Shown here piece by piece: positions 1 through 64,000 of a stretch of 64,000 nucleotides of DNA. The stretch is from Proteiniphilum sp. X52. GTDB lineage: Bacteria; Bacteroidota; Bacteroidia; Bacteroidales; Dysgonomonadaceae. A program made the position numbers and the translations under genes. Each line of letters starts with the position of its first letter. Positions within the stretch are counted from its first letter, which is position 1. The DNA is taken from positions 124,001-188,000 of the forward strand of contig NZ_RDSD01000006.1 in NCBI RefSeq assembly GCF_003712195.1. The letters run 5' to 3'. The notes beneath the pieces were generated by a model. It saw only the letters and a program-made list of their open reading frames with translations. It made no database searches and was not told the DNA's origin.

Positions 1-2557
1 TGATTAATCCATCCACATCGGCATCATAGAATGTAAAAGCTCCGGGAGTAATTTTTAATTCCACCATTCGGGTTTCACCCGCTTTGAGATGTATCCTCCG
101 GAATGCCCTCAACGACTTGTTGGGAGCCTCGGGATCGTTATTCCGCCTGACATAGACCTGCACCACTTCGTCTCCGTCGCGGGCAGAGGTATTTGTTACG
201 GGGATAGTTACAGTGATATCTTCGTTTTTCTTGATTTCTTTCGAGTTTATCGCGGCTTCTCCGTAAGTAAATGTGGAGTAACTCAGTCCGTGCCCAAACG
301 CATATAACGGCGCCTCCTTCATATAGCGGTAGGTTCTTCCTTCCATGTCATAATTCTCAAAGCCCTGGCGTTGCGGATCATTATGCCTGGAGAGGGCATT
401 GTCCAACTGTTCCAGGGTCTTGTAGAAGGTGACCGGCAGCCGTCCCGCGGGATTATAGTCGCCAAACAGCACATCGGCAACGGCAGTGCCGGCTGCCTGC
501 CCGCCATACCAGGCGCAAAGCAAGGCGTCGTAATTATGCTCGTCCTGTTCCAGCGCGAGGGCGCTACCGGTGCACAGCACAAAGACGACAGGTTTACCCG
601 TCTTCCTTAATTCAGCAAGAAACTCCCGTTGGATCCGGGGCAGGTCGATCGACACTTTGTCCCCGCCTTTAAAGCCTTCGGCATTGACCGGCATCTCTTC
701 CCCTTCGAGACTCGGCGATAGTCCTCCGACGTAAATGATGGCATCCACATCATTTAATTTCCCCATCAGGTTGGAGAAATCCGCTTTTTCTTTTCGGAAC
801 AGATCAAAACCGATAGTTACATTCCCTCCCTCCTGGATATGACTGAGAGTAATCGGGTAGTCCTTATCCTTTTCAAAATATGCCACATACTCGGCCGGGA
901 CGGTTGCTTCCCGTCCCTGGCGCGACAGCACCTCTTTTCCGTCGACAAACAAGCTGTAACCATCCGAGGCATGGGCCGAAAATACCACCTCTCCGGTATA
1001 GGGTGCGGTAAACAGGCCGGAAATACAAGTCGACGTATTTTCCCTCCCCACCCCCGGCGCCAAAGCAATACCGCCGTGAGTGCTGTAATGGATGCCTGTG
1101 GCATTGATTAGGGTGGCCGCAGCTTCCCCACTGAAAGTGGGGTTGTTGTAAAAGCTGACTTTCAATCCTTTTTCCCCCTGAGGGGCGCTCTTTAAGTTGT
1201 CATAGAGGGATGTCCTGGTCCATGGATCCACCCAGTCACAACCTTTGTCATAAATGATCTCTGCATCAGGAAGTTTCCTGCGGATTCCCTCAACAATAGT
1301 AACCGTACTGGAAGGCACTCCGTTGTAATTGCCCCACAGCATCACACTATCGGCGGCATTGGGACCGAGAACGGCTATCTTTTTTATCTTTTTGCTTAAG
1401 GGTAATATCTCATTGTTATTTTTGAGCAACGCCATCGATTCGCGAGCTACCTTCACCGCCTGTTCGCGGTGGCTGGGGGAGTCCACGACTGAATAGGGCA
1501 GATCGCTCCACGGCACCCTGTCGGCCGGGTCGAGCATACCGAGTTCAAACCATCCGCGCAACACGCGGCGCAGGGAGGCATCAATCTGTGCTTGGGTAAT
1601 CAGCCCTTGCTGTAAGGCAGTGGATAGATGCTCATATACCGGACCGCATTCCAGGTCGGTGGAATGGATCACCGCGTCGGCGGCGGCGGCCTCGGGCGTC
1701 GGGTGGGTCTGATGATGATTTTCCATGTAGAAATCGTTGATGGCCCAGCAGTCGGATACTACCATACCCTCGTATCCCCACCTGTTTCGCAGGATATCCA
1801 GCATCAGCAGATCACTGCCGCAGCAGGGTTGATCGTCATAGGCATTATAAGCACACATCACTTCACGGACATTGGCTTCACGGATAAGGGCTTCAAATGC
1901 GGGAAGATAAGTCTCCCATAAATCGCGTCGGGAAACCAGCGCATTGTATGAATGCCTGTTCCATTCGGGGCCGCTATGCACCGCAAAATGCTTGGCGCAG
2001 GCATGGGTCTTGCGATATACCGGATGATCTCCCTGTAATCCTTTCACAGCAGCTATTCCCAGCCGGCCTGTCAGGTATGGGTCTTCACCATAGGTCTCCT
2101 GTCCCCGTCCCCACCGCGGGTCACGGAAGATATTGATATTAGGGGTCCAGAAGGAAAGTCCCTGATAACGCCCGCGTTTTCCTTCACCAACAAACCGGTT
2201 GTATTTGGCACGGGCTTCATCGGATATCATCGCGAAAGTTTTCCGGTGTTCGGGCTCGTTCCATGTCGCAGCCAAACCGATAGCCTGGGGGAATACAGTG
2301 GCCAGTCCGGCTCGCGCCACGCCGTGCAACGCCTCGCCCCACCAGTCGTACTCAGGTATTCCAAGCCGGGGCACGGCTTTGGAATTCATCATCATCAGCC
2401 CGATTTTTTCTTCGGGTTCAAGCAAGGAGAGGAGGTTCTCTATCCGCTCTTCAATGGGGAGGTCGGGATCCTGGAACAGGTGCTGGTAACGCACCTGACC
2501 GAATAAGGCAGGAAGGGAAAATCCGGCCAAGAGACTGAAAAGCAATATTTTCTTCAT
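1..2557 (-). CDS. GH3 family beta-glycosidase (beta-xylosidase/beta-glucosidase type), 3' end outside window
   Basis: Translated by eye from the reverse strand: ATG at 2557, signal peptide MKKILLFSLLAGFSLPALFGQ, then an open frame of about 852 codons running off the left edge. The GH3 N-terminal barrel contains WTPNINIFRDPRWGRGQETYGEDP, split here as a family hallmark, KHFAVHSGPE, and VVSDCWAI with the presumed nucleophile Asp at about residue 269 (a Trp follows where Gly is common). A PA14-like insert (about 465-590) interrupts the C-terminal GH3 domain, as in many Bacteroidetes xylosidases, and a fibronectin-III-like end begins near 770. The family releases terminal beta-linked glucose or xylose; in this locus, xylo-oligosaccharide trimming in the periplasm is the likely role. 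It lies 31 bp downstream of a SusD gene, probably in the same operon. Only the last residues should be missing. Exact substrate is inferred from context. Confidence 0.9.
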   Translation of the reverse strand, partial: MKKILLFSLLAGFSLPALFGQVRYQHLFQDPDLPIEERIENLLSLLEPEEKIGLMMMNSKAVPRLGIPEYDWWGEALHGVARAGLATVFPQAIGLAATWNEPEHRKTFAMISDEARAKYNRFVGEGKRGRYQGLSFWTPNINIFRDPRWGRGQETYGEDPYLTGRLGIAAVKGLQGDHPVYRKTHACAKHFAVHSGPEWNRHSYNALVSRRDLWETYLPAFEALIREANVREVMCAYNAYDDQPCCGSDLLMLDILRNRWGYEGMVVSDCWAINDFYMENHHQTHPTPEAAAADAVIHSTDLECGPVYEHLSTALQQGLITQAQIDASLRRVLRGWFELGMLDPADRVPWSDLPYSVVDSPSHREQAVKVARESMALLKNNNEILPLSKKIKKIAVLGPNAADSVMLWGNYNGVPSSTVTIVEGIRRKLPDAEIIYDKGCDWVDPWTRTSLYDNLKSAPQGEKGLKVSFYNNPTFSGEAAATLINATGIHYSTHGGIALAPGVGRENTSTCISGLFTAPYTGEVVFSAHASDGYSLFVDGKEVLSRQGREATVPAEYVAYFEKDKDYPITLSHIQEGGNVTIGFDLFRKEKADFSNLMGKLNDVDAIIYVGGLSPSLEGEEMPVNAEGFKGGDKVSIDLPRIQREFLAELRKTGKPVVFVLCTGSALALEQDEHNYDALLCAWYGGQAAGTAVADVLFGDYNPAGRLPVTFYKTLEQLDNALSRHNDPQRQGFENYDMEGRTYRYMKEAPLYAFGHGLSYSTFTYGEAAINSKEIKKNEDITVTIPVTNTSARDGDEVVQVYVRRNNDPEAPNKSLRAFRRIHLKAGETRMVELKITPGAFTFYDADVDGLI

Positions 2558-2588
2558 AGGCTATCTCTTTTGATATATAAATCCACAA

Positions 2589-4520
2589 TCAATATCCGGG
2601 ATTTTGGTAAGCCTTCTTTTCCTCCTGGCTCATTGTCATACCATCTATTTGTCCTTGAGGTATCGGGCGCAAATAGTGAAAAGGCTCAATCTTACGGGTA
2701 AAAGTTTCGGGGGTATGATCTCCTTTCGAAGAACCACAAATGGTGTAGGTGGCCGCCACTTCCGCCCATTTCTGCGTACGAACCAAATCGTGCCAGCGAT
2801 ACCCTTCTCCAAAATATTCCCGGCTACGTTCTTCCAGAATATAGTCCACATCAATCACATCGGGAGTTGCCGCAACCATTTGGAGACTCTTATCTTCAAT
2901 TTTTTGGTAATTGCCATTATTCTTCCAGCGCCATTTTCCGGCACGTTCACGAAGCACATTCACCAAATCCCGGGCACTGACAGAACCGGTCGCTCCTTTA
3001 ACAGATGCTTCAGCAGCAATCAGGTAAAACTCGGAGAATTTCGCAATATTCCATGGACGGGTAATAGCCCCGTTGGGCTGTCCAAGTCCCTCCCCGTTAT
3101 CAGTCCGATAAGTTCCCAGTTTCCATAGACCGGGATAAACAATACGGCTTATCCCGCTCGGGGCAATCACCCAGTCGGCTCTGCCAGGCAAAGTTCCGGC
3201 GCCTATGTTACTTGCTCCGGCACCTGTAGGATAGCTTACAGGATTTTCAGGTTCTTCATCCAGAAACGTGAGTAAAGGGTCTCCATTGTTTACGGGAAGA
3301 CCGTTTGCATTGTATAGGGTTTCATCAGCGACTCCACCTTTTTTCCAGTTTCCATAATACACTGTGGCAAAGGTGCCATCGAAGCGGCTGTCATTCTCCT
3401 TATCGCTAAAAGTATGGGTATAGGCTTCAATGGTTGGCGCCATACGGGTCCAAGGTCGGCCTCCCCACTGCACAGCTTCGCGTTGGACAGAAGAAATATT
3501 ATAATCGGTGCCGTTTGCCGAACTTTTAATATCTGTATAGTTACAGGTAACAAACCAAACCGCGAAGTTTTCCGGTGCTCCACCTCCGGAATAAGAGAGA
3601 CTGGCCTGATTATAATACTCGTCTTGAATGTGATCGGAATAAAGAACGATTTCCTTGTTTCGATCGTTGCTACCCAGATTGACATCATAATAATAGTCCA
3701 ATAACCCAAATGGCCCGGGGTTTTCAATGCCCTGCAAGGCTACGTCATACGCCTCTTGGAAATACCATGCCGCATCATGTCCATCGGGATCAGTTCTGGG
3801 TGTTTCAGGATAAGTGGGAATATTATTGGGATTTTCGAGCCACCATGCATAGGTAAGGTATGCTTTCGAAAGAAACAAGCGGGCCGCTGTTTTTGTCACT
3901 GTACCAGTCAGTCGTCCTGTTTCGGGAAGATGTTCAACCGCTGCCTTCAAATCGGGGAAAATAGCCTTTGTATATACCTCGGGAACGGTATTCCTGACGG
4001 AAACACGCGTAGGCGTTATATTATATTTTAGCTCACCGCTTCCTAAGTCAAGAGGAACACCACCAAAGGTCTGTACAAGCAAAAAATAGTCATATGCCCG
4101 CCAAAAGCGCGCCTCGGAGATCATCGCTTCCGAAAACCCCACCAGACTTGCCTCTTCGATGATACCACTGGCAGTATTGATATTTGAATAAACCGCCCCC
4201 CAAAGGGCATCAGACCGGCTGGTTTGGGGAGTTAACGAACCCACTCCCGACATATCGGCATCCTTGAAATTTCCGTCCGCGCTTTGGGCCCAGGTATATT
4301 CATCGGTGCCGCTTTGCGTGGCAGCATAATAATACTGCCCCAGAAAATAACGTGTATGTGCGTACAATGACGTTAGCCCCATCCGCAAACCTTGTTCGGT
4401 TTTGAAGAATCCCGGCTCATAGATGGAACGGGGATTTTCATCCAGAATATCGTTGGAACAACCCCCAGACAATAATACCGCTGTGATTATTCCTACTATT
4501 GCATAAATTATTTTTTTCAT
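2589..4520 (-). CDS. SusD/RagB-family glycan-binding lipoprotein
   Basis: A 643-residue protein with a lipoprotein signal (LLSGGC, lipidated Cys21), a SusD-type N-terminus (NDILDENPRSIYEP) and the typical C-terminal SusD ending with FGEGYRWHDLVR and a final NPGY. SusD proteins sit on the outer membrane, cap their SusC partner and deliver oligosaccharides to it. The gene follows its SusC partner after a 142-bp gap that holds one copy of the conserved leader hairpin (4540-4626), whose edge is 20 nt before this ATG. It precedes the GH3 gene. Together the three look like a small xylo-oligosaccharide uptake module next to the main xylan locus; the ligand is an inference. Confidence 0.95.
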   Translation of the reverse strand: MKKIIYAIVGIITAVLLSGGCSNDILDENPRSIYEPGFFKTEQGLRMGLTSLYAHTRYFLGQYYYAATQSGTDEYTWAQSADGNFKDADMSGVGSLTPQTSRSDALWGAVYSNINTASGIIEEASLVGFSEAMISEARFWRAYDYFLLVQTFGGVPLDLGSGELKYNITPTRVSVRNTVPEVYTKAIFPDLKAAVEHLPETGRLTGTVTKTAARLFLSKAYLTYAWWLENPNNIPTYPETPRTDPDGHDAAWYFQEAYDVALQGIENPGPFGLLDYYYDVNLGSNDRNKEIVLYSDHIQDEYYNQASLSYSGGGAPENFAVWFVTCNYTDIKSSANGTDYNISSVQREAVQWGGRPWTRMAPTIEAYTHTFSDKENDSRFDGTFATVYYGNWKKGGVADETLYNANGLPVNNGDPLLTFLDEEPENPVSYPTGAGASNIGAGTLPGRADWVIAPSGISRIVYPGLWKLGTYRTDNGEGLGQPNGAITRPWNIAKFSEFYLIAAEASVKGATGSVSARDLVNVLRERAGKWRWKNNGNYQKIEDKSLQMVAATPDVIDVDYILEERSREYFGEGYRWHDLVRTQKWAEVAATYTICGSSKGDHTPETFTRKIEPFHYLRPIPQGQIDGMTMSQEEKKAYQNPGY

Positions 4521-4539
4521 ATGATCATTTTATTGTTTT

Positions 4540-4626
4540 ATTTCGGTATATGGAACCTTCGATGTGCAAAATAATCATTTCCCTGGGGGTGTTTGATGAT
4601 TATTGTAAACAGGTCGGTTTCATATC
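4540..4626 (-). promoter_or_regulatory. Conserved leader element with hairpin, copy 1 (between susC and susD)
   Basis: About 87 bp nearly identical to the element at 16654-16740 and sharing its gene-proximal half with 9594-9640. It contains an inverted repeat, AATAATCAT (4570-4578) with ATGATTATT (4596-4604), around a C/G-rich loop. The gene-proximal edge lies exactly 20 nt before the SusD start codon, the same distance as copy 3 before its gene. Function unknown; an RNA structure controlling translation or mRNA stability of the downstream gene is plausible. Confidence 0.75.
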
Positions 4627-4662
4627 AATATTTTGTCAATGTTGGATAAAGTTTTAAAATAC

Positions 4663-7600
4663 TCAGAAGGTTAAATTTATACCTATCAAAAAGTTACGGG
4701 TCTGTGGTGTGTTGGTACCCACTGTGAGCATGGTACTTTCATTGTATGGGAGGTCACCGGTCACAGCCGCGTTCTCATCGCCATATGAATTGGTTACAGG
4801 ATCCAATCCCGTCTCAATATTGAAAGGAGAAAAGAGAACAAAAAGGTTTTGCACCGCGCAATAGATCCGTGCGCTCTCAATCCCCGTTCTTTTCATCCAG
4901 GATTGATCCGGTTGAAAGTTATAACCCATTGTAATTTGCCCCACTTTAAAATAAGATCCGTCAAAATATCCCAACGTAGATCCATATTTCGGGTTATCAC
5001 CGCTGGTAGCTCCTCCCGGTTTAGGATACTTGGCACCCCTATTTTCCGGAGTCCAGTAGTCGACTTTCACATTTCCCCGTCGTCCGGAAAGCATATTCAA
5101 ATAACCATTTGCGGCATGAAGCGAACTTACAAGGACGCCTCCATGCTGATAGGTCCCGATCAGACTCAAGTCTAAGTTTTTATAAGCCATCCGTGTATTG
5201 AATCCCCCCAACCAGTCGGGATCGGCACTGATGACCTGGCGGTCTTCTGCTCCTATCTGTCTCAGCGGGGCTCCGTTGGTATCATAACCTCCCGTATATT
5301 TGACTTTGATCATACCCGCGTTTCCACCGGGTTCCAGCAAGCTTAGATGGGGCTCTCCCTCCTGCCAGAGTCCGACACGTTCATAGTCATAGATGGAATT
5401 GATGGGGTAACCCACAAACCAGGCGTTTCCTTCGTCCCTGTCCTGGCCTGATGCCAGTTCCACGATTTTATTCTTGTTTAAGTAAAAGTTCAGGCCTGCC
5501 TCCCACGACCAACCGTTGTTATTTTCGATGATGTTCCCGCTTAATGCAAGTTCAAATCCCTTATTCCGCGACTTACCCACATTGGCCCAGTAACTTGGCA
5601 CACCGGTTGTGGAAGGAAGGTTCACCTTCATCAGCAGATCGTTGGTATTGACGATATAATAATCAGCAGAGCCTTGTAGCCGGTTATTCAGCAATGAAAA
5701 CTCCAATCCGATATTATAGGTGCTTGAAAACTCCCAACCCAACGAAGAATTCTGGACTTCCGACACGTAAGCCCCAATGGTTGTGGTGGTTCCGAAATTG
5801 TAGGGACGGACGGTGAGGCGTCCCAAGGTAGCATAAGGGGATACTGCCTGATTGGATGTTTGCCCCCAACCAAGACGGAGTTTCAGGTTGTCTATCCAGC
5901 CTATATTTCCAATAAATTCTTCTTTACCGAGGTTCCAACCTGCGGAAATGGCCGGATAAGTATGCCATTTGTAGCCGGGAGAAAGACGTGAAGAGCCGTC
6001 GGAACGTATTGCCAGGGAGAGCATGTACCGACTGTCATAATCATACATAACGCGTCCCATCCACGATTTCAGCCCCCATTCCTCATATGACTGGTCCGCG
6101 GGATCGACCGTGACATCATCTTTGGCGGCCTGCCCCAGATTCCAGTATTGGAAATGATCCGACGGGATATTCTGCGCTCTTACCAGTGAGCGATCATAAT
6201 GGGTTGCCTCTTCCGAATACAAGCCGGTAAAATTCAAATGATGCTTATCAAAGTATTTATCATAAGTTACCACATTCTCCGCCACCCACTGATAGGTGAG
6301 CGACTTCTCCAATGAGCCCGTAGACGCCGCGGTAGTAGTGGAGCTGAAAATCCCTTCTCCCTGATATTGCCCCCTGTTGACCCCCCTCAGGTTCAATCCC
6401 AGGTTGATGCGGTAACTCAATCCCTCCACACCGGGTATTTTCACCTCTCCATATAGTGAGTTATAGGATCCGTATCCTTTTTTATTATCGGCATATTTAT
6501 CTCCAAGGGCAAGCACCCTCTCGCGGGTATAAGTCCATGTGTCATCTGCCACAGAATGGATTATCGGTTTCAATGTGCCGTCAGAGTTCAGCGGATCGAT
6601 AAGAGGAGAGGTGGATAAGGTGCTGTACATCCCGAGGTTCTGACCGTTTGTCACATTATAGTTATTATTCGTTGTCAATCCGAAACGAAAATACCGACCT
6701 ACGCTTTGGTCTATGTTTGCACGAAGGTTGACACGATTATAATCCTGCCCGGGCAAAAGCGATTTATCTTCATAGTATCCTGCTCCAAAACTATAACTAC
6801 TCTTGTCTGTTCCACCCGAGATAGTCACATCATGACTCATCACCATCCCCGGCTCGAACATCAATTCCTGCCAATCGGTATTCGTCCCTTCTGTCTCATC
6901 ACTTCCCAAAGAGGGTCTGGATCCTCCGCCCTCCACATTTTCCCGGTAGACACCGGCATCATGCCGTAGTTGATAAAGCTCGTCACCCGTCATCATCGGA
7001 TAGCGGTTATAGAGTGATTTCACACCATAATAAGCATTATAGCTTACCCTTGCCTTTTGTCCGGACACACCTTTAAATGTGGTGATCATTATCACGCCGT
7101 TAGCCCCCCTTGATCCATAGATTGCCGTGGAAGAGGCATCTTTGAGGATATCGATACTCTTAATGTCATTTGGATTAATATCCGAAAGGGTCCCGGCAAA
7201 AGGTATTCCATCAAGCACGATAAGCGGGTCATTGTCGGCATTCAGGGAACGGGTGCCCCGTATACGGATTTGCATATCAGCCCCGGGCTTGGAACTGCTT
7301 TGTTGCATTTGTACCCCGGGAAGGCGCCCCTGTAAGGCAGTCGTCAAATTCCCTGTGGGTATGTTCCTTAGCACATCACCCTGCATTGAAGAAACCGATC
7401 CCGTAACCGCTTCTCTTCTCATCGTTCCGTAACCGACCACCACCACTTCTTCCAACAATGCCATATCCTCTTCCATGATAATACGCAGGGAGGTCCTTCC
7501 GTCCAACGCTATGGTTTGGGGGGCCATCCCGACGTAAGACACCTCCAAAGTGGCATTGGAGGGCACATTAGTCAACATGAAACTGCCATCGGCATCAGTA

Positions 7601-7785
7601 ACCGTGCCAATAGAGGTGCCGTGTACCTGCACAGTCACGCCGATAAGCAATTCTCCTTTCACATCAGTAACCGTTCCCCTCACGGTAATGTTCTGGGCAA
7701 ACGCGTGTTGGGAAAATGCCCATACCCATAGCAGCAAAATCCCTCTAGATAGATTTAAAATTTGCTTTTTCATCTCATTTTTCAT
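4663..7785 (-). CDS. SusC/RagA-family TonB-dependent outer-membrane transporter
   Basis: A 1040-residue SusC-type protein: signal peptide ending near HAFAQ, an N-terminal carboxypeptidase-regulatory-like beta-sandwich (about 32-110, VRGTVTDVKGELLIGVTV), the TonB-box region EEVVVVGYG, a plug with PLIVLDGIPF, then the long beta-barrel ending in a terminal Phe (INLTF). It imports oligosaccharides across the outer membrane together with the SusD encoded next. Two ATGs are possible, at 7785 and 7773. It is divergent from the Nudix-type regulator at 8225, with a 439-bp AT-rich region between, so that regulator is the likeliest controller. Substrate class (xylo- or arabinoxylo-oligosaccharide) is inferred from the neighbours. 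Confidence 0.95.
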   Translation of the reverse strand: MKNEMKKQILNLSRGILLLWVWAFSQHAFAQNITVRGTVTDVKGELLIGVTVQVHGTSIGTVTDADGSFMLTNVPSNATLEVSYVGMAPQTIALDGRTSLRIIMEEDMALLEEVVVVGYGTMRREAVTGSVSSMQGDVLRNIPTGNLTTALQGRLPGVQMQQSSSKPGADMQIRIRGTRSLNADNDPLIVLDGIPFAGTLSDINPNDIKSIDILKDASSTAIYGSRGANGVIMITTFKGVSGQKARVSYNAYYGVKSLYNRYPMMTGDELYQLRHDAGVYRENVEGGGSRPSLGSDETEGTNTDWQELMFEPGMVMSHDVTISGGTDKSSYSFGAGYYEDKSLLPGQDYNRVNLRANIDQSVGRYFRFGLTTNNNYNVTNGQNLGMYSTLSTSPLIDPLNSDGTLKPIIHSVADDTWTYTRERVLALGDKYADNKKGYGSYNSLYGEVKIPGVEGLSYRINLGLNLRGVNRGQYQGEGIFSSTTTAASTGSLEKSLTYQWVAENVVTYDKYFDKHHLNFTGLYSEEATHYDRSLVRAQNIPSDHFQYWNLGQAAKDDVTVDPADQSYEEWGLKSWMGRVMYDYDSRYMLSLAIRSDGSSRLSPGYKWHTYPAISAGWNLGKEEFIGNIGWIDNLKLRLGWGQTSNQAVSPYATLGRLTVRPYNFGTTTTIGAYVSEVQNSSLGWEFSSTYNIGLEFSLLNNRLQGSADYYIVNTNDLLMKVNLPSTTGVPSYWANVGKSRNKGFELALSGNIIENNNGWSWEAGLNFYLNKNKIVELASGQDRDEGNAWFVGYPINSIYDYERVGLWQEGEPHLSLLEPGGNAGMIKVKYTGGYDTNGAPLRQIGAEDRQVISADPDWLGGFNTRMAYKNLDLSLIGTYQHGGVLVSSLHAANGYLNMLSGRRGNVKVDYWTPENRGAKYPKPGGATSGDNPKYGSTLGYFDGSYFKVGQITMGYNFQPDQSWMKRTGIESARIYCAVQNLFVLFSPFNIETGLDPVTNSYGDENAAVTGDLPYNESTMLTVGTNTPQTRNFLIGINLTF

Positions 7786-8224
7786 TTGTTTAAATTAATC
7801 ATTTCAAACAGGATAACTCTCGATCGGTACAGATTAATCCCCCTTTTTAGCCTATCACCGCTCCCTTCTTCCCTACTCCCCTATCATCGCAAAACGTGCA
7901 AGAATATGCCGGATCAATTCTTTTACATTTACCATTAACTTGTCAATACAACGTATTTACTTCATGTATTTATCACAATAACATCTTGTAGTATCGATTA
8001 ATTATGAGCCTATTAAATTCAATAATAGAATAAAAAAAATCAAAACTTATTGTACTTTATACATATATACAAGATATTATATTTTGCAAATATATGAATA
8101 TATTTCTATTTCAAAAGAATAAAATAACAAAAAAAACATAAATAATAAAATAAGAGGATTCTTCTTTATATTTCTTGTACAAGTAAAATTAATAGAATAA
8201 TTTTGTACTGAAAAAGAGAATCTT
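7786..8224. other. Divergent intergenic control region
   Basis: This 439-bp AT-rich stretch separates the SusC gene (minus) from the Nudix-type regulator (plus). No gene is visible. It contains three CTTGTA-type half sites (7985-7990, 8068-8073 on the other strand, and the palindrome at 8174-8183), a good promoter for the regulator, and a weaker minus-strand promoter candidate: TTTTG at 8116-8112, 17 nt, then TATATTTG at 8094-8087. Confidence 0.55.
8174..8205 (+). promoter_or_regulatory. Promoter of the Nudix-type regulator with overlapping palindromic operator candidate
   Basis: A -7 box TAATTTTG (8198-8205) matches the Bacteroidetes consensus TAnnTTTG. CTTG at 8174-8177 lies 20 nt upstream as the -33 box. 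The -33 box is embedded in a perfect 10-bp palindrome, CTTGTACAAG (8174-8183), so a repressor bound there would block the promoter. Autoregulation is an inference. Confidence 0.6.
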
Positions 8225-8989
8225 ATGACAAACATTCATATGTCCCCTCCCCCATCGGCGCCGCTCCCTTATAATCCTCATGTCTCTGTCGACTGTGTTG
8301 TTTTCGGTTTTGACGGGGAGAGGCTGAAAATCCTTTTGATCGAACGCACAATCAGTGAGGTAAATGGTAATTACAGCGATAAGAAACTGCCCGGCAGCAT
8401 TATTTATCAGGATGAAGATCTTGACACGGCCGCGACACGGGTCCTCAATGAACTTACCGGACTGAAAAACATTTTCCTGCATCAGTTCCATAGTTTTGGT
8501 GATCCCCAGAGGACTGGCAACCCCAGAGACAGGAACTGGCTTGAGAAAACAACTAAAATGAAAATTGGACGTATTGTGACCGTAGGGTATCTGGCCTTGA
8601 TCAAGATAAGCCGGAAAATCATCTTTGAATCGGAGAATACCACGGCCAGATGGTATGACATCGAATCGCTGGGCACCATGAAACTGGCCTTCGACCACAA
8701 TTCGATCGCGGAAGAAGCCCTAAGGTACATACGCCATCAGGTAATGCTCCAGCCTTACATGTTATTCGAACTATTACCCCGCAAATTCACTATGACACAG
8801 CTTCGTAATTTATACGACCTGATACTCGAGACAAAGTCGGATGTACGCAATTTTCAGAAAAAGGTACTGCTTATCGAGGGACTGGAACAACTCGATGAGG
8901 TACAGAAAAATGTCCCTTACCGGGCTCCCAGGCTGTACCGGTTTAACAAGAAAAAAGCAACAAAAGAAAGAAACAAGCACGGGTTCTGA
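8225..8989 (+). CDS. Nudix-domain transcriptional regulator (NrtR/AraR-like)
   Basis: A 254-residue protein with a Nudix-fold ligand domain (about 20-165: VDCVVFGFDGERLKILLIER, then KLPGSII) and a C-terminal winged-helix region (about 170-240). The Nudix box is degenerate: where hydrolases have REUXEEXGU, this protein has RVLNELTGL, so it is expected to sense rather than hydrolyse. Bacteroides thetaiotaomicron AraR, which controls arabinose use, is a Nudix-derived regulator of this design. Placed beside SusC/D, GH43 and GH3 genes, this protein probably responds to arabinose, xylose or a derivative. A second in-frame ATG lies at codon 6. Family assignment is firm; the ligand is an inference. 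Confidence 0.85.
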   Translation: MTNIHMSPPPSAPLPYNPHVSVDCVVFGFDGERLKILLIERTISEVNGNYSDKKLPGSIIYQDEDLDTAATRVLNELTGLKNIFLHQFHSFGDPQRTGNPRDRNWLEKTTKMKIGRIVTVGYLALIKISRKIIFESENTTARWYDIESLGTMKLAFDHNSIAEEALRYIRHQVMLQPYMLFELLPRKFTMTQLRNLYDLILETKSDVRNFQKKVLLIEGLEQLDEVQKNVPYRAPRLYRFNKKKATKERNKHGF

Positions 8990-9073
8990 GAGAATCAGGC
9001 TTTTCGGCTCGCGCGCGGGGAAACGATTACCGTGTAAAAAGAACGCCGGCAGGTAAGCCACCCGTGTGAAGTG

Positions 9074-9665
<592 letters not shown>

Positions 9666-9682
9666 TCATCCTCGGACATTTA

Positions 9683-11764
9683 TCATTCAAAGGCTATATG
9701 GTAAGTTTTCACCAATCCCTTATAATCGAAATTCACCATGGCTTTCCCGTTTCTTGAGGAAGCCTGGGTGACATCCACTTTTACGGCAGGATTATCGGAC
9801 GAGGCCGTCACCACCGGGATTGCGTCGGATCCCGAAGGGCGCGGGCAGGAGACCTCATAAAGGTCATAGCCGACGATTCCGTTGGTTTCGGTAGATCTCA
9901 CCGGCATTTCCGGCAGCGGCACCCCTTCTCCGTTCACCTGTATCCGCACAGAGGGAGGTACGGGACGAGTGATTTCTTTTTCCCCGGCACTGAATCCAAG
10001 CCCGATCAAATCGAAAAGCGGTTCCTCGGGTTTACCCTCTGCCACCAGATAGATAGCATGTTTACCCTCCAGGTGATCGACGAATGTAGACACGTCGACC
10101 TTCCATTTCGCAACCTCTTGTGTCATATTGGCCGGCACATTGATTTCCCCTATTTTTGTCCCTTTCCAAATGGCATTATCCCAAGGTCCATCCAGCCATA
10201 TATGTACCTTAAATGCGTCAGGGGTTTTCGCGGTAAGGAAAAGGTTAAATGCCGTTTTATTCCCTTTTTTCGTACCCTCGAAAGCTTTCAACCCGCTTTT
10301 ATCTTCTTGAAGGCCTCCGAACCCAAAATACTTATACCCGACAATGTGCCCGTTTCCCACATCACTGACAGGCATATGGTTATCCCATATATCCCATGAA
10401 TCCTGTTGGAGATTGATATCGGACAAATAACAGGCATAGCCCGCTGAATAATATTGGTAGGGATCGAGCCCGTAGATGTGAAACCCTTCCGAAGTGACTT
10501 CGGCTCCGGTATATTCGTTCCCTTTGCCGTCCCTGACTGTGCGTATATGATCTTTGGCATACGGATCGTACGCCCTGATGGTGACCGTTCCGCCTTCCGA
10601 CACCAGTTTCTCGTCCCAGGTAACCGAGATGGGGGCGACCATTGCCTGTCGGGCAAATCCAAATCCTCTCGGTGGCCTGTGATAGAACACATACCATTGA
10701 CCGTTTATCTCCTCTATGCTGCCGTGGGTATTGTGTCCCGCGTTGGATGTCACGATGGCGGTACCATCCCGGTTGAGAACCGGGGCACGGGAGTCTACCA
10801 ACACGCCGCCAATCCTCCATGGGCCCAAAGGTGAATCCCCGACGGCGTAGCGCAAGGTGGAATTTGAACTGGCAATACCATAATCCGGACCTGAATATCC
10901 GCTGTAAATAGTAACATACTTATTTCCCACCTTGCGGATGGAGGATGCTTCAAAAAAATTGAACTTACCCATGTCCTCACCCGGATAAACCCGCGGGAAA
11001 TCAGTCCCTTCCGGATCCCGTATTTCCCCGTATTTTTTACCCGCAGGCAAAAAACGTTCAATGATTTGGGTTCCCGGCCTCACCGAATACATGGTATTTT
11101 GGTCCAGTTCAGTCGCGGAAGATTTTTGGAATCCCCAGTATCCGTAGGCCCTGAAACCAACCTCATAATCGGGATCATTGGGGTCGGTAACATATTCGAC
11201 ATGGACGGCAGGGTCGAAACCGAGGACGCTTCCCGGGACGGTACGCTGACCGTCGGCTGTCAGGTTGACGGGCGTGAACGGTCCATCCGGCCGGCTACCC
11301 TTAGCCACCATGGCCTCCCTATGCGGCCCCCTGCTGTGAGGGTAAAGATAATATTCCTTGGTCCCGTCTTTGCGTTTCACCTCCACAAGGTCCGGGGCGT
11401 ACATCACATCCCATCTTCCATCCACCTCATAGGTAAACACCGGACCTTCATCCCTCCAACTGGCAAGGTCTTCCACGGGTGCCGACCATATCCGGATATC
11501 GGGTCCGCAATAGCTTGAATAACGCACATCGTGAGAACCGATGATATAAGCCCGGTATTTACCTGGCGTATCGGGATCTTCAAAGACCCGCGGTTCGCCG
11601 TCCGGCAAATGCTCCCAGAGGGGAAGGTACGGATTTCCCAGGGAGCGGTGGACAAACTTCTCACTTATCTTCTTATCGGGCGCCGGACTATCTTCCCCTC
11701 CGGCCACGGTGGAAACACATGGTAAGGCCATTAAACCCAATAATACCAGGATCTTTTTTGTCAT
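9683..11764 (-). CDS. GH43-family glycoside hydrolase with C-terminal carbohydrate-binding-like domain
   Basis: The start chosen is ATG 11764 (MTKKILVLLGLMALP), which gives a good signal peptide; an upstream ATG at 11779 only adds five residues. About 693 residues. The five-bladed propeller of GH43 is recognisable: PRVFEDPDTPGKYRAY, DVMYAPDLVEV (pKa-modulating Asp), and FFEASSIRKVG with the likely acid Glu at about residue 272, followed by AGHNTHGSIEE and WYVFYHR. The C-terminal part (about 540-615, HIWLDGPWDNAIWKG) resembles a CBM6-type sandwich. GH43 enzymes are mostly arabinofuranosidases or xylosidases; removal of side chains from arabinoxylan fits the locus. Subfamily and exact activity cannot be fixed from sequence alone. 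Confidence 0.88.
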   Translation of the reverse strand: MTKKILVLLGLMALPCVSTVAGGEDSPAPDKKISEKFVHRSLGNPYLPLWEHLPDGEPRVFEDPDTPGKYRAYIIGSHDVRYSSYCGPDIRIWSAPVEDLASWRDEGPVFTYEVDGRWDVMYAPDLVEVKRKDGTKEYYLYPHSRGPHREAMVAKGSRPDGPFTPVNLTADGQRTVPGSVLGFDPAVHVEYVTDPNDPDYEVGFRAYGYWGFQKSSATELDQNTMYSVRPGTQIIERFLPAGKKYGEIRDPEGTDFPRVYPGEDMGKFNFFEASSIRKVGNKYVTIYSGYSGPDYGIASSNSTLRYAVGDSPLGPWRIGGVLVDSRAPVLNRDGTAIVTSNAGHNTHGSIEEINGQWYVFYHRPPRGFGFARQAMVAPISVTWDEKLVSEGGTVTIRAYDPYAKDHIRTVRDGKGNEYTGAEVTSEGFHIYGLDPYQYYSAGYACYLSDINLQQDSWDIWDNHMPVSDVGNGHIVGYKYFGFGGLQEDKSGLKAFEGTKKGNKTAFNLFLTAKTPDAFKVHIWLDGPWDNAIWKGTKIGEINVPANMTQEVAKWKVDVSTFVDHLEGKHAIYLVAEGKPEEPLFDLIGLGFSAGEKEITRPVPPSVRIQVNGEGVPLPEMPVRSTETNGIVGYDLYEVSCPRPSGSDAIPVVTASSDNPAVKVDVTQASSRNGKAMVNFDYKGLVKTYHIAFE

Positions 11765-11920
11765 GTTACATTGAATCATCTTTATCGTATTTGAAATGAA
11801 ATATCTACCAGTTTAATTTTTAGAGAATGGAGGGATACTCATGTATTGGCACAAACATCCTATGATCATGCGCATTCTCAAAATTATTTTCTCCACATTA
11901 TAATACTTCCGCATGGGGAT

Positions 11921-13168
11921 CTATTTGAACAAATTCAGGTCAATATATTCACCCATTTTACGATACCCCGCTTCGTTAGGATGAAGAAAATCATTGTCAT
12001 GCATATCGGGCAGGATGGCGGCCGGGTCAGTCGGGTTGCGCATGATTTCGTCAAAATCGATCACAGCATCGAACCGTCCGCTTCGTCGTATCCACTCATT
12101 TACCGTATCCCTCGCCTGCCTGCGAAAGTCAGTATCATAAAACGATCCTCCAAAAGGGAGAATGGTTGCGCCGTATACTTTCATACCTTTCGCTTTCGCC
12201 TTGTCGATCATCAATGAATAAGCTTCGATAAGTGTTTGCGCCATCTTCGGTGCTTCTTCAGCAGAAGAAATGCCTCCAATGTCATTGATCCCCTCGAGGA
12301 TGATCAGCCAGCGCACGTTGCTTTGCGAGAGGATATCCCGGTCAAACCGATCCAGGGCAGTGGGGCCCAATCCTCCTCGCACCACACAATTACCGCCTAT
12401 TCCCTGGTTGAGTACGCCGATACGGCTTGTTTGGGGATCTTTCAACAACCTTTCCGAAAGGATGTCAGTCCACCTATTCTGTTTATTTGTTCCGGATCCG
12501 CGCCCGTCGGTGATGGAATTGCCCAACACAGCAACGGCACCAGCCGCGGGTGAGGCAAGCACCTCTAAACCACTGATAACATACCAATGGTCTGTAAGTA
12601 CGGCTCCCGTGAGCTCATCTGACGCGCACTGATTTCCCTCGACCAGAAAAGAGGTAGTTCGTGATCCGGGATGACCGGTTATCTCCTCCGGTGTTTCGCC
12701 AAAGGCGATAGTGATGGCAAGCCTTGATCCCGGCGCCAAATGAAAAGCCAGCGGGTCTGAAACAACAACCGATTCCGGCATAATGACCACCTGTCCATTC
12801 CCTTCAAAGCGTAATGCCTTCTGCGTGGCCGCGTCAACGGAACCGTCTTCCCTTGCAGGGGCAATTACGACGGATTGTATTGTGACAGGCGCATTGCCGA
12901 ATGCATTGGAAAATTGTAACCGGACCCTATCACCGCCGAGGGAAACCCTTATAACCTGGCGCAAAGTATTATTTGCCAACCCCGGGAAAGGAGGCATATT
13001 CCCCGGTTCCACCAACTGAGGGGCGGCAGTCCAGCTTCCCGTCCAGAGGTGCGGGTTCCCGTCCTTTGGCATTTCCGTCCTGAGTATTGCACAGGCGGAT
13101 AAAACGAACAGCAAGAAAAAGCTGCCTACTATGATGGGAATGGGGTTTTCATTTTTGAATATGTCCAT
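11921..13168 (-). CDS. SGNH/GDSL-family esterase lipoprotein
   Basis: A 415-residue lipoprotein (LFVLSAC, Cys27). An N-terminal beta-rich part (about 40-200, LRQVIRVSLGGDRVRLQFSN) precedes an SGNH hydrolase domain with block I GNSITDG (nucleophile Ser), block II GIGGN, block III GIND and block V DFLHPNEAG (catalytic Asp and His). Enzymes of this build deacetylate polysaccharides or act on other esters. Beside GH10 and GH43 genes, acetyl-xylan deacetylation is the natural reading. It sits 25 bp downstream of a GH10 gene in the same direction, so it is probably co-transcribed. Confidence 0.88.
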   Translation of the reverse strand: MDIFKNENPIPIIVGSFFLLFVLSACAILRTEMPKDGNPHLWTGSWTAAPQLVEPGNMPPFPGLANNTLRQVIRVSLGGDRVRLQFSNAFGNAPVTIQSVVIAPAREDGSVDAATQKALRFEGNGQVVIMPESVVVSDPLAFHLAPGSRLAITIAFGETPEEITGHPGSRTTSFLVEGNQCASDELTGAVLTDHWYVISGLEVLASPAAGAVAVLGNSITDGRGSGTNKQNRWTDILSERLLKDPQTSRIGVLNQGIGGNCVVRGGLGPTALDRFDRDILSQSNVRWLIILEGINDIGGISSAEEAPKMAQTLIEAYSLMIDKAKAKGMKVYGATILPFGGSFYDTDFRRQARDTVNEWIRRSGRFDAVIDFDEIMRNPTDPAAILPDMHDNDFLHPNEAGYRKMGEYIDLNLFK

Positions 13169-13193
13169 AACCGTAAGAAATGCATGTTATAAT

Positions 13194-14348
13194 CTATTTT
13201 CCGGGAGTACTTTCTCTTGTGGCTGCCGCGTCCATGATGTCGCGGACAATCGGTTTGGGTTGGTATTTCCGGTCAAAAAGCAATGGATAATCGGTGCGTC
13301 CTCTCATGGGGAAGTCGTTTTTCCACGAATCCCTGTCTGTTACCCCCCACATCGTTACCCGTGAAATTTTATCGCTCTGATCCAAAAATAAGGTAAAATA
13401 GGCAACCATCTTTTCATGCCATCGCATAGCCACGGAGTCAGGCAAAACATCCGGATAGGGATTCATTTCGGCCCTGAATTGCTCGGTATCAGCAATATTG
13501 GCCCCAAAGTCGCGACGCGGGGAAGGCAATACGCTCATATCGAATTCCGTGATCATCACTTTTACTCCGGCCGCGGCATAAGCATCTATTGCCGACCTGT
13601 ATTCATCGGTGGAGGGGTTGTTCACTCCGATATGCCCCTGCATTCCGACACCATCGACACGGAGGCCTTTTTCCTTTAACGTTTTTACCAAATCCACGAT
13701 AGCATCCCTCTTTTCCCCTATCCATTCGTTGTAATCGTTGTAATATAACTCGGCATCGGGATCTGCCTCATGCGCATATTGAAATGCCAACGGAATGAAT
13801 TCTTCACCCAATATTTCATAGAACTTGCTTTTCCTCCACTCACCATTGTCCAGGATCGCTTCATTCACCACATCCCAGCCGTGTATTCTTCCCTTGTAAC
13901 GTCCGACCACCGTATAAATATGATTTTTCATACGCTCTTTCAGAATTTCGGGAGATATATCATTTCCCCGGTCGTCCGTGAAAAACCATGACGGTGCCTG
14001 GGAATGCCAGATTAAGGTATGTCCTATTATAAGCATGTCATTTTGCTCCCCGAAGGCAACGAACTTATCCGCATCGTCAAAGAAAAACCGGCCTTCCTCC
14101 GGCTGCAGATACATGCTCTTCATACAATTTTCCGCCACGATGGAAGAGAATTGGTCTTGTACTATTTTCAGGGAGGCTGTATCATAGCCTCGTATCTGAT
14201 TTATATTCAGAGCGGCTCCAATATGGAACCTGTCGCCTAACGCCTCCTTGAGCGAACAAGAGGCTTCTTTATCACTTGCTTTCGGGTTGCCACAGCAAGC
14301 CAATGACAATATCAGATGGAAACAAAAAATGGTTGTTAAAATTTTCAT
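13194..14348 (-). CDS. GH10 endo-1,4-beta-xylanase, single domain, lipoprotein
   Basis: A 384-residue lipoprotein (signal ending LSLACCG). The whole length is a GH10 barrel: HTLIWHSQAPSW, HGWDVVNEAI with acid/base Glu at about residue 163, DAELYYNDYN, and MITEFDMSV with nucleophile Glu at about residue 268, ending with the VTMWGVTD and PLLFDRKYQPKP motifs. It hydrolyses internal xylan linkages with retention. Unlike the upstream GH10 (14421-16634) it has no inserted binding modules, so it is likely to trim imported oligosaccharides, either from the periplasmic face or at the surface. Confidence 0.95.
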   Translation of the reverse strand: MKILTTIFCFHLILSLACCGNPKASDKEASCSLKEALGDRFHIGAALNINQIRGYDTASLKIVQDQFSSIVAENCMKSMYLQPEEGRFFFDDADKFVAFGEQNDMLIIGHTLIWHSQAPSWFFTDDRGNDISPEILKERMKNHIYTVVGRYKGRIHGWDVVNEAILDNGEWRKSKFYEILGEEFIPLAFQYAHEADPDAELYYNDYNEWIGEKRDAIVDLVKTLKEKGLRVDGVGMQGHIGVNNPSTDEYRSAIDAYAAAGVKVMITEFDMSVLPSPRRDFGANIADTEQFRAEMNPYPDVLPDSVAMRWHEKMVAYFTLFLDQSDKISRVTMWGVTDRDSWKNDFPMRGRTDYPLLFDRKYQPKPIVRDIMDAAATRESTPGK

Positions 14349-14420
14349 GATCGTATCTGTCTTTTAGAATCTAATAGATGTATTGTTCGATTTGACAAAA
14401 CATGTTATCAAGAGGAAAAG

Positions 14421-16634
14421 CTATTTTCCGCTTAAACCGTCGGCATATCCGGCATAGGTGTGTTTACGGCTGTATTTCTCCGTCCACAATCCTACAGGTT
14501 GTCCCGCTCTCCATGCGGAGTCTTTAGGACTGTCCGTGGGACACCAGTGTGTGATGCCAAACTGTTGGGCAGCGGGAATGATCTCAAAGTACTTCTGAAT
14601 GATGAATTTGTAATACGAGGACATTGCCTTGTGCTGTTCCTCGGTCACCATCTCGGTTGGTATCGAGTGACCCTCTTCGTTGACAAGCCCCATGTCCAGT
14701 TCCGTGATTTTGATCAATTTTCCGGTTTCGGCCAATAACTGAAACATTTTCACTATATGCTCTTCCTTGCTGGCTTGCATCGCGGGATTCTCGTAATAGG
14801 AGATATGCATTTGCGTTCCGATACCGTCGATGACGGTAGTAGCGTCCGACTCCCACTTTTCAATCCATTTGATCAGGCTTTTCAATTTCTGGTTATCATC
14901 CCAGTCAGACTCCAAATTATAGTCATTCACGAAAAGTTTCATCTCCGGGGGGCCATGTCTACGTGCCAGCTCCACGGCGACGCGCACGTAGTTGTCGCCC
15001 AGGTAGTCCTGCCAGTAGAAATTATTCTGAGCGTCAGACTCCGAAACATTTTTCACCGATTGAAGATCGTAGAGGCCATCACCGTCCAAATCACTACCTG
15101 AGAGAGGTTCATTTACCACATCCCATGCTGTGACATAACCGTCGCATGCTTCCATCATACCGGCAATCCAGTTTTCCATCGCCCGGGTGAGCGTATCTGC
15201 CTTTTCCTCCGGGGTAAGGGGTATCTTGTTTCCTGACTCTTCAATTTCAAAACATATGTCATCAAAATAGTAAGTATTGGCCTCTTTAAATACGGCAAGG
15301 TTGAAAGCGATCGTGCTCATTCCGTTTTGATCAGCCGATATAACGCCGGAGTTGGAGTATTCCTGCCATTGGGTAGTGAAATTGGGGCTTCCCACCATCG
15401 ACCAGTGCAGGTATTCACCCGGATTTTTATGCGCCTGAGACTCAGATGGAGCCGGTTTATCAGCCTTGATCTTCATACTGAAGCGGTAACTATCGCCGGT
15501 CTCGAATACATGGGGCACTTTGACGAAAAACTGGGTATCCCAATTGTTGACAGGATTGTCTCCAGCCTGGACAACAATCGACCGGCCGATACCACCGGCA
15601 CCGGTCCCTGTGGCTCCAAAAGTGGCGGCTTTTGGTCCATCTCTACTCTCCGTAGCGAAAAAACTGGAGAGATCATTATCTTCACAATCGCTGTTGCTCA
15701 CCAGATTGGTCCACCATGTTGTCGGAGCAGCCGCCAAGGGTACTATCGAATATGAATAACCATGCCATCCCGGTTTTCCCCAACCCGTCAGGTCATCTTC
15801 ATCGAAAGAGCCGTTGGGGATAAGGTTTTCTTCCGAGCCGGATGCAGTGAAAGAGATATCATCGAAATAGAGATCGCCGCCAAACTTACCAAAACAGAAC
15901 TGCAACCGGTTGGCGGCGAACTCCGCGGTCCAGTTGATGATGACTTCGGCCCATTTGTCGCTTACCGGGATGGCCAACCCGTACTTCACATTTGATCCGT
16001 CGGTAGGCCAGAAGTCCATGGTAAAGGCTTCCGAGGCAAACACCCGCATTTTGAGGGTGTATGCCACCCCCGTCGTCAACGGTTCCGCCAAGTCATAATA
16101 AATCTGCCAGTCCCATGTATTTGCCTTTGGCTCCGGTGTTTTCATGTGAAGAGCGTTGTTCGCGTCACTCGGATCGATTTCAATCTCCCTGTCGGCAAGA
16201 ATGCTGTTCAGGTATTTGTTATTCTGCTGGGCATGCCAGAGCAACGTATGTCCGTAAATGGAGATGCCGGCGGCTTTCGCAGCTTCGACAAATTGCACTA
16301 CCTGTGAAAAGTTCATAGAACCGTCGTCACTTACCGACGAACTGTACTTCATGAGATTTCCCGCCGTCACATCATCAAAATTGGCATTGATGAAACGGTA
16401 CACTAAACCCTGCTTGATATAATCTGTAGCGACTACGCCGGCACCCAGCTTGAAGCCGGGATGGGCACTTCTGTCGACATGGCTTTTCAGCGCGCCGTAA
16501 CCATTGAGGTATTCCATCGCTTCAATAGAAGCCGGTTTATCTACCTGAAACAATAGTTCCGCATCATCCACACAGGAAATGAACAAAACCAATAGCAAGA
16601 TAAAAGCTCCTTGAAAAATATTCTTATGTTTCAT
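14421..16634 (-). CDS. xyn10A: GH10 xylanase with two CBM4/22-like modules inserted in the catalytic domain (Xyn10A type)
   Basis: A 737-residue lipoprotein (signal ending LLVLFISC). The GH10 barrel starts at about 45 (GFKLGAGVV, then GHTLLWHAQQNN). It is interrupted from about 150 to 470 by two beta-sandwich modules, each beginning with an N-G-S/S-D-type start and ending in YFDDI. It resumes at LTPEEKADTLTRAMENWI with TAWDVVNEP (acid/base Glu about 509) and IKITELDMG (nucleophile Glu about 645). This architecture is that of the surface xylanase Xyn10A of Bacteroides intestinalis and Prevotella bryantii, which binds and cuts long xylan chains outside the cell. It follows the xusE-like gene, the same order as in those loci, with leader element copy 3 in the gap. 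Confidence 0.92.
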   Translation of the reverse strand: MKHKNIFQGAFILLLVLFISCVDDAELLFQVDKPASIEAMEYLNGYGALKSHVDRSAHPGFKLGAGVVATDYIKQGLVYRFINANFDDVTAGNLMKYSSSVSDDGSMNFSQVVQFVEAAKAAGISIYGHTLLWHAQQNNKYLNSILADREIEIDPSDANNALHMKTPEPKANTWDWQIYYDLAEPLTTGVAYTLKMRVFASEAFTMDFWPTDGSNVKYGLAIPVSDKWAEVIINWTAEFAANRLQFCFGKFGGDLYFDDISFTASGSEENLIPNGSFDEDDLTGWGKPGWHGYSYSIVPLAAAPTTWWTNLVSNSDCEDNDLSSFFATESRDGPKAATFGATGTGAGGIGRSIVVQAGDNPVNNWDTQFFVKVPHVFETGDSYRFSMKIKADKPAPSESQAHKNPGEYLHWSMVGSPNFTTQWQEYSNSGVISADQNGMSTIAFNLAVFKEANTYYFDDICFEIEESGNKIPLTPEEKADTLTRAMENWIAGMMEACDGYVTAWDVVNEPLSGSDLDGDGLYDLQSVKNVSESDAQNNFYWQDYLGDNYVRVAVELARRHGPPEMKLFVNDYNLESDWDDNQKLKSLIKWIEKWESDATTVIDGIGTQMHISYYENPAMQASKEEHIVKMFQLLAETGKLIKITELDMGLVNEEGHSIPTEMVTEEQHKAMSSYYKFIIQKYFEIIPAAQQFGITHWCPTDSPKDSAWRAGQPVGLWTEKYSRKHTYAGYADGLSGK

Positions 16635-16653
16635 ACGATTAGTTTATTTTTTT

Positions 16654-16740
16654 ATTTCGGCACATGGAACCTTTGATGTGCAAAATAATCATTCCCTTGG
16701 GGTGTGTAATGATTATTGCAAACATGTCGGTTTCATATTC
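16654..16740 (-). promoter_or_regulatory. Conserved leader element with hairpin, copy 3 (before xyn10A)
   Basis: About 87 bp matching copy 1. Inverted repeat AATAATCATT (16684-16693) pairs perfectly with AATGATTATT (16708-16717). The edge nearest the gene is 20 nt before the xyn10A start codon. The loop differs from copy 1 while the paired arms are kept, which suggests selection on the structure. Confidence 0.75.
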
Positions 16741-16764
16741 ATCCGATTTTACTTGGAAAACTGC

Positions 16765-17802
16765 TTATTCTTTCAACCCTGAGGTAAACCACTCGGCTCT
16801 CATCCCTCTGTCGCGGACTACAAGTGTATCTGTGGTGGCACACTGAATATCACCGTAATCAATCGAATACTCAAGGTAGAGCACATCACGATCCGTATTA
16901 CCCCAACTGTTTTTGTCACCTTTGGGCACGAACTTTCCGGTTCCGTTTGCCAAGATCCCTTCTGTGCTGGATGTGACAGTGCAATTGCCACTGTCATCGA
17001 AGGTGAGCAGCAGCGTACTGTTCAACGCCAAATCGTTCAAGTCTCTTGTCCGGTGCTGCCAGGCAACGCTGTTGAGCGAACGGGTAGAAATATCTGTGAC
17101 AACCTCATCCTTTTCTACGAATTCCGCATGACGGATTTTTGTACCAGCCTGGCTTCCCAAAAAGGTGTCCTTGCCACGGCGTAAATAGTTTGCATCATAT
17201 TGATTAATGTATTTCACTGCATAGAGCACGTAATCCTTGGGTTGTACGTCCCAGTGGGAGGATACTCCCCGCCTGGGATGATCAATCAACGGAATCCCTG
17301 AGAGAATGCTGTCAGCATTGTTTACACCGGTCATTACCACGGGGATCACGTATGTGGTGACGAGTGATTTCGGATCATTGAAAAACGCATCGGTCAGTTG
17401 TACGGTCACCCCTCCCAATATGCTTCCTTTCTCGATCGTTATCTTATCAGACGAAAGAGTGTAATAGGAGGAAGGCATCGGAAGAATATCTTCGCCAGTG
17501 TCATCGAAAACCAATCCGTCACACAATGCGTTATCCACCTTGATCGATATGTCAATATTTTCGTTGTTTTTATAAACCCCGCCCATTGTAGCCATGATCT
17601 GGCACTTATACTCATTATCCAAACGGGTATCAAACACATCTTCACCCAAACAGATAGTACGGATAGGGCTCTGATAAGCGAAATATACGGCCGAAAATTC
17701 ATAATCGGGAAATTCCCATTCACCATTCTGGCATCCAATGAAAATTCCGGATGTAATTACTGCCGATAGTACTAAAAATATTATCTTTTTCATTTTCTTC
17801 AT
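16765..17802 (-). CDS. xusE: XusE-like surface glycan-binding lipoprotein (DUF1735/DUF5627 type)
   Basis: The start chosen is ATG 17802 (MKKMKKIIFLVLSAVITSG, lipobox IFIGC); an earlier ATG at 17838 overlaps the preceding susD gene and adds a non-signal extension. About 345 residues. The N-terminal half resembles DUF1735 domains (beta-sandwich, PSSYYTLSS, TYVIPVVMTGV) and the C-terminal half the DUF5627 type. No catalytic motif is seen. In xylan utilisation loci of Bacteroides and Prevotella the gene between the second susD and the GH10 encodes this surface protein, which holds xylan at the cell surface. Binding specificity is inferred from that position. Confidence 0.8.
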   Translation of the reverse strand: MKKMKKIIFLVLSAVITSGIFIGCQNGEWEFPDYEFSAVYFAYQSPIRTICLGEDVFDTRLDNEYKCQIMATMGGVYKNNENIDISIKVDNALCDGLVFDDTGEDILPMPSSYYTLSSDKITIEKGSILGGVTVQLTDAFFNDPKSLVTTYVIPVVMTGVNNADSILSGIPLIDHPRRGVSSHWDVQPKDYVLYAVKYINQYDANYLRRGKDTFLGSQAGTKIRHAEFVEKDEVVTDISTRSLNSVAWQHRTRDLNDLALNSTLLLTFDDSGNCTVTSSTEGILANGTGKFVPKGDKNSWGNTDRDVLYLEYSIDYGDIQCATTDTLVVRDRGMRAEWFTSGLKE

Positions 17803-17824
17803 TTTATTAATATTCTGGATCGTT

Positions 17825-19612
17825 TCACCATCCTTCATTTTGGAGCAGATTGCTGAACTTAATTATTTCCCCGTAAGGAATGGGGCCGTAATACATATGA
17901 TGCTGATAGACGCGTCTTTCTACCTGCGGTAAAACGGTATAGTTTCCCCCACTTATACTCACCCCTTTGGCTGGTTCAGTAATATCCTTTTTCCAGCGGC
18001 GGAGATCCCAGAAACGGAATCCTTCAAAGCAGAGTTCCAGACGCCGTTCGTTGTGTATCAGTTCCCTCATCTTATCCTTATCGTTTCTCGCGGATTCCAG
18101 ATAAGGGTCGTTGTTATCGATACCTATCCCGGCTCGTTGACGGATTGCTTTGATCACATCGTACGCCGAGTAGCTGTTCGTTCCGGTACCACCAGGCCCC
18201 CATGCTTCATTGGCTGCCTCTGCATACCCGAGAAAAATTTCAGTATAGCGGATGAATGGTTTGTAATGGTAAGCGGGGGTTTCGGAACTGGGATTCGCGT
18301 TGACGGATTGACTCAACAGTTTTTTCATATAATAACCGGTTCTTGTTGAGGTTTCTGTCCTGTTCAGCGCGTTATTGTCGCCCCCGTCCGCAGCGGTCGT
18401 AATGACCGTATTCTGAGGACCAGCGGTACTTCCGTTTCGAATAATGTACAATGCCAGGCGTGGATCCCTGTTGGTATAGGGATTCGAGGGGTCATATCCG
18501 CTGTCGGGGTCAGTAATGGGATAACCGTTTGCCATGGGAAATGCATCCACCAGATTCTGAGTTGGGTTCACCCGGCCGCTTCCAAACAAAGTGGGGGGAT
18601 AATTATCCCGTTCAAGGGTAAGGTTGTTTTCTTTGTTTCCGCGCCATAATATTTCTTTTGGATTCACACCTGCAAGCAGGTTTTCAATCGTACTACTATT
18701 GCTGTACCATTTATTCCCGTCCGGGTCGATCTCGGCGATGGGGTTGCCTCCAAGCCCGTTGAGTACGATTGCCATGTTGTTGGCCGCCTCTTCCCACGTC
18801 ACGTTCGAACCCTCGCTGTAGGCCGGACTGGCAGCAAGCAATGCCATCTGCGCACGTACCGCCCTGGCTATACGGGCGCTCATCCTGTTTTTCGCATTGT
18901 CCCCGAAAACACGGGTATATTGTCCTGCGGTCACGCCTTTTGCCCGGTATTTTACCGGCACCAGGTTATCATCATCGATGGCTCCGTAATTGTCGGGGAG
19001 CAGCATGATGGCGGAGTCGACATCGGCGTTAAGCCGGTCGACACACTCCCGGAATGTATTGCGGGGCAGGTTAAATTCCGAGTAGAGGTCTTCCGGTTCG
19101 GTAAGGATCGGGATTCCCAATAACTGTCCGTCGGTTGCCCATCCCGCATGATTCATTAGGAGATGGTACATGTAAAGCGCCCGCATTCCAAAAGCATCTC
19201 CTTTCATACGGTCTTTAAACATGTCGGCCACCAGTGGGTCTTCAGCCCAGTTCACCTCATCGGCAATATGGAGGAATAGATTCAGGTATTGCCATGACGC
19301 GCGTAGATACTGCCATCTGTCCATGGGGTTGTTGTTCGATCTCCAAGAACCGGTGGCCATTAAACGGTATCCGTTGTTGGGGTTGTTGGAAACTGCATCG
19401 TCAGTTGCCACGTCGTTAAAGGACCAGGATCCCAACGGATTACTGATATATGCATGACCCAGCAGACCGGTGGCCCATGCCGGCATATTATACAGGTCGT
19501 CGTCGTTTTTATGATTTTCAATAGCCGGTTCGAACATGTCCTGACAAGCTGTCTGCATAAATACGAACAAAACAAATAGGGCGACTATTGATATTCTATT
19601 TCTATTCTTCAT
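17825..19612 (-). CDS. xusD: SusD-family lipoprotein (XusD)
   Basis: The start preferred is ATG 19612 (MKNRNRISIVALFVLFVFMQTAC) over 19624, because it begins the lipoprotein signal directly. About 595 residues with a SusD fold: DMFEPAIENH near the N-terminus, RAKGVTAGQY and the C-terminal FEGFRFWDLRRWK, ending LLQNEGW. It is the partner of the short SusC at 19641-22469, located 28 bp upstream. Position in the xus core supports xylo-oligosaccharide capture. Confidence 0.9.
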   Translation of the reverse strand: MKNRNRISIVALFVLFVFMQTACQDMFEPAIENHKNDDDLYNMPAWATGLLGHAYISNPLGSWSFNDVATDDAVSNNPNNGYRLMATGSWRSNNNPMDRWQYLRASWQYLNLFLHIADEVNWAEDPLVADMFKDRMKGDAFGMRALYMYHLLMNHAGWATDGQLLGIPILTEPEDLYSEFNLPRNTFRECVDRLNADVDSAIMLLPDNYGAIDDDNLVPVKYRAKGVTAGQYTRVFGDNAKNRMSARIARAVRAQMALLAASPAYSEGSNVTWEEAANNMAIVLNGLGGNPIAEIDPDGNKWYSNSSTIENLLAGVNPKEILWRGNKENNLTLERDNYPPTLFGSGRVNPTQNLVDAFPMANGYPITDPDSGYDPSNPYTNRDPRLALYIIRNGSTAGPQNTVITTAADGGDNNALNRTETSTRTGYYMKKLLSQSVNANPSSETPAYHYKPFIRYTEIFLGYAEAANEAWGPGGTGTNSYSAYDVIKAIRQRAGIGIDNNDPYLESARNDKDKMRELIHNERRLELCFEGFRFWDLRRWKKDITEPAKGVSISGGNYTVLPQVERRVYQHHMYYGPIPYGEIIKFSNLLQNEGW

Positions 19613-19640
19613 GTTAGTATGCATTTTTCTGATTACATCA

Positions 19641-22469
19641 TTAAAAAGTACCTATTACTCCGATATTGTAGAACCGTGTCTGTGGCGCACTTCCTATATT
19701 CATTTCAAAGTGTTTGCGTTCTTTTGAGATGGTCAGTAAATTGTAACCGCTCATGTAAACCCTGACACCTTTGATAAACGATCCCTGTAAAGAGGCTTCC
19801 GGAATATCGTACGTTAACTGTACTTGTGACAAATTCAAGCGGTCTGTTTTGTATAACCAAAAATCGGAATTGCGGAAATTGTTGTCACCATTTGTGGTAG
19901 TGAGCCGGGGATAGGTTGCCGTATCTTTGGTTTCTTCCGTCCAGCGGTTCCGTACAATCTCCGAATATTTGTTGTCACTACGTACCCAATAGTAGGAGCT
20001 GTTCTTTAAGCCATACCCGCCAAAGAATCCATCAGCCATGGCGAAGAAGGTGAAGTTGTGCCACTTGGCTGTAAAGTTGAGGCCTAAACGGAAGGGTGTG
20101 TCCCAACGGCCCAAAAACACTTCATCATTGGAGTCGATGATATTATCTCCATTCTGATCCTTGTATTTGATATCGCCCGGCTTTGGCTCCCCGAATTTTT
20201 GTTCTGGCGAGTTGTCGATATCGGCCTGATCATTGAAGAAACCAAGGTTCTGCAAGCCCCACAATCCATTCACCGGATGACCGACCCTACTCAAATGGTC
20301 GAATTCAAAACTTTCGTCGCGTCTAGCGGCCTTGCTCGTGAAATACATGCCATTCACACCCAATGTCAAATCCACCTCGCTGACCTTCCTGTTCAGATAC
20401 ATACTGAAATCAAAACCGGAACGATCGTCGATATTATAATTGATATAGGGCATGATTGAGGAGGTAGGATAGCCCACTTGTGTGAAATAGATGGGATAGA
20501 TGGAATGCGGCTGCGTAATGTCTCCATCCATTTTGCCTGTGAAATAATTGAAGTCAAATGTCAGCAATTGGTTCCAAAGTGAACCGCGAAGCCCCAGGTT
20601 GAACTCTTTTCTCTTCACAAACGTCATGTCGGGACTTTCACCCCGATTGAATGACGTAGCCGCTTCGCCTCCCAAATCGGCCCAGGAGTACCACCCACTC
20701 CGTTCCAAAACGGTTTTGTAGAGATAGTAGCCCATCGGGTTGTCGTCGGTAGCAATATCCATGTCCTGGCTTATAATACCACCCGAAACGGTCAGCACCA
20801 GATCGTCGAACATGGACTCACCAAAGAAGTCCTCCTTCACCGGACGCCAACCGAGTGTGACTGTCGGTGAAAAACCAAGTCGATTCCCTTCCGGGAGTTT
20901 GGCGGAGTAAGGGAATGCCGAACTGAAATCCAGGTAGTATTTTTGTTGAAAATTATAAGAAGCCTGTAAACCTAGATTCACGTTTGTCAACCGATGATAC
21001 TGGCCGCTTTCTTGTCTCTGCCATGTATTTGCCACAATCATACCGAACACGTTGTGGTCACTGTTAAAGGTATGGGTGTAATCAAACTGCCCGGAAAAAT
21101 TGTAGGTATAGCGGTAAGCCGAATTACTGATGATCTCGTCCCCGGTCTTTCTGTCGGTGCCGTATTGGGTAACGCTGCCAATCATGTCGGTGCCCGCGTA
21201 ATCGACCCACAGCGGTTCAAAGGTGGCGTACTCGTTGGAATATCCCTGATTATAGGTCGACGCATAGTCAATACCGTATTTGGCACGAAAATGCAACCCC
21301 TCGAGCAACGATTTGAGGTTGAGGTCGAACCGGGTGTTGAACTGAAACTGGCGGCTTACGAACTTGTTGTCTCCGGCGGCATACGCATCCGCAATCGGGT
21401 TGGTGGGGTGTAATTGTGTTCCCCCAAGGAAGTATTTCCCGTCGATGATATAATTACTCGCATGAATGGTAGGCCATGAGAATATGTCGTTTTCTTCCAG
21501 ATAACTCAGCGGGATAAGCGGTGAAACGCGGTGCGGGCGCAGGGTGGCGGCATTTGCCCACCAATCGCCCCGGGCACTATAAGAATCATAAAATGTTACG
21601 TTGGCATCTGCTTGTATTGTAAGGAAGTCCCGTATATTTATGTCCAAATTTCCACGAACAAACAGGCGACTGACGTAATTATCGGCATTGTTGGCCACTT
21701 TCAACAATGAGTTTTCGCGGGAATACCCGGTAGTAGTGTAATATTTCACGCGTTGGTTGCCTCCTGTGATCTCCGCGATCGCTTCCGAGCGGTTGTACAT
21801 CTTACGGAGGTATTCCGATGCGTACATGTTGAGATCCGGATAGCGGTAGGGGTTTTCACCGGAAGCATGCCGGTAGATCTCTTCAATAGAAAAACTGGGA
21901 TCCAACCCGTCATTGACACGCGCTTCATTGTAGAGGGTCATGTACTCGGCCGAACCCAGGTATTTGGGATAGGATTTTGGTGTATGGATCCCCGTATTGG
22001 CACGAATGCGGATAGTAGGATCTCCTTCTTTTCCACGTTTGGTTGTAATTTGGATCACACCCTTTGCGGCGCGGCTGCCGTAGAGGACTACCGCGGCCGC
22101 CCCCTTCAGGACAGTAATCTGCTGAATCTCGGTGGGTAACACATTGTTGGCATCGCGGATCATCCCGTCGATAACGACCAGATACTCGTCCATACCCCAA
22201 ATATTTCCGCTTACGCCGCCTATCAGATTCTCCACAAAACTCAAGCTATAGGTGGTATATGCTTTATTCGTCATCTTTTCCACATCAATGACAGATATTC
22301 CCCCCATCAGGTCTTGTTCGTCTATAGCGCGGAACGCAACCTCCACTTTTTTGCGTACAGTATCGTTTTCCCATGTCATGGCATCTGCGGAATCCGGCTT
22401 GGCGGCAGTCCGCGGGACATGGAAAACAAAAACAATACAAATTGCGAGACCAATATATTTATGTTTCAT
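19641..22469 (-). CDS. xusC: Short SusC-family TonB-dependent transporter (XusC)
   Basis: 942 residues. Signal peptide (MKHKYIGLAICIVFVFHVPRTAA), then a plug domain almost at once (GISVIDVEKM, YLVVIDGMIRD, LKGAAAVVLYGSRAAKG) and a beta-barrel ending RFYNIGVIGTF. It lacks the N-terminal carboxypeptidase-like domain and the classic EEVVVVGYG stretch present in the other two SusC proteins here. A shorter second SusC is the expected pattern in xusABCDE loci. How it couples to TonB without an obvious TonB box is open. Confidence 0.9.
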   Translation of the reverse strand: MKHKYIGLAICIVFVFHVPRTAAKPDSADAMTWENDTVRKKVEVAFRAIDEQDLMGGISVIDVEKMTNKAYTTYSLSFVENLIGGVSGNIWGMDEYLVVIDGMIRDANNVLPTEIQQITVLKGAAAVVLYGSRAAKGVIQITTKRGKEGDPTIRIRANTGIHTPKSYPKYLGSAEYMTLYNEARVNDGLDPSFSIEEIYRHASGENPYRYPDLNMYASEYLRKMYNRSEAIAEITGGNQRVKYYTTTGYSRENSLLKVANNADNYVSRLFVRGNLDINIRDFLTIQADANVTFYDSYSARGDWWANAATLRPHRVSPLIPLSYLEENDIFSWPTIHASNYIIDGKYFLGGTQLHPTNPIADAYAAGDNKFVSRQFQFNTRFDLNLKSLLEGLHFRAKYGIDYASTYNQGYSNEYATFEPLWVDYAGTDMIGSVTQYGTDRKTGDEIISNSAYRYTYNFSGQFDYTHTFNSDHNVFGMIVANTWQRQESGQYHRLTNVNLGLQASYNFQQKYYLDFSSAFPYSAKLPEGNRLGFSPTVTLGWRPVKEDFFGESMFDDLVLTVSGGIISQDMDIATDDNPMGYYLYKTVLERSGWYSWADLGGEAATSFNRGESPDMTFVKRKEFNLGLRGSLWNQLLTFDFNYFTGKMDGDITQPHSIYPIYFTQVGYPTSSIMPYINYNIDDRSGFDFSMYLNRKVSEVDLTLGVNGMYFTSKAARRDESFEFDHLSRVGHPVNGLWGLQNLGFFNDQADIDNSPEQKFGEPKPGDIKYKDQNGDNIIDSNDEVFLGRWDTPFRLGLNFTAKWHNFTFFAMADGFFGGYGLKNSSYYWVRSDNKYSEIVRNRWTEETKDTATYPRLTTTNGDNNFRNSDFWLYKTDRLNLSQVQLTYDIPEASLQGSFIKGVRVYMSGYNLLTISKERKHFEMNIGSAPQTRFYNIGVIGTF

Positions 22470-22496
22470 CGTAGACTTTTTTTAGTTATCAATTTA

Positions 22497-24371
22497 TTAC
22501 CATCCCGGATTTTGGTAAAACTCCGGATACAAGCTGACATCAGCTGTTTTGAACGGGAGCCAGTAATGCTTATTCGTGAGATTACGTGTCGTAATGACCT
22601 CTTCTCTCCAGTTCAGGACGGCATTTTCTTTCGGATCGGCTTTCGTGTCAAGTGGAGTAGCACGGTTAAACTCCTGCTTGGTCTTGATGTTAAAAGGATA
22701 CTCCGTGAGTAAAAGCCATCGGCGGAGATCGGTGAATCGATGGCCTTCAAACGCCAGTTCCACGGCACGTTCCCTGCGTAGTTCACTCATAAATCCTTCC
22801 AGAGACGAGGTATATTTGTCGGCAAGATCTCCCACGCCCGCCCGAGTACGGATTGCATTGAGCGCTTCAACGGCATTTTTGGAAAAATTGGTCGCTTTTC
22901 CCCTCGGCGACCCATACCCTTGGGCAACTGCTTCAGCGTACATTAAATACACATCAGCCAAACGCACCCACGTCAAATGGAGATGTGTCGCGTAACTATA
23001 TCCGTAGGTGTTATCCCATATATTCGCTCCAATGGGGATAAACTTATAGTTAAGATACCCCGTACGGCTAACGTTACGAGGATCATTTGCATAATTCCCC
23101 CCGGTGTAGAGATTAGCATATCGCCACACTTCGTCGCTCGGATTGGTGATAGTTCCTGAAACCACCTTGACACCGTCATAGACGATATCATGATAAAACC
23201 GGGGATCTCTGCCTTTCCATGGATGATTCTTGTCAAATCCCGATTCCGGATCGTTGAGTGGCATACCATTCGCCATACCGTAATAATTGACATAATTGGC
23301 TGCAGGAGCCAATACGATACCATCACCCTGTGCAATGGGCGAAGGTTGGTAGGAATTCATCTGGCGCCAAAATGAGTCGGGGCCATAGGTGGGGCTGCGT
23401 ATGATCGCTTCGGTGCCTCCGGGCATCAGCCAGTTCTGCTGTATGGTATAGAAGAGTGAAGTGTAATTCTCAAAATTCACCAGGGCATATTGAGTTTCTC
23501 CGTTTTCGACCATGCTTAGTAATTTACCGAAGGTGTCAGCCGCCTTTTTACACATTTCCGCATCATAGGTGCGGGGACCGTTGATGCCGTTGGCCATTAG
23601 CGGACTCCCGGCATACAGGTAAGTTTTCCCCAACATGGCAAGGGCCCATATTTTATTGGCTCTCAGCGAATTATTTCCGGACGTGCGGCGACCGATCTCG
23701 GTATCGTCCCAGTTGACGGGCAGTAGGTCAGCGGCTTTCTGGAAATCAGCCGCCATCTTTTCCGCGTTTTCCCGGTATGTTTCCCTCGGGAGTGTCAAGG
23801 GCTCATCGCTGGGGAGCACGCTCTCCAGATATGGAAGACCGCCCCAATACTGGGTGAGTTGGAAATAAAACCAAGCCCGCATGAAATATAATTGTCCGGC
23901 AATCATATCCCGTTCATCCTGGTTGGCGTCAGTCATTTTCCCTTCAGCGATCGCTTCCAACCCCATGTTGGCCACGCGTATGCCGTACCACGAACCGCCC
24001 CAGATAGACTTATTGAACCGATCGCCTTCCGGACTCCAGCTCCTGTCGAGAAAACTGGTGCGATTGTTAAAATAATCCCGGTAGTTTCCCCTGTCAATAC
24101 TGAATCCCATCAGGTATTCACCGTTTCCTATGGTGACCACTTCGTCTTCTCCCCAATTGAATGAGCTCACCCAGTAATGTTTTGCGAGGTCGGGCGTCAA
24201 ATGATACATTCTCTCAACAAATCCCTGAAAATTGGTGAAATTTTTGTAGGCGTCGTCTGGAGAGATTACGGAGCCGGGCTCCTTGTCCAGATAGTCCGTG
24301 CATGACGCAACACTGAATAACAGTGACACCGCTGTAATGTATAGATAAAAGATAGATTTTGTTTTCATCAT
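22497..24371 (-). CDS. xusB: SusD-family lipoprotein (XusB)
   Basis: 624 residues, lipoprotein signal (LLFSVASC), SusD N-terminus DYLDKEPGSVISPDDAYKN, TPR-like helices, and the family ending EGHRFTDLRRW ... YQNPGW. It starts 8 bp after the stop of the large SusC (24380-27562), so the two are translationally close and form one import complex. Expected ligand: xylan or long xylo-oligosaccharide. Confidence 0.93.
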   Translation of the reverse strand: MMKTKSIFYLYITAVSLLFSVASCTDYLDKEPGSVISPDDAYKNFTNFQGFVERMYHLTPDLAKHYWVSSFNWGEDEVVTIGNGEYLMGFSIDRGNYRDYFNNRTSFLDRSWSPEGDRFNKSIWGGSWYGIRVANMGLEAIAEGKMTDANQDERDMIAGQLYFMRAWFYFQLTQYWGGLPYLESVLPSDEPLTLPRETYRENAEKMAADFQKAADLLPVNWDDTEIGRRTSGNNSLRANKIWALAMLGKTYLYAGSPLMANGINGPRTYDAEMCKKAADTFGKLLSMVENGETQYALVNFENYTSLFYTIQQNWLMPGGTEAIIRSPTYGPDSFWRQMNSYQPSPIAQGDGIVLAPAANYVNYYGMANGMPLNDPESGFDKNHPWKGRDPRFYHDIVYDGVKVVSGTITNPSDEVWRYANLYTGGNYANDPRNVSRTGYLNYKFIPIGANIWDNTYGYSYATHLHLTWVRLADVYLMYAEAVAQGYGSPRGKATNFSKNAVEALNAIRTRAGVGDLADKYTSSLEGFMSELRRERAVELAFEGHRFTDLRRWLLLTEYPFNIKTKQEFNRATPLDTKADPKENAVLNWREEVITTRNLTNKHYWLPFKTADVSLYPEFYQNPGW

Positions 24372-24379
24372 GTGTTGGG

Positions 24380-27300
24380 TTATAAAGAGATTCTTAATCC
24401 CAGATTAAAACGTCTCTGGGTCGGATAGGAGGTGTTTCCTCCTGTATTTGACTCACGGTCATCCGGCATTTTGGTCCATAAGAACAGGTTGTTCCCGTTG
24501 ATGAACAGTTTCAGGCTGTTCAATCCCATTTTCTTCAGCCATTGTTCCTGGCTGAAGGTATACGATAGTTCCGCATACTTTAAACGGACATAGGAACCGT
24601 CAAACAAAAAACGGGTGCCGTTGGAATAACCGCTTGCAATGGTACCCCATCTGGGAAGCGGGACATCGGCGTTTGTATGGTCTTTCGACCAGTAGGTTCC
24701 TTCCCTGAAGGCGGTATTCCTAACCCCTCCCAAGCTGGAGAGATTTACATAGCGGGTCACATTGTTGACCCCGTAGAACTGGACGAAAAAGCTCCATCCC
24801 TTGTAATCCACGCCGAATTGGCTATTCACGGTGTTCTGTGGAACATTGGTAAACCCGTAGGGAATGTTGTCGAACGTGGAAATAATACCGTCTGCGTCAT
24901 AATCGAGAATAATGTAGTTGCCGGGTATGCGCGCATCGTCCGATTCATCATGGCCGGTACTGCCATAGAGCTCATCCCAAGTATTATAGTAACCGTAATC
25001 CACATGAGCATATACCTGTCCGATTGCTTTATTGGCCGCTTTCTGGTATTCGGGCGACAGTTGGGGATCATCGGCCTCGATCACCTTGTTTCTAGCGTGG
25101 GTGTAGAAAATATTTCCCCACAGGCGCCAATCAGGGTTGACGGGTTTATTCCATCGGAGTTCAAGTTCATATCCCTTGGTTTCCACCTCTCCTAAATTCG
25201 CGATAGGGGCCGTGGCTCCGTAATAGGAGGGAACAGAACGCCGATTACCTTCCAGCAGGATATTTGATCTGTTCTCACTAAAATAATCCAGTGATCCGGA
25301 GATCACACCACCAAAGAGGGCGTAATCGAGGGCAACATCCAGCTTGGTGGAGACTTCCCATTGCACGTTAGGGTTTCCTACCTGCGATTCATAGTACCAT
25401 TGATAAGGGCTCTGAGTTGGATTAATTCCCGTCAACGCCTGGTTGAAAGCACCGCCATAACTCCATGTATCCATATAGAGCCAGCGATTCGCAAACTCGT
25501 TCCATCCTATCTTGTCATCACCAATTTGACCGTAAGAGGTCCTAAATTTCAACATATCCACCCATTTCAGGTTGAGATTCTTGAAGAAAGGCTCCTCGGT
25601 GAGCATCCATCCGGCTGCACCCGACTGAAAAAAGGCAAACCTGTATCTTGGGGAGAATTTCTCTGATCCGTTGTAAGCACCATTATATTCCAGCATATAT
25701 CTCCTGGCAAAATCGTAGGTTGTGCGAAATACCCAGTTTTCACGGAAAATCGGAAGATTACTTCCTCTGGAATACTCTTCACGGCTAAAATTGCCCATGG
25801 CACCGACGGAGTGTTCCCCAAATATATTATTATAATTGATCTGTGCGGAGTAGTTCAGCCTGCGGTAAGTCTGATCGTTATTTACAGAACCCGCATCAGT
25901 CATCCATGCGATGTTGTTCTGGTAATCAAATTTATTGTTCCCGTCAACCGTCACGTCGGTATATACTTGTCCCGTTTCCGGGTCAATCCATTTATGTGGA
26001 TTGTCTTCCCAGTCATTGGTATCGTCAATGCCACGATTCACTTCCCGAAAACTGTTGTCAAACGCCAGTTTTCCCTGTAACGAAAGTCCCTTGAGAAGGA
26101 ATCCGAGATCCTGTTCCAAGGTGAAGTCGGTATTGAGCCGGTCGTTGGTGGTATACCCTACCCCGTTTACGCTCAAGTTCTCCATAGAATTAGTGGCCGC
26201 CTGCGTGGGATTGGGATGGTAATAACCGAAAGAACCGTCGCTATATTTCGGTCTGAAGGAATCGGGAGAGATGCCGTAAAACGCCGCCCAAACAAGATTC
26301 TCATAATCATTGTAGTTCGTCCCCTGGGTGACAGCGTGTGAACCCGATAGATTAACCCTCAACTGGGTTGTCTTGGTCAGGGAAAAATCAAGGTTGCTAC
26401 GCACGTTGATACGGTGGTAGCCAAAACCGGTCTTGTATCCGCGGTTGTTCTCGAAGGTCTTGTATATATCTCCTTCATGCGCATAATCCAAACTGGTAAA
26501 GTATTTTACAAAGCGGGTTCCACCCGAGACATTGACATTGGCATTATAGGAGAAGGCCACATTCCTCAGCAACTCGTCAACCCAGTCCACATTAGGATAG
26601 CGTTCAAACTCTTCCAGATTCGCGGGCCAACGGTATTTATCAATAATTAACTGCGGTTTGTAATTGGCCCATTGCTCTGGAGCATAACCGAGTTCATTTT
26701 CGATGACTCTGTTTCGCAGCATTAACGCATCAAAAGAATCCATCAACTCCGGCAATTTTGAATAGGTCTTCATCGTAGTGCTGACATTGATGTCTATATT
26801 CGCTTTGCCTTCTTCTCCCCGTTTGGTGGTGACAAGGATAACCCCGTTCGCGCCACGAACGCCGAATACAGCTGTGGCAGAAGCGTCTTTCAATACAGAA
26901 ATGGTAGCGACGGAGTTGATGTCTATGCCACTCATCGGTCGCTCAATGCCGTCAACCAATATCAACGGTTCACTGCTGTTCCAAGAACTCACCCCACGAA
27001 TGGTAATCTCCGGATCTTCCTCTCCCGGTTTTCCGGTAGTAGTCATGGTGACTACTCCCGGAAGATTACCTGTCAACGCCTGTCCGAGACTCGTTACTCC
27101 TCCCGTCCTCTCAAGAACTTTACTGGAAGTCTGAGAGATTGCCCCTACAACACTCTCCTTTTTCTGCTGTCCGAAACCGACCACCACAACCTCTTCAAGC
27201 ATCGTGGTGTCTTCTTCCAACCGAACGGTTAAAATTTGTCTTCCTTGTAATGGGATCTCTTGTCTTACCATCCCGATGAAAGAGAAAACCAACGTTTGAT

Positions 27301-27562
27301 CTCCTGATGGGATCTGTAACGAAAACTTTCCATCGATGTCAGTTACCGTACCAATAGAAGGGTTTGACTGTAGGGTGACTGTGGCACCGACGATCGGTTC
27401 GCCAGATTGATCCGTCACCAGCCCTGTCACGTTGATACTGCTTTGCGCGAAGGCGGTCATACCACAAACAATGAGCATTAAAGACAAGATCAGCAACCAT
27501 TTCCCCCTATATTTCACCGAGGAATAAATCTGATTAATTGTACGAAATGTTTTTTTCATCAT
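24380..27562 (-). CDS. xusA: SusC-family TonB-dependent transporter (XusA)
   Basis: 1060 residues: a long N-terminal lead with signal (ending MTAFAQ), carboxypeptidase-regulatory-like domain (about 45-120, VTGLVTDQSGEPIVGATV), TonB-box region EEVVVVGFGQ, plug with LILVDGIERP and VLKDASATAVFG, and a barrel ending LGLRISL. It is the first gene of the minus-strand xylan operon and is divergent from the hybrid two-component regulator. The 624-bp spacer (27563-28186) must hold its promoter. Confidence 0.93.
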   Translation of the reverse strand: MMKKTFRTINQIYSSVKYRGKWLLILSLMLIVCGMTAFAQSSINVTGLVTDQSGEPIVGATVTLQSNPSIGTVTDIDGKFSLQIPSGDQTLVFSFIGMVRQEIPLQGRQILTVRLEEDTTMLEEVVVVGFGQQKKESVVGAISQTSSKVLERTGGVTSLGQALTGNLPGVVTMTTTGKPGEEDPEITIRGVSSWNSSEPLILVDGIERPMSGIDINSVATISVLKDASATAVFGVRGANGVILVTTKRGEEGKANIDINVSTTMKTYSKLPELMDSFDALMLRNRVIENELGYAPEQWANYKPQLIIDKYRWPANLEEFERYPNVDWVDELLRNVAFSYNANVNVSGGTRFVKYFTSLDYAHEGDIYKTFENNRGYKTGFGYHRINVRSNLDFSLTKTTQLRVNLSGSHAVTQGTNYNDYENLVWAAFYGISPDSFRPKYSDGSFGYYHPNPTQAATNSMENLSVNGVGYTTNDRLNTDFTLEQDLGFLLKGLSLQGKLAFDNSFREVNRGIDDTNDWEDNPHKWIDPETGQVYTDVTVDGNNKFDYQNNIAWMTDAGSVNNDQTYRRLNYSAQINYNNIFGEHSVGAMGNFSREEYSRGSNLPIFRENWVFRTTYDFARRYMLEYNGAYNGSEKFSPRYRFAFFQSGAAGWMLTEEPFFKNLNLKWVDMLKFRTSYGQIGDDKIGWNEFANRWLYMDTWSYGGAFNQALTGINPTQSPYQWYYESQVGNPNVQWEVSTKLDVALDYALFGGVISGSLDYFSENRSNILLEGNRRSVPSYYGATAPIANLGEVETKGYELELRWNKPVNPDWRLWGNIFYTHARNKVIEADDPQLSPEYQKAANKAIGQVYAHVDYGYYNTWDELYGSTGHDESDDARIPGNYIILDYDADGIISTFDNIPYGFTNVPQNTVNSQFGVDYKGWSFFVQFYGVNNVTRYVNLSSLGGVRNTAFREGTYWSKDHTNADVPLPRWGTIASGYSNGTRFLFDGSYVRLKYAELSYTFSQEQWLKKMGLNSLKLFINGNNLFLWTKMPDDRESNTGGNTSYPTQRRFNLGLRISL

Positions 27563-28186
27563 TCATAGACATTTAAGTTTTTTCACTGGAATAATTTAAT
27601 GACTTGTTTTCAATCATGGGTTCATGGATTATATCTTTTCACGATCAATTTTGATATTTAGCCTCTATTGAACCTTAATTTAACACAATAAAATACTGGT
27701 ATTTAAATGATTAATAATATTGTAAAAGATACAAACTATGAGTATAAACCACACCTATCATATATGATTTTCTAATCAAATTCAGAGACTATCAAATCAA
27801 ATATCAGACTCTACTCAACCAGTGAATGGCATCCACCTCTCAAATCATCAACGGAGGGGCTATCCACAATTCTCATTGATTCAAATAATTAGGTTGGCAC
27901 TATATACCTTTTTGTAAAATAATTCACTGCATAAAGTACATCTATTGCACAAAAAGGGGACCTCATTTTTATCGAATCTCTCTAACATCGGTGACACAAA
28001 ATTACGCAAACAGAGTTATAATTTCCTAACATTCATTTCATTCATATTTCAAATTGCATCACACATATCTCTTTTCGTTTCTTTTATATTTCTTTTTGTT
28101 ACATCCCGCCGAGTGGTTCCATTTTCTTTAATGATATATTATTATTTTTGTATCATAAGAGGGATTTATTCTGTAATTTAAACATA
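27563..28186. other. Long divergent spacer between xusA and the hybrid two-component regulator
   Basis: 624 bp, AT-rich, with no credible gene. On the minus strand the only good -7 match is TAATTTTG at 28004-27997, which would give a leader of over 400 nt for xusA. For the regulator, TATTTTTG at 28143-28150 fits a -7 box 37 nt before its ATG, but no TTTG lies at the right distance upstream. No terminator or RNA gene is recognisable. Confidence 0.4.
28143..28150 (+). promoter_or_regulatory. Candidate -7 box for the HTCS gene
   Basis: TATTTTTG matches TAnnTTTG and lies 37 nt before the ATG. The -33 position has no clear TTTG, so the promoter may be weak. Confidence 0.35.
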
Positions 28187-31100
28187 ATGTATAAAATTCT
28201 TTTAACTTTAATTCTCCTGGTTTCCGGGGTTCATTGTTTCTTTGCCAAAAACATCACCATGTACGGAGGAAAAGAGCAAGGCATCAATGAGCTCTCGTCA
28301 TATCTGGTCAATAAATTTGAACAGGACTCCTATGGGTTTATTTGGATTGCCACCGACTACGGGCTAAACCGGTATGATGGAATAAGCTTCACCCATTACC
28401 TCCATAATGAAAAAGACAGCTTTTCCCTTCTGAGCAATAATGTGAGGACACTTATGCTGGACAAAGACAGCACGCTTTGGATAGGTTGTAATAAGGGACT
28501 TCAATATTACGACCCGGAAACAAATCACTTCCAGACAATTCAATTTCCTTTCGGTATTTCTCCCCACATCGGAAAAATTCTGCAACTTCAGAACGGTGAA
28601 ATCTGGGTTGCAACCGGAGGATGGGGGCTCTTCTCTGTGGACAAGAAAAAGAAACAGGCAACGCAACTCCAACAGATCACGGCATTGACCGATAATTTCA
28701 TTGATTATTTTTATGAAGACCGGTCGGGAATGTTGTGGTTTGCCATCGAAAGTAAAGGGTTAATACAAATAGAACCCCAATCGTTCAGCACAAAAATTTT
28801 CAAATACCCTGAAATACCCTATAACGCCATTACAAGCATGATTGAAGACGAAAATGGACAATTGTATATCAGCGCTTCCACATCCGTTTGCGCTTATGAC
28901 AAGAAAAACGATTCATTCCGGATCCTAAAACAATCGAACAATGAAAATTTGAATGTGATAGATATGGTTTTAACCCAAAAGGGGGCTGTTTTTGTCAGCA
29001 CCAACGGAAAAGGACTCTATCAGATAGATAACCATTCAGAATGTTTAAGACCGGTCACCTATGCCGACCCTTCAAGATATTATTACTACTATTCCAAAAT
29101 TCCGGCTTTAATGGAAGACCGTGACCAGAACCTTTGGATGGGATGCCATCAAAAAGGGTTACTCATGGTTCCCAATGAACAAACCCAGTTCAACGCGCTG
29201 AAAATTGCCGAGAAGAATAGTTCCCATGAAACGATCATCAACTCACTAATAAAAGATTCCGAAGGTTACATATATTGTTCCACCGATGGGAACGGCGTCT
29301 ATAAGATAGACAGTCAGCATAATATTGTCAAGCATTTCAACGAGGTAAAAGACATTATAAAGATCTACGAAGACTTCCATCATACACTATGGGTAAGTTC
29401 TTACTCAAGGGGATTGGGTAAGATGGATAAAAACTCGGGGAAAGTAAGTTTTGTGGATATTGCCTGGAAGAGTTTCGTAAAAACAATGGAAGAGGGAAAA
29501 GACAGTTGTTTGTACATATCCACTTTCGGAACGGGATTCACCAAATATAACTTAAAAGACGGAAGTTGGGAGAGATATGGGATGAAATCCGGATCCGGCT
29601 CTTCACGGACATTGGACAACGACTGGATAAACAATATCTTGTGTGATTCGCAGGGTTTGATCTGGTTGGGACACTACAAAGGGATTAGCTGTTTTGACCC
29701 GGAAGATGATGAATTCCTGGAGATCAAACATAACGAGGTGTTATCAAAAGAAATCTGTCTTTCGCTTATGGAAGACGCGGAAGGGAGAATATGGATAGGA
29801 ACCTATAGCGGGCTTTTTTGTTTGGATAAAACTACGGGGAACATCCAACAGTTTACCGTGGAAGAAGGTTTGTCAAGCGATGTGATTTGTGGGCTGGGGC
29901 TCGATAAAAACGGCGATGTCTGGTGTAGCACGTTTATGGGACTGAATAAGTTGATGCTAAAAGAGAATAAAATAATAAACTATTATATAGGAAACGGTCT
30001 GCTGAATAAAATATACAACAGATGGGTATATTTTCAAGACAATGAGGGTATTATATATTTTGGAGGAAATAACGGCATCACCTATTTCCAACCGGAAAGA
30101 ATTTCCGCATTGACAGAATACAACTACGAAATCCTCACCACGAACCTTTACGTGAACAGCAATATACCGGTGAATGTCAACTCCATGTCAGGAAAAAAAA
30201 AGATTACCCAAAAGGGTGTTCAGGATGCGGAGCGGTTCCATTTCTCTTATGAAGACAACACTTTCACTTTCGAATTCTCTACCATGGATTACCGAGACTC
30301 GGAAAACATCAGTTTCGAATACCGTATCAACGGTATAAACCGAGAATGGTTTTCCACAATCCCCGGTATGAATCAGATAACATATCATAATCTTGACCCG
30401 GGGAAATATACACTCGAAATCAGGGCTTCAAAATATGGAGTCTATTCTAAAATAAAACAATTGCAAGTGGTTATATCACCACCATGGTATAAAACTGTTT
30501 GGGCTTTCCTCTTGTATGGATTTATTATCACATCTATCGGCATACTGATCTTTAACCTTATAAAAAAAAAGAGGAAAGAAATGATCAACGAATCAAAACT
30601 CCAGTTTTTCACCAATCTTTCCCATGAAATGAGAACTCCCCTTACGCTGCTGATAAGCCCGCTGGAAAAACTCCTGCAGGGAGATTATGACTGTGCGACC
30701 AAAAAAACCCTTCAGGGAATGTATAGGAATACTAACCGGCTGCTGGCGTTAGTTAATCAAATCCTAGACATTAGAAGAATCGATAAAGGACAGATGAAAC
30801 TGAAATTCAGTGAAACCGAAATGGTTGGCTTCATAAAGGAGGTATACAATATCTTTGAATACCAATCGATCAAAAGAAATATCAGATTTGAATTCAAGCA
30901 CGATATGGAATCACTGAATGCATGGATAGATAGAAATAACTTCGATAAAATATTGGTCAACCTGCTGTCAAACGCTTTCAAATTCACTCCCGACAATGGA
31001 GAAATCACGATTCATCTTGGTAGCGGAGATAATCCTGAATACAGGAGTCCCCTCAATCACTTCTTTGAAATCAACATTATCGATTCCGGGAACGGCATTG

Positions 31101-32185
31101 ATGAGAGTAAACTGGATAAAATTTTTGAACGGTTCTATCAGGGAGACAACCCCCAGACATTCACTACCGTGGGTTGGGGTATAGGACTTAATTTAACCAG
31201 ATTCCTGGTAGAGTCGCACCACGGCTCAATTACCGCAAGCAATCGAAAAGGAACCAAAGGCAGTCAATTTACTGTACGCATCCCGTTAGGGAAAGAGCAT
31301 CTGAAAAAAGAAGATATTGCCCATAGCCCAATGCCTGCTCAACCGGTTCTGGAAGAAATTAAATTCACTGAAATCCCCCAGGAAGGAAAGATCACAAGAA
31401 GAAAAACCGACCAGAAATTACTCGTTGTGGACGATGATGAAGATATCCGTGATTATCTGTCCCACGAATTGGGAAGCGTTTACAGGATAATTACTGCCAC
31501 TGATGGATTCGAAGCGCTACAACTGGCACAGGATGAGCATCCCGACCTGATCATCTCAGACGTAATGATGCCCAAGATGGACGGTATTACCTTGTTGAAA
31601 AAGATAAAAAGCAATAACAATATATCTCATACACCTATTATCTTATTGACTTCAAAAACTGATTTTCAGGATAGGATCAAAGGGCTGGACAAGGGCGCCG
31701 ACGCTTATATCACCAAACCTTTTAACCTTGAAGAGCTGAGAGTTATCATCAGCAACCTGATTGAAAACAGAAAAATACTCAAAGGAAAATTTTCGGGAGA
31801 GCAGGATCAAAAAGACAAAATAGAATCGATAGAGATAAAATCCGGAGACGAATTACTGATGGAACGGGTAATGAGTATTATCAATGAAAACATAGGTAAT
31901 CCGGAACTAAACGTTGAATTATTAGCCTCCAAAGCCGGCATCAGTAGGGTTCAACTCCACCGTAAAATGAAATTAATCACCGGACTGGCCACTTCCGACT
32001 TTGTCAGAAACATAAGAATGAAACATGCCGCTCAGTTACTCCGGGAGAAAAAGGTTGACGTGGCATCGGTGGCATATGCCGTAGGATTCATCAACCAATC
32101 ACATTTCTCCACGGTCTTCAGGAAATTTTATGGGGTAGCCCCGAGCGAATATGCCTCACACGGCAAAGCAAACAAGGAAAATTAA
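28187..32185 (+). CDS. Hybrid two-component system sensor/regulator (HTCS, XynR-like)
   Basis: The start chosen is ATG 28187 (MYKILLTLILLVSGVHCFFA, a signal peptide); an ATG 39 bp upstream adds a non-signal extension. About 1332 residues: periplasmic beta-propeller repeats (WIATDYGLNRYDG type, about 25-680), Y_Y_Y domain (about 690-765), one membrane helix, histidine kinase with LSHEMRTPL (His about 813) and the ATP-binding motifs LVNLLSNAFKFTPDNG and GIGLNL, a receiver (DDDE, ISDVMMPKMDG with phospho-Asp about 1125), and a C-terminal AraC-type DNA-binding domain. HTCS proteins sense oligosaccharides in the periplasm and switch on the adjacent utilisation locus. Being divergent from xusA it is the probable activator of the xylan operon. 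Confidence 0.95.
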   Translation: MYKILLTLILLVSGVHCFFAKNITMYGGKEQGINELSSYLVNKFEQDSYGFIWIATDYGLNRYDGISFTHYLHNEKDSFSLLSNNVRTLMLDKDSTLWIGCNKGLQYYDPETNHFQTIQFPFGISPHIGKILQLQNGEIWVATGGWGLFSVDKKKKQATQLQQITALTDNFIDYFYEDRSGMLWFAIESKGLIQIEPQSFSTKIFKYPEIPYNAITSMIEDENGQLYISASTSVCAYDKKNDSFRILKQSNNENLNVIDMVLTQKGAVFVSTNGKGLYQIDNHSECLRPVTYADPSRYYYYYSKIPALMEDRDQNLWMGCHQKGLLMVPNEQTQFNALKIAEKNSSHETIINSLIKDSEGYIYCSTDGNGVYKIDSQHNIVKHFNEVKDIIKIYEDFHHTLWVSSYSRGLGKMDKNSGKVSFVDIAWKSFVKTMEEGKDSCLYISTFGTGFTKYNLKDGSWERYGMKSGSGSSRTLDNDWINNILCDSQGLIWLGHYKGISCFDPEDDEFLEIKHNEVLSKEICLSLMEDAEGRIWIGTYSGLFCLDKTTGNIQQFTVEEGLSSDVICGLGLDKNGDVWCSTFMGLNKLMLKENKIINYYIGNGLLNKIYNRWVYFQDNEGIIYFGGNNGITYFQPERISALTEYNYEILTTNLYVNSNIPVNVNSMSGKKKITQKGVQDAERFHFSYEDNTFTFEFSTMDYRDSENISFEYRINGINREWFSTIPGMNQITYHNLDPGKYTLEIRASKYGVYSKIKQLQVVISPPWYKTVWAFLLYGFIITSIGILIFNLIKKKRKEMINESKLQFFTNLSHEMRTPLTLLISPLEKLLQGDYDCATKKTLQGMYRNTNRLLALVNQILDIRRIDKGQMKLKFSETEMVGFIKEVYNIFEYQSIKRNIRFEFKHDMESLNAWIDRNNFDKILVNLLSNAFKFTPDNGEITIHLGSGDNPEYRSPLNHFFEINIIDSGNGIDESKLDKIFERFYQGDNPQTFTTVGWGIGLNLTRFLVESHHGSITASNRKGTKGSQFTVRIPLGKEHLKKEDIAHSPMPAQPVLEEIKFTEIPQEGKITRRKTDQKLLVVDDDEDIRDYLSHELGSVYRIITATDGFEALQLAQDEHPDLIISDVMMPKMDGITLLKKIKSNNNISHTPIILLTSKTDFQDRIKGLDKGADAYITKPFNLEELRVIISNLIENRKILKGKFSGEQDQKDKIESIEIKSGDELLMERVMSIINENIGNPELNVELLASKAGISRVQLHRKMKLITGLATSDFVRNIRMKHAAQLLREKKVDVASVAYAVGFINQSHFSTVFRKFYGVAPSEYASHGKANKEN

Positions 32186-32246
32186 CATGCCCGGGATTAA
32201 GGACCATAGCAATACTAACTTTGTTGAAAATAAACATTTTAGTCAT

Positions 32247-33863
32247 ATGAAAAATTCAAGCTCCTTGTCAGTAATTATATCCTTAAGCCTGATAGTTGTC
32301 GCTCTCGGATGCGAACCCCAAAAGTCAGCACCTTATACCCATTATACAAATCCCGTGGTGTGGGCTGACATGCCGGACCTGTCCGTGACCCGCTGCGGTG
32401 ATGATTTTTATCTTATCAGCACGACCATGCACATGATGCCTGGAGCGCCGGTCATGAGATCCAAGGATCTTGTGCACTGGAATACAGTGAGTTATGTATT
32501 CGACACCCTGAATGACCACCCGGGATATGATCTGATGGACAGGACAGCCTACGGACGGGGACAGTGGGCCTCATCCATACGTTACCACCGAGGTAAATAT
32601 TACGTGTTGTTTTCACCTAATGACCAACCTTACAGCGCCTATATTTATTCAACGGACGATCCTACTGACAAGTGGGAACTCGTTTCCCGCACACAACATT
32701 TTCACGATCCATCCCTGTTCTTCGATGATGACGGCAGAGTGTTTGTCTTCTATGATACCGGAAAACTTGCCGAATTGAAAAGTGACCTCTCCGGCGTGAA
32801 AGAAGATGGGGTGAACATGAAAATCTTTGAAAGGGACGAAACGGAAACCGGCCTTCTTGAAGGGAGCCAGGTTATTAAACATAACGGAAAATATTATCTG
32901 TTGATGATTTCGTGGCCTCAAAACCAACCCAGAAGGCAGGTATGTTACCGCGCCGACAACATTACCGGCCCCTATGAAAAAAAAGTAATATTGGAAGATA
33001 ATTTTGCGGGATTCCCCTATTGCGGACAAGGCTGTATGATCGATGACAAAAACGGTAACTGGTACGGACTCATCTTCCAGGACAGAGGAGGTGTGGGACG
33101 TGTCCCTCTTCTGATGCCGGTAAGATGGGAAGAGGAATGGCCGATACTTGGCAACCAAGAGGGCAAAGTGCCCCTCACCGGAGAAATCCCCCTGAAGAAG
33201 CACGACACGGGATGGAGAATTACCGAGAGCGACGACTTCGATCGTGCGGAGCTCAAAAACAATTGGCAGTGGAATCATAACCCCATGAACGAGTATTGGT
33301 CGCTGAGCGAACGACCCGGATACCTGCGACTGAAAACAAACCGGGTGGTACCCAATTTATATGCCGCCCCCAACACCATCACGCAACGGATGGAAGGACC
33401 ACGCTGCAGCGGTGTGGTCTGCCTTGACATGAACGCCATGAAAGAGGGTGATGTGGCCGGACTTGCCGCCTTTAACGGTCATTCGGGAATCCTGGCGGTT
33501 GTTAAAGAGAATGGGAAAAAAATATTGAAAATGACCTCAAACATAGTCCATTTGAGTGATGAAGACAAAGCGATAGTAGGGGTAGATGAGGAAGAATTGC
33601 AACGTATCGAACTATCGCAAGAGAGGATTTACCTGAGAATTGATGCTGACTTCAATCTGAATAAAGACATGGCCACCTTCTACTATAGTATCGACAATGA
33701 GAACTGGATCAAAATGGGCCAACCCTATAAGATGCGGTTTGATTACAGAAAACTGTTTATGGGAACAAGGTTTGCCATCTTTAATTACGCAACAAGAGAG
33801 ACGGGAGGATTGGTGGACTTCGACTTTTTCGAATATGAAAGATTCAATGAAGAGACCCGATAA
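32247..33863 (+). CDS. GH43 beta-xylosidase/arabinofuranosidase lipoprotein with C-terminal concanavalin-like domain
   Basis: The start chosen is ATG 32247 (MKNSSSLSVIISLSLIVVALGC), giving a lipoprotein signal; an earlier ATG at 32151 would overlap the HTCS gene. About 538 residues. The GH43 propeller begins NPVVWADMPDLSV (base Asp), continues HDPSLFFDDDGRVF and LLEGSQVIKHNGKYYLL (likely acid Glu). From about 340 a C-terminal beta-sandwich (DDFDRAELKNNWQWNHNP) of the type fused to GH43 xylosidases follows. It would release xylose or arabinose from oligosaccharides. It lies 61 bp after the regulator and is probably read with it. Confidence 0.9.
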   Translation: MKNSSSLSVIISLSLIVVALGCEPQKSAPYTHYTNPVVWADMPDLSVTRCGDDFYLISTTMHMMPGAPVMRSKDLVHWNTVSYVFDTLNDHPGYDLMDRTAYGRGQWASSIRYHRGKYYVLFSPNDQPYSAYIYSTDDPTDKWELVSRTQHFHDPSLFFDDDGRVFVFYDTGKLAELKSDLSGVKEDGVNMKIFERDETETGLLEGSQVIKHNGKYYLLMISWPQNQPRRQVCYRADNITGPYEKKVILEDNFAGFPYCGQGCMIDDKNGNWYGLIFQDRGGVGRVPLLMPVRWEEEWPILGNQEGKVPLTGEIPLKKHDTGWRITESDDFDRAELKNNWQWNHNPMNEYWSLSERPGYLRLKTNRVVPNLYAAPNTITQRMEGPRCSGVVCLDMNAMKEGDVAGLAAFNGHSGILAVVKENGKKILKMTSNIVHLSDEDKAIVGVDEEELQRIELSQERIYLRIDADFNLNKDMATFYYSIDNENWIKMGQPYKMRFDYRKLFMGTRFAIFNYATRETGGLVDFDFFEYERFNEETR

Positions 33864-33987
33864 AGTTTATACCGCACAATATTTCAGCTAACACTCAGCG
33901 CTCTCCATATCCTATTTTTAATCATTTCCCATCCACCCTCTTCGCATCTTCTTTTTTTATGCTTGCAAAGATTTATTCAGGCGAAAA

Positions 33988-34019
33988 TTTGTTTTCTGTT
34001 TTTTTATTTTATATTTTTG
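33988..34019 (+). promoter_or_regulatory. Promoter of the TetR-efflux operon
   Basis: TTTG (33988-33991), 20 nt, TATTTTTG (34012-34019): an exact match to the Bacteroidetes -33/-7 pattern. The start point would fall just inside the palindrome at 34021-34034. Confidence 0.75.
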
Positions 34020-34020
34020 C

Positions 34021-34047
34021 TAACGATATCGTTAAACAATAACGTTA
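34021..34047. promoter_or_regulatory. TetR operator candidate
   Basis: A perfect 14-bp palindrome TAACGATATCGTTA (34021-34034) is followed after 5 nt by a second one, TAACGTTA (34040-34047). They lie between the -7 box and the TetR start codon, where a bound repressor would block transcription. Both share the TAACG half site. Confidence 0.7.
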
Positions 34048-34061
34048 ATGGATTTATCATT

Positions 34062-34664
34062 ATGACCAAAGAAGAAGAGATACTGATTGCCGCAGAAGAC
34101 GAGTTCTTCAGAAACGGCTATGATGCGACATCCACGGCTACCATCGCAAAGCGAGCGGGAGTTACCCATGCGATGGTTAATTATTACTATAGGACAAAAG
34201 AACAACTCTTCATCAAATTCGTGGATACGCATGTGACCTGTTTTTTAGAAAGCATCAAGAAGGTGATGCATGCCGATGGAGATTTCATCCGCATCATGGA
34301 AGAGGCGGTAACCGCGTTATTTGACCAGATTAACCTGGACAGGAAATTCCCATTCATTGTGCTGGACATCACAAGAACCCATCCTGAATTATTGGAGCGT
34401 TACCGGGAAACAATGTCGACGATTTGTCAGGGAAGCATCGAGCGGCATTCCCGGCGGCTTGCCGAACAAATCCGCGCGGGAAAGATTGTCGAGTGCAGCA
34501 TGGAAGACATTTATCTCACCGTAATCCATCTGGCCGTGACCCCTTTCCTGGACATCCCTTTCCTTGAAAACATTGCCGGGTATGACAAGGACAGAATAGA
34601 ACGCCACCTTCTATCGAGAAGGGAGGACATGGTAGAGACGATAAGGAGGAAATACCTAACTTAA
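34062..34664 (+). CDS. TetR-family transcriptional repressor
   Basis: The start chosen is ATG 34062 (MTKEEEILIAAEDEF), after the promoter and operator; a longer frame back to 33963 reads through the promoter and is rejected. 200 residues with an N-terminal TetR helix-turn-helix (TIAKRAGVTHAMVNYYYRTK) and a divergent all-helical C-terminal ligand domain. It is the first gene of an efflux operon (TolC-like gene 13 bp downstream) and probably represses it until a drug or bile-like ligand binds. Confidence 0.92.
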   Translation: MTKEEEILIAAEDEFFRNGYDATSTATIAKRAGVTHAMVNYYYRTKEQLFIKFVDTHVTCFLESIKKVMHADGDFIRIMEEAVTALFDQINLDRKFPFIVLDITRTHPELLERYRETMSTICQGSIERHSRRLAEQIRAGKIVECSMEDIYLTVIHLAVTPFLDIPFLENIAGYDKDRIERHLLSRREDMVETIRRKYLT

Positions 34665-34677
34665 AAAAAGCAACGCC

Positions 34678-36060
34678 ATGAATACAAAAAAACACGTCTT
34701 GATACTGGCGATAGGCATGGCAGCCTCCCTACCTGTTTTGGGGCAGGCCTCCATGCCGCAGAGAGCCTATTCCTTGAAACAGTGTCTTGACTTTGCTTTA
34801 GAGAACAACAATACGTTGAAGAAAGATCGGTTAAAATTGATCTCCTCTGTCCAAGACAAACAGGAGGTGGTCGGTTCATTACTTCCACAGATCAACGCAT
34901 CTGGGGGATTGACCCGCAACATTCAGAAAACAACGATCGCGATGCCTAATTTCGTCAATTCGATGATGCCGCCAGCAATGCAGGATCCAAACGCCCCAAA
35001 GTATATGACAGTCACTATGGGAATGGACTACGCTGCCAATTGGGGCGCGGGCCTGACCCAGCAGATTGTGAACCTCGCGCTTTTCAACGCTGTTTCCATC
35101 GCGAAGGTGGCAGGCGAAATGGCCGAACTGGGGGTGAAGATGACCGAGAACGACGTGATCGCACAGACCGCATCTTTGTACTACGGTATTCAGACATTGG
35201 CTTATGCTGTGGAGCAGTTTGAGGAGAGTGTCTCCCTCCTGGACAGAACGCTTTCAATTGTGGAGGCGAACAAGGCGATCGGGCTGACGCGGCAGGTCGA
35301 CATAGACAGGATCAGGGTGTCTAAAGCGAACCTTGAGACGCAGAAAAATGGTATGGAGCAGGCACTCAACATCCAAAAGAACCTGCTGAAACTTCAGATG
35401 GGATTCCCGATGGCCGAGGAACTCCAGATCCGGAGAATAGACGTTGACCAGATGGAGAACCTGCTGCAATCGGTCACCCAGCCATCCTTAGACGTCACAG
35501 TCCTTCTTCCCTACAAGATGATGAAGGTACGGCAGACGATGCTGGACAAACAGCACAAGGCTGCGGTCTACGAGACGCTCCCGGTCATCACCTTGGGCGC
35601 AAACTACTCTATGAACTATATGGGAGACCGCTTCCACGGTGAAACATTTCACCATTTCCCGGTCTCATTGATCTCGCTCAACCTGAGGATACCCCTCTTT
35701 TCGGGCCTCTCCAGGTCTGCCAAAATAAAGAAGGCCAAAATCGAACTGCTCATGTCTGACGCGGACGAGCGTAATCTGGCACAGACCCTGGTGATGAGTC
35801 ACGACAATGCTCTGCGGCAGTTGGAACAGCAACTCCGCACAATCGGCTCGCAAAAGAGCAACAAAGCCTTGGCGGAAGAAGTCTATCATCTGACGGAATC
35901 CAATTTCAATAACGGCCTGTCCTCCCTTTCTGATGTCCTGAACGCCTCTTCATCCCTCATCCAGGCGCGCATGAGTTATGTAAACGCATTGGGTGAAGGG
36001 ATGAAAGCGTACATCGATCTCAAGAAGGCGGTCGGGACGATCAATGACTTGAACCAATAA
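34678..36060 (+). CDS. TolC-family outer-membrane efflux protein
   Basis: 460 residues: signal peptide (MNTKKHVLILAIGMAASLPVLGQ), then two long helical-hairpin repeats typical of the outer-membrane efflux family (SLKQCLDFALENNNTLK, QEVVGSLLPQINASGG; second repeat FSGLSRSAKIKKAKIEL ... FNNGLSSLSDVLNASSSLIQARMSYVNA). It forms the exit duct of the tripartite pump encoded with the next two genes. The coding sequence is visibly richer in G and C than the xylan locus. Confidence 0.93.
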   Translation: MNTKKHVLILAIGMAASLPVLGQASMPQRAYSLKQCLDFALENNNTLKKDRLKLISSVQDKQEVVGSLLPQINASGGLTRNIQKTTIAMPNFVNSMMPPAMQDPNAPKYMTVTMGMDYAANWGAGLTQQIVNLALFNAVSIAKVAGEMAELGVKMTENDVIAQTASLYYGIQTLAYAVEQFEESVSLLDRTLSIVEANKAIGLTRQVDIDRIRVSKANLETQKNGMEQALNIQKNLLKLQMGFPMAEELQIRRIDVDQMENLLQSVTQPSLDVTVLLPYKMMKVRQTMLDKQHKAAVYETLPVITLGANYSMNYMGDRFHGETFHHFPVSLISLNLRIPLFSGLSRSAKIKKAKIELLMSDADERNLAQTLVMSHDNALRQLEQQLRTIGSQKSNKALAEEVYHLTESNFNNGLSSLSDVLNASSSLIQARMSYVNALGEGMKAYIDLKKAVGTINDLNQ

Positions 36061-36070
36061 ATCATTCCCC

Positions 36071-37138
36071 ATGAAAAAGAACAAAACCATCGGATTTTCA
36101 GTGGTCGCGCTCCTTGTCGCTGCCATCGTACTGCTCCTGGCCGGAAACAGAAAAAGAATGAAGGAGCAGGCATCGTCAATGATCGCGACTGAGGGAGCGG
36201 TCGCCGTCTCCATCTACAAGGTGGAGGAAGAATCTTACCGCCACGACTTCACCTCCAACGGTCTTTGCCAGGCCGTCAGCGAACTCAACTACGTTTCCAG
36301 CGTGTCTGGACGGGTGGTCGAAATATATGTGGACAAAGGAAAGGCAGTCCGCAAGGGAGATCCTCTCCTGAAGATTGAAACCGATTTGCTGGAATCAGAC
36401 TATAAGGCGAGCTTGGCCACCTACGAAACGCTTCGGAACGATGTTCAGCGGTTCGAGAATTCATACCGCGCGGGAGGTGTCACGGACCAGCAGCTCGAGA
36501 ATGTCAAAACCCAACTTGTCGCGGCGGAAAACCGGCTTGACAGAAGCCGGAAGATGCTTGACGACGCGGTCGTGAGGTCGCCGATGGCCGGCACCGTCAA
36601 CTCCCGGTTCATCGAGATCGGCTCCCTGATAGGGCCAAACGTCCCGTTGTTCGACATCGTGGACGAACGGAACCTGAGGGTTGTCTGCAACATCCCCGAA
36701 TCACGGGTAAAGACCCTTTCCAAGGGAATGCCTGTCTCCTTGACAAGCAGCTCCTTCCCGGGCAAAACGTTTTCGGGGCAGGTCGGCCATATTGGAATCA
36801 AGACAGACCGGGGACTGAACTACCCTGTGGAAGTGTTTCTTGACCAGGACGCCGACCTCCGGATAGGAATGTATCTGCAAGCCCGGTTCGGGGCCGGGAT
36901 GATGCAAAGCGGAATCCTGATTCCACGCAAGGCCATTATCGGGAGCGCCAAAGCCGCGAACGTATATTTGGTAACGGAGGGTAAAGCCCTTCGCAGGGAA
37001 ATCGCCCTCGGCGACATGATTGGGGATCGGGTGGAAGTGACCGAAGGGCTGTCCGCCGGAGACATAATCATCGTTTCGGGAATCATGAACGTAACGGACG
37101 GCACGGCCGTAAGACCCACCCAAACGCAAGAATTATGA
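36071..37138 (+). CDS. RND efflux periplasmic adaptor (membrane fusion protein)
   Basis: 355 residues with an N-terminal membrane anchor (TIGFSVVALLVAAIVLLLAG), split lipoyl/biotinyl-like halves (VSGRVVEIYVDKGKAVRKGDPLLKI and VRSPMAGTVNSRFIEIGSL), a short coiled-coil hairpin between them, and beta-barrel and membrane-proximal domains. It links the inner-membrane pump to the TolC-like duct. Its stop overlaps the next start by 4 bp (ATGA), indicating translational coupling. Confidence 0.93.
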   Translation: MKKNKTIGFSVVALLVAAIVLLLAGNRKRMKEQASSMIATEGAVAVSIYKVEEESYRHDFTSNGLCQAVSELNYVSSVSGRVVEIYVDKGKAVRKGDPLLKIETDLLESDYKASLATYETLRNDVQRFENSYRAGGVTDQQLENVKTQLVAAENRLDRSRKMLDDAVVRSPMAGTVNSRFIEIGSLIGPNVPLFDIVDERNLRVVCNIPESRVKTLSKGMPVSLTSSSFPGKTFSGQVGHIGIKTDRGLNYPVEVFLDQDADLRIGMYLQARFGAGMMQSGILIPRKAIIGSAKAANVYLVTEGKALRREIALGDMIGDRVEVTEGLSAGDIIIVSGIMNVTDGTAVRPTQTQEL

Positions 37139-40100
37139 ACATTTCCGAGCTTTCCATCAAACGACCGAATTACGTAATCGTACTGTTCCTGGTCATCGCC
37201 GTCCTCGGCGCATTGGGATACGCCTTCCTGCAAGCCGAGTTGATGCCGAAATTCACCCCGCCTTCGATGAACGTGCAGGTCGTCTATCCGGGTGGTTCTC
37301 CCTCCGAGGTGGAAAGCTCACTGACACGCAAGCTGGAAGACGCGCTTTCATCGTTGCAGGGCATTGAATCAATGCGGTCCTATTCCTTTGAAGGGATGTC
37401 CATGGTCTTCGTCTCGTTCTTGTACGGCACGGATATCGACAAAGCCATGACGGACGCGCATAATAAGATCGGCGCCATAAAGGCCGAACTGCCGGCAGCC
37501 GCCCTCGCTCCGATGATCAACAAGATCACCGTGGACGAAAGGCCGGCAATGAGACTGGCGGTCACGTCGGATCTCGAGGCCATGGAATTCTCGGATCTGG
37601 TCGATCACCACATCATACCGGATCTTCTCAGGATTCCGGGGATGGCCAAAGTGGAAGCAATCGGGGGGCATCCGCGGGAAATCCAAGTCAATCTTGACAT
37701 GGAGGCGCTGCGGGCGCTGGGAATCACGCCGCTCCAGGTATTGGGCTCGCTCCGCTCCGCGAACCTCGATTTCCCGACAGGGAGCCTCCGGAGCGAAAGA
37801 ACGAACACCACCATCCGCCTCTCCGGGAGGCTGCAAGGAGTCGAAGAGATACGGAACATCGTGATAATGACGCTTCCTACCGGCACGCAGGTCCATCTCT
37901 CAGATATCGCCGAGATCATCGAGGCGGCCAAGGACAGGAACAGAATCGCACGCATAGACGGGCGGGACGCGGTCATATTGAACCTGTTCAAGCAAGGCGA
38001 CGCCAATGCCATCGATTTGAGCAACCGGGTGGAGCGAGCCGGCAAAGTCCTCGAAAACAATAACGCCGGCCATCATCTGGCTTTCAGCACGATTTCGGAT
38101 ACGGCTTCTTTCACACGAGAGTCGATCAAGTCGGTGTTCACGGACCTGCTTCTCGCCATCCTGCTCGTAACCCTTGTCATCCTGATCTTCCTTCATAACT
38201 GGAGAGACGCCTTGATCGTGATGTTCGTCGTACCCTTGTCGATCATCGGCGCGTTCATCGGGATGAAGGTCTTCCGCTTTACGCTCAACATGATGTCCCT
38301 GCTGGGCCTGTCTGTGGTCATAGGCGTGCTCGTCGACGATGCCATTGTGGTGGTCGAGAATGTTTATCGTCACCTTGAGTCTGGCAAGAAGCCCCTACAA
38401 GCCACGCTGGACGCAATGCGCGAAATTGGCAACACCATCGTTACCATCACCCTGGTACTGGTGATCGTTTTCCTCCCGATCGCGCTGACAAATTCCCTTG
38501 TCTCAGACATCCTAAGACAATTCTGCGGCGTCATCATCTTCGCGATACTTTTCAGCCTCTTGAGCGCCCTCACCCTGGTACCCCTGCTGATGTCCCGCTT
38601 CGGGAGAGTGGAGAAGCCCGGTGAAGGAAGTCTCTGGCGCAGGTCGATGCTCTGGTTTGAGAACGCCGTCCGCGACTTCGGCGAACAGGTGGCCCGCGCG
38701 CTCAGATGGTCGCTGGGACACAAAAGATGGGTGGCGGTGGCAGTACTTGCCGGAACCGTCCTGGTTTGTTCCCTTTTCCCCACGGGCTTCATCGGCTTCG
38801 AATTCATGCCCGATGTCGATCAAAGCGAGTTCTCGGTAATACTGGAGATGCCGAAAGACATCTCGATGGACGAATCATCGAAAATGGTCGCACGGGCGGA
38901 GAGCTGGCTCCTCAGCCAGCCTGAAATCAAAGAAATCGCCACGATGATCGGATTGACCAGCAGCAGTGGCGAAAGCAGGACGGGATCTCCCTACCTTGCC
39001 GAAATCACGGTGAAGACAGTTCCGCCGTCTGAACGCGATCTCCGCATTAACCAATACATAGCGCGGCTGCGAGGCCAACTGTCAGATTACTTGGTGGATG
39101 CGAGGGTGAGGATGTTCGCTGCCGCCATACACGGGGCGGCGAACAGTGCGGACATCGAATACATCATTTCCGGGACCAGCGCCGATTCGGTGGCCTCATT
39201 CGGTGAATATGCCCTGGCCGTCCTCCGTGAAATCCCGGGGACACTCCAGCAGCAGTTGTCGGGGGGAACGGGTATGCCGGAGGTGCAGATAACAGTCGAC
39301 CGCGATAAGATGTCGGCCCTGGGGCTAAGTCTCGACAATGTCGGGCTTACCCTTCAAATGGCCTTTCAGGGAAACACATCCATCAAGTATGTAGAAAACG
39401 ACTATGAATACGATATCAATATCCGGGCGGACCAGTTCTACCGCGAGAGCGTCGATGACGTCTCGAACCTGACGTTCGTAAACACGCAAGGCAGCCAGAT
39501 CACGCTCGACCAATTCGCAAATATTCGGCTGGGTACCGGTCCTAACCGCCTGGAGAGATACAACCGGAATCCCTCTCTGTCCATCAGCGCAAATGTGATC
39601 GGGATCTCGTCCGGAGCCGCCTCCAGCACTTTTCTCTCGCAAGTGGAGGAAGAAGCCCGCAAAGTGGACGTGACATTGGCCACTGTGGGCGAGATGAAGT
39701 CGATGTCCAATTCCATGAGCGTGATGGGGCTGGCACTAATCCTCTCACTGCTTTTGATATACCTTGCCATGGTCGTCCTATACAACAATTGGATTGATCC
39801 GCTTGTCGTGATGGTCTCCATTCCTTTCTCCATCTTAGGCGCGGTTCTTGCCCTGGCTCTTTCAGGAACATCGCTCAACATTTACGCGATGCTCGGCTTG
39901 GTGATGCTGGTCGGACTTGTGGCAAAGAACGCCATCCTGCTCGTCGACTTTGCGAATGTGCAGCTGCGTGCGGGACACGGAATGGATGAATCTTTAGAAG
40001 CTGCGGTACGATTACGTACGCGGCCGATATTGATGACCGCCCTGTCGACCATCATCGGCATGATTCCCGTCGCGCTGGCGACCGGATCAAGTTCAGAACT

Positions 40101-40236
40101 GAGAAACGGCATCGGCTGGGTCATTATTGGGGGAATGCTCCTGTCCACCTTGCTCACGCTTGTCATCATACCCGTCGTATTCAAAATCTTCCACGCAGAC
40201 AAGAAGTCCACAGAAACAAATAAACATCAAGGATGA
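37135..40236 (+). CDS. RND-family multidrug efflux pump, inner-membrane subunit
   Basis: 1033 residues in the AcrB/HAE-1 layout: 12 membrane helices in two halves with large periplasmic loops. Visible hallmarks are IKRPNYVIVLFLVIAVLG at the N-terminus, GVLVDDAIVVVENVYR in TM4 (proton-relay Asp pair about residue 401), the second-half VMLVGLVAKNAILLVDFAN, and RPILMTALSTIIGMIPVAL. It exports substrates using the proton gradient. Third gene of the TetR operon; no terminator is obvious after it. Confidence 0.95.
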   Translation: MNISELSIKRPNYVIVLFLVIAVLGALGYAFLQAELMPKFTPPSMNVQVVYPGGSPSEVESSLTRKLEDALSSLQGIESMRSYSFEGMSMVFVSFLYGTDIDKAMTDAHNKIGAIKAELPAAALAPMINKITVDERPAMRLAVTSDLEAMEFSDLVDHHIIPDLLRIPGMAKVEAIGGHPREIQVNLDMEALRALGITPLQVLGSLRSANLDFPTGSLRSERTNTTIRLSGRLQGVEEIRNIVIMTLPTGTQVHLSDIAEIIEAAKDRNRIARIDGRDAVILNLFKQGDANAIDLSNRVERAGKVLENNNAGHHLAFSTISDTASFTRESIKSVFTDLLLAILLVTLVILIFLHNWRDALIVMFVVPLSIIGAFIGMKVFRFTLNMMSLLGLSVVIGVLVDDAIVVVENVYRHLESGKKPLQATLDAMREIGNTIVTITLVLVIVFLPIALTNSLVSDILRQFCGVIIFAILFSLLSALTLVPLLMSRFGRVEKPGEGSLWRRSMLWFENAVRDFGEQVARALRWSLGHKRWVAVAVLAGTVLVCSLFPTGFIGFEFMPDVDQSEFSVILEMPKDISMDESSKMVARAESWLLSQPEIKEIATMIGLTSSSGESRTGSPYLAEITVKTVPPSERDLRINQYIARLRGQLSDYLVDARVRMFAAAIHGAANSADIEYIISGTSADSVASFGEYALAVLREIPGTLQQQLSGGTGMPEVQITVDRDKMSALGLSLDNVGLTLQMAFQGNTSIKYVENDYEYDINIRADQFYRESVDDVSNLTFVNTQGSQITLDQFANIRLGTGPNRLERYNRNPSLSISANVIGISSGAASSTFLSQVEEEARKVDVTLATVGEMKSMSNSMSVMGLALILSLLLIYLAMVVLYNNWIDPLVVMVSIPFSILGAVLALALSGTSLNIYAMLGLVMLVGLVAKNAILLVDFANVQLRAGHGMDESLEAAVRLRTRPILMTALSTIIGMIPVALATGSSSELRNGIGWVIIGGMLLSTLLTLVIIPVVFKIFHADKKSTETNKHQG

Positions 40237-40388
40237 TTTCAAGAAAGAGAACCCTTTTAATCATTCAGGAAAAAAGAGAGTATGGACTTCTCCAAGTTTT
40301 TACTTTTTCAGAAACCTTTTGTGCAAATAAAGACCTTGTTTGGTTTATATTTAATACCTTTACGCGATTATTTTATCCATTATGCGAT

Positions 40389-40574
40389 ATGAACAAACGG
40401 GAATTTATCAAATCGGCTGCCGTAATTGCGGGAGCCACGGCACTTCCCCCCCTCTCTCTTCGGCTGTTATCCTTTTTCGGCGTCAGCTTCTGTGACGCAA
40501 GACAAATCCGCGGAGAAAGTAAGGAATGGAGTTCACCGCTATCTGACGCCGACCCGGCAGTGAGAAAGAAGTGA
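40389..40574 (+). CDS. Short Tat-like secreted peptide, possible gene remnant
   Basis: 61 residues beginning MNKREFIKSAAVIAGATALP, the same layout as the Tat leaders of the Gfo/Idh proteins downstream (here K-R rather than R-R). The rest is short and without a domain. It may be the surviving 5' end of an oxidoreductase gene; a MITE-like repeat begins 57 bp after its stop. A genuine small protein is possible but less likely. Confidence 0.4.
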   Translation: MNKREFIKSAAVIAGATALPPLSLRLLSFFGVSFCDARQIRGESKEWSSPLSDADPAVRKK

Positions 40575-40631
40575 ATTCAGTCGGTAGCTGTTTCGCTCCG
40601 TCTGGTGAATGCGCGGGGTATCCGCATTCTC

Positions 40632-40824
40632 AGAATCTGTTTTGAATTTTTTCATCCATTGTTTTTTAGCCATTTTTTGATGGATTTGGATTTTCATTGA
40701 TTGAAATGTGGCGGGTCACTTAAAAGAAATGAAAGTTCAAAGGCGCGAAAAAGGGCAAAAAACAATATGAAAGAGTGGAAAAACAAGCGTGAAAGAATTA
40801 CTCGTAAAATTCAAAACAGTTTCT
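40632..40824 (+). repeat. MITE-like element, copy A
   Basis: 193 bp with terminal inverted repeats ending in CTGTTTTGAATTTT and AAAATTCAAAACAG. Internally CATTGTTTTTTAGCC and GGGCAAAAAACAAT are also nearly complementary, so the element can fold into a long hairpin. It codes for nothing. It ends 35 bp before the first Gfo/Idh gene. Four relatives occur in the window. Confidence 0.85.
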
Positions 40825-40859
40825 CAATAAACACATTAATCTAAAATACAATAAATTCA

Positions 40860-42218
40860 ATGCAACTAAACGATCCGTTATTATCTCGAAGGAACTTTCT
40901 GAAAAGTTCGGTAGCAGCAGGCACAATAGGCGTAATCGGGGGAATCCCCATGGTAAGCTCTTGCACATCAAAACAAAAAGAAAGAGGAGAAGAATTACAA
41001 CTTCCCCCGTTACTCGATCAGGCACCTGACGGAAAAGTGATCAAGGCAGGACTGATCGGATGCGGAGGCCGGGGCACCGGAGCCGCGGTCGATTTTTTAA
41101 ACGCCGGCCCCAATTTGCAGATAGTGGCTCTGGGAGACGTCTTTCAGGATAAGATGGATGCCTGCCGGGAGATATTGAAAAATCAAAAGAAGGTGGAAGT
41201 ACCCGACGAGAACTGCTTTATCGGATTCGACAGTTATGAAAAGGTAATTGATTCGGGAGTGGACGTCGTATTACTTTGCACTCCTCCCCATTTCAGGCCC
41301 ACCCATGTAGAAGCCGCGGTGAATGCGAGAAAGCATATCTTCATGGAAAAACCGATTGCCGTGGATCCGGCAGGTGTACGTAAAGTGCTGGCTTCGATGA
41401 AAAGGGCGGAATCGATGAAGCTGAACGTGATCAGTGGAACCATCCGCCGCTCCCAGAAGGATTACATGGAAACAAGGCGCAGGGTATTGAATGGAGAAAT
41501 AGGTGGAATTACAGGCGCGCATATTATCAGGAACGGCGGTGCATTATGGTTTCGCAGCAGAAGGCCGGAGTGGTCAGACATGGAATATATGCTGAGGAAC
41601 TGGGTGAATTTCTGTTGGTTGTCGGGAGATCATATTGCGGAGCAATTTATCCACGAGATAGATGTGATGAACTGGTATCTGGGCGAATATCCCATAAAAG
41701 CTACCGGATGGGGTGGACGCCAGAGAAGAGTCACCGGTGACCAGTATGACTTTTTCAGTATCGAATACCTATATGAAAACGGCATGAGAACCCATTGTGC
41801 AGCCAGGCAGATTGACGGTTGTTCCAACGGAAAAGTGGAACAGATCAACTGCACACAGGGTTATGCCGACGCAGCAGGAAAATTATATGACCTGAAGGGA
41901 AATATAATCTGGGAATATCCCCACCCTGCCGAAAACGACACTCAATCGGAATGGCACGTAACCAACCCTTTCGTACAGGAACACATCAATTTAGTCACCG
42001 CCATAAGGACGGGAAACACCATCAACGACGGGGAAGATCAGGCCAACTCCACTCTCGTGGCCATTATGGGCAGAATAGCCGCTTATACGGGAAAAGATGT
42101 CACCAGGGAGGAGGTGATGAATTCCGATTTATACCTTGGACCTAAAACTTACAGCATGGGAAAAATAGAAGGTATTCCGGAAACCATTCCTTTGGCAGGT
42201 GTCCCCCACAAAGAATAA
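40860..42218 (+). CDS. Tat-exported Gfo/Idh/MocA-family oxidoreductase
   Basis: 452 residues. Twin-arginine leader SRRNFLKSSVAAGTIG with a Cys (VSSC) that may be lipidated. Rossmann fold starting KAGLIGCGGRGTGAAVDFL, the family signature HIFMEKPIAVDP (EKP Lys at the active site), and a C-terminal alpha/beta domain with GDHIAEQFIHEIDVMNWYLG. The family oxidises sugar hydroxyls with a tightly held or recycled NAD(P). Exported members beside DUF1080 proteins in Bacteroidetes oxidise glycosides at C3, which activates the glycosidic bond for elimination. That role is inferred from the neighbouring genes. Confidence 0.88.
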   Translation: MQLNDPLLSRRNFLKSSVAAGTIGVIGGIPMVSSCTSKQKERGEELQLPPLLDQAPDGKVIKAGLIGCGGRGTGAAVDFLNAGPNLQIVALGDVFQDKMDACREILKNQKKVEVPDENCFIGFDSYEKVIDSGVDVVLLCTPPHFRPTHVEAAVNARKHIFMEKPIAVDPAGVRKVLASMKRAESMKLNVISGTIRRSQKDYMETRRRVLNGEIGGITGAHIIRNGGALWFRSRRPEWSDMEYMLRNWVNFCWLSGDHIAEQFIHEIDVMNWYLGEYPIKATGWGGRQRRVTGDQYDFFSIEYLYENGMRTHCAARQIDGCSNGKVEQINCTQGYADAAGKLYDLKGNIIWEYPHPAENDTQSEWHVTNPFVQEHINLVTAIRTGNTINDGEDQANSTLVAIMGRIAAYTGKDVTREEVMNSDLYLGPKTYSMGKIEGIPETIPLAGVPHKE

Positions 42219-42227
42219 AAACAGATC

Positions 42228-42258
42228 GAAAGAGGCTTTATCCCCAAGGGCCTCTTTT
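42228..42258 (+). terminator. Intrinsic terminator after the first Gfo/Idh gene
   Basis: AAAGAGGC (42228-42235) pairs with GCCTCTTT (42250-42257) and a T run follows. It begins 10 bp after the stop codon. Confidence 0.7.
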
Positions 42259-42273
42259 ATCATAATTATATTA

Positions 42274-42418
42274 AAAACTGTTTTCATTTTTTTCATCCAT
42301 TGTTTTTTGGCCATTTTTCGATGGATTTGGATTTTCATTGATTGAAATGTGGCGGGCTACTGGAAACAAATGAAAATGGGAAAGGACGGAAAAGGGCAAA
42401 AAACAAGATGAAAGATTG
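42274..42418 (+). repeat. MITE-like element, copy B (degenerate, right end lost)
   Basis: Matches copies A and C from the left end through CATCCATTGTTTTTT, TGGATTTTCATTGATTGAAA and GGGCAAAAAACAA, then diverges; the right terminal repeat is not present. A -7-like TAATTTTG (42450-42457) lies between it and the next gene. Confidence 0.7.
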
Positions 42419-42506
42419 CCCTTTCATCTCTTTTATTACGAAAAAAGACTAATTTTGTAGAAATTGAATTTACACATACCAAAAACAACTAAATTTCAAA
42501 TTATCA

Positions 42507-43760
42507 ATGACCTCAAGAAGACAATTTTTAAAAACAATGGGTGGGGTTACATTACTCACCATTGTCCCCAGAAGTGTGCTTGGAAAAGGCATGATCGCCC
42601 CGAGCGACCAACTTACCAAAGGGATTATTGGCGTGGGTGGAATGGGCCGGAGCCATATCCCTTACGACAACACGCGTGTGGTAGCCATGTGTGATGTGGA
42701 CAAAACACACCTCTCCAAGGCATCCGCCCTGGTAAAAGAAAAGATCAATCTCTATCACGATTTTCGTGATCTTATCCTCGATAAAAATGTAGATATAGTG
42801 CATATTGCGACCCCGCCCCACTGGCACGGATTGATGTCGGTGGAAGCGGCAAAGGCAGGGAAAGACATCTTCTGCGAAAAACCGATGACACGCACCATCG
42901 GGGAAGGAAAGCGGGTAAGAGAAGCGATAGCGCAACACGGCAATATCTTCCGGCTTAACACATGGTTCCGTTTCAAAGATCAGTTCTACGGGCTGGGAAC
43001 ACCCATGAAACCCCTCAAAAAACTGGTCGACAGCGGCCTGCTGGGATGGCCATTGAAAGTGACCATCAGCAAACACACCGGATTCGACTGGAAATTCTAT
43101 TGGGTGGGAAAAACACACCTGGAGCCCCAACCGATTCCCCAGGAACTTGATTACGACATGTGGTTAGGGCCGGCTCCCTATAAACCCTATAACGCACATC
43201 GCGTACACAGCACCTTCCGCGGATATTGGGACTATGACGGAGGGGGCCTCGGGGATATGGGACAACACTATATCGACCCCGTACAATATATGCTGGGCAA
43301 AGATAACACAAGCCCTGTCAAAGTGGAAGTAGATGCACCGCAACAGCATCCCGACGCGGTAGGGACATGGAGATCCATCTCTTATACCTACCAAGACGGT
43401 TGCCAGATCATTCTCTGGGGAGGCGACTACGGGCAGCCGGACACTCCTTATATTGCCGGGCCAAACGGCAATGTATATAAAAACTTTGTATGTGACATAC
43501 CCGACTGGGAAAAGAAACTGGCCGAATTCCCCGAACCTCAGGCCCAACATACCGATTTCATTGAATGTATCCGCAACAGGCAGAAATTCGCGCTGAATGA
43601 GATCAATGGACATCGCTCCTGCACCATCGTGAATATGGGTACTGTGGCGCTTCAACTGAACAGAACGCTCGAGTTTGATCCGGTAAACGAGCGGTTCGTG
43701 GACGATGAGGAAGCCAATCGCCTGCTGGATCAACCCGTCCGGGCACCCTGGACTATTTAA
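42507..43760 (+). CDS. Tat-exported Gfo/Idh/MocA-family oxidoreductase, second copy
   Basis: 417 residues: twin-arginine leader SRRQFLKTMGGVTLL, Rossmann start GIIGVGGMGRSHIPY, signature DIFCEKPMTRTIGEG with the EKP Lys, and a C-terminal domain containing GLGDMGQHYIDPVQYML. It is only distantly like the oxidoreductase encoded upstream, so the two are not a recent duplication and probably differ in substrate or position attacked. An 8-bp repeat array begins immediately after its stop codon. Confidence 0.88.
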   Translation: MTSRRQFLKTMGGVTLLTIVPRSVLGKGMIAPSDQLTKGIIGVGGMGRSHIPYDNTRVVAMCDVDKTHLSKASALVKEKINLYHDFRDLILDKNVDIVHIATPPHWHGLMSVEAAKAGKDIFCEKPMTRTIGEGKRVREAIAQHGNIFRLNTWFRFKDQFYGLGTPMKPLKKLVDSGLLGWPLKVTISKHTGFDWKFYWVGKTHLEPQPIPQELDYDMWLGPAPYKPYNAHRVHSTFRGYWDYDGGGLGDMGQHYIDPVQYMLGKDNTSPVKVEVDAPQQHPDAVGTWRSISYTYQDGCQIILWGGDYGQPDTPYIAGPNGNVYKNFVCDIPDWEKKLAEFPEPQAQHTDFIECIRNRQKFALNEINGHRSCTIVNMGTVALQLNRTLEFDPVNERFVDDEEANRLLDQPVRAPWTI

Positions 43761-43796
43761 TGTGCCAATATGCCAATGTGCCAATGTGCCAATGTG
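43761..43796. repeat. 8-bp array TGTGCCAA x4 plus partial
   Basis: Four units (one with TATGCCAA) directly after the stop codon of the oxidoreductase gene. The unit is the reverse complement of TTGGCACA, repeated 15 times at 50681-50800. Confidence 0.9.
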
Positions 43797-43831
43797 AATA
43801 ATGAATTATAATTTTTTACTTTTCACTATTA

Positions 43832-44023
43832 AGAAGCTGTTTTGAATTTTTTCATCCATTGTTTTTTAGCCATTTTTTGATGGATTTGGATTTTCATTGA
43901 TTGAAATTGGCGGGCCACTTAAAAGAAATGAAAGTTCAAAGGCGCGAAAAAGGGCAAAAAACAATAGGAAAGAGTGGAAAAACAAGCGTGAAATAATTAC
44001 TCGTAAAATTCAAAACAGTTTCT
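43832..44023 (+). repeat. MITE-like element, copy C
   Basis: 192 bp, about 97 percent like copy A by eye. Left end AGAAGCTGTTTTGAATTTT, right end AAAATTCAAAACAGTTTCT. It ends only 19 bp before the ATG of the HEAT/DUF1080 gene, so its right end forms most of that gene's immediate leader or promoter. Confidence 0.88.
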
Positions 44024-44042
44024 TAATTTTAATTCAAAAATA

Positions 44043-47000
44043 ATGAAACATATCCAATTAATTATAATCTGCCTGAGCATGCTTATTACAAGCGGCATAC
44101 AGGCACAACTGCCGGAAGGAAGAACGAAAGCCACTGTCATTGCCGACGCGCTGGCACAACTGCCGGCCGATACTCCTCACAAATACAATCAGGTAATAGC
44201 CGATCTGGTCTCTACCGGAGAAGAGGGATTACTCGATCTGATCGGAAGAATGAACCCTCCCGGAAGTCAAAGCAACGAAACCCTTGATTATGCTATCAGC
44301 GGATGGACTCATTTCGTGGCAAACGACAATGCTGCCCGCAGCGTTGCGGCCGGCACTTTTGAAAAGGCGCTCGCCCAAGGATTGGACAAGGAGGTAAAAG
44401 CTTTCCTGATCCGTCAACTCAGGACAATAGCCACAGACGACAATGTAGATGCGCTGTCTGCTTTCCTCACGGATGAATATCTATCCGATCCTGCGGCACA
44501 GGCATTGGCTTCCATCGGAACCCCGAAAGCCAATGATGCGTTGCTGACCGCTCTTAGGGCTTCAAGTGATGAGAAAGTCAGATTGAACCTGGCAAACGCC
44601 ATCGGACAAACCGGTTATCAGCCAGCTGAACCAGCGCTGTTAGGTCTCCTGAACGGAAATCCATCCCAAGCAATGCAGAAAGTAATATTGAACGCACTGG
44701 GAAATGCGGGAACAAAAGAATCCCTCAAAGCACTACGCAGTGCGGCAGAAAATGCCGGTTACGCATACAGGAAAGATAACGCTACCGCTTCTTATATCTC
44801 CCTGCTTGGCAGATTGAATAATACCGAGCCCCAATTAATAAAAAAAGAAGCGGAAAAATTACTGGCTACCGGCAAAAAACTTGGCAAACAGGATATCAGA
44901 ATTGCGGCCGCTAAACTACTGCTGGACCAACCGTCCGCCAAAAAAGAGGATATCCTGAAAAGCGCTATCAATGATGGCGACATCACCTACCTTTCCGGAG
45001 TACTCAACCTGTATCCGTTCCACGACGACAATAAATCAACCGGGTTGATACAAAAAGAACTGGCTGCCACAAAATCACCGGCAGTACAGACTGCACTTAT
45101 CCACTGGTCAGGCAAACACAACAAGAAAACATCCCTACCGCAAATCGCACGACTGGCCCATTCATCGGACGGCATGGTGCGGAAGGCAGCCATCCTGTCA
45201 TTGGCTAAACTTGGAGGGGAGGAGTCACTTATCGCACTGGCATCTCTCCTGAAAAGCGATAACGACGAGACTGTCACACTGGCAAAAAATGCCCTGTCAA
45301 CCTATCACGGAGATATCTCCTATACCCTTGCTTCCGTTTTTGAGGACTGCGGTGATGCGGGGAAAACGGCCATACTGGAGCTTATCGCCAGCCGGAAGAT
45401 GGAAAGCCAGTATAATTTGGTTTACAACCAGATGTTCAGTGACAACCGAACCGTAAAAGCTGCGGCGGCTCATTCGCTGAAAGATGTATCGACCGACAAG
45501 AACCTGCCGGATCTCTTCACCTTGCTTGAACGGGAGGATGCCGCGTATATTCCCGCCATACAGCAGGCAATCAACGCGGCATTGAGCTATCTGCCGGCGG
45601 AAGGACAACTCCCGCTGGTGTCGGAAAGGATGAAAAGCTCGCCCAAAAAGCATCTCTATTATACCGCGTTGGCAAACAGCGAATCACAAGAGGCCATGGA
45701 TATAATTACCAACGCCTATGCCTCAGCCACAGGTGCGGAAAAAGAAGCTGCCTTTAATGCACTCACCCACTGGAAGTCTTTCCACGTGATCTATCCCATG
45801 CTGGATATTGCGCGCAACAGTAAAGACAAACGTGAACTGGAAAAGGTGACGGATGCCCTCCTTTCCGTCATCCGCAATTCCGGACAGAACGGGGCAATCA
45901 GATATCTCTACCTTCGTGAGACAATGCGGTTTGCCCAAACCGACAAACAAAAGAATGAGATACTGGGGTTGATTGGCAATACCGGGCAGTATCAGGCAAT
46001 GCTTTTCGTGGCACCCTACATGGATGAACCAGCCCTGAAAGAGACGGCAGCACTCGCCGCAATGAATATCGCCATCAATGAACCTTCATTCGCCGGTACG
46101 GAAACGACACGAATCCTCAATAAGGTCAGCAAGACGCTCTCCAACCCCGACGCCGATTACCAGCGGCAATCCATTGCCAAATATCTGGCGGAAAATCCAA
46201 CCGAAGGAGGATTTGTTTCTCTCTTCAACGGAAAAAACCTGGACGGATGGAAAGGTTTGGTGGAAAATCCCATCAAACGGGCAAAGATGAGCCAGAGGGA
46301 GTTAGCCGCCGCGCAGGCGAAAGCGGACAAGGAAGCGGCGAATGACTGGAAGGTTGAGAACGGCAATATCATTTTCGACGGGACAGGTTATAATAACCTC
46401 TGCACTGAAAAACAGTATGGTGATTTTGAAATGCTGATAGACTGGAAACTCTACCCCGGACCGGAACCCGATGCGGGGATCTACTTACGCGGAACACCGC
46501 AGGTGCAGATATGGGATACAGCCCGCACGAACGTGGGGGCGGAAGTAGGATCAGGAGGGTTATACAATAACCAGCAAAATCCGAGTAAACCGTTGAAAGT
46601 AGCCGACCAGAAAGTGGGGGAATGGAATACTTTCCTTATCCGGATGATAGGAGAACGTGTGTCGGTCTGGTTGAACGGGGAACTGGTGACCGACAACGTG
46701 ATCCTGGAGAACTTCTGGGACAGAAGCCAGCCCATTTTCCCGGTGGAACAGATCGAGTTGCAGGCGCACGGCAGCAAGGTGGCGTACCGCGATATCTTCA
46801 TCAAGGAAATCCCCCGTCCTGAACCTTTCAAATTATCCTCTGAAGAGGAGAAAGAGGGTTTCCGCATTCTCTTCGACGGGACGAACCTTGACCAGTGGAC
46901 AGGAAACAAGAGGGATTACGCGGTGGAAAGCGGCAATATCGTTTTACATCCCAGCAAAGGTTCCGGAGGCAATCTCTATACCCAAGACCAGTTCGACAAC

Positions 47001-47432
47001 TTTGTCTTCCGCTTCGAATTCATGCTCACGCCCGGAGCCAACAACGGGTTAGGCATCCGCACACCCCTGGAAGGGGATGCCGCCTACGTGGGGATGGAAT
47101 TACAGATACTGGATAATGACGCGCCGGTGTACGAGAAACTGGCCCCATACCAGTACCACGGATCGGTCTATGGCGTGATTCCTGCCAAGAGAGGCTTTCT
47201 CAAACCGGTCGGCGAATGGAACTACCAGGAAGTGATTGCCGATGGCGATCACATCAAAGTGATCCTTAACGGCACAACCATTCTCGACGGCAATATCCGT
47301 GAAGCTTCCAAAAACGGGACGATGGATAAGCGCGAACATCCGGGATTACTCAACAAAACCGGTCATATCGGCTTCCTGGGACATGGCTCAAAAGTGAAGT
47401 TCAGGAATATCCGTATCAAGGAGCTGAAATAA
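44043..47432 (+). CDS. HEAT-repeat protein with two C-terminal DUF1080 (3-keto-glycoside hydrolase/lyase) domains
   Basis: 1129 residues. Signal peptide (ending SGIQAQ), then about 650 residues of HEAT-like helical repeats (VRKAAILSLAKLGGEESLIALASLL type). Two concanavalin-like DUF1080 domains follow: the first from about 722 (GFVSLFNGKNLDGW, EMLIDWKLYPGPEPDAGIYLRG), the second from about 938 (GFRILFDGTNLDQW, FEFMLTPGANNGLGIRTP). DUF1080 proteins cleave 3-keto-glycosides made by Gfo/Idh dehydrogenases. The HEAT part probably acts as a scaffold or carbohydrate-binding surface. With two exported oxidoreductases just upstream this makes a compact oxidative glycan-cleavage set. The reaction is inferred from family knowledge. 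Confidence 0.85.
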   Translation: MKHIQLIIICLSMLITSGIQAQLPEGRTKATVIADALAQLPADTPHKYNQVIADLVSTGEEGLLDLIGRMNPPGSQSNETLDYAISGWTHFVANDNAARSVAAGTFEKALAQGLDKEVKAFLIRQLRTIATDDNVDALSAFLTDEYLSDPAAQALASIGTPKANDALLTALRASSDEKVRLNLANAIGQTGYQPAEPALLGLLNGNPSQAMQKVILNALGNAGTKESLKALRSAAENAGYAYRKDNATASYISLLGRLNNTEPQLIKKEAEKLLATGKKLGKQDIRIAAAKLLLDQPSAKKEDILKSAINDGDITYLSGVLNLYPFHDDNKSTGLIQKELAATKSPAVQTALIHWSGKHNKKTSLPQIARLAHSSDGMVRKAAILSLAKLGGEESLIALASLLKSDNDETVTLAKNALSTYHGDISYTLASVFEDCGDAGKTAILELIASRKMESQYNLVYNQMFSDNRTVKAAAAHSLKDVSTDKNLPDLFTLLEREDAAYIPAIQQAINAALSYLPAEGQLPLVSERMKSSPKKHLYYTALANSESQEAMDIITNAYASATGAEKEAAFNALTHWKSFHVIYPMLDIARNSKDKRELEKVTDALLSVIRNSGQNGAIRYLYLRETMRFAQTDKQKNEILGLIGNTGQYQAMLFVAPYMDEPALKETAALAAMNIAINEPSFAGTETTRILNKVSKTLSNPDADYQRQSIAKYLAENPTEGGFVSLFNGKNLDGWKGLVENPIKRAKMSQRELAAAQAKADKEAANDWKVENGNIIFDGTGYNNLCTEKQYGDFEMLIDWKLYPGPEPDAGIYLRGTPQVQIWDTARTNVGAEVGSGGLYNNQQNPSKPLKVADQKVGEWNTFLIRMIGERVSVWLNGELVTDNVILENFWDRSQPIFPVEQIELQAHGSKVAYRDIFIKEIPRPEPFKLSSEEEKEGFRILFDGTNLDQWTGNKRDYAVESGNIVLHPSKGSGGNLYTQDQFDNFVFRFEFMLTPGANNGLGIRTPLEGDAAYVGMELQILDNDAPVYEKLAPYQYHGSVYGVIPAKRGFLKPVGEWNYQEVIADGDHIKVILNGTTILDGNIREASKNGTMDKREHPGLLNKTGHIGFLGHGSKVKFRNIRIKELK

Positions 47433-47457
47433 GATACAGATAATGCCGATATATTGA

Positions 47458-47494
47458 ATGCGCCATGCGGGGAAAAATCGCATGGCGCATTTTT
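47458..47494 (+). terminator. Strong intrinsic terminator
   Basis: A perfect 12-bp stem, ATGCGCCATGCG (47458-47469) with CGCATGGCGCAT (47479-47490), a 9-nt loop and TTTT. It closes the oxidoreductase/DUF1080 group 26 bp after the stop codon. Confidence 0.92.
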
Positions 47495-47670
47495 ATAATC
47501 AACTTACCAGCTTCATTCCTCCCCCAGGTGATTGATCAATGCAACAATTGAAGGATATATCCTAAATTTTCTGTGGGTGACTCATACAAAGAATATGGGC
47601 ACCGGATCAACAATAGTATTTTTTAATAAAAAATAACCACTCCGTTTTTTCTATTCAATGATTTAATTCA

Positions 47671-47678
47671 TAGCTTTG
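47671..47678 (+). promoter_or_regulatory. Candidate -7 box of the ECF S-component operon
   Basis: TAGCTTTG matches TAnnTTTG 36 nt before the next ATG, with a T-rich stretch (47645-47650) at the -33 distance. The 219 bp between the terminator and the gene show no riboswitch that I recognise. Confidence 0.45.
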
Positions 47679-47713
47679 TACCAATTCCGCGTTTATTCAT
47701 AAAACAACACATT

Positions 47714-48223
47714 ATGTCAACAACAGTCAAATTGTACTCTTTCAACCTCAGCAACACGAAGACTTATCTCTTCGCCGCCATATTCATTGTCGGCAACTTG
47801 CTTTTACCGCAATTGGCACATCTTGTGCCGCAGGGCGGATTGATCTTCCTTCCTATTTATTTCTTCACGCTGATCGCCGCTTATAAATACGGCATACACG
47901 TGGGATTACTGACCGCAGTCTTATCACCACTGGCCAACCACCTGCTGTTCGGCATGCCCCCCGCAGCCGTACTGCCGGCCATCATGATCAAATCGGTCAT
48001 TCTGGCGATCGCGGCTGCTCTGGCGTCCAAATATGCCGGAAAAGTGTCCCTTCCTGCCATCCTGCTGGCCATCCTTGCTTATCAGTTAGTCGGAACCGGT
48101 ATAGAATGGGCCATGGCACAAAACTTTGCCATTGCCGTGCAGGACTTCCGCCTCGGTGTTCCCGGCATGCTCATCCAACTCTTTGGCGGTTACTTCCTAT
48201 TGAGAGCAATAGCCAAAATATAA
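47714..48223 (+). CDS. ECF-type transporter substrate-binding (S) component-like membrane protein
   Basis: 169 residues with five to six hydrophobic helices (TYLFAAIFIVGNLLLPQL, GLIFLPIYFFTLIAAYKYG, AVLPAIMIKSVILAIAAALA). The arrangement fits S components, the small membrane proteins that bind a vitamin or related small molecule and dock onto a shared ECF energy module. No EcfA or EcfT genes are in the window, so it would use modules encoded elsewhere. It is separated by 1 bp from a phosphoribosyltransferase gene, which suggests the cargo is phosphoribosylated after uptake. Substrate unknown. Confidence 0.7.
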   Translation: MSTTVKLYSFNLSNTKTYLFAAIFIVGNLLLPQLAHLVPQGGLIFLPIYFFTLIAAYKYGIHVGLLTAVLSPLANHLLFGMPPAAVLPAIMIKSVILAIAAALASKYAGKVSLPAILLAILAYQLVGTGIEWAMAQNFAIAVQDFRLGVPGMLIQLFGGYFLLRAIAKI

Positions 48224-48224
48224 G

Positions 48225-48644
48225 ATGATTGCAGGAAAATCATTTGAGGAAGTCATGCAAAGGTTTCGTGAGATCACCTTTCACGAAACCTTTGATATGA
48301 TCGTCGCCATAGCCAACGGAGGTATTATTCCGGCAGCGATCATCAACCAGCGACTGAATATCGAATTACAGCTTTTAAAGATCAATCTGCGTGATCCTGA
48401 TCAGCAGCCGAGATACGATAGCCCAAAACTGATCTCACCTATAGACTTCGATTACAAAGGCAAATCGATCCTCTTAGTGGAAGATCGAATAAAAACAGGA
48501 GCTACGGTACAATACGCCATCGATCTTTTACATGGTGCCCGGCAAATAAAAACATTCGCCGTGAACGGGAGGGCCGATTATTCGCTCTACGATGAATCCT
48601 GCTTCAGATTTCCCTGGATAATGGAAACAGGATCTTTCCGTTAA
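48225..48644 (+). CDS. Phosphoribosyltransferase-family protein
   Basis: 139 residues, type I PRTase fold. The PRPP-binding loop is ILLVEDRIKTGATVQYA (VEDRIKTGAT where canonical enzymes have VDD/VEDxxxTGxT). FDMIVAIANGGIIPA is the first strand and loop. It starts 1 bp after the S-component stop, so the two are almost surely co-expressed. It should attach ribose-5-phosphate from PRPP to a base-like compound, and may salvage the compound brought in by the transporter. The short length argues against the standard housekeeping hypoxanthine or adenine enzymes. Confidence 0.82.
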   Translation: MIAGKSFEEVMQRFREITFHETFDMIVAIANGGIIPAAIINQRLNIELQLLKINLRDPDQQPRYDSPKLISPIDFDYKGKSILLVEDRIKTGATVQYAIDLLHGARQIKTFAVNGRADYSLYDESCFRFPWIMETGSFR

Positions 48645-48719
48645 ATAGGCCGCACTCTCCATAGAGGCAGAGCCCCCTACACCCAAACCTTTTTAAAACA
48701 ACCCGTTAAAAGGCTGAAT

Positions 48720-50621
48720 ATGTGCAAAATCGCCCTCTTATTATGTTACCTGTTGCTGTCGGCATCACCGCTTACAGCCGGAAAGATTCACTCCGGAAAC
48801 GAACCGGATGAAGAACTGAACGACACCGTCCGCCTGGATGAAGTGATTGTCACCGGCACCATGCCGAAAGTCAACCTGCGCAACCTGCCCATGAGCATAT
48901 CAGTCATTTCCGGAAGGCAGATTGATGAGAGGATCCAACCCTCTCTCCTCCCCCTGCTGACTGAAGAGGTACCGGGTTTGTTCATCACCCAGAGAGGCGT
49001 GATGGGTTACGGCGTGGCCAACGGGGCGGCCGGCGGGATGAGTATCCGCGGGATCGGAGGAGCGCCTACCACAGGTGTATTGGTATTGATCGACGGACAT
49101 CCGCAGTATATGGGGCTGATGGGGCATCCGCTGGCCGACAGCTACCAGTCCATGATCACGGAACGGGTGGAAGTGGTACGCGGCCCTGCTTCGGTGCTCT
49201 ATGGCTCGAACGCCATGGGTGGCGTGATCAATATCATTACCAAAAAACAACAACGGGACGGATCGCACGGCATGGCACAGGTAATGTACGGAAGTTACAA
49301 TACATTGAATGCGGAAGCATCCGCGGGATGGAAAAAAGAAAGATTGCACTTCGTTGGAAACATTGGATACAGCCGCTCTGACGGACACCGGGAGAATATG
49401 GATTTCAAACAGTGGAACGGCCATGCAAAAGTAGGCTATGATATTTCACGCCACTGGAAAAGTTTTGTAGATCTGAATATTTCCAATACAGCGTCTTCGA
49501 ACCCTGGAACGGTCACTGCTCCCATGATCGACAACGACGCCGATATCACCCGGGGGGTGACTTCACTGGCTGTCGAAAACGAGTATGCAAACACATCGGG
49601 AGCGGTAAAACTGTTTTACAACTTTGGCACACACCGGATCAATGATGGATACAGGGAGGGAGGACAACCCGTACCCCAACGGTTTAACTCATCCGACCAA
49701 ATGACGGGAGTATCGGTATATCAATCCTATTCTTTCTTCGCGGGAAATAAAACGACCGCCGGATTCGATTATCAGCACTTCGGAGGCGAAGCATTCAATA
49801 AGTTCCCCGACGCAGCCAACAATGAGCAGTTGGCCGATACCTCGCTCTATAATATAGCGGGATACCTGAACCTGCAGCAGACAATGCTGGATAATAAGTT
49901 GACACTGAACGCAGGTATCCGGTTGGATCACCATCAGGTCAACGGTCCGGAATGGATACCGCAACTGGGGGCTAGTTTCACTCCTTCGGCTACCACTGTG
50001 CTGAAAGCGATCGTCAGTAAAGGATTCCGCAACCCCACCATCCGTGAGATGTACATGTTCCGGCCGAAAAACCCGGATCTGAAACCAGAGCGGTTGATGA
50101 ATTACGAGATATCGCTCATGCAAACGCTGCTGGATCACAGATTGAGCTTAGGCGTCAACCTGTTCTATATAAAGGGCGACAATATGATCCAGCTGGCAAT
50201 GACTGATGGCAGACCGTTATACGTGAATTCGGGGGAAGTGGAAAACAAAGGCTTCGAGGTCAGTGCAAGTTATCAGGCAATGCCGAATCTGCGTTTTTCG
50301 GCAAATTACAGTTATCTTGACATGACCTATAAAATACTTACCGCACCCGAACACAAACTCTATGTGAGTGGCAATTACACCATAGGGCGCTGGAACATCT
50401 CCTCCGGAGTGCAATACATAGGCAATATCCATACCACCTTGACACCCGAACCGCAGCAAGAAAGTTTCCTACTCTGGAATGCCCGTATCAATTTCAAGGC
50501 TCTCCGCTGGCTTGGATTTTTCGCAAAAGGGGAAAACCTATTGGGTCGGAAATATGAAATCAATGCCGGATATCCGATGCCGGAAGCTACAATATTCGGT
50601 GGAATACGGATAAAGATTTAG
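48720..50621 (+). CDS. TonB-dependent outer-membrane receptor (BtuB/siderophore-receptor type)
   Basis: 633 residues. Signal peptide (MCKIALLLCYLLLSASPLTA), TonB box LDEVIVTGT, a plug with RVEVVRGPASVLYGSNAMGGVINIITKK, and a barrel ending TIFGGIRIKI. The size and absence of a carboxypeptidase-like domain set it apart from the SusC proteins here: it is the type used for vitamins, haem, metal chelates or siderophores. Placed after the S component and PRTase, it could be the outer-membrane step of the same uptake path. Its stop codon lies inside the first unit of a 7-bp repeat array. Confidence 0.9.
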   Translation: MCKIALLLCYLLLSASPLTAGKIHSGNEPDEELNDTVRLDEVIVTGTMPKVNLRNLPMSISVISGRQIDERIQPSLLPLLTEEVPGLFITQRGVMGYGVANGAAGGMSIRGIGGAPTTGVLVLIDGHPQYMGLMGHPLADSYQSMITERVEVVRGPASVLYGSNAMGGVINIITKKQQRDGSHGMAQVMYGSYNTLNAEASAGWKKERLHFVGNIGYSRSDGHRENMDFKQWNGHAKVGYDISRHWKSFVDLNISNTASSNPGTVTAPMIDNDADITRGVTSLAVENEYANTSGAVKLFYNFGTHRINDGYREGGQPVPQRFNSSDQMTGVSVYQSYSFFAGNKTTAGFDYQHFGGEAFNKFPDAANNEQLADTSLYNIAGYLNLQQTMLDNKLTLNAGIRLDHHQVNGPEWIPQLGASFTPSATTVLKAIVSKGFRNPTIREMYMFRPKNPDLKPERLMNYEISLMQTLLDHRLSLGVNLFYIKGDNMIQLAMTDGRPLYVNSGEVENKGFEVSASYQAMPNLRFSANYSYLDMTYKILTAPEHKLYVSGNYTIGRWNISSGVQYIGNIHTTLTPEPQQESFLLWNARINFKALRWLGFFAKGENLLGRKYEINAGYPMPEATIFGGIRIKI

Positions 50622-50670
50622 GATTTAGGATTTAGGATTTAGGATTTAAGATTTAAGATTTGGGATTCGG
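50615..50670. repeat. 7-bp array GATTTAG x8 (degenerating rightward)
   Basis: Four exact GATTTAG units, two GATTTAA, then GATTTGG and GATTCGG. The first unit supplies the TAG stop of the TonB-receptor gene (50619-50621). Confidence 0.9.
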
Positions 50671-50680
50671 GATTCGATAA

Positions 50681-50800
50681 TTGGCACATTGGCACATTGG
50701 CACATTGGCACATTAGCACATTGACACATTGGCACATTAGCACATTAGCACATTGGCACATTGACACATTGGCACATTGGCACATTGGCACATTGGCACA
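50681..50800. repeat. 8-bp array TTGGCACA x15
   Basis: Fifteen contiguous units fill exactly 120 bp; ten or more are perfect and the others differ at one base (TTAGCACA, TTGACACA). It lies 35 bp before the DUF362 start codon. The reverse-complement unit occurs at 43761-43796. Confidence 0.95.
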
Positions 50801-50835
50801 TTAATCATATTAGATCATTCAAAACAGATAATATT

Positions 50836-51777
50836 ATGGATAGACGGAATTTCTTACGAGCGGTAGCTCTCACAGGAGCAGCGCTTACCACAGTAAAAGA
50901 GACCGATGCGATGAGCATACTCACCCAGTCGTTCGAAACCGCCAACGCCGCAAAAAAATATGATTTGGTGGCAGTAATGGGAGGCGAACCGGAAGCTATG
51001 TTCCGCAAAGCGATCGCCGAGATGGGAGGAATAAGCAACTTCATCAGCAAAGGCGACAAGGTATGTGTAAAACCCAATATCGGATGGGATCAGCCTGTGG
51101 AGATGGCGGCCAACACCAATCCGAAACTGGTGGAGGAAATTATCAAACAATGTTTCGAGGCCGGCGCGGCGGAGGTGACCGTATTCGACCATACCTGCGA
51201 CGACTGGCGCAAGTCTTATGCCAACAGCGGTATTGAGGAGGCGGCCAAAAAAGCAGGTGCCAAAGTAGTGCCCGCCCATCAGGAGTCATATTATAAGACA
51301 GTTTCCCTTCCCAAAGGAAGAAGCCTGAAAACCACGAAGATACACCAAGCTATCGTGGACAGCGATAAATGGATCAATGTACCTGTCCTGAAAAACCACG
51401 GTGGCGCCCAACTTACCATCTCGATGAAGAACTATATGGGGATTGTATGGGACAGGGGGTTTTTCCATGCCAACGACCTGCAACAGTGTATCGCTGATGT
51501 GTGTACTTATCCCAAGAAACCGGTTTTAAATATAGTGGATGCGTACAGGTTGATGAAGACCAGCGGCCCGAGGGGAAAGTCTCTCTCCGACGTGGTGCTT
51601 TCCAAAGGCCTTTTTATCTCTCAGGATATTGTCGCCGCGGACACTGCCGCTGCCAATTTCTTCAACCAGGCGCGTGAAATGCCGGTCGACAAGGTAACCC
51701 ATATCTCCAAAGGAGAAGAACTGGGCATCGGCACAATGAAACTCGACAATCTGAATATCAGGAGACTGAGGATATAA
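50836..51777 (+). CDS. Tat-exported DUF362-domain protein
   Basis: The start chosen is ATG 50836 (MDRRNFLRAVALTGAALTT, a twin-arginine leader); an ATG at 50761 would translate part of the 8-bp repeat array and is rejected. 313 residues, DUF362 fold: VMGGEPEAMFRKAIAEMGG, KVCVKPNIGWD, VFDHTCDD, INVPVLKNHGGAQLTISMKNYMG. DUF362 proteins are often encoded with ferredoxin-type proteins, and the next gene here is one. They are thought to take part in redox or metal-cofactor processes, but the reaction is unknown. Confidence 0.85.
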   Translation: MDRRNFLRAVALTGAALTTVKETDAMSILTQSFETANAAKKYDLVAVMGGEPEAMFRKAIAEMGGISNFISKGDKVCVKPNIGWDQPVEMAANTNPKLVEEIIKQCFEAGAAEVTVFDHTCDDWRKSYANSGIEEAAKKAGAKVVPAHQESYYKTVSLPKGRSLKTTKIHQAIVDSDKWINVPVLKNHGGAQLTISMKNYMGIVWDRGFFHANDLQQCIADVCTYPKKPVLNIVDAYRLMKTSGPRGKSLSDVVLSKGLFISQDIVAADTAAANFFNQAREMPVDKVTHISKGEELGIGTMKLDNLNIRRLRI

Positions 51778-51894
51778 TCCTCTTCGTTCTCTTGGCCGTA
51801 TAATCCGTGATATCATCTATCATCCGGTACCGCCACCGGATAGTGCTGTCCGTGCCAAATCGTCTATTACGTCACTCTTTAGGAGGGAAGCATC

Positions 51895-53499
51895 ATGTTG
51901 AAAAGAATACGCATCACACTTTCTGTGATCCTGTTTTCGTTAATTTCACTCTACTTTTTGGATTTTAGGGAGTTTCTGCCCGATCGCATCGGCTTTCTAG
52001 CCGAAATACAATTGATCCCGGCACTCTTGGCCGTCAATGTCGTTATTTTGATGTCATTGGCGGTGCTGACCCTTCTTTTCGGCAGGGTGTACTGTTCATC
52101 TATCTGTCCCATGGGTGTCTATCAGGATATAGTTGCATGGTTTTCCAAAAAGCTGAACAGGAAAAAGAAATACCGGTATAGTAAAGCTAAAAACCTGCTT
52201 CGCTGGAGTGTGCTGGCAGGTACGATTGTGGCATTTATCTTCGGATTCACCTTTCTTTTGGGACTACTCGATCCTTACGCTGCCTACGGAAGAATAGTGA
52301 CCCATCTGCTACGTCCGGCCTATTTGGCGGGGAATAATCTGCTGGAAATTATCTTCACCTGGTTCAATAATTACACTTTTTATAAGGTCAGCATCTATAT
52401 CCTGAGCATCTTTTCTCTTGTAACCGGCCTTATCACCTTGTCGATCATCGGTTACCTGGCATGGCGTAATGGTAGGACTTGGTGCAATACTATCTGTCCC
52501 GTGGGCACTATACTTGGTTTCCTGAGTAAATTCTCCCTGTTCAGGATCCGCTTCGTAGACGAAAAATGCAACCTGTGCGGACTATGCGCCATGAAGTGCA
52601 AGGCTTCCTGTGTCGACTCAAAAAACAAGCAGATCGATTACAGCCGTTGCGTTACCTGTTTCAACTGCATCGAAAGTTGCCACCGCGACGCGATGAAATA
52701 CACCCTTGTCCGGCCGGCGAAGAAAAAAGAAACCGACGCGGTGCCGGCATATACTTATGTGAAAGAAGAAAAACAGGTCGATGAGTCGAAACGCCGCTTC
52801 CTCTCCGCTTCACTGGTTACAGGACTGGCAGCGGGGAGCCTTGTCGCACAAATGATCCCGGATAGTCTATTCCCGGGAGAAACGGGTGGCGCCCTGTTTC
52901 CGGCCGGGACAACAGACGATTTACTTCCCAAAAGGGAATTCAAACGACAAATCCCTATTGCTCCTCCGGGAACACCCTCTTTCGACCATCTACGGGAGAA
53001 ATGTATCTCCTGCCACCTCTGTGTAAGCAAATGTCCCTCACATGTGATCAAACCGGCTTTTCTGGAATACGGAGTTGGGGGAATCATGCAACCGAAACTC
53101 TACTTCGATCACGGCTTCTGCAATTACGACTGCACTCTCTGCGGAGAAGTTTGTCCCACCGGAGCCATCCTTCCATTGACAAAAGAGCAAAAGAACCATA
53201 CCCAGATGGGACAGGTACAACTGATCATCGAAAACTGCATCGTCTATCACGACGAGACTAGTTGCGGTGCCTGCTCGGAACACTGCCCCACACAGGCGGT
53301 ACGTATGGTGCCCTACAAGGGACATCTTACCATTCCCAACATCGAACCGGAGATCTGTCTGGGTTGCGGCGGTTGCGAATATGTCTGTCCCGCTATCCCT
53401 TATAAAGCCATTTATGTGGAAGGATCGCGATCGCAGCACCTCATCGAGATTGAACACGAGGAGGTAGAGGAAATTGTGATAGATGACTTCGGGTTCTGA
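51895..53499 (+). CDS. Polyferredoxin: NapH-like membrane part fused to a NapG-like iron-sulfur part
   Basis: 534 residues. An RBS-like AGGAGGG lies 10 nt before the ATG. Residues 1-230 hold four or five membrane helices with two cytoplasmic cysteine motifs (CSSICPMG, CNTICPVG) as in NapH. Then come two 4Fe-4S motifs (CNLCGLCAMKC, CVTCFNCIESC). A segment SKRRFLSASLVTGLAAG in the middle (about 300-325) resembles a Tat leader. After it lie four more cysteine clusters (CISCHLCVSKC, CTLCGEVC, CGACSEHC, CLGCGGCEYVC) as in NapG. The natural split genes appear joined into one. It likely moves electrons from the quinone pool to a periplasmic partner, perhaps the DUF362 protein. Confidence 0.88.
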   Translation: MLKRIRITLSVILFSLISLYFLDFREFLPDRIGFLAEIQLIPALLAVNVVILMSLAVLTLLFGRVYCSSICPMGVYQDIVAWFSKKLNRKKKYRYSKAKNLLRWSVLAGTIVAFIFGFTFLLGLLDPYAAYGRIVTHLLRPAYLAGNNLLEIIFTWFNNYTFYKVSIYILSIFSLVTGLITLSIIGYLAWRNGRTWCNTICPVGTILGFLSKFSLFRIRFVDEKCNLCGLCAMKCKASCVDSKNKQIDYSRCVTCFNCIESCHRDAMKYTLVRPAKKKETDAVPAYTYVKEEKQVDESKRRFLSASLVTGLAAGSLVAQMIPDSLFPGETGGALFPAGTTDDLLPKREFKRQIPIAPPGTPSFDHLREKCISCHLCVSKCPSHVIKPAFLEYGVGGIMQPKLYFDHGFCNYDCTLCGEVCPTGAILPLTKEQKNHTQMGQVQLIIENCIVYHDETSCGACSEHCPTQAVRMVPYKGHLTIPNIEPEICLGCGGCEYVCPAIPYKAIYVEGSRSQHLIEIEHEEVEEIVIDDFGF

Positions 53500-53708
53500 T
53501 GTGGAAATAGATAATTAGTCAAAAATAACCGGTACTTTTGCAAACATGATATCTTTTCTTTGTTGTACCGTTATAATAGCCACTTGGTTTAGCGAGTGGA
53601 AAAAAGGAATTTTTCTGATAAGCTGAGCGCGCATGAGTAGAAAACCGCAATTGTGCATACATCCATTTAAGTTCCAAGCATATAAAAACATATAAAAACT
53701 AAAAACAA

Positions 53709-55127
53709 ATGAAACGATTTTTTTTATTACCGGTTCTTTTTACTCTCGGTCTGGTTTTATACGGAAGGCCGGTACTGCCTGAAATCCTGAGCGACGGGAT
53801 GGTGCTGCAACAAAACAGCAGGGTGAACATATGGGGAAAAGCTGAACGGGGCAAAACGGTGGAAGTCAAGCCTTGTTGGAGCAAAACCGCAGTACGTGTC
53901 ACAGTAGACAATACAGGTAACTGGATCGCCGTGATCGAGACACCCGAGGCAAGTTTCACCCCTCGCAGTATCACCATTTCCGATGGTGAAGAGGTGGTGC
54001 TTAAGGATATCCTGATCGGTGAAGTATGGCTGGCATCGGGGCAAAGCAATATGGAGATGCCCCTCCAAGGGTTCAATAACAATCCTATCCTGGATGCCAA
54101 TGAGACCATCGCCCTCTCCGGTCAATACTCGGCCATCCGGTTTGTCACCATCCCCAGGACACCCTCTTTTGAACCTCTCGAAAGCGTGAAGGGACGTTGG
54201 CAAATGTGTAATCCGGCTAACTCACCGGGGTTCAGTGCTACGGCGTTTTTCTTTGCCGAGACACTTCACAAATCGATGAATGTACCCGTAGGGATCATCG
54301 TTTCTTCATGGGGTGGCACGAGAGTAGAGGGGTGGACTAACAGGGAGATCCTCAAGACCTATCCCGATGTGGATTTGAACGAAGAAGCAGTCAACAAACT
54401 ACATCCGATGGCCCGTCCGCTATTGATGTACAACGGCATGATACACCCGATCACTCATTACGTGATAAAAGGTTTTATCTGGTATCAGGGCGAATCGAAT
54501 GTCGGCGCCCACCAGGTTTATCCCGAACGTCTTCACAATATGGTGACTCTCTGGCGCACGCAATGGAATAATCCCGAACTTCCTTTCTACTATGTGGAAA
54601 TCGCCCCCTTTGAATATGGGAACGCCAATGACACCGGTGCCGCCTATCTCCGTGAAGCACAGTTTAAGGCACAGAAACTAATCCCTCACAGCGGAATGAT
54701 CTCCACCAACGATCTGGTGGAACCTTATGAATTGCGTAATATCCACCCACGCAATAAGACTGATGTGGGAAAGCGACTTGCATTTATGGCGCTCAACAAA
54801 ACCTATGGATATGAACGGGTGGCCGCCCACGGACCCGAGTACAATTCAATGGAAATCCGTGAGGGAAAAGTAATCGTCTCTTTCGATCACGCAAGTGAAG
54901 GCTTCAACCGGACAGACGGCATAGAGGGATTCGAAATTGCCGCGGCAGACGGTCAATTCCTTCCCGCACAAGCAATAGTGCGCGATGGCAAAGTGGAAGT
55001 ATACCGCGAAGGGGTTGACCAACCCGTAGCTGTCCGTTATTGCTTCAAAAACTTCCAGACAGGGAACCTCGCCGGAATACGGGAGCTTCCGGTAGTACCC
55101 TTCAGAACAGATTCATTTGAGAAATAA
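53709..55127 (+). CDS. Sialate O-acetylesterase-type SGNH protein
   Basis: 472 residues. Signal peptide (ending LVLYG), an N-terminal jelly-roll part (LPEILSDGMVLQQNSRVNIWG), and the SGNH-like catalytic part with EVWLASGQSNMEMPL (nucleophile Ser), IVSSWGGTRVEGW, IKGFIWYQGESN and NIHPRNKTDVGKRLA carrying the likely catalytic His. The family removes O-acetyl groups from sialic acids, and plant-polymer-degrading bacteria use related proteins on acetylated xylan. With no sialidase nearby, the substrate remains open. A -7 match TACTTTTG lies at 53533-53540. Confidence 0.9.
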   Translation: MKRFFLLPVLFTLGLVLYGRPVLPEILSDGMVLQQNSRVNIWGKAERGKTVEVKPCWSKTAVRVTVDNTGNWIAVIETPEASFTPRSITISDGEEVVLKDILIGEVWLASGQSNMEMPLQGFNNNPILDANETIALSGQYSAIRFVTIPRTPSFEPLESVKGRWQMCNPANSPGFSATAFFFAETLHKSMNVPVGIIVSSWGGTRVEGWTNREILKTYPDVDLNEEAVNKLHPMARPLLMYNGMIHPITHYVIKGFIWYQGESNVGAHQVYPERLHNMVTLWRTQWNNPELPFYYVEIAPFEYGNANDTGAAYLREAQFKAQKLIPHSGMISTNDLVEPYELRNIHPRNKTDVGKRLAFMALNKTYGYERVAAHGPEYNSMEIREGKVIVSFDHASEGFNRTDGIEGFEIAAADGQFLPAQAIVRDGKVEVYREGVDQPVAVRYCFKNFQTGNLAGIRELPVVPFRTDSFEK

Positions 55128-55131
55128 CAGG

Positions 55132-55743
55132 TCAATCAGGATAGCCGACCGATTGCGTCAATAAAACCTGCTGATTGGAATTCAACTTGAGCAATTCGCT
55201 TAATTTGTCCTTGTCAAACGAGCCGCGGACAACGGTTCCTAACCCCTCGGACGCGCAATACAAATAAACGTTCTGTGCTACAAATCCACAATCGGTATAG
55301 GCATACTCCCTGCTTGACGCTTTTGCCATATCGGAAACAAAGATCAGATTGAGCGCTGCCCGGGCGACAAAATCCTGAGCGCCTGCCTGGGCACGCTGAT
55401 CTCCTTTTCTCACCTCTTTCAGGAGATAGTTACGGGCATCATAAAAATAGACTCCATCCTTTGTTGTCACGTACAACTCCAGTTCCTGGCGGTTGTTTGC
55501 TGTCGGAGACGTTCGTTTGTCGTCACGGTTGAACCCGTTGGCAGCCCATAACAGATCAGAGAGTTGCTGAGAGGTCAACTCCTTATCCTGATAAGACCGG
55601 GTAGATTTTCTCTCTTTCAACGCCTGCATCAGGGGTTTCCCTCCTGTCTTGTTGGGTGCGGGCAAATTGATATCCTGGGCTGATATCGAGCAGCACAGGA
55701 TAAAAACGAATGATAAAATGCTAAATCTGGTCATAATGTACAT
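55132..55743 (-). CDS. Exported nitroreductase-fold (SagB/ThcOx-like) protein
   Basis: The start chosen is ATG 55743 (MYIMTRFSILSFVFILCCSISAQ), which begins the signal peptide; the frame extends to 55899 without such a signal. About 203 residues. Nitroreductase-fold marks: MQALKERKSTRSYQDKELTSQQLSDLLWAANGFNR (FMN-binding Arg-Ser), YTDCGFVAQNVYLYCASEGLGTVVRG. Proteins of this fold carry FMN and reduce nitro groups or oxidise azolines; an exported one is unusual and the substrate is unknown. It converges with the esterase gene, with only 4 bp between the stop codons. Confidence 0.85.
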   Translation of the reverse strand: MYIMTRFSILSFVFILCCSISAQDINLPAPNKTGGKPLMQALKERKSTRSYQDKELTSQQLSDLLWAANGFNRDDKRTSPTANNRQELELYVTTKDGVYFYDARNYLLKEVRKGDQRAQAGAQDFVARAALNLIFVSDMAKASSREYAYTDCGFVAQNVYLYCASEGLGTVVRGSFDKDKLSELLKLNSNQQVLLTQSVGYPD

Positions 55744-55891
55744 TTTTTTAATGTGAAATCTTGTTATTTGATTTATATATGACAGTCTATGACTAACCAT
55801 CGTAAGGTTTTTTTTGTCATGAAAACGCGGCCACCGGTCACGCCACCCAAAACTCATACCATGAAGCGTTGCCGCTTCTCCATGTTGGCAA

Positions 55892-56725
55892 TTATACACA
55901 TAAAGCGCCTGCTCCGAGAATACCGATATGATGCAAATCGGAAGTCAGGATCTGAATTTTAGCTACCGACTTAGGATAAGGAAAATCTTTGAGGCTCTCA
56001 TACATTGAGTCTTTAAAGAGGTCAAATGATTTGGATATGGAACCTCCGAAAATAATAGCCTGTGGATCCAGGATCAATAGTATTACCTTTACTAACATGG
56101 AGATATGTTTTCCGTATTGGCCATATATTGCGATTGAGTCTTTGTCGCCGCCGCGTGCTTTTAATGCGATTTCGTATCCTGAACGGCCTGCCGTCCGAGT
56201 AAAAAAACGACTTCCGCAATATTCCTCAAGGATCGAATCGAGGTAAGGTATTTCTCCAAACTCTCCGGAACCGCAATTGGAGTCGAATAACAGATGATTA
56301 TCCTGAATGATGCCACCCCCCACGCCTGTCCCTAACGTAATACCCACAAAATTTTGAAATTCCTTGCCTTTGCCATAGATTTTCTCTCCATAGGCAAAAC
56401 AGTTGGCATCATTGTCAATATGAACCGGCAATTCAAATTCTGCCTCAAGCAGCGACTTCAGATGCACTTCATCCCAGTGTTTTATATTCTGTACATTGTA
56501 AACGATTCCCTTCTCTCTGTCCACCACACTCGGCACACCTATTCCAACCGCCCTGGTACCGGTGGTCTTTAGCTGCCGGATGAGCTCTTTGAGGATATTC
56601 AACGTTTTATCGCCTCCCTCCTGAGCGCAAGTGTCCACGGTAATCTGTTCAACAATCATATCACCTTCAATCCGGCCACCCACAATGGAAGTACCTCCAA
56701 TATCAATACCAACAATGTTTTCCAT
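55892..56725 (-). CDS. ROK-family sugar kinase, zinc motif absent
   Basis: The start chosen is ATG 56725 (MENIVGIDIGGTSIVGGRIEG); a longer frame to 56920 merely translates the upstream repeats. 277 residues. ATP-binding DIGGT, second phosphate loop ITLGTGVGGGII, and ADP-proximal IIFGGSISKS are present, so this is a kinase rather than a ROK repressor (no helix-turn-helix). The zinc-binding CxCGxxGC block that normally sits between GEFGHI and EEYCS is missing: the sequence runs GEFGEIPYLDSILEEYCGS. It may phosphorylate glucose or N-acetylhexosamines. The promoter region is built from a 69-bp repeat. Confidence 0.88.
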   Translation of the reverse strand: MENIVGIDIGGTSIVGGRIEGDMIVEQITVDTCAQEGGDKTLNILKELIRQLKTTGTRAVGIGVPSVVDREKGIVYNVQNIKHWDEVHLKSLLEAEFELPVHIDNDANCFAYGEKIYGKGKEFQNFVGITLGTGVGGGIIQDNHLLFDSNCGSGEFGEIPYLDSILEEYCGSRFFTRTAGRSGYEIALKARGGDKDSIAIYGQYGKHISMLVKVILLILDPQAIIFGGSISKSFDLFKDSMYESLKDFPYPKSVAKIQILTSDLHHIGILGAGALCV

Positions 56726-56752
56726 ATATTTGCCATATTTTAATTTCATATA

Positions 56753-56935
56753 CAAATATAGTGAAAGCCGGGAGAAAAGCCAAACTTGTTTGAGCTTTTC
56801 CGAGGCGCATCCCATATTCTGTAAATATAGTGAAAGCCGGGAGAAAAGCCAAACTTGTTTGAGCTTTTCCGAGGCGCCTCCTATATTCTGTAAATATAGT
56901 GAAAGCCGGGGAAAAATCAAGTACGCTTGAACTAT
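56753..56935 (-). repeat. 69-bp tandem repeat carrying promoter and hairpin, 2.6 copies
   Basis: Units begin at 56754, 56823 and 56892 (partial). On the minus strand each contains a -33-like TTTG or CTTG, 19-20 nt, and a -7 box: TATATTTG (56760-56753), TATATTTA (56829-56822), TATATTTA (56898-56891). Each -33 box lies in an inverted repeat: AAAAGC-CAAAC with GTTTG-A-GCTTTT at 56775-56799 and 56844-56868, and TCAAG with CTTGA at 56917-56930. This looks like a promoter-operator module in triplicate ahead of the ROK kinase gene. Confidence 0.75.
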
Positions 56936-56944
56936 TTCGCGTAT

Positions 56945-58273
56945 TTAGTCATCCATCAATAATGAGACGGGATCGGAAAGGTAGTCCATCACCCTCTTGA
57001 CAAAGCGTGTGGTTTCGCCTCCGTCCACAACGCGGTGGTCGACGGTAAGCGATACCGGCATGATATTGCCGATGACAATTTCATCATCTTTCACGATAGG
57101 CGTTTTCAGGATACGCCCTATCCCCAGGATGCCGGCTTGCGGGTAATTGATCACCGGGGTGGCAAAGATACCGCCGATGGAACCGAAACTGGTAATAGTG
57201 AAAGAGCCCTCTTTCATATCCTCGAGTGCAAGTTTTCTCTCCCGCGCCTTTCGGGCCAGCTCTCCTATCTTTTTCGCTATTTCGAAAATAGATAAACGAT
57301 CAGCATCCCGTATGACGGGCGCCACCAATCCGTCGGGCGCATCCACTGCGATAGCGATATGATAGCGGTTGCGGAAGATCATCCGGTTATTTTCGGTATC
57401 GATCTGGGAATTGAGCTGGGGATGTTGTTTCAATGCCCGCGCTACAGCCTTCACCACAAAGGAAAGATAGGTCAGTTTCACATCTTTCCCGGCAAATTTG
57501 GGCTTGTATTTCGTGATTACCTCCTTCAACACGGATATCTCCACCTCTTCAAAAACCGACATATGTGCCGCATTATGTTTGGAGTGAAGCATATTCTTCG
57601 CAATGGTCTTCCTTATTTGAGTGAGCGGCTTGTAAGTCACATCCTCCATCCCGGCTGTAAAAGCATTGGTGCTTTCACCTGTCTCTGCTGATGGTGACTT
57701 GAAATTCAGGATATCCTCTTTCTTCACCCTTCCCGAAGGACCACTGCCGGGCACAGCATTGATATCAACACCCATCTCTTTTGCCACGGCGCGCGCAACC
57801 GGTGTTGCCAATACCTTGCGTGATCCCGCATCCGCTTGTGCGGATTCAGGAGATCCTTCATCGCTTGCAGCCAATAAAGAGCCTTCAGGGGCCAATTCCA
57901 TAGTGCCTACCACCGCCGCGCCATCTTCCGATTCCGAAATGGCCTGGACTGGCACTCCTGCTTCCACGACCGCCTGTTTTTCAGTCACAGCACTCTCCCA
58001 CCCCTTTTCCTTACTTCCCGCACTTTCTCCTGCGCCCTCCATTTCAATCTCTACCAACGGGGAACCGACCCGGATCACATCTCCCACATTACCATGACGC
58101 GCGGCAATAGTTCCGCTTCTCGGCGAAGGGATATCAGCTACCACCTTGTCTGTCTCCATCTGCACGAGGGAATCGCCTACTACCACACTATCACCCTCAG
58201 ATACAAACCATTCCAATATGGTTCCTTCTTCCAGTCCTTCGCCTAAATCGGGGAAATTAAATACAAACCTCAT
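56945..58273 (-). CDS. 2-oxoacid dehydrogenase E2 component (dihydrolipoyl acyltransferase)
   Basis: 442 residues. One N-terminal lipoyl domain with the lipoylated Lys at residue 43 (ETDKVVADI), an Ala/Glu/Ser-rich linker, a peripheral E3/E1-binding domain at about 160-195 (ATPVARAVAKEMGVDINAVPG), and a C-terminal acyltransferase core with DHRVVDGG near the end. It passes the acyl group from E1 to CoA. With E1alpha and E1beta upstream it forms a pyruvate- or branched-chain-type complex; no E3 gene is in the window. The alpha/beta split of E1 favours the branched-chain or pyruvate types over 2-oxoglutarate. Confidence 0.93.
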   Translation of the reverse strand: MRFVFNFPDLGEGLEEGTILEWFVSEGDSVVVGDSLVQMETDKVVADIPSPRSGTIAARHGNVGDVIRVGSPLVEIEMEGAGESAGSKEKGWESAVTEKQAVVEAGVPVQAISESEDGAAVVGTMELAPEGSLLAASDEGSPESAQADAGSRKVLATPVARAVAKEMGVDINAVPGSGPSGRVKKEDILNFKSPSAETGESTNAFTAGMEDVTYKPLTQIRKTIAKNMLHSKHNAAHMSVFEEVEISVLKEVITKYKPKFAGKDVKLTYLSFVVKAVARALKQHPQLNSQIDTENNRMIFRNRYHIAIAVDAPDGLVAPVIRDADRLSIFEIAKKIGELARKARERKLALEDMKEGSFTITSFGSIGGIFATPVINYPQAGILGIGRILKTPIVKDDEIVIGNIMPVSLTVDHRVVDGGETTRFVKRVMDYLSDPVSLLMDD

Positions 58274-58290
58274 ACGATTAAAAATTTAAA

Positions 58291-58372
58291 ATTCAAGATT
58301 CATGATTCAAGAGTTGGCTTACGCCGATGGTGAATTGACTCCGTCGACTTTCAATTGACTCCGTCGATTTCC
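58291..58372. repeat. Short tandem repeats between the E1beta and E2 genes
   Basis: Three 7-bp units ATTCAAG/ATTCATG/ATTCAAG (58291-58311), then a 20-bp unit starting AATTGACTCCGTCGA twice (58333-58352 and 58353-58372). They fill most of the 131-bp gap. Confidence 0.85.
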
Positions 58373-58404
58373 AATTCTAAATTTCTTGACTTCTTGATTT
58401 CATT

Positions 58405-59382
58405 TTAGAATTTCACGCTTTTCTCAATTTCATAAAAAATACGGTCAGGTGAAATAATATAATATTTTTCTCCCTGAGCCAAGGGCACAATCGTGTCGAA
58501 TCCCATCACTCTTCTCGGAGGCGCTTCCAGATAGAGGAAAGCCTCTTCGTTGGCTACGGCGATTAATTCCGACCCCACACTGAAAGACTCGTGCGCTTCG
58601 GCCACCACGATCATCCGTCCCGTTTTACGTACGGAATTGCGGATGGTCTCCCGGTCGATAGGATAGATGGACCTCAGATCGATCAGCTCGACCGAAATGC
58701 CGGCTTCGCGTGCCATGGCAATGGCTTTCTGGCATTCACGGATCATGGCGCCAAAAGCCACCACTGTGATATCCGTTCCTTCCAGCACTACCTTGGCCTT
58801 GCCGAGAGGAAGGGTGAATTTCTCTTCCGAGACCTCCTGCTTGATGGCACGGTAAACCCGTTTCGGTTCCATAAAGATAACCGGGTCATTGCTCTCAATA
58901 GCCGAGATCATCAATCCTTTCGCATCATGCGGAGTGGACGGGATCACCACTTTGAGTCCCGGTATATGCGCAAAGAGAGCCTCGGGGCTGTCGGAGTGAT
59001 GTTCCAGCGCATTCACACCGCCCCCGTAGGGAAAACGGATCACCAAAGGAACTGCATATTTTCCGCGGGAACGGTTCCGCATACGGGATACGTTGGACAG
59101 TATCTGGTTAAAGGCAGGAAAGGTAAAACCTTCGAATTGCAGTTCCACAATAGGCCTGAGTCCCGACACAGCCATGCCTAATGCTGTACCTACTATACCC
59201 GACTCCGCCAACGGGGAGTCGAACACCCGATCGGCGCCGTATTTCTGCTGCAACCCTTCGGTCACGCGAAAAACGCCTCCTTCCACACCCACGTCTTCAC
59301 CGTAGATGACAATACTCTTATCTTCATCCAGTTTTATGTCGAGCGCATTGTTTATCGCTTTCACCATTGTCATCACGCTCAT
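58405..59382 (-). CDS. 2-oxoacid dehydrogenase E1 component, beta subunit
   Basis: The start chosen is ATG 59382 (MSVMTMVKAINNALD), which overlaps the E1alpha stop as ATGA; the frame extends upstream to 59484 inside E1alpha and that part is rejected. 325 residues with the transketolase-like pyrimidine domain (IVIYGEDVGVEGGVFRVTEGL, FDSPLAESGIVGTALGMA, VPLVIRFPYGGGV) and C-terminal domain (VELIDLRSIYPID). It pairs with E1alpha to form the thiamine-diphosphate decarboxylase. Confidence 0.95.
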   Translation of the reverse strand: MSVMTMVKAINNALDIKLDEDKSIVIYGEDVGVEGGVFRVTEGLQQKYGADRVFDSPLAESGIVGTALGMAVSGLRPIVELQFEGFTFPAFNQILSNVSRMRNRSRGKYAVPLVIRFPYGGGVNALEHHSDSPEALFAHIPGLKVVIPSTPHDAKGLMISAIESNDPVIFMEPKRVYRAIKQEVSEEKFTLPLGKAKVVLEGTDITVVAFGAMIRECQKAIAMAREAGISVELIDLRSIYPIDRETIRNSVRKTGRMIVVAEAHESFSVGSELIAVANEEAFLYLEAPPRRVMGFDTIVPLAQGEKYYIISPDRIFYEIEKSVKF

Positions 59383-60488
59383 CTCCTGTTCTCCTTCCAG
59401 CTTAAGAATTGTTCGTACTCCATCTTTTGTCTCTTTAATTCGTCCGGCATATCGGTGTACATATGTCCGAATATATCCTGCCATGGATAGGACTTATTAT
59501 TCTCCGCTTCCACAAACTGGGCATCGATCTCCGACTTATACGCCGAGATGAGTTTCTCCTCATCGATATCCCATATCCCTTTACTTTGCATATAACGCCG
59601 CAGACGGATCAATGGATCGGTCAGTCCCCACCTCGTCTCCTCATCCTTCCCCCGGTATTTCGAGGGATCATCGGAGGTGGTATGTGCACCGCGACGGTAA
59701 GTGAACGCTTCGATCAGCAAGGCACCCTTCCCCGCACGGGCATACTCGGAAGCGGTTTTATAGGCGAGATACATGGCGAAAAAGTCGTTTCCGTCCACCT
59801 TTATTCCCGGAATACCAAAAGCGACCGACTTCACGGCCAGGTTGATCGAATTGGTCTGTAACTTCACCGGAACGGAAATAGCATACTGATTGTTCTGTAT
59901 GGTGAAAACCACCGGAACCTGCCACACTCCCGCAAAATTCAATCCTTCACTGAAATCGCCTTCCGAAGTACCCCCATCACCGATAAAAGTATACACCACC
60001 TCATCCTTTTTCCGGTATTTGACAGAATAGCCAATACCGGTGGCATGGTGAAACTGTGTCCCGATAGAGATGGCTATAGGCAACACATGGCGGACATCCT
60101 TGAAACTGCCGCCATGTTCATTGCCGAGGTAAAACAGGAACATCTCTTTCATGGTAACCCCTTTTGCCAACAGGGTTCCCATTTCACGAAACGCGGGTAC
60201 CAGCCAGTCCTCCTCACGGATATTCATTCCGGCGGCAATATGGATGGCCTCCTGCCCTATATTGGGGGTATAAGTATACATTCGTCCCTGGCGTTGATAG
60301 GAAATAGCCATCTCGTCGGCTATCCGCTCATATAACATCTGTTTATACGCCTCTGTGACCGTCTCGTCATCCAACACGGGCATCAACTTTTTATTCACCA
60401 CATTGCCCTCATTGTCGATGACTTGCAACATTTTATCTTCTATTGGATTGAAGTCACGAAAAATCGCAGGTAAATCATTTTGGATCAT
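59379..60488 (-). CDS. 2-oxoacid dehydrogenase E1 component, alpha subunit
   Basis: 369 residues. Thiamine-diphosphate site GDGGTSEGDFSEGLNFAGVWQ with downstream NNQYAISVP, and the phosphorylation-loop-like region YRRGAHTTSDDPSKYR. This is the E1alpha of two-subunit E1 enzymes (branched-chain or pyruvate type). First gene of the E1alpha-E1beta-E2 operon; a MITE-like repeat (copy D) begins 189 bp upstream, oriented toward this gene. Confidence 0.95.
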   Translation of the reverse strand: MIQNDLPAIFRDFNPIEDKMLQVIDNEGNVVNKKLMPVLDDETVTEAYKQMLYERIADEMAISYQRQGRMYTYTPNIGQEAIHIAAGMNIREEDWLVPAFREMGTLLAKGVTMKEMFLFYLGNEHGGSFKDVRHVLPIAISIGTQFHHATGIGYSVKYRKKDEVVYTFIGDGGTSEGDFSEGLNFAGVWQVPVVFTIQNNQYAISVPVKLQTNSINLAVKSVAFGIPGIKVDGNDFFAMYLAYKTASEYARAGKGALLIEAFTYRRGAHTTSDDPSKYRGKDEETRWGLTDPLIRLRRYMQSKGIWDIDEEKLISAYKSEIDAQFVEAENNKSYPWQDIFGHMYTDMPDELKRQKMEYEQFLSWKENRR

Positions 60489-60676
60489 TTATCTGTCTGT
60501 TTTGAACGTTTTTGTTAAGTGAAAGAGGTATAGTGGAAACTTGTCCGGACTATACCATTGCGAGAATTATTTCGATAAGCGAACAGAGAGTCAAAAAACA
60601 AGTTTTGCCTCTGTTGAGCTCAGAAATAGTGCTATTTAAATAAAATTGAAAACGACCGATGAAATCGAACATATTT

Positions 60677-60881
60677 AGAAACTGTTTTGAATTTTACGAG
60701 TAATTATTTCACGCTTATTTCACGCTTATTTTCCACTCTTTCCTATTGTTTTTCGCCCTTTTTCGCGCCTTTGAACTTTCATTTCGTTTAAGTGGCCCGC
60801 CACATTTCAATCGATGAAAATCCAAATCCATCAAAAAAAATGGCTAAAAAACAATGGATGAAAAAATTCAAAACAGCTTCT
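60677..60881 (-). repeat. MITE-like element, copy D
   Basis: 205 bp, inverted relative to copies A-C. Ends AGAAACTGTTTTGAATTTT and AAATTCAAAACAGCTTCT. It is longer than its relatives because an internal 11-bp piece (TTTCACGCTTA) is duplicated. Confidence 0.85.
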
Positions 60882-61173
60882 TACATAAGACCTCGCTGTG
60901 AATTGTAAATAACCCTATGCTGTGAATATAACAGTCCGATCAATAAATAGTTCTTGAAAGAGGCGCGAACGGGTCTGAAAATACTTACCAACGAATAAAA
61001 AGAGAGGTGGGTGAAACGGAGAAACTCAAAAAAAGTGATCCGCGGAAATTTCTTAGCCGCACGATCCACGCCACGGAAACACGCCGGAACATTCATCGCG
61101 GAGCCTCTTTCCCGCACAAATCCTCCTTGAGTATGATGAAAACAGGCCGGAACTCGATTTACCGCCTGTTATA

Positions 61174-61366
61174 AGAAACTGTTTTGAATTTTACGAGTAT
61201 TTATTTTACGCTTATTTTTCCACTCTTTCCTATTGTTTTTTGCCCTTTTTCGCACCTTTGAACTTTCATTTCTTTTAAGTAGCCCCACACATTTCAATCA
61301 ATGAAAATCCAAATCCATCAAAAAATGGCTAAAAAACAATGGATGAAAAAACTCAAAACAGTTTCT
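61174..61366 (-). repeat. MITE-like element, copy E
   Basis: 193 bp, same orientation as copy D. Terminal inverted repeats AGAAACTGTTTTGA and TCAAAACAGTTTCT are perfect at the outer ends. Confidence 0.88.
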
Positions 61367-61491
61367 AAGAATGATTACCGTCCACAATCTGGTAGAGATC
61401 TATTAATATTGCTAACTTTGCGCTCTCATTCCCGATTCTTATTCAACAGGTAAAAACCGGAATGCGACTCAAAGAATAACAAAATAGTCCA

Positions 61492-62742
61492 ATGGATCCA
61501 ACTGAAACGGAAGAAGAACCACAGCAAAAAAGCAGCGCGCGGTCAAAAGTGATCGATCAAAAAACGATTTATACAATCTTATTCACCATCAGCTTTGCTC
61601 ACTTACTCAATGACATGATGCAATCGGTCATTCCCGCCGTGTATCCCATTATTAAAGAGAAATTTAATTTTTCATTCACACAGATAGGCATAATAACCCT
61701 TACATTTCAATTTGCCTCCTCCGTATTGCAACCCTTTATCGGTTCCTATACGGACAAGCATCCAAAACCATTCTCCCTTTCTATCGGAATGAGTTTCACA
61801 TTGACAGGGCTTATCATCTTGTCGGTGGCCTCGGATTTTCACGCCTTTCTCTTGGCTGTCACCCTTGTAGGTATAGGTTCTTCGGTATTTCATCCGGAAT
61901 CATCGAAAGTGGCACAATTAGCGTCAGGCGGAAGGAAAGGGCTTGCACAATCAATTTTTCAGGTAGGAGGCAATTTCGGGAGTGCCATGGGGCCGCTTTT
62001 GGCGGCATTGATTGTCATACCTTTCGGACAACCCGCCATTATATGGTTTACCTTGGCGGCTCTACTGGCTATCCTTATTCTCTTCAGGGTTGGGAGATGG
62101 TATCAGGCGCACTTGCATATAAAATTGACAGCGCAAGGCAGGATACAGGCTGAAAAAGCCAACAGATTACCGCGAAAAAAGGTAATTGGCTCATTAATCA
62201 TACTGCTTTTCCTCATTTTTTCAAAGTACTTTTATATGGCAAGTATGACGAGCTACTTCACATTCTTCCTGATTGAGAAATTTAATGTTTCCGTTCAACA
62301 CTCGCAATTATACCTGTTCACTTTCCTTGCCGCGGTAGCTGCCGGGACAATCGCAGGGGGACCTTTGGGAGACCGATTCGGCAGAAAATATATTATCTGG
62401 TTTTCCATACTCGGAGCCGCTCCCTTTGCCCTTTTCATGCCTCATGTCGGTCTTTGGGCTACCGTCGTCCTGGCCGTGTTCGTAGGCTTAATCCTTTCCT
62501 CCGCATTTTCTGCCATACTGGTATATGCCACCGATCTAGTGCCGGGAAAAGTGGGCATGATTGCCGGCCTGTTTTTTGGCTTTGCCTTCGGCATAGCAGG
62601 TATCGCCTCCGCCTTCTTTGGCTGGCTTGCCGATAAAACAAGCATTGAATTCGTTTTCAATATTTGTGCTTATTTGCCCTTAATCGGAATAATAACGGTT
62701 TTTCTTCCAAATATTGAAACCAGGAGAAAGAAAGAGATATAA
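61492..62742 (+). CDS. fsr: MFS exporter, fosmidomycin-resistance (Fsr) type
   Basis: 416 residues, 12 membrane helices. The N-terminal half is a close match to Fsr proteins: FAHLLNDMMQSVIPAVYP, FTQIGIITLTFQFASSVLQP, GIGSSVFHPESSKVAQLASGG, and SIFQVGGNFGSAMGP; GGPLGDRFGRK is the MFS loop motif between halves. The family exports fosmidomycin and probably other small compounds by proton antiport. It stands alone, convergent with the LytTR regulator (58 bp between stops). Confidence 0.92.
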   Translation: MDPTETEEEPQQKSSARSKVIDQKTIYTILFTISFAHLLNDMMQSVIPAVYPIIKEKFNFSFTQIGIITLTFQFASSVLQPFIGSYTDKHPKPFSLSIGMSFTLTGLIILSVASDFHAFLLAVTLVGIGSSVFHPESSKVAQLASGGRKGLAQSIFQVGGNFGSAMGPLLAALIVIPFGQPAIIWFTLAALLAILILFRVGRWYQAHLHIKLTAQGRIQAEKANRLPRKKVIGSLIILLFLIFSKYFYMASMTSYFTFFLIEKFNVSVQHSQLYLFTFLAAVAAGTIAGGPLGDRFGRKYIIWFSILGAAPFALFMPHVGLWATVVLAVFVGLILSSAFSAILVYATDLVPGKVGMIAGLFFGFAFGIAGIASAFFGWLADKTSIEFVFNICAYLPLIGIITVFLPNIETRRKKEI

Positions 62743-62800
62743 ACTCCGAGATATCTTATTTTCGCAATCCACATGGCCAATTCGGCACTCCTGGTATTCT

Positions 62801-63580
62801 TTATCGCTCACTTGTCGACCTCACGATATGATTAGACACCAGACTCTCATACAGGGCATTATAATATGAGTTGCTGATGGGTAAGGATAAATTTTCTCCA
62901 ATAATGACTTTTTTATATTCTATGGCTCTTATTCGTGATATGGCCACAATATAGGAACGATGTATCCGTTTAAAAAACTCGGCAGGCAATGTTTTTTCCA
63001 AATACTTCAAGCTGTCCATAATCACAATGGATTTGGAGTTTTCAAGGTAAATTTTCACATAATCACCGATGGCTTCAATGTAAAGAATTTCAGTATAGTT
63101 TATTTTAAGTAATTTACCTTTCGATTTTATGAAGATATAATCTTTTGACGATTCCGTTAATGGCACTTGTTCTTCAGCGCCTGTATCTATATCTTTCGAA
63201 TTTTCATCCTTTAAATAGTCCAGTATTTTTTGTGTGGATTTTAAAAATCTGGCAAAAGACACCGGTTTTAGTAAATAATCGACAGCATTGATGTCAAACC
63301 CATCAATCGCATATTTGGCATGAGCCGAGATTATAACCACCAGGGTATTTTTATTCCGGTCTAAACAAAGGGACTCAAGCAACTGAAGCCCGTTAATGTC
63401 AGGCATTTCCACATCACAAAAAATCACATCCACTTTTTTACCCCTTAATCCTTCCAAAGCTTTTATCGGATCATAATATATTTCTGTCACTTCAAAATTC
63501 GGAGTCTTATCTATATAGTATTTTAAAATGTCGGCTGCCGGGGGTTCATCATCGATGATCACACAATTTATTTTCCTCAT
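62801..63580 (-). CDS. LytTR-family response regulator
   Basis: 259 residues. Receiver domain with acidic pair DDE near residue 10, FCDVEMPDINGLQLL carrying the phospho-Asp, and Lys in YLLKPV; then a linker and a C-terminal LytTR DNA-binding domain (DYIFIKSKGKLLKINYTEILYIEAIGDYVKIYLENSKS). It starts 2 bp after the sensor kinase stop, so kinase and regulator form one operon. Targets unknown; LytTR systems commonly control surface or transport genes. Confidence 0.95.
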   Translation of the reverse strand: MRKINCVIIDDEPPAADILKYYIDKTPNFEVTEIYYDPIKALEGLRGKKVDVIFCDVEMPDINGLQLLESLCLDRNKNTLVVIISAHAKYAIDGFDINAVDYLLKPVSFARFLKSTQKILDYLKDENSKDIDTGAEEQVPLTESSKDYIFIKSKGKLLKINYTEILYIEAIGDYVKIYLENSKSIVIMDSLKYLEKTLPAEFFKRIHRSYIVAISRIRAIEYKKVIIGENLSLPISNSYYNALYESLVSNHIVRSTSER

Positions 63581-63582
63581 CG

Positions 63583-64000
63583 TTATTTCTGTTTATAGGA
63601 TGTATTAAAGATAATTAAATCGAGATAAAAAGAATCATCTGTCTCTTTTATGGACAGTTTGTGCTTTTCGGGATAGATGAGGTTTAACTTCCTTCTCGTG
63701 TTTTTTATTCCAATATTCTTTCCTATATATTGAAAATCATTTTTTTTGTATTTCCTGTTTTTTGTGGTGAAGCGTATGCTGTCATCCAATGCTTCAATCT
63801 GAATGGATATGGTGGAAGGATAATGATTACTTATCCCATATTGAAAACTATTTTCGATAAAAGAAATAAATGTGAGAGGGGCAATCTTATGATCTTCAAC
63901 ATTGCCTTTGATTTCAAATTCAATATTTAAAGTATCCGTAAATCTCAAAATCTGCAAGTCGATATAATTATTTATATAATCAATCTCTTCCTGTAAGGGT
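63583..64000 (-). CDS. LytS-type sensor histidine kinase, 5' part outside window
   Basis: Visible: the last 139 codons or so, running in from the right edge (PLQEEIDYINNYIDLQILRF, then a GHKL-type ATPase region with LTFISFIENSFQYGI as the N box and IGIKNTRRKLNLIYP). This is the C-terminal half of the His_kinase/LytS class, whose N-terminal sensor part is cut off. Any start within the window would be artificial. Cognate kinase of the LytTR regulator. Confidence 0.9.
   Translation of the reverse strand, partial: PLQEEIDYINNYIDLQILRFTDTLNIEFEIKGNVEDHKIAPLTFISFIENSFQYGISNHYPSTISIQIEALDDSIRFTTKNRKYKKNDFQYIGKNIGIKNTRRKLNLIYPEKHKLSIKETDDSFYLDLIIFNTSYKQK

Follow-up and report, generated by a model that had tools for sequence, protein, structure and literature searches.

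Comparison of orthologous loci indicates that a short element has been inserted repeatedly, and exactly, before start codons, with most of the orthologous genes read lacking it at the same codon. The sequences described here lie in a 64,000-nucleotide stretch of the genome of Proteiniphilum sp. X52 (the window). We interpret them as copies of a short non-coding palindromic element, mobile or formerly mobile, that inserts directly 5' of an ATG, mostly in the context ATGAAA, and we give this reading a probability of about 0.7. Mobile elements usually avoid genes or break them. Here the element takes the exact place before a start codon again and again, and the start is left intact. If the movement is real, it provides a natural route for replacing the 5' leaders of many genes, offers a system for studying how base pairing selects a target, and cautions that “conserved leaders” of Bacteroidota can be inserted sequences.

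Two full copies and a half copy are present in the window, all on the minus strand; BLAST and reading of the sequence confirm the places given for them in a sequence-only reading of the same DNA. The first full copy occupies the gap between susC and susD (4521..4623, 103 nt), running from the decoy ATGAAAC at 4623 to the end of the tail before the start codon of the SusD-family gene (4518..4520; ORF 2589-4520). The second (16635..16736, 102 nt, decoy ATGAAAC at 16736) precedes the start codon of a GH10 gene (16632..16634; ORF 14421-16634), so that the two stand before minus-strand ATG codons at 4520 and 16634. The 3' foot of the hairpin, which is the proposed guide or anti-start, reads GTTCCATAT in the susD copy (4548..4556, minus strand) and GTTCCATGT in the GH10 copy (16662..16670, minus strand), the latter with one change from GTTCCATAY. 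With 4540-4645 as query (about 326 kb searched), BLAST matched 16654-16738 (89.5% over 86 columns, E 9e-27) and 9594-9640 (89.4% over 47), and the query has no further match in the window. At 60537-60568 there is a 32-bp match, but to an insert that occurs in longer copies. The conserved block had been thought to end 20 nt before the ATG; the spacing is indeed fixed, with 19 bases between, but the block itself extends up to the ATG, and the element bounds were set accordingly. That no copies occur elsewhere is true only within the window: the genome holds 48 matching pieces, grouped into 39 places.

The third copy is a truncated type A element (9560..9640, minus strand), in which the 3' half and the tail are broken up by a (TATTG)n run. 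The 3' part (9594-9640) is followed by this run and then by a shortened element of a second type, type B (ATGAGACGAGCATGATAAT...AAATAATTTTAG..., 9525..9559, minus strand; compared by eye with type B tails), which is stacked before the ATG at 9524. The esterase ORF that begins there (PF00756, 9096-9524) stops at 143 aa and looks truncated, since no frame in the next 1 kb visibly continues it.

When copies are aligned in gene sense, the order of parts is a decoy ATGAAAC, a variable interior or hairpin, the closing GTTCCATAY, an A-rich tail, RT, and the ATG of the host gene. The tail ends mostly in AATCRT and abuts the ATG. Thus, the distance to the ATG is fixed because the spacer belongs to the element, and a constant spacing that follows from the element's own tail is no evidence of regulation. 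In the window's genome the hairpin of long copies is enlarged by 82-169 bp, in steps of 29 bp; in five of them (L022, L023, L024, L028 and L032) the extra piece contains 0-3 tandem units of 29 bp similar to TTGAGTCGCCTTCGCTCCTCGATTTTCAA. A coding function of the hairpin is improbable, as the reading frame is shifted by these steps and by 1-nt indels. At the other extreme, two minimal elements of about 25-33 nt in one genome (L186 and L180, both G014) consist of little beyond the foot, ATGAAAC...GTTCCAT, plus the tail. A known structured RNA family was discarded as an explanation, since Rfam had no match at gathering score anywhere in the window, and none for 4440-4720 even at E 1. Promoters of Bacteroidota have -33 and -7 elements; none was found in the 65 copies with both ends assigned, apart from one lone -7-like match on the other strand.

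Right ends were searched for with the pattern GTTCCATAYN{8,38}TCRTATGA, the reversed pattern serving as control. There were 47, 44 and 34 matches in G000, G014 and G021, with 0 for the control in each, and the search uncovered type B (interior GAGCATGATAATCATT...GCGAG), the second main type, along with smaller types. In a wider set the pattern occurred in 31/37 Proteiniphilum genomes and 1/24 other genomes of the order (control 0/61), where 8 of the 31 genus carriers have a single match that may be chance and a few of the listed matches resemble coding sequence. A survey of 198 genomes of the order gave matches in 12, including that of the window; single matches prove nothing alone, because the reversed control gave 7 matches in 6 of these genomes, and G111, G120, G122 and G160 were set aside as chance on their sequence. 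Tails and left ends of the element type are found in G094 (25 copies), G065 (4), G212 and G030 (2 each), and G118, G222 and G180 (1 each). Judged by these ends, related elements are spread across the genus and are also present in other families of the Bacteroidales. The exact type A and B patterns had no match on viral contigs, and the exact type A pattern none on plasmids.

In the closed genome G014 all 44 right ends matching the pattern were read, and in 30 of them the adjoining ATG is itself the start of an ORF of 80 codons or more. Another 8 run straight into the left end of a further element, 7 of these reaching an ORF further on, and 6 neither open an ORF nor stack. The distant carrier G094 shows a low share, with only 4 of the 19 right ends read (of 25) opening an ORF of at least 80 aa and 4 stacking; position at a start codon is thus no requirement of the element. 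In the other six carriers outside the genus, such an ORF starts at 9/11 right ends; of the two left over, one is cut by a contig end. At one locus of G094 (L230) an ATGAAA close to the 3' end of a reading frame seems to hold an element that supplies the frame's last codons and stop (MKRA*). Overall, the search of the genome and its relatives upheld the fixed register before start codons, and showed the copies to be confined neither to xylan genes nor to start codons.

By Pfam, 14 of the 20 downstream proteins scanned (of 29 listed ORFs) in the window's genome are of polysaccharide-use types, a raw share taken without a genome background: five TonB-plug (SusC-like) proteins, three SusD-like proteins and six glycoside hydrolases or rhamnosidase. 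The other scanned proteins include a SucC-type CoA ligase, DsbD, phosphoglycerate mutase and YjeF, and the element also precedes genes whose protein starts resemble, presumably, MurG and MiaB. A link to xylan is not borne out by these genes or by the genome-wide spread of copies. Control specific to xylan genes was rejected on the same grounds, with copies at about 39 places, though polysaccharide-use genes form a share of those hit.

If the element were an inherited leader, it should be conserved with its gene across species; at most orthologous loci read it is not. A susC relative was found at 19 loci, 16 of which cover the gap to susD, and in 14/16 of these junctions the gap is short and has no element (L053 equals L057 in sequence, and several junctions are from distant genera). 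The other two carry a type B-like element at the susD codon (L052) and another insertion (L063). For seven further genes, 40 regions were fetched of 87 matches. No element foot is present at the codon of dapF (7/7), ackA (9/9), kduI (4/4) or an nnrE-like gene (4/4), these and other names outside Pfam being our assignments from the protein starts; the filled copies of ackA and the nnrE-like gene are part-elements only. A response regulator gene is empty at 4/5 loci, one paralogue seeming to carry an element, and sucC is empty at 5/9, while 2 loci (L130 and L137) carry another type and the remaining 2 are unclear. One of two orthologues of the GH10 gene (L149) is empty with the same flank (tgaatATGAAAC); the second is not alignable at the start. 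Two element types thus occur at the same codon in different species, both in susD (L052) and in sucC (L137 and L130). Since orthologues are mostly empty at the same codon, we conclude that the element was inserted rather than inherited as a leader. What appears to be one and the same gene (start MN-S-IRKKLA-IYSYIE) has a type B left end both in L206 (G000) and in L192 (G014), possibly a shared older insertion.

The target can be seen in a place that is not a gene. A second dispersed repeat of roughly 190-200 bp (family C), with ends like AGAAACTGTTTTGAATTTT, is itself a target of the element at other places in the genome. Its copies in the window are at 40739-40824, 43938-44023, 60677-60772 and 61174-61259, with a partial one at 42387-42418. 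The ATGAAA of this repeat opens a frame of only 19 codons. It is unoccupied in the window copy at 40739, in L025 and in the variants L023 and L028 of the same genome, and it holds an element exactly at the ATGAAA in L010, L011 and L021, where both sides are seen; in L021 the insertion is a type A remnant plus a type B element. Three more filled copies (L013, L031 and L037) are seen from the left side only. An element nested at an ATGAAA outside a gene indicates that the target is a sequence. Beyond left ends of kinds other than main type A, the next ORF of 80 codons starts with ATGAAA in 20/40 cases and ATGAAT in 5/40, some of the remaining first-ORF starts among these 40 being chance inner ATGs; the background for AAA as second codon is 90/309 ORFs.

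The unit folds as one imperfect hairpin with the foot RTATG-A-AAC / GTT-C-CATAY. The A.C mismatch in the foot is kept in 36 of 37 aligned type A copies, and a fold at the foot is common to the other types, where it hardly beats shuffles. Over 37 distinct copies, 93.4% of cells pair, vs 93.0% in shuffles. Seven of 28 stem pairs have changed on both sides, vs 2.2 in shuffles, and none of 500 shuffles reaches 7; sliding the structure by 1-3 columns yields 2-5 double-changed pairs. A hairpin at a fixed distance from the start codon, as first described from the window, is a feature of the copies genome-wide. The inverted-repeat arms were also as described, but the first window copy folds no better than shuffles as single-stranded DNA (z -0.63) and the second only moderately so (-1.96), vs -5.27 for the commonest form of the family. 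Type B (-0.25), the G094 type (-0.49) and the G065 type (-1.50) fold little better than shuffles. Exceptions to pairing are G-T at 16 pairs (51 cells), A-C at 7 (20 cells) and other mismatches at 16 (48 cells); the excess of G-T over A-C at most hints at maintenance at the level of the sense strand.

The last base of GTTCCATAY appears to be linked to the host start. In 125 right ends from three genomes, the Y pairs with the R two before the ATG in 109 (Fisher 5e-18, with kinship ignored; T-A 57, C-G 52, T-G 8, C-A 8). The association holds over 87 distinct strings (2e-10) and within type B-like (2e-6) and type A-like (1e-4) ends. In type A copies with both ends, the base at the right pairs in 48/50 and that at the left in 33/48 (p 0.01), 2 and 4 of 52 copies being excluded for a base that is neither A nor G. 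Among 29 distinct tails picked by hand, three pairs of tails differ by both bases only and one by a single change. All 22 distinct tails from six other genera obey the pairing, the four chance-like genomes being left out. As a test of guide pairing, this is one covarying pair, the other guide bases being invariant or fixed by the search pattern, and the link could in part be subfamily history. It supports pairing of the 3' foot with the start region, in single-stranded DNA or RNA alike, and fits either guide-target pairing of the IS200/IS605 type or anti-start pairing in RNA.

Pairing in RNA is the basis of a different explanation, in which the element is first of all a translational leader: the gene would be on when GGUUCCAUAY pairs with the decoy RUAUGAAACC and off when it pairs with RUAUGAAA at the real start, and ribosomes loading on the decoy would tip the balance. 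The three segments are complementary as this model requires, and the Y-R covariation with the real start, the double changes in the stem, the surplus of G-T exceptions on the sense strand and the many polysaccharide-use genes downstream are consistent with it. The start region is also predicted to be slightly more open in folded leaders (38 copies of 95-112 nt) than with shuffled heads, the mean unpaired fraction being 0.73 vs 0.67. However, other downstream genes belong to central metabolism, most orthologues read manage without the element, few right ends in G094 open a gene, the element also lies within family C, and no Rfam family matches. We therefore consider a dedicated leader RNA improbable. 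Control of the ratios of operon genes, the function first suggested for the window copies, is not supported, given the empty orthologues and the copies in a repeat that is not a gene. Regulation as a side effect of insertion is possible.

Inverted ends and small size raise the question of a classical MITE moved by a DDE transposase, with RTATGAAAC/GTTCCATAY as terminal inverted repeats and a target duplication. The element is small, non-coding and multi-copy, and one copy (L029) has AGGAAA on both sides. However, the conserved tail of about 25-33 nt extends beyond the right inverted repeat, there is no consistent duplication, and the target preference is stricter than DDE enzymes usually show. 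In particular, the left ATGAAAC is unchanged when the host start is ATGCAA or ATGGAA (L173 and L174) or ATGAAT, so that a 6-bp ATGAAA target duplication was rejected; the independence of the left end from the host codon indicates that the insertion lies immediately before the ATG, any duplication being limited to a few bases. Over 61 pairs, left and right ends track each other weakly (z 2.8 at -2, confounded by genome, and 3.2 at -1), and the z of 7.5 at the second base of the ATG comes from one copy. No pair of ends 0.5-5 kb apart was found by eye in G000, G014 and G021, and none at the lone ends read, so that a long autonomous element with the same ends was not seen in this material either. 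Movement by a DDE enzyme is thus quite unlikely.

Candidates for a mobilising enzyme were sought in the carriers, and no gene that would move the element was found. A Y1 transposase (PF01797) is found in only 4/31 genus carriers (G006; G011; G000, as a fragment; and G017, as a broken copy) and not in G007, G014, G019, G021 or G046. All 7 carriers from other genera have one, but so do 13/16 other genomes of the order, and no element lies beside the 15 Y1 loci read of 25 matches in the other-genus carriers. The match in G000 (L213, C14 near 587800) is a short fragment with a 71-aa frame resembling an IS200-type transposase. On these counts a Y1 transposase is not supported as resident partner. 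An integron integrase (TIGR02249) is likewise not supported as the mover, as none scored above cut-off in the 25 genus genomes searched (of 37), and weaker, Xer-like matches occur in 40/41 genomes. Arrays of attC-like sites, which a tyrosine recombinase would join so that cassettes pile up on an attachment core located at the start codon, are a most improbable account, since a two-part stem with an internal loop and conserved mismatch, and stacking at one core, are outweighed by the want of such an integrase, by a foot that does not fit the attC consensus GTTRRRY, and by sites that are scattered rather than in one array.

Returning to the mobile palindromic element, we suggest that it would move as a folded single strand, in which GTTCCATAY would pair with the right end and with the target RTATGAAA, choosing the site as the guides of IS200/IS605 elements do. 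In Proteiniphilum, its bias towards start codons would follow from how often genes begin with ATGAAA and from the loss of insertions within genes, and a gene that was hit would still be translated because the A-rich tail would supply a new leader of the Bacteroidota type. Taken to its full extent, the proposal is of widespread, undescribed elements of the Bacteroidales that home to start codons by means of a built-in anti-start guide (GTTCCATAY) acting on RTATGAAA, rebuild the start from their own tail, stack repeatedly, and leave an RNA with decoy start, anti-start and real start that might act as a translational switch; this whole is tentative, and we hold it at clearly less than even odds. 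No start-codon-targeted repeat of this kind was found in the literature searched by titles and the beginnings of abstracts, most subscription papers lying outside its coverage, and “start codon” is absent from the main text of a MITE review (PMC10969869).

Among known systems, some likeness is seen to stem loops and MITEs of other bacteria. According to the available sections on the IS605 stem loops of Borrelia, these are free-standing, adjoin lipoprotein genes and have G-U pairs suggesting upkeep at the RNA level (PMC2775950); the present element shares the free-standing stem loops beside genes and the G-U-type exceptions, whereas in Borrelia the stem loops lie at gene 3' ends and their parent element is known. 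The BrickBuilt MITE of Porphyromonas gingivalis, as far as described in the sections available (PMC4596501), has 19 copies in one strain and internal tandem repeats. It is also from the Bacteroidales and comparable in its internal repeat (here of 29 bp, in long copies), but identity was rejected, because the ends of BrickBuilt are of IS5 type and its copies are 49-591 nt away from genes, whereas the present element ends at the start codon.

Parallels are also offered by REP sequences with TnpA-REP (RAYT) and by the IS200/IS605 family. REPs are, in the sections available (PMC8266576, PMC6006769, PMC3733652), likewise short interspersed palindromes in many copies and clusters, and some of them need a mismatch in the palindrome; “start codon” is absent from the main text of PMC3733652. 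In contrast to REPs, there is no constant GT[AG]G tag 5' of the hairpin (left ends compared by eye), and Y1/RAYT matches are limited to the four genus carriers above. IS200/IS605 elements such as IS608 and ISDra2 have, in the available parts of PMC5934647 and PMC8266576, an imperfect hairpin with an unpaired base and a strict short target, inserting just 3' of the retained target, which is read through base pairing with a guide in the element. The imperfect hairpin with a conserved mismatch, the strict short target and the proposed guide resemble this family and its hairpin-only derivatives. Differences are that no Y1 transposase lies beside any copy of the element read, that the target is a start-codon-like sequence, and that the 3' strand of the hairpin foot would serve as guide, whereas theirs is a tetranucleotide 5' of the hairpin. 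With no claim to membership in either group, the best reading would be a REP/MITE-like element with the logic of IS200/IS605, in which a folded strand carries a guide that reads the target and inserts next to a short constant sequence.
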